A DNA stretch of 64,000 nt from Bryoerythrophyllum caledonicum (taxonomy: Eukaryota > Streptophyta > Bryopsida > Pottiales > Pottiaceae): assembly GCA_963971425.1 (NCBI GenBank), contig OZ020524.1:682001-746000 (forward strand), in the 5' to 3' direction. The stretch's first letter is position 1. The number at the start of each line of letters is the position of its first letter. The notes below the pieces were generated by a model, which was not told where the DNA came from, ran no database searches, and saw only the letters and a program-made list of their open reading frames with translations. Made by a program: the position numbers and the translations under genes. Positions 1-64,000 of the stretch are shown one piece after another.

Positions 1-286
1 TTGCAGTTGTATATAAAGCGTTAACATACGCTTTGTTTACATACTTTGAAAAGTTTTTGTTTCCTTTTTAAAAGTGTGATATTTCTTATGTAAAAATTAT
101 TTACAATCCATTCGAAATTAGGTACTCAAACACTCACATAAAAGATACAACAACTCATTAAACTCATTCACTCTATTGTCAAAGAATACAAAATATGCAA
201 ATGTGAATTACACAAGAAATACGAAACCATAGAAGTCAATTACAACCAAATACTTCATTAAAAAAACCACTAATCATCGTCGTTCA

Positions 287-1284
287 TCATTCATCTTCCC
301 CTCCTTCCTCCTCCTCTTCTTCTTCTTCTTCTTCTTCTTCTTCATCTTCGTTGTTCTCGATGTCTTCGGCATGTGCGTCCTCGTACACGGAACACAATGC
401 TTCAACACGCCCCATAGAAAGAATGTTCTTCAAGTGGAAGACACTCTTCTCCGCATCCACATAGCGTTCAATAAACGCCTTCTTCCCCTCGTTGTAACTA
501 TAATTGAAAAAACACCACATTAGAATAATAAATGAACATAAAAGAAAATTCGAACATATAGAATTCAACATACATAGGATTACAACACACATGAGAATAA
601 AAAAAACTACACTTACATGGCTTCAATGGAACATTGACGGTGCCATTCTACCAACTCCTTCACGGTCCAAGCTCTCCTCCGCAAATTCTTTTTCGAATTC
701 TTGCGCTCATCAAATGCAACCTTCACGTCCTTCAACCAAACAATATCCACGAGCGAAGCACCACGGCTACATTCCGACTTCATAACAACCGCGGCAAAAT
801 CGGAATTGCGTGGAAGAACATCAACCATCATTGCATCCAACTCCCCAAGACCTTCCTTCTTTGCTCCAAGGTACGTCCGATACTTCTTCTTCTTCAATAA
901 CGTGGCAAGTAATGGTTTGGCCATTTTATCTCCAGTGGCCTTGGTCTCCACATTCGCCCACAAAGCCTCCGCCGCGTCCTTCCAAGCTTTGAGTCTTCTC
1001 CACAACTCCTTCCTTTGTCTCTTAAAAGGATTGGTCAAAATCTTCGCGTTCATCCACTGGGAGTTGATATTGTGGAGCTTCAGGTGTGCCTTAGACGGAC
1101 GTCCAAGAGACAAAGCAGCCAATTCCATGGCATGGTGATCACGTAGGTGTTTACCCAAGTGTCTCCAATGCTTCCATGGACTGAAAGTACAACTCTCCAC
1201 CGAAGAGTGACATGGCGTAGCCGTCGCGAGAACTTCCTTGAAGTCATGATCGAGAACGGCTATAGGTAAGCCCGAGGGCACCAT
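287..1284 (-). CDS. Unrecognised two-exon gene with acidic C-terminal tail
   Basis: I do not recognise this protein. On the minus strand an ATG at 1284 opens an exon to 617, which ends in a GTAAGT donor. A second exon runs 497-287 after a TATAG acceptor; the splice keeps the frame and gives about 292 residues. The middle is basic and Lys/Arg/Trp-rich (for example RQRKELWRRLKAWKD), suggesting nucleic-acid or protein binding, and the last 40 residues are almost entirely Glu/Asp. No catalytic motif is visible. A pyrimidine tract and AG lie just before the ATG, so an upstream exon is possible. It sits beside a 51-bp minisatellite and other repeats, so it may be a transposon accessory gene rather than a host gene. 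Confidence covers the gene structure, not a function. Confidence 0.45.
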
Positions 1285-1510
1285 CGCTAAAAAAAACATC
1301 AACAAACAAGTAAGAATGACATTGACATAATGTATGTCACGACCTGTAATGATAAAAGTAGTCACTATTAAACACCCAACAATGTGCAATACCCGTCACT
1401 ACCATGCAAAGAATGGAAAAACGTCCCTAGTCCACTCAAAAATATCCGTCACGACATCTAAAATAACAAAGTAGTCACCAATGTACACACCAAAATATGC
1501 AATATATGTC

Positions 1511-1822
1511 ACCATACAAAAACATAGATAAAACGTCCCTGGACTTCAATGCAATACCCGTCACCGTGCAAAAACATAGATAAACGTCCGTGGACTTCAA
1601 TGCAATACCCGTCACCGTCCAAAACATAGATAAAACGTCCCTGGAATTCAATGCAAAACCCATCACCGTGCAAAAACATAGATAAAACGTCCCTGGACTT
1701 CAATGCAATCCCCGTCACTGTCCAAAACATAGATAAAACGTCCCTAGACTTCAATGCAATACCCGTCACTGTCCAAAACATAGATAAAACGTCCCTGGAC
1801 TTCAATGCAATACCCGTCACCA
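1511..1822. repeat. 51-bp minisatellite, six copies
   Basis: A unit of 50-52 bp containing CATAGATAAAACGTCCCTGG and then CAATGCAATACCCGTCACC is repeated about six times (anchors at 1523, 1575, 1625, 1677, 1728 and 1779). Copies differ at a few positions. The array creates a repetitive open frame on the minus strand that I regard as non-coding. A related CCGTCACCAT motif continues to the right. Confidence 0.9.
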
Positions 1823-1857
1823 TGATATTGACCCGAAATATGTCACGCATTACTTCT

Positions 1858-2040
1858 ATGTGAACAAAGCATACTTAAACAATCTCACTCTCTCCCATTA
1901 AAATACCCGTCACCATCACAAACATCCAAAATATGTCACGAACTGGTTCTACTTCAACTAAGCATACTTAAACCACCTCACTCTCTCCCATTAAAATACC
2001 CGTCACCATAATAAAAATCCCAAAAACGTCCCACCCTCCC
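1858..2040. repeat. 93-bp tandem duplication next to the minisatellite
   Basis: Two copies of a unit containing AGCATACTTAAAC, CTCACTCTCTCCCATTAAAA and TACCCGTCACCAT lie 93 bp apart, with anchors at 868 and 961 of the second kilobase. The CCGTCACC core is shared with the 51-bp array, so both probably arose from one repeat family. Confidence 0.75.
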
Positions 2041-2339
2041 CTATTGCAATATCCAAAGAAAACCCAAGATTCTAAAATATACACTCACATCGTGTGTTGC
2101 AACAAAATCATACACATTGACTAATCATGCAAGAAAATCCTACTTTGAAATTTAAAAAACATGTCAAAATGTATCATTTTGGTGGGATAGAAACAAAGGA
2201 GAAGGTTAAGTCTTACTTGAATGTCGATGATGGGTGTTGTCAACGTGGTGATGCAAACCCTCCAAGGATCTCTTGTGACATCCAAGTGATGTACTTGTTT
2301 GCAAAGGTTCTGTGGTATGTAATTCTGTGATGAACCTGT

Positions 2340-2850
2340 TTGCAAACTTACCGTGGCTATAGGAGGCGAGCATGGCAATAGGGGGCGAGAGAAGGGAAGT
2401 CCGTTGGTTCGGGTTGGGGTATTGGGCGAGGTCGGGTACCGAGTGGGGTCGGGTACCGGACGAGGTCGGGTATCGGGCGGGGGCGGGTAGGTTACAGGGT
2501 CTGGGCCAGGCGATTTAAGCGCGCAGGTCGCGCGGCGCGGCTTGGTAGGCAGCGCGGTGACAGACCGCGTGGGGCGTATGTTCTGGCACGGGGATCTTGG
2601 TTGGTGCCGCGCTGGGGGCTCGGTCTGACTCCTTGGGCGCGGATGAAGTCTGCCCAGAGCGAGTTGGCCTCCGTTCGTGGGCCGATCCCAACGAGGGGTC
2701 AGTTCGCCTAGGGCCGCTCTCTGAGAGCTCCAAACTAACCGCATGCTGCTGCTGCGCCGTTGCGGGTGGGCCGGGCCGGGTTGTGGCCGGGTAATCTCTT
2801 ATCCCATTCGTCCAGTCACGGCTTCTGGGATCCTCGCCGGATCTCTCACG
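2340..2850. repeat. GC-rich island with short degenerate repeats
   Basis: This stretch is far richer in G and C than the AT-rich DNA around it. It begins with four degenerate copies of a unit of about 20 bp with the core GTCGGGTACCG (2408-2490), followed by CG-rich sequence with several CpGs. Open frames on both strands here are low-complexity products of composition, with no recognisable domain. It may be part of a retroelement LTR or a relocated promoter-like segment; I cannot tell which. Confidence 0.5.
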
Positions 2851-2947
2851 ACGTCCGTTTGATCAAAGGCTCGGATTGATGCTTCCGATCTGAGCCTTCC
2901 ATCCAATCATAACTGCAACAAAAATTTATACTGGGCTTGGGCGGTTC

Positions 2948-3316
2948 TACCAAAGGTGAACCTCTAGTTCGGCGTTTATTAGTTAGAAAAATGCTTGCCA
3001 AATTAAGTGGAAAAGTATTTAATGAAGTTGTCAAAACTACATAAACTATATATTTATAGATTTTGTCATATTGATAGACATCAAAGGAGAGTGGGGCTTG
3101 GAAAAGCCTCCATTTTAGGTTGTGCACGAGTGAGGGCTTTGGTCTAGAACCCCTAGGTTTTGGATTCAAGCCCCATGGTCATCAAAAGTGTTGAATGTAG
3201 TAATTGTAATTTCTTGCCGAAAATTAATTTATTGTTATTTTGGATGCCGAGTGGCCTTTTCTCGCTTCGATAAATTATTTGGCATGGAGGTGCCGAACTA
3301 GAGGTTTGCCTATAGT
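2948..3316. mobile_element. MITE with about 24-bp terminal inverted repeats
   Basis: The left end (CCAAAGGTGAACCTCTAG, then TTCGGC) and the reverse complement of the right end (CTATAGGCAAACCTCTAG, then TTCGGC) match over about 24 bp. Both ends abut TA, as expected for a TA target duplication of Tc1/mariner (Stowaway-like) elements. The 370-bp interior has no coding sequence. Confidence 0.7.
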
Positions 3317-3576
3317 ACCTTGATTGTAGACAGGTTTTATTTCTTCCAACTACATCTGGGGTGTTTATGCTTTGTATCTAGCCTTCAACACACAAGCACC
3401 AACTTTTTTCACCATAACCATACCCCTATCTATATACTAACATCCATAAATTGCCTGCAAAGATCAGACCTAGCCAACTATGCCTCTTTTTCTTTTACAA
3501 ATTGTCTCTCCCTAAGCTCACTTTATCTAAGATCTGACTTGTAAGTAGGGCATGTAACAAGGCTCGCTTCTCTTAG

Positions 3577-4365
3577 GGCCGGTTTACACTAGGCCTGGGG
3601 TCGGATGGAAGGCCGGCCGGATTTGCCTTCAATCCGGCCTTCAATCCGGCCCCATTACTTCCATCCGGCCCCATTACTTCCATCCGGCCCCAAATAATAT
3701 AAAGTATTGAGGCCGAATTCTAGGGCCGAATTTCAAATTCATCATCTTGGCCCTAGTCAATGTAAAGTGATGGGGCCGGATTCTAGGGCTAAATTTCCAA
3801 TTTTTAAGTGTCTTAGATTTTCATAAGGCTCAACTAAAAATTATAGAAGCACATGTGTCAAGCTTTTGTCTTTGTTTCTTTCCTAGTTTAAAGAAAAATA
3901 GGTTCCATATATTTACTTTATATGTTTTCTTTCCTTACTACATTTAAAATTAAAAAATAAATAAGAGTATTCTTTCTATTTTCATAATTTTTTTCCCTTT
4001 TATTTTATTTTTGATAGGTCTAAAATAAAAGAGATTTTTTATTCATATATATGCAACTTCTAATTCCTCTTCTTATTTTGACTATTGGAAAAAAGAGTTT
4101 TATTTACTTTATTTGACCAAATCCCTTATTTTGGGTGCATATCCAAAAGGAAGGACTATTTTTACTTTTTCAAAATCAAAAAATAATAATAATAATAATA
4201 AATATTTTTTTAAAAATAAAAAATAAAAAATAAATTAAATAATATTTTTTCAATTAATTGACGGTAGCGATTTGAAGAATCCAACGGAGGAACCGAATCC
4301 GGCCCTAAATGGGAGTTTGGGCCACCCCAAACCTCGTCCCAATTGCTCCCTTGGGGCCGGAAGTT
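3577..4365. mobile_element. Probable MITE-like repeat with CCGGCCCCATTACTT array
   Basis: The left end TTAGGGCCGGTTTACACT resembles the ends of the MITEs at 31.5 and 47.0 kb (G-rich, then TTYACACT). Near it are tandem copies of CATCCGGCCCCATTACTTC (3640-3700). The middle is very AT-rich with (ATAA)n, and the right part again contains CCGGCCCTAAATGGG and GGGGCCGGAAG. I could not define a clean right terminus, so the borders are approximate. Confidence 0.45.
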
Positions 4366-4664
4366 TTATTCTCCCACTGACATGTGGCTCATTTTAGAAC
4401 CACTGAGCTCGATTTTAATGCAGGAGGCTGATTTTGATAACTTCATTACATCAGCTTTTAAGTATGGAATTTGGAAGAAGTTTGAAGTTGAGAGGATCCA
4501 AAGATGCGAGTGCTTGCTTGGAGTGTATGTTGCTTGTAGACATAGCCTAGAAAATTTGTGAGGAAAATCTTGTGTTTGTCAAAGATATTATGTATGTGTT
4601 GGTGTTTAAAGTTCTTTGATCAAAACTTTGTGAAGTTGTAAGTATTGTTTGATAACTTGGCACC

Positions 4665-5687
4665 ATGACAGGAAATATTGTGCCAAATGATGTACGATAC
4701 ATGATAGTTGGTTTGAGAAAAGTTGGCTTATCATTGAGTGAAATTGGACACATTGTTGGGAAGACCTAAATCAACAATTTCAAGGGTCTCAAAGAAATTT
4801 AGTGTATGTGGCTCTGTGATGCCGGCAAGTATGTCCGGTAGGCCACAAAAGTTGAATGATGAAGATAGGAGAAGGCTTAAGAGAGATCTTAGTTGTAATC
4901 TTTGTGCTCTTCTTGCAGAATTGTGCAACAATGTTGCACATTCTGTGTGCATGTCGACTTTATGTAAAGAGATTCATGAGCTTGGTGTTAACAATTACAT
5001 TGCGGTGAGGAAACCATTCTTGAGTGACATGCACAAGGCTAAGAAGTTGGCCTTTGCAAGAGAGCACTTGCATTGGACAATTGACCATTGAAACGAAAGT
5101 GATTTGGACCAATGAGTCATCCTTTGAAGTTGAAAAACATTCACACCAAATATGAGTCGTGCGAAAAGTTTATAAACACTAGAACTGGAATTGCTTAGCA
5201 CCTACATTCAAATCCGGGAGGACTTCAATTATGGAATGGGGTGCTCTGACTGGCTCTTCTAAGTCTTATTTGGTGTTAATCCCTCCTACGAGACGCATTG
5301 CTACGGACTTTGTAGAGATAGTATGTAAGGGAGCATTGGAACATTATTATTGGCACCATGACCACTAGGAGCACTTCATTTTTATAAAAGATGGTGCATC
5401 GATACATCTTAGTATTGCACAAAAAGATTGGAGGGAGCAACTTGGATTGAGAAAGCTTGAATGGCTACAAAATTCTCCTGACCTCAATCCTACAGAGAAA
5501 TTGTAGAAGCAAGTTAAAGATCGAGTGCAACAAAGAAATAGACCACAAAACAAAGACAAAATGTGGAGGTCAGTCAATTTGGCATGGGAGGATATACCTC
5601 AAGAAAGTATCCTGAAGTTGATTTCTACAATGCCAAACCCAAATGGAAGTTGTGATAGCAGCTCAAGGTGGTAGAACTCGACGGTAA
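4665..5687 (+). pseudogene. Tc1/mariner (IS630 superfamily) transposase pseudogene
   Basis: Translation gives a helix-turn-helix region (KSTISRVSKKF followed by SGRPQKL near 4770-4860) and then a DDE domain with FIFIKDGASIH and WLQNSPDLNPTEKL. These are the second Asp and the Glu motifs of DD34E-type transposases. The first catalytic motif reads TNESSF at 5108-5125, with Asn replacing the usual Asp. A frameshift near 4757 separates the start (MTGNIVPNDVRYMI) from the HTH frame, and several stops follow, including a Trp-to-stop right after the final Glu motif. The copy is therefore inactive. No flanking inverted repeats were found. Confidence 0.85.
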
Positions 5688-5689
5688 TA

Positions 5690-8600
5690 AGTATACTACT
5701 TTGCTACAAACTAGTTGCTAGTGAAGAAGACATATTGTAAATTTCATGTTATAGTAAGTTTCTACATTACTATAGCTTTTTAATGATACCTTATTTAACT
5801 ATGTTCAAGTTTTGGTCTAGTACGTGAGTTTGATTTCCTTAGCCTTAAATTTGTATAAAAATAAAATGGAAAACACATTATAGCCACATAGAGGAAAATT
5901 TTACCTACATAGTGTCTTCTTTGTAGTACAAAAGATGTGAACAATGACGTTCCTATGTATTTGTGCAATCAAATGTTGAAAAATCATCACATATATATTT
6001 CAATTAATTTTTATTTGAAACCAAGAAAATAAGAAATTAAAATTCACCAAAATAGAGTTCTTATTTTTGGACATTGACATTTCATATGTTGGTAAAGGTT
6101 CTAGAAAGCAATAGGTTTAGTGGGATGGTTTTGATAGAATACTTTTACAATGGAAATAAGAGGGAAAAAAAGAATTTGAAGGGCTTCATAGAGGGGTTGC
6201 AAGAGTTTCTAGAGGGTACTATACATTATCTTTTGCAAAATATTTTCTATTAGGCATATATATCATCATATTTTCTAATAGAAGAACCAATAATGTATCA
6301 TTGTAATTATTGTCTTAGTCCCTTTTACCATAATTTTTCTCTTCTAAATGGTATTAAGATTTGGGAATGCTTGATGGTCTCTCCACATAAGATATTACAA
6401 CCTATTGGTGTTTCATCTCTAGGCAATCTAGTTTTATTCATTATACACAACATTAGAACTAATTTTGTACTAAGTAAAAGACCATTGAGCTCCTTATATG
6501 CTTAGGTTTACTTTAGACTTTAGACAACGTACTTATTCCATGGGCCTCTAAAATTTGTGATTGGCCTACAAACTTATTCTAATCCATCTTGGATTTGTAC
6601 TGTGGAGAAAACATCATAGTGACCAAAGTAGATTTTATGATATCACTAAATGGCCTTTAAATATGCCTAGTGAAAAATGCACTATTTTTCCTAGATTTTT
6701 GTCAAAATCCAAATTTATTGATTTAAGATTTTTTAAAACCAAATTTTTAAAAAGAAGTTCAGTTCATTTTTCATTCACAATTGCTCTCTTGGTCCAACTT
6801 CAATTTATATTTCTTGAGGCATCTAATGGCTTTCAAATTGCAGATTTATCAAGTATGACAATTGAAGTATGTTAGTGGCTTCTAACTTTGAAATATTTGT
6901 TTTTGTAGATGATTTCATGGCATAAGTGTAATACATTGTTGATAATTTTAAATAGGAGACTACAAAGTTGTTGTAAACATTTTAAGATGAAAAGAAGAAC
7001 ACAAAGGCAAAATTCACATGTATTGATGGACATTAGGAAAATTCCAATAATATTGCATTTTGAAACCTATAACACATAGGCCTTCTATGTAGGTTTCCAC
7101 AATGCTTTATTTTGTAGCTATTGGTTGCATTACAAAAATCGTTGTGCACTTTTAAAGATATATTGTCTTGAAATCTAGTAAATTTGATAAGAATGAGAGC
7201 ACCACCTTAGCTAACAATGAAGTGTTATGAAGATCTTCAATTTATCTTGGCATTGATGTTTGACAATATATTAAGAAAAGTCTTTTGAAAAAGTATTGAT
7301 TTTAACTTTTTATTAGAGAGATCCATATATTTTATGGAACTACATATTGAAACTCTTGTAAAAGTCATAAAAAGTATGTAAAATAAGATTTATTAATACT
7401 TTTATTGATTAAACAGTATAGAAAAATTGAAAGATTCTTATATCATATATTTAAGAGACTAATATATTGTAATCCATAGAAATTGGATTAGTGTTATTAT
7501 ATCAAAAAAATTGAATGTTTTAACAAAATGTTTTAAATTTAAAAATCTTGTTTGTCAACATCAAGAGCTAAACAACCTATGATTTTTTTCCACCTTTGTT
7601 TTTTGCTGGATTTTTGCCTTTGCTTGGAAGTGGTTTTTTCATATCTTCATTACTCTGTAATCAAAAGTTAGTTGCATCATACTTTTAGTTTGTTGCATCA
7701 AAGTAGATGAAGCTATAACCATATTGAAATGGATAGAGTTCCTATGTTTTAGTCATTGCATATCAATATGGGTGTAAAGTACAACCACCTTGACAATAAA
7801 ACAATGTCAAACTTGTAATATTTTAGAGTAAATATATCATGCATATTTTAGTGTAAAAGATCTAAGATAATCAACATAATGAGAGTGACACAAAAAAAGA
7901 CTTCTTTATGTAACATAATGAATCAATCATTGAAAAATTATATTTCATTGTCCAATTTATTTACAATAATATAGTATTAAATATTATAGAAAAACATTGA
8001 TAATTTTCAGATATAGCTACATTGACTATATCATAGGAAGATAGCAATTTCATTGAAATAAAATATGCCAAATGTGGTTAAATATGTAAGCAAAACAAAC
8101 AATTAAAAATATTATCTTTAATAATATTCTTAGTAGTTATTATTGTTTGAAGGATTTTCATTTTTTAGGATCTTTCACTTGAAAAAAAATTCAAGTTCCC
8201 AAAGGCTAACCTTATTTTTACAAACATAAATCTTTTTTTAAAAGATATCAACCTCCTATGATGTTATACTACTTCAATTTGAAACTATTCCAAAAGTTGT
8301 ATACTCTCATTTTCAATAACGCATAACTCTAATTCAATATATGAGACAAGAAGTTCTTATACTTCACAGTAGAGCCACTTCACATTTGAATTGAACCACC
8401 TTTTAAATACGACATCCTATATACCCTAACTTCAAATATGTTTAAGATATAAAAATTCCAATTTCATGGTTCTTAACTATTATATAGAAAAAAGAATAGA
8501 TAATCTAATACAAAATTATGCACTTTGGATTGATTTCTATCAAACATCAAAGCCAGGAGATTTTCTTTATACCATTCTTTAAATTCATGAAATTCATCCA

Positions 8601-8857
8601 AATATGATAAAACTTGCAAAATGTAAAATAAATTTGTATCTATGTATTGTTGTGGTGTCGGCTACATAAAATTGTGTTAAAGGTTTTTCATAAATTCCAC
8701 TTTTTAATTGTTTTATACTTTTGTGCACTCAAGATAATTGATAGTATTCTTAAAAGTATTCTAAAACAATACTTACAAGATTATTTTTCCTTTAATCATT
8801 AATCTCATAGTATGAAATGATAATAAAAAAATCATAAAAATCATGTATATAGAAAAT
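5690..8857. other. AT-rich stretch without a recognisable gene
   Basis: About 3.2 kb of very AT-rich sequence with stops in all frames. Short open frames at 6293-6505 and 6561-6875 lack conserved motifs. It probably represents strongly decayed repeats. I see no RNA gene, coding exon or regulatory structure that I can support. Confidence 0.6.
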
Positions 8858-10938
8858 AGAATCAAAGGATACACTACAATTACATTCAAATTGTAAAATT
8901 TGAAATTGAGCATATTAGGATAAAAATGATTTTCAACCTTATGTCAATTGTAATGGTTGGTAATAGAGAGGACATGTGTTCCTTAGAAATAACAACTTGT
9001 TCTAAATATATAGCAAGTATAAAAGGCTTCTTCGAAAAATAAATAACAATGGTTATGGAGTACACTACTTATTATGCTAATTAAGTTAGGTCATAAGTGT
9101 TACAAATGTCCAAAACAAACTACAAATATATTTTAAAGCTAAGAATGAAAAAAACTTCAATAAAGGTTTGAAAAAGGTTGGTTTATTATATTGTGAAAAA
9201 ACTTCCTCCTCTTTAAAAAAAACTAGCTAAGGAATTCACTTCATTGCTTGAAAATTTATATTGACTAGTTCATTGATTAACAATTCTAAAGTTACAACTC
9301 CAATCCTTGTTCTTAAAGCTATGACTCGTTTTCTTTTATATTTTTTTGAATGATTGTTGGACGCATTCAAATTGTAATGTGATGCATTGAAAAAGTTAAA
9401 AAATTGGTAAAAAAAAACTCAATTCTAGTTTGGGCTAATAAATGTTTGAAAAATTTGTCTTCTGGATTTTGAATTTCGAACAATATAGGCTTTGTCATGA
9501 AATTAGGTCAAAAATGGTTAAAGATTCTTTATCAAATAATTAAAAACTTCTCACAAAATTTGATAAAGAGTAATATTTTCATGAAAATTGTTAAAAATCA
9601 CCTAATTACATAGTTAATACTTTCACACTGTGGTGAGTAGAAAACTACTCTTTATTGATACAAAGTATTACCATGCAAATTCTAAAAATATTTCTTTTAA
9701 ATATTGAAGAATTGTTTCAAGCATAAAGTTTTAGAATTAAAAAACTCTTTTGTTTTATTATATTACCTGTATACTTATATGATAAATGACCCTTTCTTAA
9801 GTTGTAAAAGTGCATAGATTAGTAGATTATGTAATATGAAGTATAAAAGTTTTTTGTTAAAGATTATGTAATATGACACTAGTAAGGTTTATTTAGAAAT
9901 TTTAAAGTACACATGCTATTTCTTCTATAGATTAATTAGAAGGTAACAACAAAAAAAATCATATTTAAGTTGTCTAACAAATTGCAAACAAAAAGACTGC
10001 TCAAATCATAAAAGCTTCTTAGTTTGATGTCCAATTAAATTTATATCTCCAAGAAGCTACTACATTCTTTAGAATTTTTGAATGTTCCAAAAATGACATG
10101 TATAATTAATTGTGCAAATTGAAAATTTTGAAGTTATCTAAGATTTAATCATTTATGGACACAAATCTTCATAAATAATATTGGCGGTCCATTAAGACTC
10201 AAGAGCTATTACTATACCTTGTTAGAAACGTTTTAAAGACTATAGCTCACTTTATTTATTTATTTTTGAATTGGCCATATAATATAATTTTTTGCCAAAT
10301 ATAAAAAATGTGGATGTTGGAAAAACCTTGTGTGTTTGATTTGAACAAATTTCTAAGATAGTTATGGCCATCAAAATCTTGTTGATGAGCAAAAGCATTG
10401 GCTAACCAACAATAAAACCAAGGTTCTTCGTTAGTTGCAAAAACCCACTATTGAGCAAAAAGTATCTGAATTTGATACCAAATTGAATATATTGTGAGAT
10501 TGTGCCAGTTAGTAGCTTTGTGGAATTCAAGTTTTTTCTCCTAATTATAAAGATTGCTATTATAATTGCAATCTAGTCAAGTCTTGGAAGCTCCAAAGAT
10601 TTGCCACCCTTCAACTATCATTATGTTGTCTTGTACAAGTTTTTTTTTTAAATGTCAAGAAAACAACATTGTGTCTTCGATCATATATTGTTTAAAAGGA
10701 AGTCAAAAAACTTCACACCATTTTGAGCAAAGGACCAAAATGAGCGTTAGTTTCCTACATAAAAATTAAATATTTGTTTAATTTTATTTTGTCAACTACA
10801 AATTTTTAATTTAACCTTTGAGTTTATTAATTAAGTATATATCCTACACGGCATTTAGTTGACTAAAATGTGTAACATAGTTTTTGTTCTTCAGTTTGCT
10901 GGGCTATGCATTAAAAACACAAAATCCTTCTTCTAGAT
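8858..10938. repeat. 2.1-kb direct repeat, copy A (possible 5' LTR)
   Basis: This segment is repeated in the same orientation at 21244-23974. Matching landmarks include TCAACCTTATGTCAA, TTATATTGTGAAAAAACTTCC, GTACAAGTTT and TTAGTTGACTAAAATGTGTA. The copies are similar throughout, with small indels. Copy A lacks the 666-bp Helitron of copy B and shows the empty site TTA|TATGATAAATG at 9777/9778. The pair encloses Ty1/copia remnants in plus orientation, which fits LTRs, but I see no clear TG..CA ends, primer-binding site or polypurine tract. A duplicated repeat of another type remains possible. Confidence 0.8.
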
Positions 10939-11556
10939 CTTAAATTTGATGTCCAAAGAGGCTTATATCATGTGAATCATAATGGTAAGTAATTTAGACC
11001 TTGAATGACCCTAAAAATTTTGGACAAAATCTTTCCAAAAACATTCTGAAACAGGTAGATCTTCATTTAAAAGGGAAAATGGTTTCAAAGTTTTCCAAAA
11101 GAATATTATTTCATCAACAACTTTCTACTTCAAAATGGATGTATATGGATAAAAAATAATAAGTTGAATGAAATAAATGACTCGAATATACGGATGTATA
11201 TGGATGTAAAAATAGTAGTATTTTTCCAATTTTGATGACAATAGTAAATAAAATTGGGGCAATTGGCACTAAGCTCAGATTCAAAAGAAAGCATTATTAT
11301 AAAGCGTTGCCATAGTTGACTCCATTGATATTTATGCATTACCTTTGTACAGATGTAGATATAATGCCAATCCGGGTCATCAAGGTTGAATTGGGGCCCA
11401 AGTGTGGAATCCTCCAACACATACACTGGTTTCATAAAGTCTCTAGGTGATGGCTTCAAGGCCTTAGGTGAGCCTGGCCTTGCTGGACACAAAATCAAAT
11501 TGTCGTAAGCAACACTTTTTAAATTACACTTGTAGTAAATACATGGATTATATTAA
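10939..11556. other. Region without a recognisable gene
   Basis: Mixed AT-rich sequence between direct-repeat copy A and a small MITE. A 122-codon open frame on the minus strand (11130-11498) has no recognisable domain and looks like chance. Nothing else can be supported. Confidence 0.5.
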
Positions 11557-11679
11557 CCCTTTAATGCCGGATTGGCTAAGGCGCGACCATCATCTAGAAG
11601 CGTAACAAATTTTGAAGAGCATCATCTACTACACTTGTAAATTGATGGTTGCGCCATAGCGAGCTTGGCGTTAAAAGGT
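11557..11679. mobile_element. 123-bp MITE consisting almost entirely of inverted repeats
   Basis: The left arm starts CCCTTTAATGCCGGATTGG and contains AAGGCGCGACCATCA. The right arm ends TGATGGTTGCGCC...GGCGTTAAAAGG. The two arms pair over about 35 bp with a few mismatches, leaving a central loop of roughly 50 bp. Transcribed RNA would fold into a hairpin. Confidence 0.75.
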
Positions 11680-14600
11680 TTCAAATTGAATTTTCTTCTT
11701 TCATGTTGGAGTTCTCTGTGAAGTCATATCAAAAGAAGAAAGAGAGGTTGAAATTGAGTTTTGGTAGCAAAAGTTGTTTCTAGGCTCTCTTCTAAACCCA
11801 CCGGCTAGTATAAAGTATTGCCATATCAAGGAGCATTATCTTGTGGTCACCCAATGGAACCCTAAATTCTCCCATACAATGTGTTGTCTTTAAACATTAC
11901 CTCTTTATACGTTATAGTCTCATTAATGTTATGTAAATTACGCTCCATAAAGTTTTATACTATTAAGTGTTATATATTAAGTGTTATGATATGTTGCGCT
12001 TTCTACTTTGTTAGTTTTAGTCTTATAAGTGTTAAAGTTGGTAAAAGCAGAGAAATTATGGGGCAATAGATAGGAATTAAGGCGGTAAGACATAACGCAC
12101 GGTAGTAAAATTGGCTAGATAATAAGCAATTTAGGATTTATGGTGACTATTTTGGATGAAAACTATCATGATGGAAGAAAATATTGGATGAAGAATGGTT
12201 TGAAAATTTGGTTGAAAACTTGTTAGGTGTTATTTTTTATATATGTTATGTTTTTTTTGACTCCCAACCACTAACATTAAAAAGGACAGATTGTACCTAA
12301 AATTTATTATTTATAATAACTTTAATATTCTCCCATTGTTAAGCTTGTGCTCCCCAAACCTTGAGGGCACCAACAATAATATTCTTGCCTTACATGTATG
12401 TGGTACATTATAAAAACTATAATAGAAACCTGACTAACAAATATTTTATTCATGCAGGCTCCTTAAAAGACTAGAGTTTTTTCACTACCATACTAGGCCA
12501 AAACAAGAATTTGGTAGAGGATAGTGGATAGAGACTAACTTTACAAGGAATTTTTCACTCAATGCTCTAAACAAAGAACTTGTCTTAATCATAGGACCAA
12601 CTATAATGTAGCATAACATATTGTGTAAAATTCCACCACTTACGAAAAACATGCACACTAATTGACTCCCATGGAGTAGATATAGTCTTGAACCAAGGCA
12701 TGCGAGTGAGTGGATTGCCATATGTAATCTGATTGAGTTTGCATAGTGTTAGGTAAGTACTTGAAAAGTTCCTTGACTATCTGGATCTAGAAACATTTCA
12801 AAAACTCCCATTATAATGTAAAAGTGGATAAAGAAAAAAAGACATCTATTTAAACATATATCCAAGAACTACACCAATCACATGCTCATACAATCTCTTA
12901 AACTTGACAGCAGATATTGGAAGACTACGGGAAAAAAAAGTTATGGTGCTTCAAACATCAAAGGGTGGACTCTAGGCAAACTGAGTAGGATATTCCTTAA
13001 GCTAAATAATCCAACTATCATTTATTTCCTTGAAAAATAAGATTGCTATGCTATGAAAATGGTTGCATTCTATACCCCTAGTCATTGCAGGACCTTTGTC
13101 TATCCTAAATCCCTTCATTACTTGTGAGTTTTAGCGTGCAATGACCTAATATCACGAATAGCATAGTTTCACAAAACTTTTGAAATGTGTAGTAGAAATA
13201 TGTGCCATTTTGAGTCAAAATACATTGACAATGTCCAAGCAGTGAAGAAAAATAATTACATTGCACCTTTAAGTGCATGTATATCACACCCCTCTAGTCA
13301 AAGTAATAAAGTGAGTGTCTTCTTGTAGTACTAAAATTAAAAATTCTATCATTGAAAACAGTAAGACTTTGTTTGTATTAGTTTTATAAAGCCTCATCAT
13401 AAAGAGGCATTTTTGGTGTGGCTTTGGTGACATAGTCACAATCCTTATTGATATTAGAGACAATCTCAATTTTATACCATCATGTTGTACATGATATTAA
13501 TTACCTATTATACCATCATGTTGTCATGATATTAATTCCCTAGTATACACCATCTTTTTAATGAAAAAGACAGGTGTAGCATATCAAAAAAATTGTGCAA
13601 GGAGGAGAGGTTTCAATATAGCTAGTACACATTTTAAACTACTGTGAACTCAATATGCTAAACAATAAAAATCCAAATGGTGAATTAGAAGGTTTACAGC
13701 ACATCTTGTGGTTGAATCATTTTTTAAAAAGTATTACAATTTCTAAAATTATTTGCAAAATATATAGACAAGATTGGGGAATATGAGATTATTCAACCGT
13801 GTCAAATTTGATGTCAACATTCATCATGTGCATTAACTCTTGATGAACTCAACCCTGTAAATCCTTGAATGAAGTTTAATTTGAACTTGTAGTAAACAAA
13901 CTTAGGTCAATAACATCAATTAAATTGGCACATACCATCATGTATTTGCCTCCAACCTTCATCACCCTGAAGAGAATCCATGAGTTTTCCATCTCACCCA
14001 CATCCCACACATGTATTAGAAGGTCTAATACAAATTCGATAAACTTTACAAAATTACATGCAAATTAAAATTCATGTCATTAACATCCAAGTATGGTCAT
14101 CTCTTAGAAGTTCATAATGCCAATTGGTTTTTTTATTTTTTTATTTTTTTATATTTGTCAATACTCATGCAAAATATATGGCAATTGTTCAATGCAACCT
14201 TTGAATTTCACCAAAGACAACTGTCGCATTAGATAGTGCATCACCTGCGCACTAGTGTCAAAGTTCAAGTAGCAAACACAAAATTTGTTAGTAATTATTA
14301 CATCTTTACAACGTATATATTATTTGCACTTATGTTATTATTGGTCCTTGAAATCCTGTTGAGTTTTGATCTAACAGAATGTAGAAAGAGTGGAAAACAA
14401 ATTACAACTATAACATTTGTAGTGGTTTGTGATGAATGCTTCAAGCTGATTTTTTTTCCATCCTTTTACTTATCATTTCCTTACCTAAAAGGTTTCAAAA
14501 GAGAACATAGAGGCTATCTCAAAGAAAATAAAATTGATGAATATTACATAGGTTGTATCTAAGGAAGTAATGTGAAGTATTGATATTATGTGTAGATATA

Positions 14601-15029
14601 TACTTACTAAGATTGAATCCAGAAAACCTACAAAACAAGTTCAATAAGATTACCTCTATTAGTATCACCTATATTATTTCAAAGAGATCACTGTTAATAT
14701 TCACCAAATCATTTTGCTTAAATTGAGCCAAAATGTTCAAGCGTTTAATTGCTAGATGGCCTCACCAATCATATATAGGTATTTTGGAATGACTCTTTTG
14801 ACAAAGACACAATTACCGTTATCTTTAAATCATTTGTTCCAATAATATCTTCAACAACATTCCAATTAAATCAAAATTGATGTTATTAAAAAAGCCAAAT
14901 TTTAATGTACGTGGCAAACTTCAATTGAATAAACTTATGTAGGAGGTTAAGTTTTGGTCTTTCTTGTAAATGATTAGGCATGTTGGGTGTTGATTAGAGA
15001 TTGTTTAAGCACATATAGCCAATATGGCT
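11680..15029. other. AT-rich region without a recognisable gene
   Basis: This 3.3-kb stretch has no open frame with a recognisable domain. A 46-bp tandem duplication around ACCATCATGTTGT and ATGATATTAATT lies at 13473-13548. The open frame 14236-14562 (108 codons) has hydrophobic stretches but no family signature. The stretch may be the untranslated part of the copia element or nested decayed repeats. Confidence 0.5.
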
Positions 15030-17930
15030 CTAGTTGACAATGAAGTGATATGTATTGTTAATAAGTTCAATAGAAATAATTTATCTTTGTTCAAATTTAA
15101 GATTGACATGATCCTATTGGAGAGATAAATGTGGGCATAATGATTTTAATTCTAAATGATACTAATCCAAAATGGTGGTTGCCTTATAGAGGAAAGGAAA
15201 GTTTGTGTTTACATCTTTAAAGTTATGCTTTCAAATAGTAGACCAACAAATTGCCCATGTAAGATCTTATTAGACACTTGTAGAAGTATGGTAAATCTTT
15301 TGTATCATCCAAGAGACCAAGGATTGGGCAAATTTACTCTTATTTAGAAGCAATTTCTTCACCACAAAATGCAAGCATCTAATGATCTATTGGCATACAT
15401 CGACTAAGTGAAAGCTCTTGCTAATCAATTTTTTTTAAAAAAATGTTGCCATGACTAATGGCAATCCTATGATGATATTGTCAAAGAATTTACCATATTT
15501 GTGTGAGAATTTTATTGGTTAGATCATTATTTTTGCAATTATTGAGAGAAGAAGAATAATGACAATTTTTAGGAGGTGCAACAAGCAAGATTCAATTGTA
15601 GCATGAATGAGGAAGCGTTTATAGTCATTTATAGTATAACAATTGCATCAAATTTGATTGGATCATGGACTTGGGTGCAACCATCCATATGTCATCATTT
15701 ATGAAGCATTTGAGACATATGAGATCATTTATCATAGTTGATGGTAACTACTTCAAAACATTGGCAAAGCTTTATTTGTATAGAGACTATGGCAACAAAT
15801 TGTGCACATGTTGCACTTCAAGAACGTGTTGCAAGTTTTCAAGTTGCAACCCACCTCTTTTTGGTGAGAAGATAGTTGTAGCGGATTGATCATGCAAAAT
15901 TAGTGCATTGAGATGTTTGAAGGTTGCCAATGAAGATACAACATATTTGCATGTTGTAAGGAAAACTCATTTTGCTTAGAGTACAAACACATGGTTGTAG
16001 AAAGATGGCAAAGGTGACTACAAAATTCAAGATGGACTAGCCTTATTGCATTGATGTCTTAGGCACTTAAATATGCAAAGGGTCATAGTTGACTAAGCTA
16101 GAATGGAGAAGCTACCCAACGTAGTTTTCCAGAAGTTAAAATAATTTAACTGCTTCTTCAATTCAAACTAGAGTTCATTTGTAATTTATGATTTAAAAAT
16201 ATGATTGTTGACTTGCATACAATTATAATTCTATCTTTTAAACTACATCATCCACGGTTTCAACACAAGAGGTATATTTATATACTCATATTACTTGTCA
16301 CAATTTTCAAATTCATGTAAATATATTTTTTGGCAAAGATTTAGTGCTTAGAATACTATAAACTTTTAGATACACATTGAATGCATAGTTTTCATGGACA
16401 TTATAGTTGAAAACTATGAATCAGGTATTCTAATTGTCTAATATTAAAAGAAAATGACCTATTTTGTAGTTTGAATAAAAACTAAAGAGAATGGTGGATT
16501 TTGCAAATTATTTGTTTTTTTCACCCTTATAAACCATATAAAAATTTGGGTGGGCCTTTAAGGTATTGTAATTTTTTTACTTTTAACCTTCAATTTTATA
16601 AAGCCCTAATTTTTCATGCTCTAGCACATCATGTATATTGAAATACTATCGAGAATATTATATATAGTCTGTGATATGCTAATATACCCATGGGAAACGG
16701 ACATGGCCAATGAAAATTGTCCATGTGTCAAGTAAGCACCAAGTTGAACCAATCATCACCAAATCCAAGATATCTTCAATTTACCTAACATTTATTGGCC
16801 ACGATTTTGTCAGAATTTTTTATGAATGATTGACGTTCATCGGCGATTTTATAAAAGGCTTTGAAACCAAATATACTAGACATACTACAATTTTGCCCAA
16901 ATTGTATAGACTTTAGCGTATTTCTACTCCAAAAGTTAAAAATGCTTTCATATTTGGACAGTGGTTTAAATGTTAGCCGATTGTACTCTTGTTTCTTCAT
17001 ATGCGGAGGCTGCATTGGTGGTAGAGACATAGGACATAAGACCCCCACTCTGACACATTACAAAATAATGGAGCTATTTATTAATTATTTGCACCATTAT
17101 GGAGATGATAAGGATCATGGTCATGCCAAAAGTTTAGAATGACGTTTGCGCTAAAGCCAAGTGGGACATATAATTGCGTTAGGTGTACAACACAAGGAAT
17201 GATATTAGAAGAAGCATGGGAAAGAAAAAGACGTTGTTTATCATATGTTTTAATTTAATTGCTAACAGATGAAGAATACAAATACTTTATTGGAAAGTGA
17301 ATGTGGAAGCTTACTCCTATTTCCAAGGATACTAAGGCGGTTGAATACAAGTGATGTTAAAGAGAAATAAATATGAGATGGTACATGTTATGTATGACAA
17401 AGTTGGATTCTAAGGGCTTTTTCTAAAGTGTGGAGAGTAAATTTTAATGAGAGATTTGCACTTGAGACAAAGTTCACCTAGATGCAATACATTCTAGCCA
17501 TTAAAACTACCTAGATACCGAGATTCACCAAAAAGATGTAAAGATGACGTACTATAATGGAGATTTAGAAGAAGATTTTCATAATAAGGATGTTGATTGC
17601 ATGGTTGATGTGTCTTATAAGCTAGCCATAAGTTTATTGACATATGTTATAGTAGCGAGAAGTTCCATTCACCCACATGCAATAAGCTACATGAGCCAAC
17701 ATATGGCAAGACAAGGTTGGCGGTGTTGGATGGCTATGAAGCAAATTAAGCACCGTATATAAAAACTTTGTACATAGATTTGACATTTAGACATAATACT
17801 ATGCCAATGATGCAAACGTGACTAGTAATGCCAATGATAAAAGATCTACTACCAAATAAGGCATTCTTTTGGAGAAGGATATATAATTTGTAGAACTAGC
17901 GATAATCCATTGTTGCACTATCTACAATTT
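15030..17930 (+). pseudogene. Ty1/copia gag-pol remnants
   Basis: Scattered plus-strand fragments follow copia order. A UBN2-type gag piece (NNLSLFKFKIDMI near 15075; NDLLAYID and PYLCENFI at 15375-15515) comes first. A protease core reads MDLGATIHMSS at 15665, where DSGAT is usual. A GAG-pre-integrase piece (RHLNMQR) lies near 16060. Reverse transcriptase parts are YNGDLEEDF at 17550 and SQHMARQG at 17690. A final RNase H piece with NANDKRSTT lies near 17830. Stops and frameshifts are many and most of the integrase is missing, so the element is dead. The two 2.1-kb direct repeats could be its LTRs. The stretch 16100-17450 contains other AT-rich sequence, possibly a nested insertion. Confidence 0.75.
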
Positions 17931-19690
17931 AGTTGAAATGGGAGCAAGCCATTCTTCAAGGACGGCAATATAGCTTCATCAACTCTTGGCTAGCATGGGA
18001 TGCTAAAAAGATTGAAAAATCTTATGATGTGTAATCATTAAGGCACCATTGCACTACCTTTGTGTGAAATTTTCTAAGGCAATGACATTGGATGAATTTG
18101 GCTATTCTTAAATCTAGATAGTTTGAAAGATAAATTGAAGTTGATGTAATCTTAAATTAGGTTTTGGATGCTAGGCAATAACAATATCAACAAATGAAAG
18201 GTAGCTTCTTAGTATGGGTTGCTCATGGACAAAGTCAATTTTAGTGAAATTGATAAAAGTCAAATATGAAATAATCTAATGCAAGGTAGATGGTAGGTTA
18301 TGATTGCTTGCATTCAATCAAAGCCCACAATGGCGCCTTGGTGGTTTTATTGGTATCTACAATGAGATGGTATTTAATCAATTAAAATTTCTATAATCAA
18401 CCAATTTTTTTTACTTATGTCATGTCATTCTCTAGGTTCTGATACAACAACTAAGCTCATCTCTTGCAATTGTTTCTTTTTATTTCTAAAAGTGACACCA
18501 TTGATTTGCAGTGACAAATAGACCATTGCATTATTAGATATACAAAATATATTATTATATTTAATTTACACAATAAAATTACATACTCTTGAAGATGTCT
18601 AGAAATTTAATATCTAAATTATATTTTGTATCTTGCACTACAAAGTATTCTACATAAATATATTTTACTTATTTCTTTTAAATGGTATAATAATTCACCT
18701 TTGTCAATGACGTTATCAATTGTAGACTCCTTAAATAACTTCAATTCTTTCATATCTTGCCTATACCCTACAATAAATGGAACCATTTATTCCAAAAATA
18801 TCTTATAGAAGCTTTGAAAGTTATCTTATAAGAAAGGAAGATGAGATACAAAAACCAGTTCATTACAAAAAAATATGTAATAAATTATAGAAAAATATTA
18901 TATCTTGAATGCTAATCTTCTAAAGTTGGTTTATAAAATAAAATAAAAAGAAATAGTTAACATTCAAGTTGTACAATTTCAAAATTTGTGAACCATCAAA
19001 TTTTGTTTGAAAATAACCTAGGAAGTTTTAATATAATTTTTTAATAATATAAACCAATTTTATATGTAGGTTATTATGTATGTTTCTCATCTTAATTAAA
19101 AGCTAATGATAAGTTCATAAGATAGAATCTAAGAAAAACTCAAGGATAAACATTCAAATTTGCAAGGTAAAAATCAATCATACAGAGGGTTAATTTTTTA
19201 AATATAGAAATACATTTGAAAAATACATTGTCATCATTTTCATGTTGTATCTTTATTCATATTTGAAATGCATTTATACATAAGGAAGAATGTGTCAACA
19301 TATAGATCAAATGTGATACTTCAATTTAAATTTTGTATATTTTTCTTTATAGAATGTAATGCATTTTTCACCAAAAGCTGACTTTTTGAATTGTGATTCA
19401 AAATTTCTTAAGAATAGTAGTCAGAGATGACATTGTATCAAAAGACCTATGTTATTATGTTCATGTAATTTATTCCTTTTAATAACATGCTTTTTCTTTT
19501 TAGCCCTATTCAAGTGCCTACAACACAATCAGATCCTTTAATACATGGACTATGTTTCAAGTAAGAGTCTCAAAGCTTTAGTGCACTCATAGAAAACAAT
19601 TCTACTATATATTAATATATGATTTTGACATATTATATATATATATATATTCATCATAAGTAAAAATATTTTATTTCTGAAAAAACGTAG
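17931..19690. other. AT-rich stretch without a recognisable gene
   Basis: About 1.8 kb of AT-rich sequence with an (AT)n run at 19630-19650. No open frame has a recognisable domain. If the flanking direct repeats are LTRs, this would be the 3' untranslated part of the copia element plus later insertions. Confidence 0.5.
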
Positions 19691-19822
19691 TGTCTTCGCT
19701 TGAGAGGGGGAAGTAGTTCCATACTACTAATCCTTTGTCCAGAGGGCATGGACCTACTGATGGATGGAACAAACAATCTATTTAGTCCGGCCTCCCAAGA
19801 GGCTGGAATTCATCTTCTTCTT
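19691..19822 (+). mobile_element. SINE-like 133-bp unit, copy 1
   Basis: It starts GTGTCTTCGCTTGAGAG and contains AAGTAGTTCCATACTACTAA, TCCTTTGTCC and GGGCATGG. It ends with CCGGCCTCC, a short inverted sequence and a TTCTTCTT tail. The same unit occurs at 45378-45510 (minus), 46434-46566 and 48872-49008, with nearly constant length. No target duplication was evident for this copy. Confidence 0.7.
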
Positions 19823-20514
19823 AGAGAGAGAGATAAAAAAAAATGATACAATAAGCAATAGGTAGTGACATTGAAGGGATGCATTGTGATGCATAAAGAG
19901 ATGCAAGGATACATAATGTTGCCTTGGAGGACAAAATACCAAGTATTTTTCAAAATTTAAATTTACAACAATTCTCCTTGTGAATGAATCTACTCTACAA
20001 ATAGCATAAGTAATTGGTTCTAGAATGAGTTCCAACACATACCTATTTGTTATTTTATAAGACAAAGGGTTAAAACGTTATTTGATTGCAAATGGTGTAG
20101 GTGAAATGCATAAAGTAATAAACCACCCATGAAAACTTTATTACAAAATATAAGATATCATGAAATATTCAAAAATATAATTAGCTAATGGATAGAGTGT
20201 GGAAAATATTAATTTTATACTTAAATTAGTAAATATTGATTTACTTATGAATTTTCATGAGTTGTTTTTGTAGAAGTCCAAAATGTAGGAATGGACAAGC
20301 CAACAAAGTACTCAATTAACAAAGTGCTTGTGTAAGGGTGTTATGGCTTTGAAAAGTGTGAAGCTTCTAGAAGAATACCCAATTCAAAGTGGAAAAATGG
20401 AAACCCTTTGTGGCCTATCTCACATGAGAATATTTTTAAAATTGTTTTGTTTTGGGAATTTCAACGTTCATCCTCATCATGTTTATTTACACTGATGTGC
20501 ATGCATGTGGAAAC

Positions 20515-20992
20515 TCACACGTCAAGCCCGTGAATTCTTTTTTCCCCTTGTATCTTGCATTCAGCTGCTCAAAGCACACGGCTGAGTTGTCAATGCCAAT
20601 CACATTCAAGTAGCCATCCAGCACCATTTCTTCCCCCAACACTGATCCCATCAATAATAAATCTTAGCATTCGTCACATATTTTAACCTCGTCTTGGTAG
20701 TCTTTTTTCTTTTTTTTTCAAAACAAAAAACGTCGAGATATTTACACGAGAGGAGATGTAGGTTTAGGCGCTTACAACCATTCCCGCAGCCAGCATTCAT
20801 GTTGACTTGTTCTTTGGAAATATATATGCTAAGCAGTTCTCTCAACTCTTTATATGATTGGTACCAATCAAATGGCTCTGGATGTTGTGTGTACCAATTG
20901 TTCCAATACTCTTCATTGTGATACATCAAAACCTTTGCAGGTTTTTTCTCCCCCTTCCCCTTCTTCTTTTCGTCCTTTTTTTTCGGCGACAT
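20515..20992 (-). pseudogene. Partial SAM-dependent methyltransferase gene (METTL13/EEF1A-KMT-like N-terminus)
   Basis: A minus-strand ATG at 20992 starts a Lys-rich head (MSPKKKDEKKKGKG), then YHNEEYWNNWYTQHPEPFDW and the SAM-binding motif I NAGCGNG. After a probable intron (about 20789 to 20648, GT..AG), the frame resumes with LGEEMVLDGYLNVIGID and the post-I acidic loop IDNSAVCFEQLNARYK. This order (EYW, pDWY, GCGN, D/E loop) is that of class I methyltransferases of the METTL10/13 type, which modify translation factors. Only the 5' part is present: no exon for motifs II-III was found below 20515. It is either a captured gene fragment or a truncated gene. Its flanks are transposon-derived. 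Confidence 0.6.
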
Positions 20993-22241
20993 GCCCTACG
21001 CACTACCACTACGGTACAGTCACACAGAAGACTTCATCATTTTTTTTGGAAACATTAAGCTTATAGTTGCACATAGTAGGATCCAAATAAAATTTTAAAA
21101 TTCCAAATACACATTATGTAAGAATGTTTCAAGCATTTTGTACATTATGAACTTTTGAAAATTTACCATTAGTATTTTTATTTAGTTGTTTGTCATTTGC
21201 AAGCCCAACATGCAACCTCGAGTCTTGAATTTAACATGAAGACAGAATCAAAGAATACACTAAGATTGTATCGAAATTGTAAATTTTGAAATTGAGCATG
21301 GGATAAATATTATTCTCAACCTTATGTCAACTGTAATGGTTGGTAAAAGAGAGGACATGTGTTACTTGGAAGTAACAACTTGTTTTAAATATATAGCAAG
21401 TGCAAAAGGCTTCCTTTAAAGATAAGTAACATTGGTTACGGAGTACACTACTTATTATGTTAATTAAGTTAGGTCAAAAGTGTTACAAATGTCCAAATCA
21501 CATTACGTATTTATTTTAAATTTAAGAAGGAAAAAAAATTCAATAAAGGTTTGAAAAAGGTTGGTTTATTATATTGTGAAAAAACTTCCTCGTTTTAAAA
21601 AGAAATTAGCTTAGGAATTGACTTCATCGGTGGAAAATTTATATTGACTAGTTCATTGATTCACAATTCTAAAGTTACAACTCCAATCCTTGTTCTCAAA
21701 ACTATGACTCATTTTTTGTTATATTTTTTGAATGATTGTTGAACGCATTCAAATTGTAATGTGATGCATTGAAAGAGTAAAATATTGGTACAAAACACTT
21801 GAATTCTGGTTTTGGATAATAAATATTTGAAAAATTAGTCTTTTGGATTTTTAATTTGGTACAATATAGGCTTTGTCATGAAATTAGGTCAAAAATGATT
21901 AAAGGTTCTTAATCTGATATTTAAAACTTCTCACGAGATTTGATAAAGAGTAATATTTTCATGAATTTGTTAAAAAAACACCTAATTATATAGTTAATAC
22001 TTTTACACTATGGTGAGTATAAAACTACTCTTTATTCATACAAACTATTAACATACAAATTCTAAAAATATGTTATTTTAAATATTAAAAAACTTCTTTA
22101 AGCATAAAGTTTTAGAATCAAAAAACTCTTTCATTTTATTATATACTTATATACTTATAAACTTACTAGTATCGGTACCCGTCATTCATACTGGAGAAGG
22201 TTTTTTATTAGTGCTCCTCAGAATAAAATTTGTTTGGCGTA

Positions 22242-22550
22242 TTATATTTTAGATTGCAATTTGCATCCCTCAAAACATCGTGCGTTGATCCGCGAAACGT
22301 TGTCATTCCGTGCGGCAAGGATGGCACGACCGTTGAAGTACTCGTGCGCATTTGCTTCAACGTCAACAATTCCTCCATAGACGGCATTGATTAAGCCGTT
22401 CAAGGTGTGATTGCCGACAATCATCGCCTGTGGACACCCAATCATGTCATCCTTCACCTTCTCTAGTCTGTCATCTTCCAGCGCCAAGAGCCACTCTGGA
22501 AATGTACGGTTGCCCAACTCCACGCGATGTTCACCAACAATAGCGCGCAT
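22242..22550 (-). pseudogene. Helitron PIF1-like helicase fragment
   Basis: The 102-codon frame begins NMRAIVGEH and contains RTFPEWLLALEDD, GLINAVYGGI, EYFNGRAILAARNDNVSRIN and ends at LQSKI. These blocks match the C-terminal half of the PIF1-type helicase of Helitron Rep-Hel proteins, where RAIL..N..V..IN is characteristic. Walker A/B motifs and the end of the domain are missing, so it is non-functional cargo. The frame opens directly at the telomere-like array. Confidence 0.85.
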
Positions 22551-22570
22551 GTTCCGACGAAGTCTTTGGT

Positions 22571-22790
22571 TTAGGGTTTAGGGTTTAGAATTTAGGGTAT
22601 AGGATATAGGATATAGGATATATGGTATAGCATATAGGGTATAGGGTATAGGGTATAGGGTATAGGGTATAGGGTATAGGGTATAGGGTATAGGGTATAG
22701 GGTATAGGGTATAGGGTATAGGGTATAGGGTATAGGGTATAGGATATAGGATATATGGTATAGGGTATAGGATTTAGGGTTAGGGTTAGG
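22571..22790. repeat. Telomere-like heptamer array (TATAGGG)n flanked by TTTAGGG
   Basis: The array begins with TTTAGGG units, passes through degenerate TATAGGA and TATATGG units, continues as a long run of perfect TATAGGG, then reverts through TATAGGA to TTTAGGG and TTAGGG. The symmetric gradient suggests expansion of a variant inside a short plant telomere repeat. It lies wholly within the Helitron, so it is cargo, not a chromosome end. Confidence 0.9.
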
Positions 22791-23974
22791 GAGCGGCAGA
22801 CTCATTGAGTGACGCCTTTTATATAGGTAGATATGATAAATGACCCTTTTGTAAGTTGTAAAAGTACATAGATGAGTAGATTATGTAGTATGAAGTATAA
22901 AAGTCTTTTGTTAAAGATTATGTAATATGACACTAATAAGGTTTATTTATAAATTTTAAAGTGCACAAGCTATTACTTCTATAGATTAATTAAAAGGTAA
23001 TAACAAAAAAAATCATATTCAAGTTGTCTGGCAAATAGCAAACATAAAGATTGCTCAAACCATAAAAGCTTCTTAGTTTGATGTCCAATTGAGTTTATAT
23101 CTCCGAGAAGCTACTACATTCTTTAGAAGTTGTGAATGTTCCAAAAATGACATGTATAATTGATTGTGCAAACTTTTAAGTTGTCTTAGATTTAATCATT
23201 AATGAACAAAAATTTTGACAAATAATATTGGCGGTCCATTAAGAGCTATTACTATATCTTCTTAGAAACCTCTTAATGACTATAGCTCACTTAAATTTTT
23301 TTTGGAATTGGCCATATGATGTATTTTTTGCCAAATATAAAAAATGAGGATGTTGGGAATACCTTTTGAGTTTGATTTGAACAAAATTCTAAGATAGTTA
23401 TGGCCATCAAGAACTTGTTGATGAGCAAAAGCATTGGCTAACCAACAATAAAACCAAGGTTCTTCATTGGTTGCAAAAACCCACTATTGAGCAAAAAGAA
23501 TGTGAATTTGATACCAAATTGAATATATTGTGAGATTGTGCCAGTTAGTAGCTTTGTGGAATTCAATTTTTTTCTCCTAATTATAAAGATTGCTATTATA
23601 ATTGCAATCTAGTCAAGTATTGGAAGCTCCAAAGATTTGCCACCCTTCAACTATCAATATGTTGTCTTGTACAAGTTTCTTTCAAAATTGTCAAGAAAAC
23701 AACATTGTGTCTTAGACCATATATTGTTTGAAAAGAAGTCAAAAAACTTCACACCATTTTGAGCAAAGGACCAAAATGAGCGTTGGTTTCCTACATAGAA
23801 ATTAAATATTTGTTTAATTTGATTTTGTCAACTACAAAGTTTGAATTGAACCTTTGAATTTATTAATCAAGTATATATTCTATAAGGCATTTAGTTGACT
23901 AAAATGTGTAACATAGTTTTTGTTCTTCAGTTTGTTGAGCTATGCATTAAAAACACAAAATCCTTCTTCAAGAT

Positions 23975-24429
23975 GTAACAGTTGGATAGAAGAGTATGGA
24001 TATAAGAGTTGGAGGAATTCAAACTTTGTATATATCGAAATGCGTTTGATTCATGTTTCACTTGTGAACATTCTAAATTGTGGAATGAAGTCCACACCGT
24101 TCCTCTTGATGCTTTAGATGTAACTTTTGATGCAACATGTGCAAAACATATGGTTTTGCATAAGTTGCTTCAAGCACGCCAATATGTGTCATATTGTTAA
24201 GAATTATTGTTGTTGTAGAGGTGGCAATAAGATACATCCCACACTAAAAGCTATGGTCCAAGTGCTATTAAAGACAAGAACAATTGACTAGATAAGAAGT
24301 CTAGATTACGCTACTCCTCTTTCCAATTGAATAGTCTAGAATCTATTCTTGATATCAATGGTGGTGGATCATCAAGTCAGAAGAGAGCTACTATTGCAGT
24401 GCATTCAGGGCACATATGACACGATCTAG
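23975..24429. other. Region without a clear gene
   Basis: Short frames at 23920-24117 and 24009-24200 overlap and lack a recognisable domain. They may be decayed upstream exons of the MULE-like fragment that follows. Confidence 0.4.
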
Positions 24430-24949
24430 GCTCCAATGGAGATTTATCGTTTTTACCAGTGCATCCATTAGTTTGATGCATGGCACAAGAAAATTTGAAG
24501 AAAATGGTTTCTACATCAACCATAGCACTTGCATCAAAACGGGAGGAACAAAAGATAAAGGCTATGGTGACGGAATTAGAGAAAGTTACGTATTGTTTTT
24601 TATTATTTCAAAAGAAGTCGACCAAGAAAGACATTTTTATGAGAGCAAATGGTAAGTATTTTGTAAGATTATTCATATTTTTCATATGTTATTAAATGGC
24701 AAATTATATTTTCTTGTGTATTACAATTTCAATGTTTTATATAATGTGTAGACACTTTACAGAAAGACAATCGAGATGTAGTACAATTGAAGTGCATGGA
24801 ACTAAAAAAACAAGATAAAGTGATATTTTACTAACCATACTCACCAAATGACAAAGATCCTAGGAAGCGACCTTTCATTGTAGTCATTCAAAATGATTCA
24901 ATGCAAAGTATGGCAATTCTTAGACTTGGATTCTACTTTTGAGACTAAC
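24430..24949 (+). pseudogene. Possible MULE-type transposase fragment
   Basis: After a candidate intron ending near 24750, the plus strand encodes LKCMELKKQDKVIFY, a stop, then PYSPNDKDPRKRPFIVVIQN. This resembles the segment just before the catalytic domain of plant MULE-type transposases (ending in PF.lviQt). The fragment stops abruptly at 24949, where a TG-starting sequence begins. It was probably cut by the retroelement insertion. Confidence 0.35.
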
Positions 24950-25200
24950 TGTGGGAATCCGTTCCCACAAGATTTCGGAAGTTAACCTAAAAATCCGGCA
25001 AAAACAAAAAAAATGAATTAAGTAAGTACGATACTGTGGACTAGAATAAAACCTATAGTCAGTTCGTAAGAATAAAGACAGATGAAACCGGGTGAAATCT
25101 CTAATTGATCCTAAATCTGCTAAACTGAGGCCGGAATAGTTATTGGAACTCCGGGGGAGTCTGTCATCCGGAGCTGTCACCATTAGCCGTACTTTTTACA
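24950..25200 (+). other. Candidate 5' LTR of the DNA methyltransferase-bearing retroelement
   Basis: The segment starts with TGTGGGAA, folds as TGTGGGAA/TTCCCACA at its very start, and ends TTTTTACA, giving TG..CA borders over 251 bp. It lies immediately after a broken MULE-like frame and before a pyrimidine-rich leader and the first ORF of the retroelement. I found no second copy in the window and no convincing primer-binding site, so this is a weak call. Confidence 0.3.
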
Positions 25201-25249
25201 GAAAACGGTCTAACGGCCAACTACAAAAGGCCGCGGTGTGAGGGAAACC

Positions 25250-25365
25250 TCTTTCTTTCTTTCTTTCTTTCTTCTTCGCGTCTTGCGCTTTTGCTCTCTC
25301 TCTCTCTCTCTTGCGCTCTCTCTCTCTCTCTCTCTTGCGCTCTCTCTCTCTCTCTCTCTCTTTCT
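25250..25365. repeat. Pyrimidine microsatellites (CTTT)n and (CT)n
   Basis: A (CTTT)n run is followed by three (CT)n runs separated by CTTGCG. They lie in the untranslated leader ahead of the ORF at 25497. Confidence 0.95.
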
Positions 25366-25496
25366 CCTAACTGCTGGCCGTTAGGGTTTGTTGGCTTAGA
25401 CGGTTAGAACGGACGTGTGTCTGTTAGGGAGGGTTTTTATAAGGACGATGCGTGCAGGGACAACATCGAGAGAGGGTGAGGAATTAGGCAGAACAT

Positions 25497-26009
25497 ATGA
25501 AGACTGTCGCCATGGCCAAGAAGAAGAAGACGAACCAGGATGGAAGAGGGAATCGAAACGAAGCGCCGGCCGCCGCGCTTCCGCCTTTGATGAAGGTTCT
25601 ACCGGAAATCCTTGCGGACCCGGACGAATACAACCTACTAAAGGGGAGCTTGAAGGCCATGGGCTGTGACGAATTCCTAGACGTCGCCTGGAGAATCCGA
25701 GAAGAGGTGTATGTCCGGGAGTTGATAGGAACGCTGAACTCGAAGTACGAGGGGATGCTGCGGGCCCATTCGGAACTATGGGGAGTTCCGGAATGGATAC
25801 ACGCGTATGACTTCGAGGCCAGGCACACCAAGGTGGTAGAGCGGAGGGACGAGTTCCTGGCGGAGGAATTTGAAGGAAAAGCCGATCCGAAGGAGGGGTA
25901 CAACATCCAGGACTTGAAGCATCAGGATGCCCGGTTGGTGCAAGGGTTTCTAAACCCTATCTTCCATCCGAAAAAGCCGAAGCGGTTGGTATCGAAGAAG
26001 CGAAGCTAG
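25497..26009 (+). CDS. Gag-position ORF of the retroelement (170 aa), unrecognised domain
   Basis: The ORF encodes 170 residues with a basic N-terminus (MAKKKKTNQDG) and a helical acidic middle, and it ends KPKRLVSKKRS then TAG. It has no zinc knuckle and I do not recognise a gag or capsid fold, so its role is inferred from position only. Its GC content is high, like that of the methyltransferase downstream. The TAG stop falls at the left end of the inserted 1.6-kb element. Removing that insertion places this ORF upstream of, and in the same frame as, the methyltransferase. An alternative start is the Met at 25512. Confidence 0.5.
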   Translation: MKTVAMAKKKKTNQDGRGNRNEAPAAALPPLMKVLPEILADPDEYNLLKGSLKAMGCDEFLDVAWRIREEVYVRELIGTLNSKYEGMLRAHSELWGVPEWIHAYDFEARHTKVVERRDEFLAEEFEGKADPKEGYNIQDLKHQDARLVQGFLNPIFHPKKPKRLVSKKRS

Positions 26010-27626
26010 TATGCGAGCGTAGAGCGGGAGCATGGAGCGTGGAGCATGGAAACAAATGCGTGGACATAAAAATTCTGGAAAATGTAAGGAATTTTCTAAA
26101 ATTTTATTGAGAATTTTGAAGGGAAAATTTGAAACATACAATCATGGGCCTAGGTCTATAGGCAAAGACCCATTACCGTGGACCAAACACCTAGATGCTA
26201 GGAACATGGATTTAGACCCTGGCCCTACAACCGTGGACATTAAACTCTATGAAATAAGGTTCGGGATTAGTGAATGTTATAATAAGGGCCGTGCAAGACT
26301 GCAGAGGAGATGCTGATGGGGCTAAAAATTCAAAAATTCTATACTTCATTGACTATAAAATATTAGAGGACTAGGCGTTGCACAAACTACTCGTTCTCTA
26401 AAGACGTCTCGATACGGAGACATCTTTGGATGTTGAATTTTTATAAAACGCAAAGATTTGAATTCTGCACAACAGCAACATGTTAGTCTACCTTTTCTCC
26501 TCTAAGTCCTATTCTCAATATGAATATTTTATTCGATGTAATGTTGCAATGCTCTCATCTTGTACATTGTCTTGTCATAGGGTATAGCATATACGCTTGT
26601 CGTGCTTCACACTGCCACATACTGGCATTCAAAGAGGACAAGGCTATTTCCGATGCCCTCATTGCTTCAATCATGTGCTCACCGATGGTTCCCACAGCAG
26701 ATTTTCCACTTCTTTCAATTGCTTCTATTGATTTGGATGACAGTGAAGTACCAGTCCAACGAATCGTGAAGACATCTGTATTCAGTGAGTAAGTTTGCCC
26801 TTGATCTTCCATTCCTTGAACTATTTGGTTAATGTAAAGGTACTCTTATATGTTTTTCGGGTGTTTCTCTAAGCTTGTTGATCAAGTGAGGAATTTCAAT
26901 GTTCATTTCTTTGCGAATCTTGGATTTTTCCCAAGCCCCCCTAGACCATTTCAACTACCTGTATACGCTGAGGCCCTTTCTAGAGATTTTGTATCTATAA
27001 AGTCTAGGCCAACTTCTAGGGTCCAAACACTAGATCCCCGCATTTTGGAGTTCATTGATGACCACGCCATGGACTCTAATGTAGAGACCTCGGACTCCGA
27101 TTGTAGTTCATCTTCAACCCACTCGCATTGACGTTTTTTCATGTGGTAGTTCAGCTTTTACTATGCACAATGTTAGTCCATTCCTTTGAGATTTCTGATT
27201 TTTTTTGGTTATAGGTTGTTGTTTTTTTATGTGCTTTGTAGTCACTAAATTTGTACTTTGTCTGGCCTATATGAAGCCCTTAAATGGTATTTCTGTGTTT
27301 TTTTTTTTGTTCATCTTGCAATTTTTTTGTTTGAATTTCTGTGATATAACTTACGATTGTTATTATTAATATGTATGCATGTGTAGCTTATGTGACTTAC
27401 TTCAGTTCACAATTTCACCATTTTTAACTTTCACGGCCATAAGTCCAACTTCGAAAGTCAAGTTTCTTATCTTCAATTTTTGTTTTATAATAATCCATGG
27501 TTATATGTAACCGTTCTTCTATTTAGAATTCACATTTTTTTCCAATTTTTTTTTTCTCGCTCATTTTCCACGCTCTACGCTCCATGCTACATGCTCTACG
27601 TTCCCGCTCCACGCTTGCATACTAGC
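26005..27626. mobile_element. 1.6-kb DNA element with repetitive inverted termini inside the retroelement
   Basis: The left end starts GCTAGTATGCGAGCGTAGAG and the right end, reverse complemented, starts GCTAGTATGCAAGCGTGGAG. The arms (about 26005-26052 and 27565-27626) are built of heptamer-like GAGCRTG units. CTAG, or the TA within it, is duplicated at both borders, 1616 bp apart. The interior carries two short plus-strand frames (26520-26792 and 26850-27131) that could be exons of one decayed protein, with an acidic Ser/Asp-rich C-terminus (SDSDCSSSSTHSH). I do not recognise a transposase in it. Confidence 0.7.
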
Positions 27627-27628
27627 AT

Positions 27629-28664
27629 TCCCCACTACCGGATGAGGGTATTATCCTTGTAGAGCTCTTTGCCGGTATCGATACAGGGCTCGCGGCTGTG
27701 TTAGAGGCCGGGCTGAAGGTACGTCGGTATATCCACGTGGATAGTGGCTTTGCAGCCAACCGTGCTGCTCACCATCACATTCAACGTCTTCTAGTGTTGT
27801 ATCCGGAGCTGTTACCACCTTCTGCAATTTGAGGGTATTTTGACAAGTTGCCACCTCATGTGCCGTTGATTAGTGAGGAAGATCTTCGCCGGTTAGATCA
27901 CGTGGACTTGATAATTGCCGGATGGCCTTGCCAAGGCCATTCATGGGCGAGTAGCGGACGTGGCTTGGATGATCCAAGATCGGGGCTCCTTGCGGATTTG
28001 CTCTGGCTCATCCAGTGGTGGATTACCCACCAATCGACGCCACCATGGTACATTTTTGAGAATGTACCCCAATTTGAAGATGCACGGATGAAGGTGCGTG
28101 GGGATGGGGCATACATCCATCACCTTCTTGGCCCCCCCCACGTTTGTAGATGCCGTGGCATTGGGCTCTTATGCCCATCGGCCACATTGGATTTGGACCA
28201 ACATGGCATCATTGGCAACGCTCACCTCAGCACTTGCTCAAGTGCAACGGCCCACGCGCCGTGCGGTGGATGATATCTTGGAAGATCATCGTGTTTCCCC
28301 GGAAATTACCAAGGATGATGAACCACCATTGGCGGTGGTGAACCGTGTTGGTTTTACTCGGGGGGCATTGAACACGTTGATGTGCTATCCAGGGTCATTC
28401 GCCTTTAAGACACGTGGTCCGGGCATCGTTAGGGATTTTTCTTCCCAAACGTACAAGGAGCCTTCTGCCGATGAGAGGGAGCGGGCGATGGGCTTTTTGA
28501 CAGGCACCACCGCCGCACCAAATCTTTTTGAGGACCAACGTTGTTATTTGTTGGGTCAAGTCAATGACCTCAACACCTTCGTTTGGGTTTGTGGCCTCTA
28601 TTTCGTCGTTCAACGTTGTGTGAGTGACTATCCCCGTGTGCTGGAGGCAGACTCTGATAGTTAG
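27629..28664 (+). pseudogene. Cytosine-5 DNA methyltransferase carried by a retroelement
   Basis: Conserved motifs occur in order. Motif I reads VELFAGIDTGLAAVLEAGLK (about 27660), followed by the acidic IHVD. Motif IV reads IIAGWPCQGHSWAS with the catalytic Cys (about 27920). Motif VI reads YIFENVP (about 28055). Motif VIII-like is GSYAHRPHWIWTN, IX-like is ERERAMGFLTGT, and X is RCYLLGQVNDLNTFVWV (about 28550). The domain is compact, with a short target-recognition region and no BAH or chromo domain, so it is unlike plant MET1, CMT or DRM. An in-frame TGA (27830-27832, probably from CGA) and a frameshift in a run of eight C (28132-28139) inactivate this copy. Known cases of methyltransferases captured by retrotransposons are reported in dinoflagellates and the alga Klebsormidium. 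Confidence 0.88.
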
Positions 28665-28839
28665 GGGGGCATTGGTGCCACATCTCATAGAGATCGAGGA
28701 AGTAAAGTTGTTTTTTCGTTTAAAGAAGCATACAATTGAGGAGCTTCGTACTCAGCGTATCTTTGCACCCTTGGCCTAGGACTTTCGGCGAGAGGATGCT
28801 CATGATATCTTTGCCCCATTTTGTCATCACAACACGGAA

Positions 28840-29490
28840 TTTTTTGTGGATCTCGTGAGTGAGTCGTCTAGGGACATCAATGCTCTCGCTGCTACCAAGT
28901 AGCAGTCATTGGCCGTGCCGATATGCGGTGTGTCTTCTACGGTGGAGAAAGAGACCACAAAATTTGCTCACTGGCCTTATGGATTTGGGGCCACATCTTA
29001 ACGGTGTTGAGGCACGGAGGGTACGAGCATTTATACGTTCGTATCGTAGTTGTTTTGCCTTTAGTGTCCATGATTTGGAGGGATATAGAGGCAAACCGAT
29101 ACACATCTAGTTGGAAGATGACCACTTGAGCATTCAATGACCGTACAAGCTCAGTCTCTCTGAGAAAGTTGGGGTTCAGACTCGTTGTCAGGAGTTGTTG
29201 GCCGCCAACTTGATTGACCTCTTTAACGACGAGTACGATTGTGCCACAGTTATGCCATTAAAGAAGGATATCTTTGGCAATCGGACGGAGAAACGGATGT
29301 GTGGGGATTACAGGCCAGTCAATCACAAGACCAAATTAGACCGATATCCCATGCCCACGCCGGAGGAGTTGTTTGATGTGGTGGGCCACGCTATAGTATT
29401 TAGTACTTTAGATCTGTGGTGTGGTTATTACCTGTTACCATTAATGGACCGCGTGAAGACTACATTTTGGGTAGTTGACCAAAGGATTGG
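28840..29490 (+). pseudogene. Ty3/gypsy pol fragment: protease-RT linker and reverse transcriptase N-terminus
   Basis: One frame contains CFAFSVHDLEGYRGKPIHI, the linker typical just before gypsy reverse transcriptase, and then the RT blocks EKRMCGDYRPVNHKT, LDRYPMPTPEELFD and VFSTLDLWCGYYLLPL. The frame carries stops at 29108-29110 (TAG) and 29138-29140 (TGA), both explicable by C-to-T changes. Homology ends near 29485 at FWVVDQ, before the YxDD catalytic motif. RNase H, integrase and the rest are missing. It follows the methyltransferase in the same orientation with about 180 bp of related coding debris between them, so both belong to one element. Confidence 0.85.
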
Positions 29491-29571
29491 CAACAAAGTT
29501 GCCTAAGGCAATTAAAAATGGGGATTACATTGCACCCGGCCTACTATCTCTTTGTTACCTCTCCATATGCA

Positions 29572-29637
29572 ACAACATTAACAAGACTATGGAGAGGTAA
29601 TAGTCTTGTTACCTCTCCATAGTCTTGTTAATGTTGT
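29572..29637. repeat. Perfect 29-bp hairpin
   Basis: The arms at 29572-29600 and 29609-29637 are exact reverse complements (containing CAAGACTATGGAGAGGTAA) around an 8-base loop. Part of the arm, TTACCTCTCCATA, occurs a third time at 29555-29567. It lies just beyond the RT breakpoint. Confidence 0.95.
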
Positions 29638-29684
29638 ATGGTCCTAGATGGATAGAGGGTCTCTTTGTCCGCAACTGAGGGCAC

Positions 29685-29784
29685 TTGAGGGTGTATCACT
29701 TATACTTGTTTTAATGTATGTTTTTTGTTTATTTGATGTTGGTTAGGACTCTTGATCTGTTGTAGTTATCGATCTTTCTTTACA
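29685..29784. repeat. 100-bp direct repeat, copy 1
   Basis: It matches 30151-30250 at roughly nine of ten positions, sharing CTTGTTTTAATGTATG, TTATTTGATGTTGGTTAGGA and TCTTTCTTTACA. The spacing is 466 bp. The intervening sequence has LTR-like character and no coding frame. Confidence 0.85.
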
Positions 29785-30150
29785 GGATAGCTGTCACGGG
29801 ATGTGGCATCGAGGACCTCTCCGTATTGTAGTTTTAGTGTAAATTAGTTTGTTACTAATCTACGGGTCTTTAGGGACAAACGGAAGTGCACTGCATTCAT
29901 CCATGGATGATTTTCATCCACTCAAGGTTGTATGCATGTGCGTATAGCACCGCACACGTCCTTGATTTGACGTCTTTGTCAAGTCAAGCTTTGTGAGTGA
30001 GTTAGAGAATGTTTGGTGATTACCTTTGTTTATAAGTGATTGTTTATCATTAGTAAAGGCTCTGCATTCTCTTATACTATTTGCACTCATTAATTCTCCC
30101 TTCGTGGAGTGTGAGACGCTTGACTACGTGAGTGGTTTCATATTTGTTCC

Positions 30151-30250
30151 TTGAGGGTATATTACATATACTTGTTTTAATGTATGCTTTTTGCTTATTT
30201 GATGTTGGTTAGGATTCTCGATCTGTTGTGGTTTTCAATCTTTCTTTACA
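30151..30250. repeat. 100-bp direct repeat, copy 2
   Basis: Partner of 29685-29784. The pair may be a duplicated part of an LTR of the gypsy element or of an unrelated repeat. Confidence 0.85.
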
Positions 30251-30317
30251 CAATATTGAAATTAACATTTAAATGCTCTCAATCCCAAAAAAGTAAACAA
30301 CGATGAAGATGCAAAAC

Positions 30318-31128
30318 CTATTTAGAACTCCCGGAAGAGTCCTTGGCCTTCAACACTTCAGCATATAAAGCCGTCATTTGTAGTTGTCCATTCATCAACA
30401 TCTCCCTACTTTCTCTTTCATTATCTATTGTTTTCTCCGTGAGTTGCAATTTCATCTTTTCCACCTCCAGAACACCCTTAGAGAAATTATCAATGGCAGA
30501 GACAGTGGATTCCTGTTCCATAGCCAGTTTCTTCTTCTTTCTCCCTGCATTTTGATTTACTTGTCCTTCACATCCTGGTTGGTTAACCGCCTCACTGCAT
30601 GGGGACTGTGAATAAGTAGTTTTTGGAGTAGAGGGATAAGAAGAAGGGATAGGCAAAGTGCTCTCATGATCATCATCCAAATAAAAGCCTCGGAATGTTG
30701 TAATCGAACTCCCTGATCAACACCATGAGGCACACCATTGATTTTTGCGGTACCACCAAAAATGTTATAAATTTTTTTATGCCATGGTGTTTAAGTCGAC
30801 GGTGAAGCTCCAATCTCTTCTTGCTTCACCTTCTCCTCTTGGTACATTGATTTTAACTTGTTCCACTTGCCACGCGTCTGTTGCCAAGTTCTTTGAGGCT
30901 CGTCTAGAAACTGTGTGTTCAAGTGGTTCAAAAATGACTCCCAATTTGTTTTTTTGAAGGGCTTGCGATTATACTCCCAATATTTTTCCTCACACAAGTC
31001 CAGAAGAAACCTCACAGTCCCCTCTATCCATTCCTCTTCAAATTTGAAATACCACAAGTCCCTTGAGAACTATCACCCCCTTCATCAAGCATTAAAGTTA
31101 TCAAACCCCCCTTTGGAACTTCCATAAT
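30318..31128 (-). pseudogene. Myb/SANT-like transposon ORF (Harbinger ORF1 or L10-interacting-MYB type)
   Basis: On the minus strand, after a leader with MEVPKGGLITLMLDEGG, a trihelix-like domain reads EEWIEGTVRFLLDLCEEKYW ... NWESFLNHLNTQF ... TWQQTRGKWNKLKSMYQEEK. This is the Myb_DNA-bind_3 layout, with spaced Trp and helix 3. The next frame encodes FGGTAKINGVPHGVDQGVR, and the last frame (30680-30318) ends with a Lys-rich stretch and a coiled-coil tail. At least two frameshifts separate these parts. Such proteins accompany PIF/Harbinger transposases; none is seen here. Confidence 0.7.
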
Positions 31129-31542
31129 ATCACCCAGAAAATCAAAACCCTAACTCACTTAAGGGAAGCTAGAAACAAGCTCTGAGGAGAGAGACAAAAT
31201 GAGAGAGTCGGTGCACTCGAGAGAGACAAAACGAGAGACGGTGCCCGAGAGAGAGGCTAAAGGAGAGAGACGGTGCCCTAGAGAGAGAGAGACAACCCTC
31301 TGGAGAGAGCGACGAGTAGACTTGCATGGTGACTTCTTGGCAGGTCTAATTTTGACTTGGCTAATTAACCATAGGGGAAAAACGTGAGGTAAGCAATCCG
31401 CAAGGGCTCAAGTCGCACAAAATATGAGCTCTCGGCTCTGAGGGCTAGCTAGATCAATCTCACGTTTCCATGCCCTCACATACGACGTCACACTCTCCTC
31501 ATTTGCCTCATGTGCGCGGGCCTTTAGTTTACTCCCTGTCCC

Positions 31543-31886
31543 TTAAGGGGGTTTCACACTAGGGACCGAGCAAATCTAGCAATTTGATTGGCCTAGAGTT
31601 GAAAATCGGCCCGTGGGCCTTCACACTAGGGGCCAAGGGCCAAGGGCTGAAGGGCACCAAAATGCTTACATGGCAGCACTTTTTGAGAATTTTGGCGCCA
31701 ATAGTTCGGCCCCTCGAGGAGAGTTTGGGTCCAACAAGAATAGAAACCCAAACTCTTGCCGAGGGGCCGAACATTTTCTCATTAAAATAATTTTAATAAT
31801 TTTTTACAACTCCAAAACTCGGCCCCTCGGCATAGTTTGGTCTTCAATGGAGTTCGGCCCTTGGGCTTAGTGTGAAACGCCCCTTA
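31543..31886. mobile_element. MITE with AGGGGNGTTTCACACTA termini
   Basis: The left terminus reads TTA|AGGGGGTTTCACACTA and the right TAGTGTGAAACGCCCC|TTA. This gives inverted repeats of about 17 bp and a TTA target duplication typical of PIF/Harbinger (Tourist-like) elements. The interior is non-coding and contains partial palindromes of CTCGGCCCCT. It lies just upstream of the GAR1 promoter. Confidence 0.8.
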
Positions 31887-32065
31887 GTTGTCGCATGCCA
31901 CACTCTCCTGAGATACCCGGATGCGATACCCGGACGGGCGAGCGGGGCGAGCGGGGCACGGGAGGCCGGGCGAGCTGAAAGCTGGGCGAAGGGAAGCTCC
32001 GGGCAGAATGAGAATCGGGCAGAATGAGAATCGGTCCGCCGTTAATGACGAGGCCTTGCCTGCCC

Positions 32066-32229
32066 GCCGCTAAACCCTAAACCTCAGCGAGGCTGGAGAG
32101 TAGATGGATGCCTACTTTCGACCTTATTGTCTCACTCCCTCCACTCGCTTGCTGGCCGCTAAACCCTAAACCTCAGCGAGGCTGGAGAGCAGATGGGTGC
32201 CTAGCTTCGACCTTACTGTCTCACTCCCT
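32066..32229 (+). promoter_or_regulatory. Tandemly duplicated telobox segment upstream of GAR1
   Basis: A block of about 75 bp with CGCTAAACCCTAAACCTCAG, AGGCTGGAGAG and TTCGACCTTA is present twice, 89 bp apart (32066-32140 and 32155-32229). Each copy carries the telobox AAACCCTAA, a motif known to be enriched in promoters and leaders of plant ribosome-biogenesis and translation genes. It lies 185-350 bp before the GAR1 ATG. That it regulates GAR1 is inference. Confidence 0.7.
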
Positions 32230-32413
32230 TCCCACCCTTGCTACTGTAGTGGAATCTGGTAAGCTCTTGTTCATCTCTTTAGCTCCTCTGCCTGACCTCT
32301 GCCTTGCTCTTGCCCGACCTCCGTCTTGCTCTTGTTTGATCTCCACCTCTCCCTGGACTGACGTGCACCTTGCTCTTGCCTGCCCCGCACCCTGCTCCTG
32401 CCAGACCCCAGTC

Positions 32414-33996
32414 ATGAGGCCGCCTCTACGTGGAGGTCGCGGTGGGGGTGGGGGATTCCGTGGCGCAGCTGGGGGTGGAGGTTTTCGGGGCTCCAGCCGT
32501 GGGGGCGGTCGTGGTGGATTTGGAGGTCGAGGCGGTGGCTACGATGAAGGCCCTCCGGAGGAAGTTGTTGGTACCATTGCAACCTCTACCGCTTTGTTGT
32601 TTATTTCGGGGTTTCTGTTCCCTCATCTGTGTGTTGGTAGTTTTTGGCCGCGGTATGATTGGTTAGGGTTGTAATGTGGCATTCATCCGGACTTTTCTAC
32701 TATCATATATCCATTTACTAGGGTTTATTTAAAGTTTGAACCTGAATGAATTTGGTGATTGTTGTGATGTTTTTGGCGGCGTAGAACCGACCTGATGTTG
32801 ATCGGTTATTCTAAGTACTGTTTGGACAATGTAGAATCTGGGCTTGTTAACTTTTTGTGGTTAACGTCTTCGAAGTTTTAAGCCCTTGCGATGCACTTTA
32901 AACAGTTATCTTTCGTCTTTGATCCTGCCAGAGGTGGCCTCATACCTACACGGTTGCGAAGGAGAGGCAGTCACGAAGTTGACGAACGAGAAAATTCCTT
33001 ACTTCAATGCTCCAATTTACTTGGAAAACAAGACGCAAATTGGGAAAGTAGAGGAGATATTTGGTCCTATCAATGAGGCTGTAAGTTCCTTCGATGATGT
33101 GCCAGCGCATGATTATCTGATTATCGTGTCGGATATCGAGCTGGTTTAGCGTCTGATAAAATTCTGTTCTCGGTTCACTCCTACTTCATATGTTAGTCCT
33201 TTTCTGACGGATCGACGAACTGAATACTGAAGTAGTCTTATATAGGCCTTCTGGCTTTACTGATTTGATGCGGATCGGATGAAGCTAACTATCGTTGCGT
33301 TACACCATCGGTCTTGCGAGATATCAATTGACAGGGAACTGAATTTCTTCTTGAATGCAGATGTTCTCTGTGAAGATGCAGGAGGGGATAATTGCAACTT
33401 CATACAAAACTGGTGACAAGTTTTACATTGACCCCGCTAAGTTGCTTCCTCTGGCTCGGTTTCTTCCTCAGCCCAGGTGACACATCTCGTCTCATTGCCC
33501 TGCTTCTCCTCCCATGCCTTTATGTTTAAATATGAGGAAGGATTTCAGAGTGACTAATCAGGTTCTCATCTAACTGTGATTATACTCCCCCCTTGCAATT
33601 CAGAGGATCAACGCCAGGAGGCGGCAGGGGAGGTCGTGGAGGTACGCTTTGTATCCTACTTATAATCTGGAGATTTTAGGTGTGCAAGGAAGAGTCATAT
33701 TTTTTTTCTAGCTCGACTTAATAATTATCGCTGAACTTGTGGGCTTTGCATTACAGTTCGTCGTACATCATTTTGTTGAGAGGGTGCTGAGGGTCTTTGG
33801 TTTTGGTAAATTATCAGGACGAGGTGGAGGAAGGGGTGGAGCTCGTGGAGGATTCAGCGGCCGTGGTGGAGGTGGGTTTCGGGGTGCCAGGGGTGGAGGT
33901 CGTGGTTTTGGAGGCAGGAGTGGCGGATTTGGTGGCCGGAGTGGCAGTTTTGGTGGTCGGAGTGGCGGAGGTTCTAGAGGAAGAGGTAGATCGTAG
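32414..33996 (+). CDS. GAR1: H/ACA ribonucleoprotein complex subunit 1 (GAR1)
   Basis: Five exons with GT..AG introns: 32414-32570, 32932-33080, 33361-33476, 33604-33641 and 33818-33996. Together they encode 212 residues. An N-terminal Gly/Arg-rich region ([12 protein letters not shown]) leads to the Gar1 core, with [34 protein letters not shown] and [14 protein letters not shown], and then a second long RGG domain to the stop. GAR1 binds dyskerin in box H/ACA snoRNPs in the nucleolus and Cajal bodies and helps pseudouridylate rRNA; RGG tails bind RNA. The frame is open upstream to 32108, but family members begin near this ATG. A 5'UTR intron (about 32259-32403) is possible. Confidence 0.93.
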
Positions 33997-34299
33997 AGCT
34001 GACGTTGAACGAACATATGGCAGTTGTCGGGGTTTAAAGGTCAATGCATTCTGCAGGTTTTTGCATCTGTGTCAGACGGGCCGATTGGAGTCCAGGATAT
34101 TAGCCTTGGTGTGTGCGTCAGTGATGGCCGATTGCACATTTATCAGAAATTTGTCGTTTTCGTGCAGATGTTCATGAATTTTTCCCGGAAGTTTTGTACT
34201 TGTCGTATCTACAGTTTCGAGTTCTTTTGTGTGGTTATTTTGTTGACCATAGGCTTTGTTCGATTTTGATAGTCATTTATTTGTTTGCTGGGTAGGTTT

Positions 34300-34512
34300 G
34301 TTTTTGTACAATCTCAAAGAATGCTATGTCGGTCAGTTACAGAATCTTAACCGATGTGTATGAGCGGAGCACAACTGCTTCGAGTACTTGTTCTTACAGA
34401 AATACAAATGGGTAATTGAAATATTTTATCCAAATATCTTGTGTAAAAAACAAGTCCATCTTCATGCAGCAATTTGTAGGAATATCCCAACGTTTGAAAG
34501 TCTCTTCATTGA
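34300..34512. other. GAR1 downstream region
   Basis: This is likely the remaining 3' untranslated and intergenic sequence of GAR1 before the repeat-rich block. I see no further gene. Confidence 0.4.
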
Positions 34513-34740
34513 CACTACACTAAACATCGCATTTAGTGTAGTCACACAAATAGTATAATTATCCTACTACACTATTTGCGAACTTGTTCACAACTACACT
34601 AAAATTTATGTTTAGTGTAGTATACACTAAATGCGAACTCATACACCAATTGCTGTGAAGGCATTTAGTGTAGTGACAAAACCATACACTAAATGTCAAC
34701 TTGTACACTATTTGTCAATTCTAGTAAAGATTTCAACACA
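34513..34740. repeat. Cluster of palindromic ACACTAAA/TTTAGTGT repeats, left
   Basis: About ten copies of ACACTAAAT or ACACTATTTG, in both orientations, form small palindromes such as CTACACTAAA...TTTAGTGTAG. The 29-bp palindrome near 34590-34621 recurs at 40278-40310. Such subterminal repeats are typical of the ends of large DNA transposons. Confidence 0.8.
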
Positions 34741-34802
34741 TTTTTATTCACTTGTGTGCACAATTAGTGTATCCACAGTAGAAGTATAAAGAAAGGACCA
34801 GC

Positions 34803-34865
34803 AGTCGAGGGCTGAAAAGTATCCAGAAGTCGAGGGCTGAAAAGTATCCAGAAGTCGAGGGCTGC
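34803..34865. repeat. 27-bp tandem repeat
   Basis: AGTCGAGGGCTGAAAAGTAT followed by CCAGA repeats about two and a half times, directly before a large hairpin. Confidence 0.9.
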
Positions 34866-34870
34866 CATAG

Positions 34871-35046
34871 AATCTTCTCAGCTACTTTCAAATGGCCATA
34901 ACTCATTCATTTTTTACCCGAATTTGGCATATGAGGTGTTTTTGGGCATCTACAGAAAATGTAGATGCCAAAAAACACCTCATATGCCTGATTCGGCCAA
35001 AAGGTGAATGAGTTATGGCCATTTGAAAGTTGCAACTGAGGAGAAT
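34871..35046. repeat. Large hairpin of about 83-bp arms
   Basis: The left arm (34871-34953) contains TTTCAAATGGCCATAACTCA and GCATATGAGGTGTTTTTGG. The right arm (34961-35046) is its near-perfect reverse complement, and the loop is 7 bases. A decayed relative lies at 40570-40690 (GTTTTTTGAAATCTAC / GTAGATGTCAAAAAACACC). It may be a MITE or a hairpin RNA source. Confidence 0.9.
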
Positions 35047-35331
35047 CATGGATATCTTGGCTGAAAATCAAGGTTTAAGCACATTTGTGATAAAGATTGC
35101 ATTGTGCTTGCACAAATATATGGTGAAGCTTATATTGTGACATTTCTATTAACAATTGCATTATCATCTTTATTCACTTATGGACATTTAGTGCATTGAA
35201 AGTATTGCAGGTTTTGGGTACTTTTGGAAATCAACAATTTGCAACAAATATAATGAAAAAAAATCGTACATATGGAGGAAAAGTGAAATTCCAACTTGAA
35301 AAAAGAGAAACATTTAGAAGGAAAATATTGG

Positions 35332-35554
35332 TTAACCCCTAAAGTTCCTTGACAATTTCCCTCAAAAACTATAAGTGGTACTAACTTTCAAACCACAAAT
35401 CCAAAAAATAAAATAAAAATATGTCCACGAAGCTCTTATCAAAGGCAATCTAGATTAAAAATTTCAGAGAAAATTGATTTTTTTTCGAATTTTAGGAACC
35501 TGCCCAAAAATCAAGGAATCCCCCCGAAGGAGACTCTGGTTCTTTAGGGGTTAA
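35332..35554. mobile_element. TTAACCCCTAAAG-type MITE, copy 1
   Basis: It begins TTAACCCCTAAAGTTCC and ends TCTTTAGGGGTTAA, with 13-bp perfect inverted termini and a 223-bp non-coding body. It belongs to a family with members at 40325, 41193 and 42028. Confidence 0.75.
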
Positions 35555-35723
35555 ACAAGAACTTAGAAATTTTTATTAAAAAAATATTACAACTTCAAAA
35601 AAGAGAAACATTTGTGACAATGAGAATATAGGCATGGAAAAAGGCAGAGTCCACTCCTAAGAAAAAAAGAAAAAATTGGAAGAAAAATGATGGGGAACAT
35701 AATAAATAAATACCATATTCATA

Positions 35724-37341
35724 AAAAGTGCACATAGACATGTGCACTTTTGTTTTACATCAATCTACATGCACAAATAATCAGTAAACGTCACCATATA
35801 AGCTGCTAAATGTATTGTAATATACATTGTATGGGCACTTAGGCACAATTCAAATATGTAAATCTAATGTTATCTAATTTTGATATTATATAAGAAGTTC
35901 ATAATGCACTTATGACACCTTAATATGAAATGAGGAAGATTACAGGTTGATAACAAATACTTCAAATCAAAGTTTAAAGGTTAAAATTGCACTATCTAAC
36001 TCTTTGACACCATTTCTATAATTTCATAACAAATTCTACAACTCAAAGTTTATATATGAAAGTTGACGGGTTAGTTCAAGCCCAAACCTTCCATTTCCAT
36101 TTCAAAATTTCAGTTTTTAACACTTTAATTCCAAATCTAAAGTTTCATAACATATTCAAAATACTAAATGTCAAGGTGTGAGGGGTTAGGCTCAAGCCCA
36201 ACCCTCCTCCTATAAAGTTGCACTATCTATGTAAAGCATCAAAATTTTACTATAATTGATTTTACAATAAAGTCCACATGTTTAGAATCTTGACAATTTA
36301 TGTTCATTAGGCTTTCGTTACATAGAAATTGACATTGAAGTTAAAAATATAAGTATTTAAATATTTGTAAAAATGTCACATGCTCATGTGACATTTTTTT
36401 TGTACAAGCCAACTATATTTGACCTCATGTGCAAAACATGAGATGTTAATATGTATATTTTGTTTTATAGAAAACCGTCATGAAACTTTTTCTGTATGTC
36501 TATTGTTGGTTGGTCCCAATTGTACTCATTTGTGACATTTCACAAGTACTATGATGATCGTCGAAATTTGTGTCATTTTCGTATGTTGTGTGACATTTCT
36601 TAAATAATGTGTTTTAAGTGATACATTCTGACTTGGTATATAACCCTTGTAGAACAACTTGTAAATCATAATCAAAGAGTGCAATGTTGGAACGTAGGGG
36701 GCGATCGGGCTCAAGCCTAACCTCCACCATTAAATTTCAAAATAATAATTACATGATTTATTATTGAATTGTAACATTTTGTTATGATTCCTAAAAGAGT
36801 GCAATTTTGAAAGTGGGGAGTGGATCGGGCTGAAGCCTAACTCTTAATAACTCTATATTTCAAAATTTCAAATGATTTTTTTACCAAAAAGAGCAAATTT
36901 GAAAGAGATGTTGGGCTTCAACAAATTGCCTACTTCTAATTTTAATATTATGAGGTAGAAAATTTGAGGTGGAATTGTCAAACTTTGACTTGTATTCAAC
37001 AATATTCTTATATTATGAATCCATTTTATTAGCCCAAATTTTTTCTCAATGTGCACTTTTCATTTGTATGTTTAAAAAACATACAAATGGGAGGAAAAAG
37101 AAATGAATCTTTCAATGCAAAAAGTCTAGAGGTGGGCTTTTGCAAATATCCGGCATATTTCCATGGTTGCAAATTTGTTTGGGAATTCTTGAAATTTTAT
37201 ACAAAGATGGAAGAAGACATGCGGTACATGCTTACATAATTTTATCTTCATTGGACTTTTGGAAAAAAAGTTATGACATCCTACAAAGAAAACTTCTTAA
37301 GTATGGGCAAGTTTTTGGAGTGCGCGCAACTCCAAAAACTT
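35724..37341. repeat. Series of short perfect hairpins
   Basis: Four hairpins with exact 12-14 bp arms and 2-7 base loops lie at 35724-35751 (GTGCACAT/ATGTGCAC), 36369-36398 (TGTCACATG/CATGTGACA), 37061-37089 (CATTTGTATG/CATACAAATG) and 37309-37341 (TTTTTGGAGT/ACTCCAAAAA). A fifth with 7-bp arms is at 36424-36442. Their sequences differ from each other. They lie between the left repeat cluster and the transposase gene, with no coding sequence nearby. Confidence 0.85.
36066..36845. repeat. Dispersed GGGCTCAAGCCTAAC motif, four copies
   Basis: Variants of GGTTAGGCTCAAGCCCAACC occur near 36070, 36183, 36705 and 36825, each a degenerate palindrome. The surrounding sequence is AT-rich and non-coding. 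Confidence 0.6.
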
Positions 37342-38019
37342 TTTTGTAGGAAAGTGCTTTCATGTGAAATTTTGAATACAAGCAAGTAATATAATTTCCT
37401 TTCGTATTCTGAAAACGTATCTTTTGTCTTTAGTGAACATGAAAATTTGAATCCATGTCAAACACTTTAACACAATTTTTGGCAAGCTTGTAGAAAAATG
37501 TCTTATTCTTTGCATAAAACATTAAGATTTTCATGGTATATCACTTCGTATTTGACTACTATTGACTACGTATTGACTATTTGGATTTTCATTATAAAAA
37601 AAATGAAGTTCACAAATAAGTAAAACATGATTTGACAATGCTTGAACATCCACTCCTAGCACAATTTCTTTAAATCTATCACAAAGAAACGTTATTACTA
37701 CTTCAAATACTATAATCTTTAAATCCGTACGGCCAAAGTTGGTGAATTTTTTTGAGTAGCTGAAGTTATAAATCTAAATTCAGATCATACGGTTAAAATT
37801 AGAAATATAAAGTTTTTGTTTTTTTAATCATTGTAATAGCAAGAACATTGTGAAGTGCATTTGGTTTGAGATTGTCAAGGAAATTGAGGGGTTAAGATAC
37901 AGTTAATCAATGGAAGATATACATTAGAAAAGCACAAGGAGTTGGTTGTAAGAGGGAATAAAAGAAAATCACAACTTTATAACGAAAAAAAGTTAAAAAC
38001 ATAACATACATAAATTTGC

Positions 38020-39558
38020 CTATGGCAAATTTGGTACTTGTACTCCATCAAAGTATGGACGGTACTTTCCAATGATCTCTTGCAAGTGAGGAAACAATTG
38101 GTTAGTACTCCAAGTGCCGTCTAGCCCTAATGCTAATCCGCACCTAATCATAGATTTCCTAGCATAGGACATATGATCACAATCTAATTCACGGTTGACA
38201 TCTTCAACGGAGTCCGCCGCAAGTTGAAGAAAAAACCGTTTACCAGGATTGGAAAGTTTACCGGACCATTGACCGTCACCCCGTGCATTATTTTGCCAAA
38301 CGCCTTCTTGGATTAATTCGGTTTTTTTGAGCTCCCATTGTTTGGTCCAAGCGTCTTTGATCTTGGAAATTATGAATGTGTCCGCCGGTTGACATAAGTG
38401 GGTTGCGCATGGGGGTAAGTATTTCAAAATAGTTCTCTTTTGTGCTAGAACGGCCGCTAATGTAGGAGTTAAATTATGCGCCGTACAATTATCCACCCAA
38501 ATGAATTTTGTACGGTTGTGTGGGTCCGGTTGATATGCCCTAGACTCCTCAAAGTATTGTGGGAATATAGTTTGATCCATCCACCCCTTCGGTCCCGTTC
38601 GGTAACTAACTCCGGGGATGTTGTCATCCAAACCTCGAATTGGATAATTCCGATTTTCATTACTGAAAATAAGCATTGGAGGTTCTATGATGGCTCTACG
38701 TCCCCGTGAAATACGTACGACCATAGTTATGGCTTCTCCTCCGGCTACGACATCCGCGTATTTAACCGAAACATCTCCTCGAAACCCTAGAGCACGTTTG
38801 TTGTCCATATTAATGGTAAAGTGGGTTTCATCCATGTTTTCGATGAGATTTTCATCAAAAACACCAGATTGGAATCCCCGTTGTAAAGTCCCCAAATGAT
38901 ATGCCGTGTTTTTTTCTATTTGCATTTCTTTTTCCGGACTACAACTCAAGCGGCCCCGTTGAGAAAGTAAAACAATGCTATTAACATCCATGAATTGTTG
39001 AATCCATGATGATGTTAATTTATCGGTTAAAAGTCGTCCATCCTTTGGGTCCCTAGATTGGTCCGTATACGGTGAGTCTAGGCCTAAAAGAAGGGATTGA
39101 CCTAGTTCAAGAAGAAGGGCGGAAGAAAACTTAACTCCCGCTCGTTTGTAAGCCTCAAAAGATTCCAAAAGACGTGGGTAGAGCCACTGAACCCACTCCG
39201 ATCGCCGTGGGCCCCGTCCGCTAGCCGCCTTACTAAGAATCCTCTTTCGTTTGCCCATATTACTTCTGCTGGACGATAATGCATTGGCTTGGTTGGTGTC
39301 CGTGGGAGGTAATAGTGTAACCGCAAAGCCCACCACCGTGTAGCACGAACAAGGTTTGTGCTGTGTTGTGCTCGAAAATGTTGTGGGAAAACCTGAACAG
39401 TGCGACTGTATCCTCGGCTTCCTTGAAGCTCCTGGTCTTCTATCATCCAAGCGACGACAGTCCTGCGTGCGTGAATGGTGGATACTTGCTGAAGTGCCCG
39501 CCGCCGGTGTGTGCTCGTCCCGGCGTCCATCCCTGCGAACAGAAAATGGGAATATCAT
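38020..39558 (-). CDS. Intact pogo/Tigger-like DDE transposase
   Basis: An uninterrupted frame of 512 codons. The DDE_1 core is clear: ENMDETHFTINMDN (Asp at about residue 243), FIWVDNCTAHN (Asp about 356) and THLCQPADTFIISKIKDAW (Asp about 393). It also has conserved blocks YRTGPKGWMD and GQWSGKLSNPGKRFF and a C-terminal YARKSMIRCGLALGLDG. The order DD(36)D is that of pogo-type elements in the Tc1/mariner superfamily. The first 100 residues are low-complexity, so the true start may be the Met at 39258 (MGKRKRILSK, about 412 aa). An N-terminal HTH is not obvious. With no stop or frameshift the gene may be young or selected. It is flanked by related palindromic repeat clusters at 34.5 and 40.2 kb. 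Confidence 0.85.
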   Translation of the reverse strand: MIFPFSVRRDGRRDEHTPAAGTSASIHHSRTQDCRRLDDRRPGASRKPRIQSHCSGFPTTFSSTTQHKPCSCYTVVGFAVTLLPPTDTNQANALSSSRSNMGKRKRILSKAASGRGPRRSEWVQWLYPRLLESFEAYKRAGVKFSSALLLELGQSLLLGLDSPYTDQSRDPKDGRLLTDKLTSSWIQQFMDVNSIVLLSQRGRLSCSPEKEMQIEKNTAYHLGTLQRGFQSGVFDENLIENMDETHFTINMDNKRALGFRGDVSVKYADVVAGGEAITMVVRISRGRRAIIEPPMLIFSNENRNYPIRGLDDNIPGVSYRTGPKGWMDQTIFPQYFEESRAYQPDPHNRTKFIWVDNCTAHNLTPTLAAVLAQKRTILKYLPPCATHLCQPADTFIISKIKDAWTKQWELKKTELIQEGVWQNNARGDGQWSGKLSNPGKRFFLQLAADSVEDVNRELDCDHMSYARKSMIRCGLALGLDGTWSTNQLFPHLQEIIGKYRPYFDGVQVPNLP

Positions 39559-40201
39559 TCCTGATTTCTACTAGACATTTGGATGATGGATGATATTCAT
39601 GTGGGACGGAGGCATGGGGTCTGGTGGCATGATGGCGTGCGGTGAAGCCATATGGTGAGTCACTGTCAATCACTGCAGATTGAGAATAACTGCGTGCTTT
39701 TATAAGGAAGTGGCCAATGAGTGCTGGCGCAGTTGGTTGCTGTGGATGCGCTGTGGACGTCAGTTGGTGCGCAGATGATGCTGACCTGACGCAGGCTTGG
39801 CCGAATCCCTCCGAGAAGATACTGAAACTGGAATTAACATATCATTGTGTGCGACAGCCCAAAAGCAAGGAGTATCTGAAAAAATGACCTGCGAAAATAT
39901 AACTGAACACCAAAAAACCAAGTGCCGCATAAACTCAACACCAAGTGCGACATAAACTCACCAACAACTGTGGAATGCAAAAGTGGGGGATCAAGGATGG
40001 AAGACTGGAGTATAGATAGGAATAAGGAGGGCAAAGTCAACAGGGTGAGTAAAGACATGGCGGCCAGTAGATGGTTGATTGGAGGGTTACATTCATAACA
40101 TTGGTGGCTTAAATTATTTATTAATGGGTTAGGCGGTTGATTGGGGGTTACATAATTGACATTGGTTTCATTGGAGGTTAGGTGGTTTATTGGAGGATAC
40201 A

Positions 40202-40316
40202 TTAATGATGTTGGAGGCTTACACTATTTGTCAACTCATTTACAAATAGTGTACTAGGGTAAGTACACTATTTGTACCACTACACTAAACATAAATTTTA
40301 GTGTAGTGTTAGCGGC
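40202..40316. repeat. Cluster of ACACTAAA/TTTAGTGT repeats, right
   Basis: It contains CACTATTTGTCAAC, ACAAATAGTGTACT and a 29-bp palindrome (ACTACACTAAA...TTTAGTGTAGT) also found at 34590-34621. With the left cluster it encloses about 5.8 kb that includes the DDE transposase. Confidence 0.75.
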
Positions 40317-40324
40317 CAACATCA

Positions 40325-40472
40325 TTAACCCCTACAGGACCAAGTGTCCAAAAAGGGCTACGGTCAGAACTAAAAAATCAAAGTTTTTGTTTCCTTCTTT
40401 ATTCATTGCACTAGAATCCAACAATTTTAAAGTGTTTTTGGTGTAAAACTGTCTTGGTACCTTAGGGGTTAA
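40325..40472. mobile_element. TTAACCCCTAAAG-type MITE, copy 2
   Basis: It begins TTAACCCCTACAGGACC and ends GGTACCTTAGGGGTTAA (148 bp). The reverse complement of its body shares ACACCAAAAACACTT and GGAAACAAAAACTTT with copies 3 and 4, confirming a family. Confidence 0.8.
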
Positions 40473-41192
40473 TGATGCCTCCACCAACCGCCTACTAGCA
40501 GTCAAGTATTTATTCTCTATGTTGACTATTCTTGTTTTCTCTATGTTGACTATTCTTGTTGAATTTACATCACCAAAATCTGGAAATGCCCATAACTTAC
40601 TCATATTTTCTTCAAATTAAACATATGATATGTTTTTTGAAATCTACAAAAAATGTAGATGTCAAAAAACACCTCATGACTGTAATTCCGATCCTTTTTA
40701 GATGCATCACAAAAATCCGAGGGCCTTGTGAACCATATCTTTCGCATATGAAAATCATATCGTTCCAAGGGGCTCTTGGGTATACTATTTTTCTTATGTA
40801 GAAGCGATATTGTTTGAATCTTTTGAAAAAAATTTATATCGTTACTATATAAAATTTGTATCACAAAGTTTCAATACAAGATTTAAACAAATGATATATC
40901 AAATCCATATGAAAATAATTTTATAAAAATTTGATATGAAATTTTTGAAGGCACGTTTAAAATCAATGAAATTGCAAAAGATTTCATACAACAAATTACG
41001 GTATACGGTCCCCCAATATACGGCCCTCCAGAGTCAGAGTTTAGACTCAAACTCAACTCCTCCCCAATCCTACAAATTTAGCCTCAATTCACCATCGTTG
41101 TCAATACATGCCCATGGCCAGAATCCATTCCACACCGGAACATGGACTAGCTATAGGCCTCACGCATGATACCTGAAAGGAGGATTATCTAC

Positions 41193-42031
41193 TTAACCCC
41201 TAAAGGCCCAAGGCATTTTCGCACCAAAAACACTTCAAAACTGCTTCGTTCTAGTATATTGCCTAAGAAGGGAGACAAAACTTTTATTTCTACATCTAAC
41301 CGTAGGATCTCAATAGAGACTTCTTTATTGATGTCCCTACAAAATTTCATAAACTTTGACCGCACAGATTGACAGATTATAGTGTTTGAAGTCAAGCAAA
41401 TGGTTCATTTTCTTCCCTGCGTTTGGTACATCAGCAGACTTTGACTTCACTTGGTATCAAATTTTTGCACTACATAAGGTCTAAATCCATTACTATTGTG
41501 TTTAGGATGATGTTAGTTCCTTATACTCCAATTCTTAGAGGTAGAAAAAGGGTGTAGCTTATTCAAGTCAACTGTGCTAGTAGTGGAGGTTCAAAAATTG
41601 CCAAATCACGTTTTAGTTTTTCAGAAACTTCATGTGTTTTAGATTGATGATCCAAACGGTCAATATGAAGGTCTACACCACATATCGTTGTGGAAAAAAT
41701 CAAAAGTTAAAAAAATTAAAATCTCTAAGTTTTATTAAGAATATGAAAGGAAATAATATTACTTGCTAGTATTGAAAATCTCACATTCAATAGACTATTT
41801 TAGCAAAAGTTTTTGGAGGTGCCCGATGTGCCCGCTCTCCTCGTTCGAAATTCAAATCGCTATAATTTTTTCATATGATTTCGGATTTAGAAGAAAAAAA
41901 ATCCCACATAGGTTTTAATAATGTCCTTCTACAATAAAACTTTTGAAGAAGAATGTTAGAAGTTCACACCATAGGAACCTGACCGAATTTTCAAATTGCC
42001 ATTTTGTGACACTTAGGCTTTTAGGGGTTAA
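41193..42031. mobile_element. TTAACCCCTAAAG-type element, copy 3 (839 bp)
   Basis: It begins TTAACCCCTAAAGGCCC and ends GGCTTTTAGGGGTTAA. Its left interior (CACCAAAAACACTTC, TTCATAAACTTTGACC) is shared with copy 4. It is the longest member seen and has no coding capacity. Confidence 0.75.
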
Positions 42032-42400
42032 CTCCTAAAGGACCGTCATAATTTCACACCAAAAACATTTCAAAGTCATTGAATTTAGTGTAATGAGTAT
42101 GAAAGACAACAAAACTTTTTGTTTCCAATTTTAATGATAAGATCTCAACTAACCCCTAAAATTCCTTGCAGCTTAACTACTACAAGGTGACACTCAAAAA
42201 ATTTCATAAACTTTGACCATACGGATTGTAAGATACATGCATTACAAAAGTGCAGTGTGGTTTTCTCTTCCCGGCTAGAATAGAGTCAACATACTTTGAC
42301 TCAAGATATTTGCATACTATTCCATTACACATTGCATTAAATTTATGGATATATGTTCTACCTTGTGTTAGGTCATTGCACACAAATAATCACAAGTAAG
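42028..42400. mobile_element. TTAACCCCTAAAG-type element, copy 4 (partial)
   Basis: It begins TTAACTCCTAAAGGACC immediately at the end of copy 3 and continues CACCAAAAACATTTC. After an internal CTAACCCCTAAAATTCC at 42151 comes TTCATAAACTTTGACC. This is the same order as copy 3, but a matching right terminus is absent. Confidence 0.6.
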
Positions 42401-43494
42401 GGATGTCTTTTGGATAAAGAAAAAAAATTGCAATGGCAAAGATATAGAAACTAGCCAATTTCTTAGGAAAATAATTTTATTCTCTAAATAGAAAAATATA
42501 TATGGATCTAACATCCGAATGGTGGATAGAAGTATCATGCATTATTCCATGAACAGAAAAAAAAATCATGAAAAATGAAACCTTAATATCTATGCGTTTT
42601 CAAGTAAAAACGATGAAGGTTGCCAAGAACTTTCTTTCATTGCTACCCACCACCAAAAAGTACACTCCAGATGGTTTTTACATCAATTTAACCATTAAGG
42701 ATTTTCTTGATGTTTTGGACTCTTGACAGTAAAATTTGGTCAAAAAAGTTGATAAAATAGTTGATTGAGAATTTGTAAAATGGTGAGGAAAAAATTAGTT
42801 ACTCACAATTGATTATGATCCACATAATTTTCTTTTTCACACATAAAAAGAAATGATGTTATTGGAAGGACAAAGACGTTGAAGGCTTCAAAATACATTG
42901 TAACATATTATGGTTCCATTCTTATGTAAATATTGTACTTGTATATGAAATCTATATATTTCCCATATTGTTTTTGTATACAAAATACTTTATTTAGTAT
43001 TTATATCGTTAATGTATATGAAATACTTTAAATGCATATCGTATCAAGTTTAACTTATACAAATACTAAATAACATTTTTATGTACACTATATTGTATTC
43101 TAGTATATATATTTACAGTATAAAGTTTTTTCTATATAAAATATGTATAAGTTTTTAAATATATCACAATCATATCAGATTTATATAAAATTTGTATAAA
43201 AAGTCAAAACATATAAATTTCATATTGCAATTTTATGATATGAATTTCAGAGGTATCAAGATGATATCGTTTGCACTCAGATTTTTTACACGTTGTGTAT
43301 AATCATCATATGCAAGTTGTATATGATTCTTTTGATATGAAGAATATATATTTTTCAAATGAATGCGAGGGTCTAGGATTTTCCTGATGTGACTTATGCT
43401 CCTTTGAATAGTGCTGATTTTATTCACTGCGGCAAGATTTTTCATACACTAATTGTGCACAAGTAAAAAAAAACCACCCATTTTTACTGCAATT
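42401..43494. other. AT-rich region without a recognisable gene
   Basis: Very AT-rich, with many ATAT and GTATA motifs near 42900-43200. No open frame has a recognisable domain; the frame at 43233-43445 (minus) looks like chance. Confidence 0.5.
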
Positions 43495-43625
43495 CACATA
43501 TAGTGTAATGTTTCACATTTAGTGTAATGTTGTGTCGTTACACTAATTGTAATTCTTCCTTTTAGTGTAAGAGTTTGTATTTAGTGTAGACGACACTAAA
43601 TGCGATGTTTAGTGTAGATCTTGTA
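43495..43625. repeat. Third cluster of TTTAGTGTA repeats
   Basis: Copies of CATTTAGTGTAATG, TTACACTAATTG and CACTAAATGCGATGTTTAGT lie in both orientations, like the clusters at 34.5 and 40.2 kb. It may be an end of another member of the same transposon family. Confidence 0.7.
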
Positions 43626-43642
43626 AGGGTGACTTGCTAAAT

Positions 43643-43786
43643 CATATTTCAAATGCTACTAAGATACACCCAGATGACCATATTTCAAATGCTACGAAGA
43701 TACACCCAGATGACCATATTTCAAATGCTACTAAGATACACCCAGATGACCATATTTCAAATGCTACTAAGATACACCCAGATGAC
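43643..43786. repeat. 36-bp tandem repeat, four copies
   Basis: CATATTTCAAATGCTACTAA plus GATACACCCAGATGAC is repeated four times almost perfectly. Because 36 is a multiple of three it gives a repeating open frame (HISNATKIHPDD), but no gene context supports coding. Confidence 0.95.
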
Positions 43787-43789
43787 CAC

Positions 43790-44095
43790 CAACTTCCTGA
43801 CACTGCCACTCTATTTTTGGTCCCAATTCCATCCCATATCCACCCTATTTCCACCCATTCACTCTTCGTCAGGTCCAAATTAAGGCCTACTATTTGTCAA
43901 AACCCCTAACTTTTGTTTGATGCTAATGGCAGTACAGACAACTTTGAAAATTCATAACTAATTCACATTTCATTAGAAAATTTTGAAATCACTTGGGTTG
44001 AGATTGGAATTGTATTGGCTATGGCTAAAAAAATAAATGTATTATTAGTTGGATTCTCCTGGTATGCACATAGCTTAAACTCTCTGTCATTGGGG
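43790..44095. repeat. Dispersed repeat also present at 49.64-49.93 kb
   Basis: It shares GAAAATTCATAACTAATTCA, GAAATYACTTGGGTTG and CTGGCTATG-like words with 49640-49930 in the same order. It is non-coding. Confidence 0.65.
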
Positions 44096-44559
44096 ATATA
44101 CCTTGGTTTTGACCATGTTAATTGAAACAATCAAATGATTAAAAGACAAATGCATTATATTCATTACACTCATCAAATGGATAAAATATAAACGCATTAT
44201 ATTCATTACATTGTTGAATTATAAAGCTACATTTTGATGTTGACAAGACTTAAGTTTTTGTCATCATACCTTCATTATTTACTACCGTAGCGTACAATCA
44301 CATTTGGCTTCATTTAATTTAAAAATGGCAAGTTGAATTATAATGGAAAGTTATGTTTGGAAAATTATGTAGTCAAAATGCCAAAATATTAATATGCCAA
44401 ATCTACGACTTAGCGAGATATCAATGGGAAGGGGGCTTGGGAATGCCTTGTCTTGGAAGTGTATGTATGATGAATCGAGGATAATTGGCCTAATTGGACT
44501 AATCAAATTTTAAAGGTTGCTCTGAAATTTGGAGCCTAGTGAAGGAGATCCACTTTTTT

Positions 44560-46433
44560 CAGAACTCAAACTACTAGCGAATAACCTCAATATACACCAC
44601 GTATATACCAACACTACCTCCTCCCCACCCCACCAAATACTACAGTAAATCTTAGCAAAATATGGTTAAAACTCCGATATCCAAATCCCCAACCCATGCA
44701 CTCACCTCACATACTACTACTTTCTAATTACAATAGAAAATCCCTCTCAAATTCAATACAAAATATTGCTACTATAGAGATGGTTCATTCAAAGAATCAA
44801 CAGAATTAACGGTCACTGGATGCATGAGACAACAGAGTACGGCATATATAATGGATCTAAGAAAATTAAAAAAGCTAAATGGCTACATGGCTTACAAGAC
44901 ATCTTTATGGCAAAAATGATGGCCGTTCATAGAGCACTGCAAATTCTAACCACCGGATATCCAAATGAACCGGCACACAAATTCACAGATTGCATAAATG
45001 TCCTACATCTTCTAAACACACAAATACAACATCCTACTACACATAACAACCATCCGGACAAAATTATTCTCACCTCCATGGTTCAACTGGTTCATATCCG
45101 TACACAACCAACTAGCTTCCACAAAGTCAAAACCCATATTAACATAGACAGGGACAAAGAAGCCGTCAAACTAGCCAAAAAAGGTGGAGACAAAGATCAT
45201 AAAAACGCTAGGCACACATATGAACATTCCTACACAACTCCATACTACTTTCAAAGGGACACATGGCCATTGATGGGTACCACCCCACACAAAGGCCTTA
45301 AACATTTCTTATCCAAATACCTGAAAAAAAATACCTTTGTAATAACCTCGAAGAACTAGCAGAAAACTTCCCAAACAAAAAAAGAAGAAGAACGCCGGTC
45401 TCCGAAGGAGGCCGGCGTGAATAAAGTGTCTGTTCGTTCCACTACTAAGACCATGCCCACAGGACAAGGAATTAGTGAGCTGGAACTACTTCCCTCTCTC
45501 GAGGATAGACAAACTTCCCAAACATTGATAAATGGACCGGGAACAAAGACATAGACAACAAACTCTCTATTGCCTTTTGGAAAAACCCACTCTTACAATC
45601 ACACAAAAATCTTTCATTATAAATTTAGGATTGGTCAATACATAGGAAACCTTAGAAAACAACTCTTCTCTCGCCCAGAAAGATTCCCTTCTATTACATG
45701 GCCCATCTGCAACTCCACATATCCTCACACTTGGTTACATGTACCACTCAAGTGCCAACAACAACACATACATTCACTATTTGTCAAGCGTCATAACAAC
45801 ACAACATGGGAAATTAGAAGACTTCTAGCATCCCATAGTGAAATTTGATGGCTCATGTACATGAATGCCGGCACCTTCCATAATAATCCATCAAAAAATA
45901 CGGTCCCTTCATGGCTACTCCCGTGTACATGCGAAACACAAAGATGTCACTGCAATGCCAAAATTTAACCATATCTACTTTACAACCGAGGCATACCATA
46001 CAACCACCCTCCACCAAAAGCCCCCCACCCAGACATTACTATTCAATTTATAGAACTTACATACTGCAACAACTAGTTCACACCAAATACAATCGCACAA
46101 AAAACAAAAAAATATCTACCCCTTTTACAAGACATCCAAGCAAGAGGGTGGAAAGTTGACCTACTCATAGTACTCATAGCCGGGGCACGAGCTACCACAT
46201 ACATCTTCTCTATGAAATCCATAGAAGAAACATTTAAAATCCCAAAAGCCTCAACTAGACATTCCTTTGGAAACATCAACATCATTGCTATCCCATATGC
46301 CATGTCCATCCTCCTACACAATAGAAGACTAGAAAATAATCAACCCTTGTCTCACCCATACAGCCACTAAACTAATTAATTACCCTTTGCCCTCGAACTC
46401 CCAAATGGCTCCTTTGAGCTACTTGCTTTTATA
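44560..46433 (+). pseudogene. LINE (non-LTR retrotransposon) 3' part with RNase H
   Basis: Plus-strand fragments encode the RNase H start YRDGSFKES (44770; YTDGS is usual), then WLHGLQDIFMAKMMAVHRAL, FTDCINVLHLLN, FHKVKTHINID and EAVKLAKKGGDKDHKNA. This is the RNase H core order of LINEs. After an inserted SINE (45378-45510), the frame resumes with KWTGNKDIDNKLS and the zinc-knuckle-like region CPICNS-type ITWPICNSTYPHTWLHVPLK. Many stops and frameshifts make it inactive. Reverse transcriptase and endonuclease are missing on the left, consistent with 5' truncation. Its 3' end joins a copy of the 133-bp unit ending in (TTC)n. Confidence 0.75.
45378..45510 (-). mobile_element. SINE-like unit, copy 2, inserted in the LINE
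   Basis: On the minus strand it starts GTCTATCCTCGAGAGAGGG, includes AAGTAGTTCCA, GTGGGCATGG and ACTTTATTCACGCCGG, and ends in a hairpin (CCGGCCTCC/GGAGACCGG) and a TTCTTCTTC tail. A 14-bp target duplication AAACTTCCCAAACA flanks it (45364-45377 and 45511-45524). This proves retroposition into the LINE. Confidence 0.88.
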
Positions 46434-46566
46434 GTGTCTACCCTCAAAAGGGGGAAGAAGTTCCATACTACTAATCCTTTGTCCAGTGGGCATCAAATTA
46501 GTAGTGGTACGAACATACACTTTATTCACGCCGATCCTCCACCGGGAACTGGTGTTCTTCTTCTTC
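46434..46566 (+). mobile_element. 133-bp unit, copy 3, at the 3' end of the LINE
   Basis: It starts GTGTCTACCCTCAAAAGGG, contains GTTCCATACTACTAATCC and CTTTATTCACGCCG, and ends GTTCTTCTTCTTC. It directly follows the LINE remnant, so it may be the LINE's own 3' tail, shared with the SINE copies. Confidence 0.7.
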
Positions 46567-47043
46567 GGTCATTACATGCGGTCTACTTCTACGCCCAAGC
46601 TTTGCATTGGGACCATGTGCACGCTGAATTTTATGATCATTCTCTAAATTCACATACAAAGCTCTTGAGGTCCCTCTTAATCTACACCTTTCTCTTCAAC
46701 ATGGAAATGACATTTGTTATTTGTTCAAGTGCTAATGCTCTAGGCATCTTGTCTATGAAGAAGGTTTACAAATAGGAGGTACTTGTGCAAAGAGGTTCTA
46801 GAGAAGCATCCATGTAAAGAATTGCAAGTTCAACTTTGAAAGTAGTTGTGAATCCTCTCCAAACTGCCTTGCATCTTATGGATTTACAAAAGTGAACAAA
46901 AGAAAGGACTCGTTGTTTGCCTTCCAATTGTACATGCACATGGACTTTCAAATGGCTAATATACAAGACATTTTTGTAAAATTAAATTAGAAGTTGACAA
47001 GACTTAAATCATGGTCTTACCACGTGTCAATCTGTAGATATGA
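46567..47043. other. Short stretch without a recognisable gene
   Basis: Open frames here (to 46775 plus; 46766-46966 minus) have no recognised domain. Nothing further can be supported. Confidence 0.4.
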
Positions 47044-47582
47044 GGGCCGCTTCACACTTGGTGGCCAAGTCGAGTGGCCGTCAATTTCCACCAATGAGAT
47101 TGCTAGAATGGCCAAAGTCCGGACTTCGGGCCTTTACACTTGTGCCCAAACTTCAAAAGTCGTCCTCCTACATGGCAACACTTTTGGGCTGTTTTGGCGC
47201 CAAAGCAACGGCCTCTCAACCAAAACTTGGGTCGCCCATTATAGCGAGCCCAAACTACAGTCGAGAGTCCGTCGAATTTTTTAATAAAATAATAAAAAAT
47301 TGACAAGATCTGGACCGTTAGATGAAAGAGGCCGAATTTTTTGGATGATTTTTTTTGGCTGGTTTTATTGGCTAATTTTGATTGGATGTTTTTTTTTTTT
47401 GGCGTAATGATATGGGGTTTGGACTTTGGACTTGGCCTTTGAGGCTTCACACCACGATCGGCCAAACCTTCAGTCTATATTATTTAATGTATATTTTTGG
47501 CAAAAAAATTTCGCCTCTCGCCATAGTTTGGCCACTCATTTTGACAGACGGTCACTCGACTTGGGCATAGAGTGAAGTGGCC
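47044..47582. mobile_element. 539-bp MITE with about 38-bp inverted repeats
   Basis: The left end reads GGGCCGCTTCACACTTGG, then CCAAGTCGAGTGGCCGTC. The right end, reverse complemented, reads GGCCACTTCACTCTATG, then CCCAAGTCGAGTGACCGTC. ATGA is present at both borders as a possible target duplication. The interior is non-coding. Confidence 0.85.
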
Positions 47583-48871
47583 ATGACTATTCAAATTGTG
47601 TCAGGGAGACGTTTAAACATCCTTGGAAGGAACTATAAGCGGCGATAGAAAATTGTTGCATTGGATAATAAAAATACTAAAAATGAAAATATACAACATA
47701 CCTCTATGGTGTTGACATGGACTTCCAAAAAAAATAGTTTTGAATATTGTAGAATTTGCTCACTGTCACCAAGTTAAAACTATCTTTTCCTGTGTCGAAT
47801 TCAATTTTCCTTTTTCTTTTATATATTTTAGAATAAAAAATGACCATATTTTGCAGAATGCAAAGATCTAAAAAGAAAGATACATTTGATAGATTCTCAT
47901 GAAAATTTTGTTACTTAATTTTTTTTAATCGAATGATTTTTTTTCTTCTAAAGACAACAAATCTAAAAGTGTATAAGAGTGTTATGTTATATATATTTTT
48001 AATATCATAGGAGAAAAAATTGTTCGTAAATTTTTTCATTGTCCATATCTTTGCAGAAGTAAATTTTGCATGTGGAATAATGCTCAAGCACATATGTGCA
48101 ATCAACTTCCTTTACAAAAGCATCTGATATAACAACAATCTCATTATTAAAGGTGGTTTGGGTCAATAACAAATTTATGCTTATTGTAACAACCATTTGC
48201 TATTACAACCTCAATCATCATCAAATCCCTTCCCTAGGCCTTGCTTTCAGTGCACTTCCAAGTTGTCATCACTCCCACCAAACTAAAAAATCCATCACCA
48301 TTCATCCAACACTCCCACGTTACAACCTTCACCCATCCTTTCAATTATAAGAGCCGCCCATTATAGTAGACTCTACATATAGTAGACGTAGTCAACATAG
48401 CTGTTGTAAACGGAGCTTATTGTAATATGATTTACACAAAGATAGTGGTGGTGAGACCTTGTATATATGGAAGAATTTCAACCTCATAGAATGAAACGCA
48501 ATGGAATTTTGACCTTGCCATTCAATAATGATCATGGCCTATACATAAAATGTTGCTAATTATGAGAGCATATAGCTTACCTAAAGCCTGTTGAGGGCCC
48601 TAGAATAAAAATTTCCAACTTATAGGACATTGGCCTTATATCTTGCACAAGCAATTATAATTTACCAACATTGGAATGTAAATTCTAAAATTTAAATAAA
48701 TCCAAAAAGAGACTACAGAGCATTAAAATATAATAATTATACAATGTTTGACATGAAGTGTGTTTGGCAAACTACAAATGGAAACAAGAAGAATCTAATA
48801 TGGAAAACTGAATTGTTACTTGTTACTTGCCACTTGTCACTTGCTACTTGTTACTTGTCCTGTGTTAGATA
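47583..48871. other. AT-rich intergenic stretch with a small tandem array
   Basis: No recognisable gene. Near 48822-48866 a degenerate heptamer array (TTACTTG, CCACTTG, GCTACTTG) precedes a SINE-like copy. Confidence 0.5.
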
Positions 48872-49008
48872 GTGCCTACCTTCAAAAGGAGGGAGTAGTT
48901 CCTTACTACTACCTTATGTCCCATGGGCATGGGCCCAATGGTGGTATAAATAGACACTTTATTCACGCCGGCCCCCCCACACAAAGAATCAAAGTACTTC
49001 TTTCTTTT
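48872..49008 (+). mobile_element. SINE-like unit, copy 4
   Basis: It starts GTGCCTACCTTCAAAAGGAG and contains AGTAGTTCCTTACTACTA, GGGCATGG and CACTTTATTCACGCCGG. It ends in a pyrimidine tail ACTTCTTTCTTTT. Length and order match the other copies. Confidence 0.75.
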
Positions 49009-49578
49009 GGAAAACTAAACCCTTATATGCTTTAAATGATATAAAAATAAATACATCAAACTTACATCTTCAACATAAAAGTAAAATATGATTATAGGGA
49101 TAGATCTAAACTATTTTGTGTCATGAATAGATTCTCTTCTTTGTATTGGTCTATGATTTGGGCCATTATTGACTGGATTATGGCCATTATTGACAGGATT
49201 CATCTTCAAATTGCATGTATATTTCCAGTTAGTGTAGAAACTCAAACTACTCTAATCTGCACTGTATTCAGTACCAAATTTTCAAGAAATTCATGCCCTC
49301 CAATATGAGCACCACCATATGTGGTTTTAGAAGATCAAGTTAGAGATTGATTTGGGTCGAGGATGGAATGAACAATTACGAACCTAACAAGTCTTGTGAT
49401 GAAGAATAAAATGATCAAAAATCACATCATGTTGGAACCTTATTTCTTTAAATAAAGATTTTAGTCTCTACACCAAACATTGAATCTAGAGTGGTTCGAA
49501 TTTTTACACTAATTGAAAATTTACATCCAATTGGCGGCTGACACACCCATTTCTTGAAAATGAATAGCCAATCAAATT

Positions 49579-49942
49579 TTGACATAAGGTAAGCCCCCCA
49601 TAACCAACCAAAATCCATAGCCAACGCCTATAAAATTTGGATATATCCAACCCTCTTCCATCCCATTACCACCAACTCAGCTCCAAATGGAGGTTTGCCA
49701 TTGACCAACACCCTTACTTTTGGTTGTAGGTTATGGGGGTATCTACTACTGGCCACCCACTAAACATGGTTGCACAATTTGAAAATTCATAACTAATTCA
49801 ATTTTCATTGGAAAAATATGAAATTACTTGGGTTGGATTTGTAATTCTACTGGCTATGAGTGAAAAATAACAGTATAGTTATCTCCTCTCTCCATATATG
49901 CTCATTCCTTAACTTGTCAATTTAGGGGGCTTACCTTACATG
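49579..49942. mobile_element. Possible 360-bp MITE with ATAAGGTAAGCCCCC ends
   Basis: The left end ATAAGGTAAGCCCCCCAT and the right end AGGGGGCTTACCTTACAT are inverted matches of about 15 bp. The interior shares blocks with 43790-44095. Confidence 0.55.
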
Positions 49943-51200
49943 TGTTTGATGGAAATTAGTGTGGGTGATCCACATGGGTTATGAATCCATACTATATTCA
50001 GTGTTTGGTGTAGTGATTTGTCTGAAATAGGTGCTCAGGATTCCGCGCCGTTCCCTCAGTTCGTGATCAAAGGGTATCTAATGTAAAATGATTATAACCA
50101 AGTGGATGAGAAACTGAAACGGATGAGAAAATGATCTGGATGACTCAGAGAATGAGGTGGATGATTCAACGAGATGGATGAGAGAATGAGGTTGATGAGA
50201 GAATGATATGGATGAGAAAAGAGCCTGATTCCCATGACGAAAAGAGTGCCCGTTCACTATGCTCACGCACATGTGTGCAGTTGAGCCTGCGTTGGGGCCC
50301 CGACGATTGGTGGTGGACCCACTAAACAGAAGGTAAATATGGATGTAATTTTATAAATATAAATTGGTCCCCAATGTAAACTTTTGGAAACTCTTTGGAA
50401 ATGGGGGAACAATGGGGAACACACTTGGGAACACATTGGAGAAACAACATGGGAACTCATCAGGAATGCATTGGGAACGTTGAGGTAACAATATGGTTTA
50501 AAAGGTAAATCAGGAGAGGATAACCAAATGGTTTGGTTGGGAACCATATCAAAATTTACCATGAAACTGGTATGGGCATGCGGAACCCAACCCGGACTTT
50601 TAGAAATCATATATGGGAGATGAAGCCCCATATGGTCGTCATGTGCATCTACCTACCGACGTGAGCATGCATAGGAGCAACGATTCCAAAATTGGCTAAA
50701 ATGAGCTAAAAGCTTCAAGAAAAACCGGACTGCTATAAATAAACTATTAAAATATGAAAAAAATAACAAAATTTTGCTAGAATATTGAGTAGCATGATAA
50801 GAATTTAGCCACCATTTAAGATGATATTCACGGATATCACATAAATATATAATGACCATTACATAGGTAAATCACGGATATTGCAGGGTATGGCCTAGGT
50901 ATCTGGACACATTATTTGCTTGATAGATAGCTTACATGACTACTTCAAAGTGCACGCGTTTGCATTTCCATTAATCTCAGAAATTGATTCTGGGATGGCT
51001 GCATGAGAACTGGCGCGGTGGAATGTGCCGGGAGCAACGAACGGTTGTTGACCGGCGACGATATTTGGGGGGAAGAGAAGGGATCGGAGGCAGAAGCAGT
51101 AGTCTGGTGGGCGGGCGGGCCCCAGCTTGAGCAGCAGAAGGAGCTTCTGACCATCACGGGACGACAAGCGCCGAATCCGAGACGGAGGCCGCCTCGTGCC
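49943..51200. other. Intergenic region with short degenerate repeats, before aconitase
   Basis: GGATGAGAGAATGAGGT-like units recur at 50103-50221 and GGGAACACATTGG-like units at 50395-50480. GC content rises sharply from about 51000, marking the start of the gene-dense block. No gene is recognised; long open frames around 51000-51900 are GC-driven shadows. Confidence 0.5.
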
Positions 51201-51412
51201 ACGCAAAGGGCACGCGCGTCCCTCGCCCCGTCCCAACGATTCCGTCCTCCGTCCGTCCCCCACTCACAGAACGCAGCCAGCGCCAGCCAAAGAGAGACAA
51301 ACCCCAAGTGTAGTGCTGCCGCTTGTCACACACACTTCCTCTCCTCGCTTCCTTTCTCTTCCTCTCCTCGCTTCACATGCGACTGCTGGTCTAGTGGGGT
51401 TGATCTGCGACA

Positions 51413-54400
51413 ATGCCACTCCTCGCGTACGTGTGCCGGTCGGCGCGAGCCGGGACGCGCCTGGGAGCGCGCGCTTATGCGTCGTCTTCGGCGGTGGGAG
51501 CGCCCGCTCTGGCCTCGCCGGCTTCGTCTTCGTCTTCGGCCTTCCAGCCGCGCCATGCGGGCTCCAAATTGTTCCGGACTCTGGCGGCCGCGTCGGCGGA
51601 CCACCGCGATGGAGCCGCGGAATTCGTCCCGTCGTTGGCGCGATCCGCGCATCGGCCGTTGTCGCCGGCTGTTGCTGCGTCCCGGGTTTCCGTGCCGGGC
51701 GCCAGGATGGCGTCCACGCAAGGTACGACTGCTAGGTTCTAGATTCTTTCGCATTCTTGATTGTGCGGGATTCTGGATGAAACGCATGTTTTGGTTTAAG
51801 TATTGGTTTGTTGTGTTTCTTGATTGTGGAGAGGTGAAGTTTTTGAATCTTTGGACTCGTAGAAGCGGAGTTTTGTTACGCCTGTTCATGTTCCCGTGAG
51901 AAGTGAGAAGCGATGGATTCTTGTCGTGCAGCGGGTGAGAATCCGTTCTCTAAGCTGGTGACCGACTTGCCGAAGCCTGGTGGAGGCAGCTACGGGAAAT
52001 ACTACAGCCTGGTCAAATTGAACGATCCAAGAGTCGGTGAGTTTTGGAGCAAATGGTGGACTCTGTTGCATTGGTGACCAGTGACGGTGCTTGTTGAACG
52101 TTTGCATGCTTCAGGGTTCGAGGCAGTAGCTGAGATCGCTGGAGTGCGGATACCGATTTCCTCCGCTCACAATTTATCCGGCTCTGTGTGCATGCGCAGA
52201 CAAGCTGCCGTACTCTATTAGGTACCTGTTGGAGTCTGCTATTCGTAACTGCGACAATTTTCAGGTGCTGAAAGAGGATGTTGAGAAGATTGTGGATTGG
52301 GAGAAGACCGCTCCCAAGCAAGTGGAAATCCCCTTCAAGCCTGCGCGAGTGATCCTGCAGGTGAGTTTTTTATTATCACAATTCTGTCATGTTCTAATTT
52401 CGTCCTCCGTTACGTTTGGCAGGTTTACCTGGTTGGAAATGAACTGAAGATGAAAGTTATCTTATTTCAGGACTTCACTGGAGTACCGGCGGTGGTAGAC
52501 CTGGCTGCCATGCGTGATGCCATCACGCGATTGGGCGGTGATCCGGACAAGATCAATCCCTTGGTGTGTGGTTTGCCCTGAACCTGGATCACTGATTTTT
52601 ATGTTCTTTCTTAGATTACTGGAAATGTGATTTGTTTGCAAACCTGTGGAGGCAAATGTGGGATCCGGACGTTTTGGACAGTCGAGTAAGAGATCTCATT
52701 GAACCGGTGATGGTGCGAACAGGTGCCCGTGGATTTGGTTATCGATCATTCAGTGCAGGTTGACGTTTCTCGATCCGCGAACGCACTTCAGTCAAACATG
52801 GAGTTGGAGTTCAGCCGCAACAAGGAACGGTTCGCTTTTCTGAAATGGGGAGCGAAAGCCTTCAAGAACATGCTCGTGGTTCCACCAGGCTCGGGCATTG
52901 TGCATCAGGTCTGTTTACCAGTTGAATTATGTGCCGGTTGGTGATGGCTTGGCAAACTTGGAGAGAGTATGGAGGATTTAACCTAAGGTGAGTGTTGATG
53001 TGTAGTTGAATAACCGGGTTCTTTGGGTTTTATAGGTGAACCTGGAATATCTGGCCCGAGTTGTGTTCAACAGCGATGGTATCCTCTACCCGGACACACT
53101 TGTGGGAACCGATTCGCACACAACTATGATCGATGGGCTTGGTGTCGCTGGGTGGGGAGTAGGAGGAATTGAAGCCGAGGCAGCTATGCTTGGACAGGTG
53201 AGGAGGGCGCCTGAAGTTTATGATGCACTGGGCATGCAGATTAGGGTTTGGGCAGCATTTGCTTGTGAGAACGTTTTGGTCATTGCAAGATGACCAATGA
53301 GATTATATTGCCAACGAGATTGCCGACTTGGTAGGGTTGAGTGAGACTGATTGCTCGTGTGTGGTGCAGCCGATGAGTATGGTTTTGCCTGGCGTTGTGG
53401 GATTCAAGCTCAATGGCAAGCTGCGCACTGGCGTAACAGCCACAGATCTTGTGTTGACCGTGACTCAAATGTTGAGGAAAATGGGTGTTGTTGGGAAGTT
53501 CGTTGAGTTCTATGGTAAGTAGTTGTCGTACTTGTCCTGGCAACCATGTTCTTCCGATCCTTGTGGTGCTGCTGTTGAGTCTCGGTCGGCTTTCTGCTCA
53601 GCTGAACGAAGCTGCTGTGGTGCTTGTCCAGGAAAGGGTATGTCGAAGCTGACCCTGGCTGACAGGGCGACAATCGCAAACATGTCTCCGGAGTACGGTG
53701 CTACCATGGGTTTCTTCCCTGTTGATCGCGTTACACTAGATTACCTGAGGATGACAGGGCGGGATGAGAAGAAGGTGATAAGTCTTCTTTGTTCGAATGA
53801 ATTTGAGGGACATGATGAGCCTGATTACGCTCTGTTTGGACAACATTTTGCACGCACAGTGGCTTACTCGGAATTTACATTCTGTAGCTCGAGGTCTTGA
53901 GAGGAGCGTCACATCAGTCAGTTTGATGCACAGGGTTTTTCATGTCATGGATCGCTTCTACTTTATCGGCACCTACTTGCAATCGGAATGTACTGATTTC
54001 ATGTGCCTGATCAGGTTGAAGAGATCGAGGCCTACCTGCGAGCGAACAATTTGTTCGTAGACCATGAGCAGGTGAGATATTTTTAGGTTGCTGGTTTCAC
54101 TCAACGCGTTGAGTTGTATTCTCTGAAACATTGCTAGTCTTGGCTTAGAGCTACCTGAAAGCTTGCTCTTTGATTGGTGGAGCTGTATTTGCAGTCTGCT
54201 GCCTTTTATACTTTAGGTGAAGCTTCATTTTTCTAGATAATTTTTAGATGCTGACAACGCGGTTGGTTGTTTGATCTTATTGCAGCCTCAGGCTGATAAC
54301 TCGTACTCTGCCTATTTGGAGTTGGATCTGGACACTGTGGAGCCATGTATCTCTGGGCCAAAGAGGTGCGTGGGATTAATCATTGTTGAAAGATTTTGAG

Positions 54401-57400
54401 CAATGATAAATGACACAGGGTCGCTTATCCTGTGGTGGTCTGTACGACATGTCCTGATTGTTGTCCATTCTGGATTAGTACTTGGTCGGTAGTTAGACAT
54501 GGTTTGATGATCAATGTGACGAGCTCGTCAGTTACTTTTTGTGGATTGCAGGCCACATGATCGCGTGATGCTCAGAGACATGAAGCAGGATTGGCAAGGT
54601 TGTTTGGACAACAAGGTCGGATTCAAGGTAAGTAACCAGGGCCCTGAGTACTGCGGTGAAGTGGTTCACTGTTCAGGCTTAGAACCTGATCATTTTCTGA
54701 AGAAGCACTTGAATATTGACCCCCCTTCTGTTCTGTTGGTTGTTCAGGGATTCGCCATCCCGAAGGAACAACAAGACAAGGTTGCTAAATTCACATTTGA
54801 AGGAAAGCCCGCAGAGATGAGGCACGGCGATGTGGTCATTGCTGCTATCACGAGTTGTACCAATACGTCGAATCCAAGTGTGATGCTTGGTGCAGGTCTT
54901 GTGGCAAAGAAGGCAACAGACCTTGGATTGCAGGTGAGCACTGCCGACATCGTAAGATTTGTGTAGACATTTAGCGGCAACCTTCATTTTCTTGCGTGGA
55001 TGTTTTTAGAACGGAGACGGTGTGCATCTGCCGTATCAGCTGAGGTTAACATATTGCTCTTGTTTCTAGGATGCATCTGTATCGTTTTGTCGGATTGGGT
55101 TTTATTCTTCCCGGGTTCATCTAGGTCGACAATTTTTGTGGACGACGTGGGTGCCTTATCGTGGGTAGTTCAGTGTACGATAGATTGATTTTCCTGGCGA
55201 TAGTTGTGAATCTTGATAGTTTTCCTAAATTGTTGAATTATGCTTCGACAGGTCAAGCCATGGATTAAGACTAGTCTTGCACCGGGTTCGGGGGTCGTCA
55301 CCAAGTACCTCGAGAAAAGGTGAGCTGCAGTAGGTTTTGTTTGATGAAAATGAATGCGAGATAATCATGTAAAATGTACTATCGTTTGTTTTGATTGAGT
55401 ACTTTGGTGTTGAAAGAATTAGCGGTGATTGGTATGAATTTGATGGATTTAAGTGGTGGCCCTTTGGCCTTCTGGCGTATCAAATGTGGTGAGATTCTGG
55501 GTAGTTGCTCACAGACCTTTGTAGTCAGATGTTGCTATGCGTCAGCCTTGTGACTCATTTTTCTGTTCTCTTGACGCTACAGTGGCTTGGACAAATATCT
55601 GGACAAGCAAGGGTTTAGTCTCGTTGGGTACGGATGCACAACCTGCATTGGCAACTCTGGTGATCTTCACGAAGACGTTGCCGAAGCTATTGCAGTGGAT
55701 GGTATGGTTTCTTTGTGCGGTAGTATTTAACGGAGTGACTCTAATGCGAGAGCGACCCTCGAGAGGTTATGGCGTTTCTTAGGATTGGTGGCTCGGTTGT
55801 TATTCGCATTATTTGGCGTCCTCCATTGTTATCTGATTAGTAGTGGAGCAGGAGAATGAGATGGGGATTGGCGGAAATGTTTTCTGCAGGGATAGGGAGA
55901 GTGAAAACTGCATAGCATGAACTCGGTACTGAAATGCTGTTGCGTTGTGTGGTGATGTATAGATATGGTCGCATCTGCTGTGTTGTCCGGCAACCGCAAC
56001 TTTGAGGGACGTGTGCATCCGTTGACTCGTGCCAACTACCTTGCATCGCCTCCTTTGGTGGTGGCTTATGCTTTTGCTGGAACGGTATGAAGATGGAATC
56101 TTTGGTGTTGATGCTTTGAATAGGGCTCTGCTGAACTTTACAGGTCATGTTGCTCAGTTTGGAAATTGTGGAAAGAACAGTTGTGATGCGTTGAGTCGGT
56201 TGTTTAGGGCATGTTGGTGGAGTTGTTTTGAAATTTTGGAGTTGTGATTCAGGTGGACATCGACTTTGAGAAAGAAGCTATCGGAGTGGGCAAGAACGGG
56301 AAGAACGTGTTTTTGAGGGATATCTGGCCTTCTAGCGAAGAGGTCGCTGAGGTAAGTCCTCGGAGGATCGTTTCGTTAGCTAAATGGCTAGTGTGCAAAG
56401 GGAGTGTAGTGTAGAAGCGTCGTAAACTCGCAAATTGGTCTGGTTGAGCCGTTATGGTTCCTGGTTCAATTTCGTGGATGTCTGGTTGAGACTTTAGATC
56501 TTCGGTGGCCAGTTTTCTGGGTACGTCATGAACTGAAGTGGAGTTGATTGTGCAGGTCGTGGCAAGTTCTGTTCTGCCGGAGATGTTCCAGGAAACATAC
56601 AAGGCGATCACGGAAGGCAACAGCATGTGGAACAGCCTCGGGGCTCCGGCAGGAGCTCAGTATGAATGGGATCCGAAGTCGACCTACGTACATGATCCTC
56701 CATTCTTCAAGTCCATGACGAAGGATCCTCCCGGAGTGCGCAGCGTGAAGGACGCGTACTGCATTCTGAATTTTGGGGACAGTATTACCACGGACCACAT
56801 CTCGCCTGCGGGTAACATCAGCAAGGACAGTCCTGCGGCGAAGTACTTGATGGAGCGCGGAGTGGATCGCAAGGACTTCAACTCATACGGAAGCAGGCGT
56901 GGCAACGACGAGGTCATGGCGAGAGGCACATTTGCGAACATCCGAATCGTCAACAAATTCTCGAAGGGTGAAGTTGGTCCTAAGACTTTGCACGTCCCCA
57001 CACAGGAGAAGATGTTCATTTACGATGCCGCCATGGTGAGTGGGGCTTGTTTGGTATCCATTCTTGCACCAGTGTGACATTGGTACTGCAATTGAAGGAA
57101 TACGATGACCGAACGTGCCCTTGTTGGTGGGTGATGCAGAAATATAAGGAAGAGGGTCACGACACGATTATCCTAGCAGGAGCGGAGTATGGCAGCGGCA
57201 GTTCTCGTGACTGGGCTGCCAAGGGCCCCTACTTACAGGTTAGTCACTTGGTCATGCGAATGTGACGAGCATTAAATGCACCGTTTTTTTTCTGCAGTCG
57301 ACTGTGAAGAGTAGTTGGCGATGTCGTTTGTGACATATTCTGAGATGTAGTTTCGTGTTTTTGGTTGGTAAAACTGATGATGCGCTTGGTTGATGTTGGT

Positions 57401-57714
57401 GGCAGGGCGTGAAAGCCGTGATTGCCAAGAGTTTCGAGCGTATTCATCGCAGCAACCTGGTGGGTATGGGTCTGATCCCCATGTGCTTCAAGGAGGGCGA
57501 GGACGCCGAGACCCTGGGGCTGACCGGGTTCGAGAGGTACACCATCGACATGCCAGCGCTGGAGGACATCAAGCCGGGGATGGACATCACCGTGAAGACC
57601 GACGGCGGCAAGGAGTTCACTTGCGTGCTTCGGTTCGACACCCAGGTCGAGTTGACGTACTTCTCGCACGGCGGCATATTGCAATACGTGCTGCGCCAGC
57701 TGCTCAACAAGTAA
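51413..57714 (+). CDS. ACO: Aconitate hydratase (aconitase), mitochondrial/cytosolic type
   Basis: Nineteen exons, all GT..AG: 51413-51722, 51932-52036, 52200-52360, 52471-52563, 52723-52908, 53036-53197, 53370-53514, 53632-53774, 54015-54071, 54286-54365, 54552-54627, 54748-54933, 55252-55319, 55583-55701, 55963-56084, 56253-56351, 56556-57035, 57140-57238 and 57406-57714. They give 999 residues. An Ala/Ser/Arg-rich N-terminus of about 100 residues looks like a mitochondrial presequence; a second Met (MASTQ, 51707) could give a cytosolic form. The [4Fe-4S] cysteines are in [11 protein letters not shown] and [12 protein letters not shown]. Also seen are [27 protein letters not shown] and [16 protein letters not shown]. 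It isomerises citrate and isocitrate in the TCA and glyoxylate pathways. Length and exon layout are like Arabidopsis ACO genes. Confidence 0.97.
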
Positions 57715-58516
57715 GGTAGTTGGTTTTCTCATTTTAGGTCGGGTACTTTAGGTCAGGTTCGTCGGTTAGTGGGTATTGTAGGTGTAGGTATATGGAAGGG
57801 AATAACCTTTTGACACAGTTTAGGAAATTAGCACGTTGTGTATGTGGCGACTGAAGTTCTGATTTTTCACATAAATGAATTTAGCGGCGTTAATCGCTTT
57901 TTGGGATGTACCGTCTTCATCCAAATGTTTCGTTCATTCTGCTGTTTACTAGAAAACGATGGACATTGTTTGCTTACAGTCTGTAAATTATGCTCGCTCT
58001 TTCAAAAATTATTTTTTATGCTATTGTTCATTTTGAACACCAGCACGCTATATACAACTTTAGGAGGAGCATCAAAGCTGGGGGAAGCATAATCTTAGGA
58101 GAAATCATCGACATATAGTTGAAGGGAAATCAATTGACAGAAAAAGCTAATCTACTGAGGACACGTTTTCGACTGCAAAATATGTCTGATGATCTCGAAG
58201 CAGCAGCATGAATTGCATGATGATGCAGCGTGCTGAAATGGCAGCACTCCTAAAAAATAACGTAGTACTGAAAACAGGTCTAGTTCTGGGATATGATCGT
58301 GATGACGTAAATATCGTGAAAAAATTGATGAGAGCCTTCTGTTCAATTCCGCCCAGTATACTCCAGAGGAACTAACGTGTATCTTACTTTAGAAAGCTAA
58401 CCATCTGAATCCATCTGCACAAACCACACATCAAAAGCGATCAGGAACACAAACCGTAAAGGATATGGATGTAGCTATATGTTCATACTGGGTAGTGGAG
58501 GCATTACCGCAAGCAT
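57715..58516. other. Intergenic region between convergent aconitase and ARF-GAP
   Basis: This holds the 3' ends of two convergent genes. It is AT-richer than the flanking exons and has no open frame of note. Confidence 0.6.
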
Positions 58517-60702
58517 TTAGCTGATACTGTCTTGAATATCTGCAATAAAACTGGAGGCAAATGTTGACAGCTTCATCCCAGTTTCTTCCGCGAGGTTTTT
58601 CAACGCGGACATGTCCTGAGAGGCCTGGCCACCGGATCATCTCTTAGCAATCTTAACAAAACATCACGCACCGTAACAGACGTGATTCAAGCACAGGACA
58701 AATGGAGAAAGGTGTTACGGTAGCATTATTACCTGCATGGACAACTTGGAAATGATCTCGCCCGCTGTCAGGTCAATTGCTGAACCGCCCATTGAATCTT
58801 CGTCTTCGCGATCGAAGTAGGCAGAGCTCGATATAGCCGAGGAGTTCTACAAATGTGCGAGTATTAGTGAAAGTTCTTTCGAAACAAAACCGGCATAACC
58901 TCGGACAAGAGCCTCGTCTAATCGAGAGAACTTACAGCAAATTTCTGTAGCCGGCCGGAATTCTTTTCCCCGTCCTTGTCCTGGTCGCCGAAGTACTGAG
59001 CAGAAGAGATTGATTTGGCATTTGCGAACTTTTTCTGTGCCTCGTAGCTGTCTTCATGCTGCCAGGAAAGAGAAAAACAACATAAGAACAGGTTCATATG
59101 AAGCTGCTTGTAAACATAACGGATGTCAAAGAGAGAAAGATGAAAAGCAAACACCATACCTGTGGCTTGGACCGTCCGTTGGAGTACGATGGTTTGATGG
59201 GAGAGGATCCGAACTCGGCAAAGAAATCAGCCACTGCTGAAGGGGCTGCAACATGACCGATCTTGGGATTGCCATTGGACGAATCAGTCGTGGGAGGCGG
59301 ATCATCCGAGTACACAAACCTAGACGTTCGCGGCGCTGACTGCTGTATGGTACTAGGCGCTGCTGGTGCAACAACTGGCTCGGGTACCACTTCTGCCGGC
59401 TTCTGATCATAAAGGTCTTCACTTGGCTGCACCAACAGTCAACATGATGAGGTCATGACCACAAGCACACAGCTGCATGAACAATCAACGGGGTGAAGTC
59501 AAGGTCCACTTAAGCATCTGTACTGATTAGGCAAACACGTACTTTGGTTGTGAGTTTCCTGATGCCGAGGCCGCCTCCGACTTTGCCTGACGTGAGCTTC
59601 TTCGCGCCGAGAGACGACACAGGCTTCCTGGTTATGGAAGTAGACACGGGACGAGAAACAGGGGCAGCGGGCTTAGGAGCGGGAGCTGGAGCGGGAGCGG
59701 GGGCAACGGCGGGCTTCTGAGGTTTCTGCTCCTCGAAGAAGAAGTCGTCCTTGGCGATGGCCGGTGTCTCGGACACTGGAGACGGCGTGCTGGAGCTCAT
59801 CTTGGCCACTTCCTTGGTCAAGAGCTGGCGGTACAGGTCGGCGGCTCGGGAGATGTACTTGGACTCGATTCTGCCGCCCTCGGTCCAGCCGTGCTGCTTG
59901 AAGAAGACGCGCGCCCGGCCGTTGCCGCCCACGCTCATCACCTTCAGCTGCTCCTGGTTCCAGCTATCCAGCGTCGTGGACCTGGCGCACGGCAGAGCTC
60001 AGATCCTCTGATTCCCTTTGCTACAATAGGGATCACGAGATGGGATACGTACCTCACGAAGCTGATGTGCACGCCGAGGCTGCGGTGGAGCGCGGAGCAG
60101 TCCAGGCAGATGAAAATCCCGTACGTTACCGACGACCACGTCGGGTTCTTCGCATTGCAGTCGAAACATATCTGCAGATACCAGAATGCACATGCGAAAT
60201 GGTCAAGCCTGTGATCTACGAGACCGCTCTCTTCAGGTCCGACAACCAACCTATCTACCCCTGACGCGCTTGGAAAGCTTTAGTACTCAACGCACACTCG
60301 CAGTAGGAACTACAATGCGCCTTCAACTAGGAAACTCAGTTCAAGGTGGGGAATCAGCGTGAGAGGCTCGCCGATGAAACGCAAACCGCGCCGTTAAGAA
60401 AACCGCCGCTTGTGCAAATCTGGCCACACACAGATCGTGAACGCTCTCTGGCCGACCAACTGGAAGGAAACGAAAGCCCTAACCGACAAGACTCACTCCC
60501 ACACAATGCGACGGCTCTTTCGCAGGATCTGGTGCGCTCCCCACTCGCCGTTACCATCACCCGGATCTTTAAACGCAAGGAACCGGAGAAAACCTAGATG
60601 AAATCGCAGCTAGAAACCTAGAAGAGGGAGTACCTTGTTGTCAGGCTTGGTCTTCATCTTCCTGAAAAGCAAATCTCGATCCAGCACCTCCTCCGACGCC
60701 AT
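58517..60702 (-). CDS. ADP-ribosylation factor GTPase-activating protein (AGD8/9/10, ArfGAP2/3 type)
   Basis: Seven exons on the minus strand: 60702-60634, 60171-60053, 59981-59543, 59426-59160, 59058-58936, 58846-58733 and 58615-58517. They encode 409 residues. The ArfGAP zinc finger CX2CX16CX2C uses Cys25, 28, 45 and 48 (ICFDC ... ICLDC) and is followed by the arginine finger region [14 protein letters not shown] (Arg53). A Pro/Ala-rich linker ([19 protein letters not shown]) and conserved C-terminal blocks ([38 protein letters not shown]) match plant AGD8-10 and animal ArfGAP2/3. It stimulates GTP hydrolysis on ARF1 for COPI vesicle traffic at the Golgi. The first intron is long (about 460 bp) and GC-rich. 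Confidence 0.95.
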
Positions 60703-61213
60703 GGTCCCCGAAAAACTAGCGCCTAGTGCAGAAGCGAGACGGGGGGGGAGCAGCAAACACACACACAGGAGGGCAGAGAAAGTGCTGAAAGAGAGAAAAA
60801 AGCCGACGGCCTGTGGGGGTCAGAATAATTGCGAGATGAGTGCGGCAATCATAGAGGACGAGCCTGGCCGCGAGGGAGGCGCACCCACGAGCGCTACATT
60901 CACTCAGTCGACGCTTCACTGATAGAAGAGAAGAGGAACTTCCTCACTCTGAACGCGCTTTGATCCGTTCATCATTCATGCTCTCTTGTCGCAGCGATGC
61001 CGCTCATTATCGCCCTTGACCCAGCCTCGGCCGCTCATTCCGCGGTCCCCACCCTAAAACCGGGAGCCTCTTGTCCTTTCCTCCCAATTTTATGATCTTA
61101 CACGGAGCACAATGATCTTACTTCCATTAAAAAAGCTTTGGATTTACACGTCAGAAATTTTCACCGGAGAGATTGTTGCTCCAGCTTGTGTTTTAGTTTG
61201 GAAACTATGGTGT
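60703..61213. promoter_or_regulatory. ARF-GAP promoter and 5' leader region
   Basis: A 511-bp gap separates the ARF-GAP start from the end of the next gene on the same strand. On the minus strand its part near the ATG is pyrimidine-rich (CTCTTTC, CTCTCTTT), typical of plant leaders. No TATA box is obvious. Roles are inferred from position. Confidence 0.4.
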
Positions 61214-62670
61214 TCATTCGGGCTTGACTGATTTGGATCTGAGGCGGGGGACGAAAATGCAGGATGCGGCGATGAGCCAGGAAGTGAGGGTGCAGCCCCA
61301 GAGGATGTAGAGGAGGAGGATGGTGGACTCGTGAGCGAGCATGAAACGGTGGACCGCGAAGGAGTGGGAGGAGTTGGTGCGGAACGTGAGGAGCACGAAG
61401 CTGGGGTCGTCGCGGTTGCGCCAGCTCAAGGACGGCACCGTCACCTCCCGTGTGCCGTTCGCGCGCGCACGCTCACACCACCGGTGCGTGTGCCCGCTCA
61501 TCACCAACCTGCGACGCATCTCGTCAGCGATAGAGCTCCCCTTCATTGCATGCTCTTTGAGGTTTGGAGAGTGGTGAAAATATTTACCTTGGTCTGAATG
61601 AGTGGAGGAGTTGTGTGGTGGATTCGGAGGACATCACGTCCTGGCCTACTCGATGACGCAGTTCCTGTGGTAGCACCCTGATGCAATGTCAACCACAAAC
61701 AACACTGATGCACTGTCAACAACAATAACTACCGTAATCCCATGCGATGTTAACAATATACCACTCTGATGCAATGTCAATAACAACACACCCTGACGCG
61801 ATGTCAACAACATCAGATAGGAATTGCAGCAAGAGATGATTGGAATGCAGACACGTACGATGGAGGTGGCGAGCCCACTTTCAAGCAGGGACCTTCGAGA
61901 TCGTGCCATGGCGCGCACCGGGGAAGGTCAATGGGCGGCGCGCACGCAGTTTCGTCTGCACGGTACAATGGCAGATGTAGCAGGAGCACGGGCCCATCGG
62001 ATCCAGCATCGCTTTCCTGAAGAGAGCTCACGGTGTTGGCACAGGCCGAGCATCCATGGGCATGGATGGCCATGGCGTTGAGAGAGACGAAATCGATGCC
62101 GCCCCAGGTGAAGCGGCTGCCGCAGGTGTCGTCCAAGCCTGGGAACGAGGCGGCGAAGCGGGGCAAGCGGGAGGCGAATCCGGGGTCGTGGTGGTCGCCG
62201 ACGTCGTGATTGCCCACCACGACGTGGATGGGCAGCTTGGCCGCTTTGAACGGGCGCACCAGCCCCCAGAACCGCGCCACCACTGCGCTCCACTGCGCGT
62301 CCGTCGACCTCCGCCCCGCGTCCGACACATCCCCCATCACCACCAGCGCATCCGGCCTCACTCCCCTGTACACCCTCTGCAACCAAAGACACACACATCA
62401 AATGGAAGAACTCACAGAGCTCGAAACTCGCACTCACCTCGTAACACATACCTGGAACACGGATCGCATGAAGGACTCGCGGCGCACGCGGTCCACCCAC
62501 GCCGTGCCAGGGCCAGCCAGATGGAGATCCGCTACCACCATGATCTTGAAAGCGGAGGCATCCGGCGGCGCGCCGTCGCAGGAGGGCTCCATCAAAACAT
62601 GGTGCCACACCAGCAACGCGCCCGTGATGCACAGCAGCAGCACAAACACATTCTGCGCCTTGGACGCCAT
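61214..62670 (-). CDS. Calcineurin-like metallophosphoesterase, MPPE1/PGAP5 (Cdc1/Ted1) type
   Basis: Four exons on the minus strand: 62670-62452, 62376 to about 61855, about 61640 to 61588, and 61508-61214. They give about 362 residues. The exon 2/3 junction is uncertain: acceptors at 61640 or 61664 both keep frame, and the donor at 61855 is weak. All metallophosphoesterase motifs are present: VVADLHL, VVMGDVSDAG, VVVGNHDVG, LLLHLPLYR and LVMSGHTHRWCE. VPSLSWRNRDDPSFVL is specific to MPPE1/PGAP5. An N-terminal signal anchor (VFVLLLCITGALLVW) and a C-terminal membrane helix (LLLYILWGCTLTSWLI) suggest an ER or Golgi membrane enzyme. In animals and yeast such enzymes remodel GPI-anchor glycans for ER exit; that role here is inferred. 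Confidence 0.9.
61674..61820. repeat. Intronic minisatellite of about 30 bp
   Basis: Within the second intron of the metallophosphoesterase gene, degenerate units with the core CTGATGCAATGTCAACAACA recur about five times. They occupy most of the intron between the donor near 61855 and the acceptor near 61640. Confidence 0.75.
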
Positions 62671-62915
62671 GAGTGAAATTACAGCTCCTGATCCCCGATC
62701 AAGGGTGTAGGCGGAGAAGAAAATCTGCAAAACCTACCGACCCCACCCAGTCGCGGCAGTGGGTCCACGTGCCGCGCCGCGCCTCCCTCGCGTCCTTGTC
62801 GCCCTTAACTTTTCCTCTCTGCCTCTCTCCCACATCTTCTTCTCCAGCGGTACTGTCCTTCTTCGTCTCCTTCGCCTTCTTCGTGCGCTCTCCTGCGCGT
62901 TGTGGAGCAGAGGGG
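62671..62915. promoter_or_regulatory. Compact divergent promoter between the metallophosphoesterase and TRX z
   Basis: The two start codons face away from each other with only 245 bp between them, so both promoters and leaders must share this segment. It is GC-rich with CpGs and pyrimidine tracts (CTCTCTGCCTCTCTCC) on the TRX z side. No TATA box is clear. Confidence 0.55.
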
Positions 62916-63529
62916 ATGGCATGCATGGCTTCTTCCGTGGCGTCTGTGGCGACCACGTCTCTGCCGCCGCGACGGTGCGCATCCCCGCGTGCGCGCTCGT
63001 CGTGCCGGCTCGGATTAGGACTTAGGAAAGCGGAGTCGTCCTTTACAGGAATGCGTGTCCAGGTGCGCGCGCCAGCGTGTGCGAGGACGCAGAGTGCGCG
63101 ATTAGGAATTCGCTCGGCGGGCGCCAAGGGAGATTACCTCGTGGTATGCACGCCTCCTCTCGTTCCTCCTCGTTTTCTCTTCCTCTCTTGAGGGGTTTTA
63201 TTAGGGTTTTGTGAATTTCGTTGTTTCCAGCAAAAGGTTTCGGCGCGGGAATTGGACGACATTCTGGCGAACGAGAGGAATTCGCCCATGGTTGTGGACT
63301 TCTATGCGACCTGGTGTGGGCCGTGTATATTGCTCGCTCAAGAACTGGAACAGGTGCTTGTCTCTTCTCGCAAATTAGGGTTTGTTGTTCGGCGGCAATT
63401 GCGTGATTTCGTTCTACTTTCTAACTGCAAACATGTGCTGCCGTGCAGCTTGCTGTGGAGTACGGCGACCGGGTTCGGTTTCTGAAGATTGACACCGATG
63501 AAGAGCACGAGCTCGCAAACCAAATGGAG
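62916..63529 (+). CDS. TRXZ: Thioredoxin z (CITRX), plastid, 5' part only
   Basis: Three exons are visible: 62916-63143, 63231-63353 and 63449-63529 (144 residues). The rest lies beyond the window. The first exon encodes a Ser/Arg/Ala-rich plastid transit peptide. The thioredoxin domain follows with KVSARELDDILAN, MVVDFYATWCGPCILLAQEL (active-site Cys105 and Cys108) and LAVEYGDRVRFLKIDTDEE. The WCGPCIL[LM]AQELE block and KIDTDEE are diagnostic of TRX z, a component associated with the plastid-encoded RNA polymerase and fructokinase-like proteins. The next exon should start VRGLPT; it was not found before 64000, so the third intron exceeds 470 bp. Confidence 0.93.
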
Positions 63530-64000
63530 GTCAGTCCCTGTTCCTTTCCCCCTCCAAACAAAGGCAACAGGCCGCAACAGAGCTCTTTCTAGACTCATGT
63601 GCATCTTTAATCATGCTTGATGGTCCTCACATATGAAGATAACGTAATGTTCTAAGCACTGTTCACATCTACACTAGCTGTATCGGTGAAAAACTCGCCC
63701 TGTATTTGCAGCTAGATTCTTCCTAGTTCTTGCCACCTAACTCCCACGCTCTTTAAGGATGCATCACCTGCCATCTCACCTCATTCATGAGCATATCCTT
63801 CAATTCCATTGCTTGTTTCACCCACTCGATTAAATGGAGCACATTGCTTGCAACACATTTGTGATGCTTGGAGCCAGTGTTCCATCTTACGTCACTCATC
63901 TACTAATGCTTGGAGCACATGGGTCACCTGTCTACTAGTAATACCTGGCCACTCATCTACTAATGGTAATGCTTGGATAGTTGGTCACTCATATCTACTT
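63530..64000. repeat. TRX z intron with degenerate tandem repeats
   Basis: Intronic sequence to the window end. From about 63860 a degenerate unit with CACTCATCTACTAATGCTTG and GGAGCAC recurs at least three times. No exon was recognised. Confidence 0.65.

Follow-up and report, generated by a model that had tools for sequence, protein, structure and literature searches.

DNMT-bearing retroelements

Retrotransposons that encode a cytosine DNA methyltransferase (DNMT) are already known, gypsy elements among them (Klebsormidium, 2018). According to de Mendoza et al. 2018 (PMC5890265), such elements are present as multiple intronless copies per host genome and are under purifying selection, their enzymes methylate CG de novo, and self-methylation was suggested for them. 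KnitGypsy-Dnmt3 of Klebsormidium nitens resembles the elements considered here in being of gypsy type and in having an intronless enzyme of the DNMT3 class with conserved key residues, but the same paper places its DNMT in the ORF of the Pol polyprotein and describes a DIRS-like arrangement of its repeats (PMC5890265). SymbioDIRS-Dnmt3 and SymbioLINE-Dnmt of dinoflagellates are likewise described there as retroelements with a cytosine methyltransferase; they are, however, DIRS and LINE elements, with different classes of reverse transcriptase (RT). In the accessible text of PMC12344493 the 2018 cases are cited and the LTR ones are named Copia, that of PMC12477816 concerns a DNA transposon whose methyltransferase is an N4-cytosine or N6-adenine enzyme, and that of PMC8616336 contains nothing on such elements. 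Among the matches listed from the open-licence literature there was no report of a gypsy family of the gag-protease-DNMT kind, or of liverwort elements of that kind.

The locus reported here lies in a 64-kb stretch of DNA, the whole of which is called the window. It is a co-linear remnant of about 1.84 kb (27638-29479, + strand) comprising a DNMT3-class C5 methyltransferase, a TAG stop and the start of a Ty3/gypsy RT. The mark of the de Mendoza-type elements, methyltransferase and RT within one element, is seen in this co-linearity, in the proteins P0065 and P0069, and in the contig pairs described below. The features that look new, being absent from the literature matches listed, are the gag-side position of the DNMT, a fixed and perhaps leaky stop, a PHD finger, and liverwort members, these being DNMT-ORF proteins.

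The methyltransferase remnant

The motifs I, IV (PCQ), VI (ENV), VIII, IX and X of a C5 methyltransferase, which the sequence-only reading had listed, are indeed present in the usual order at 27.64-28.66 kb. Motif I is found in a first piece (27638-27829, + strand) and reads GIDTG, most relatives having GIGTG or GISTG; an in-frame stop comes next (27830-27832). Motifs IV and VI are located in the second piece (27833-28165, + strand; tblastn frame 2), and the stop-free stretch 27833-28273 matches the Pfam family DNA_methylase (E 8.2e-10). The frame changes near 28125-28165, and the third piece (28125-28664, + strand; tblastn frame 3), which is 71-74% identical to P0041 and P0042, contains motifs VIII, IX and X. 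The C-terminal tail of the ORF (28663-28899, + strand), read in a further frame and interrupted by a single stop, shows 48-58% identity to the closing 79-83 residues of P0001, P0002 and P0041-P0046 (48% over the last 79 residues of P0041). The match to the relatives passes in turn through frames 2, 3 and 1.

The majority residue of eight close relatives was kept at 264 of the 319 methyltransferase positions of the window. In columns where at least seven of these eight agree, 12 of the 42 substitutions were G-D, A-V, R-H or R-W, a count made without a control; such changes could be explained by C-to-T mutation.

Comparison with solved C5 methyltransferases showed DNMT3 to be the closest, and the order of motifs I to X is the normal one. 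Weaker matches were obtained for DRM (43 bits), HaeIII (34), HhaI (33) and DNMT2 (24), and no DNMT1 or CMT chain occurred among the 58 chains listed up to E 10. The enzyme differs from animal DNMT3A/B/C in what accompanies the catalytic domain, since ADD and PWWP are lacking and the domain is fused instead to gag and protease.

The DNMT tree was built from the window and 47 of 92 collected proteins (79 of the 92 came from two DNMT searches), selected for covering 240 or more reference positions with a span below 420. The catalytic Cys and Glu were kept in all 47 proteins. In this tree, which holds family proteins and the window without host DNMT3 or bacterial references, a clade of 12 rows (the window and 11 relatives) was supported 100/100; the base of the tree was weak (62/83).

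Intact relatives and their domain order

With the window methyltransferase as query 40 proteins were retrieved, the best of them 78% identical to it along 99-100% of its length. A second search with P0002 lengthened by X, which admits longer proteins and in which scoring was confined to the 7995 candidates with the most words in common, gave 39, and the RT piece of the window gave 14. The relatives are mostly from metagenome contigs, together with proteins of Marchantia and Calypogeia. One close relative, P0004, is deposited under a bacterial MAG (Candidatus Obscuribacterales) and is probably a eukaryotic sequence in a bacterial bin.

Intact relatives showed a layout of two ORFs, the first coding for gag (CCHC), protease and DNMT and the second for RT, RNase H, integrase and PHD. 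A CCHC knuckle, the protease motif LD[ST]GAQP and GWPCQ were found together in one ORF of 1159-1451 aa in 16 of the 26 proteins P0041-P0066, and the protease exceeded the Pfam cut-off in P0056. The gag-protease-DNMT side is represented in Marchantia polymorpha by P0061-P0064 and P0066, and in Calypogeia fissa by P0060; P0061 is hardly a contamination, since it is carried on a 27-Mb contig. As to the second ORF, integrase and PHD were present in all six RT proteins longer than 1000 aa besides P0065 (P0080, P0082, P0085, P0086, P0088 and P0090), and the order RT-RNase H-integrase was found in one ORF in P0080, P0086 and P0065, the last of which stops within the integrase. Two of the 14 RT proteins, P0081 and P0082, are on contigs sized 36659 and 8955, equal to those of the DNMT proteins P0052 and P0053, and each pair is taken to share a contig. 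The gag-protease-DNMT ORFs, the contigs of equal size and the 100/100 DNMT grouping bear out the earlier proposal of a methyltransferase-bearing gypsy family, of which the window fragment is a member.

The relatives are set apart from KnitGypsy-Dnmt3, as the latter is described in the main text of PMC5890265, by a DNMT located behind gag and protease and before a fixed stop, and by a PHD finger that belongs to the second ORF. The comparison is with the wording of that main text, in which neither gag nor PHD is mentioned; the sequence of KnitGypsy-Dnmt3 does not occur among the named hits.

It had been held against the proposal in advance that methyltransferase and RT might never occur together elsewhere; both domains are contained in P0065 and P0069, and P0070 matches both. 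Their order varies. P0069 reads RT-RNase H-DNMT-integrase-PHD, in P0070 the RT is ahead of the DNMT, in P0072 the DNMT is ahead of integrase and PHD, and in P0065 the DNMT precedes the RT in a single ORF. The RT tree included 16 of the 20 matched proteins (P0082, P0068, P0076 and P0078 were removed by length filters) and set P0069, P0070 and P0074 apart with 100/100. The occurrence of the DNMT at two places, between RNase H and integrase (P0069, and P0072 in part) and ahead of the RT (P0065), points either to two captures or to a relocation of the domain.

The RT start and the extent of the fragment

A gypsy RT following the methyltransferase in the same orientation, as first noticed from the letters, was recovered with P0080, whose residues 22-190 match 28979-29479 with 76% identity over 169 columns. 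Upstream of this, residues 1-40 of P0080 are weakly matched at 28915-29043 (E 0.005), beginning 12 bases past the stop and in the same frame as the methyltransferase tail; the strong match is in a different frame from the weak one. The start of the RT ORF (28915-29479, + strand) is both truncated and broken, and the window RT piece alone gave no Pfam match. Since the homology of the relatives extends without a break from the DNMT as far as the stop and, after a gap of 12 bases, sets in again, methyltransferase and RT are regarded as a single remnant and evidently once formed one unit.

Stops and at least three frame changes mark the decay of the window copy. No match below E 1 was obtained anywhere in the 64-kb window for gag and protease (P0041 residues 1-912) or for the rest of pol including the integrase (P0080 residues 191-1043). 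A pair of direct repeats flanking the fragment, as LTRs would be, was not found within 18-40 kb, which is expected for a copy cut at both ends. The window copy is dead, truncated on either side, the fossil of a DNMT-carrying gypsy element. Depletion of CpG as a trace of self-methylation was not seen in the fragment (0.82, compared with 0.73 for the whole window and a median of 0.60 for 1.8-kb windows). Just downstream of the RT remnant there are a 66-base near-palindrome (29572-29637) and a 101-base direct repeat (29684-30255), perhaps belonging to a later insertion that cut the RT off.

The sequence-only reading had extended the element over 25497-29490. This span holds for about 27638-29479; the upstream part is to be removed from it. 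The short ORF supposed to be in gag position (25488-26009, + strand) matches none of the 79 family proteins, the gag-bearing ones included (lowest E values 1.3 with blastp and 1.2 with phmmer), gave no Pfam match up to E 1, and is rejected as gag. Between it and the retroelement fragment lie 1.6 kb (26005-27626) whose ends form inverted repeats (26005-26050 and 27581-27626, 39 of 46 bases). This segment does not belong to the retroelement; a transposase was not found in it, and by eye it has no clear target-site duplication.

The stop between DNMT and RT

The methyltransferase tail of the window ends with TAG followed by CAGTCA (28900-28908, + strand), which fits the motif UAG-CARYYA. In all 11 relatives that share the 12-row clade with the window, the DNMT protein terminates exactly at the position of this TAG, as judged from protein ends, the codons not being visible from proteins; the terminal residues are SATK in eight of them, while AATK, SATQ and SATE occur once each. 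The proteins of more distant relatives have different tails but terminate close to this place, except for P0048, P0052, P0059 and P0062, which are shorter. On account of the common end in the 11 close relatives, the stop is judged to be older than the decay of the window copy. The UAG-CARYYA context is found at 2 of the 909 TAG triplets on the + strand of the window and at 3 of the 871 on the - strand. At the DNMT/RT boundary it was met in one DNA sequence, that of the window copy, and searches of viral contigs and genome contigs found no DNA of the relatives.

Similar use of a leaky stop is made by the plant retroelement SIRE1. In the available part of PMC5382211, UAG-CARYYA is the type I leaky stop of tobamoviruses, benyviruses and pomoviruses. 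The likeness consists in a UAG followed by CARYYA with coding continued in the same frame; unlike in those viruses, the stop would here part Gag-protease-DNMT from RT, and it is known from the sequence of one dead copy.

Readthrough of the UAG is the reading that we prefer, and its main rival is re-initiation. The rival leaves element and enzyme the same and derives the RT-integrase from a start codon about five codons past the stop, reached by re-initiation or on another mRNA; it is possible, with clearly lower odds. The predicted RT proteins P0080 and P0082 start with Met near that point, the starts being the choice of a gene finder, and RNA structure after the stop was not supported (z -0.59), both of which would suit re-initiation. 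Against it are the identical frame on both sides of the window stop, the rarity of the TAG-CAGTCA context on the + strand, and P0065, a single ORF that joins DNMT and RT. Expression by a frameshift at this boundary is not favoured, the pre-stop tail and the first, weakly matched RT residues sharing one frame.

Proposed reading and its alternatives

The best explanation, to which we give a probability of roughly 0.55, is that the window holds a dead copy of a two-ORF Ty3/gypsy element whose DNMT would have been made at the level of Gag and its RT through readthrough, the enzyme methylating the element's own cDNA. Directly observed are the domain content of intact relatives, the kept catalytic residues, the one fixed place of the stop and the same frame around it in the window, weakly so after it. 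In active copies most ribosomes would halt at the UAG and Gag-protease-DNMT would be produced in excess, bringing the enzyme into the virus-like particle, while a minority would pass the leaky UAG-CARYYA and give RT-integrase. The enzyme would methylate cytosines of the new cDNA, probably in CG, no later than at integration, and contact with chromatin might be aided by the PHD finger that the integrase ORF carries. New copies would in this way arrive in the genome pre-methylated, and would be quiet and tolerated for that reason. Self-methylation of the element is something that we infer, as was done for the published cases.

It is tempting to speculate further, though we would not put this at even odds, that a gypsy lineage reaching land plants (liverworts, perhaps also the host of the window) combines a Gag-side DNMT3 packaged in every particle at Gag stoichiometry, a leaky UAG-CARYYA before pol and a PHD reader on the integrase ORF into a self-sufficient system, able both to methylate its own cDNA and to read target chromatin. 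Cytosine methylation is as a rule something that transposons suffer. If the proposal is true, there is a lineage with its own Gag-side, translationally controlled writer, which makes self-methylation of cDNA for tolerance testable, and the capture of a DNMT by gypsy elements is not peculiar to one charophyte; the Marchantia proteins listed above would offer a model plant for such tests.

The enzyme might instead be kept for a purpose other than methylation of its own cDNA, such as action on host chromatin or silencing, methylation of RNA, or service as a DNA-binding part fused to Gag. The fragment without CpG depletion agrees with this, and the sequences compared do not reveal the substrate; the motifs and fold are, however, those of a DNMT3-class DNA methyltransferase with Cys and Glu invariant in the 47 proteins, and de novo methylation of CG is on record for retrotransposon DNMTs (PMC5890265), which makes another role unlikely. 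Still less probable is an ordinary element of the KnitGypsy-Dnmt3 type, in which the DNMT would belong to a Pol polyprotein and the TAG at 28900 would be a further decay mutation: the window copy is decayed and contains other stops, and the Pol ORF is where the main text of PMC5890265 puts the DNMT of KnitGypsy-Dnmt3, but the close relatives all end at exactly that residue and the relatives' ORF holds gag, protease and DNMT together. That a chromosomal plant methyltransferase pseudogene lies by chance beside an unrelated RT fragment, for which the lack of host DNMT3 in the tree leaves some room, is very improbable in view of the relatives that link the same enzyme to protease or RT, the homology running up to the stop and on again after it, and above all P0065 and P0069, which with both domains are regarded as already refuting it.

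Other features of the window

An unbroken frame of 515 aa at 38020-39567 (- strand) contains a DDE_1 endonuclease domain (E 1.1e-12) and represents a pogo-like transposase that is perhaps still intact. A short ORF at 30794-31069 (- strand) has a Myb/SANT-like domain (PF13837) and is perhaps part of a DNA transposon. Long direct copies at 8852-10938 and 21238-23974 show 88% and 91% identity in two blocks, the second copy being enlarged by sequence that includes a tandem array of 14-base units (about 22540-22826). The window, judged to come from a plant nuclear genome, holds pieces of an aconitase, an ArfGAP just under the Pfam cut-off and a metallophosphatase.
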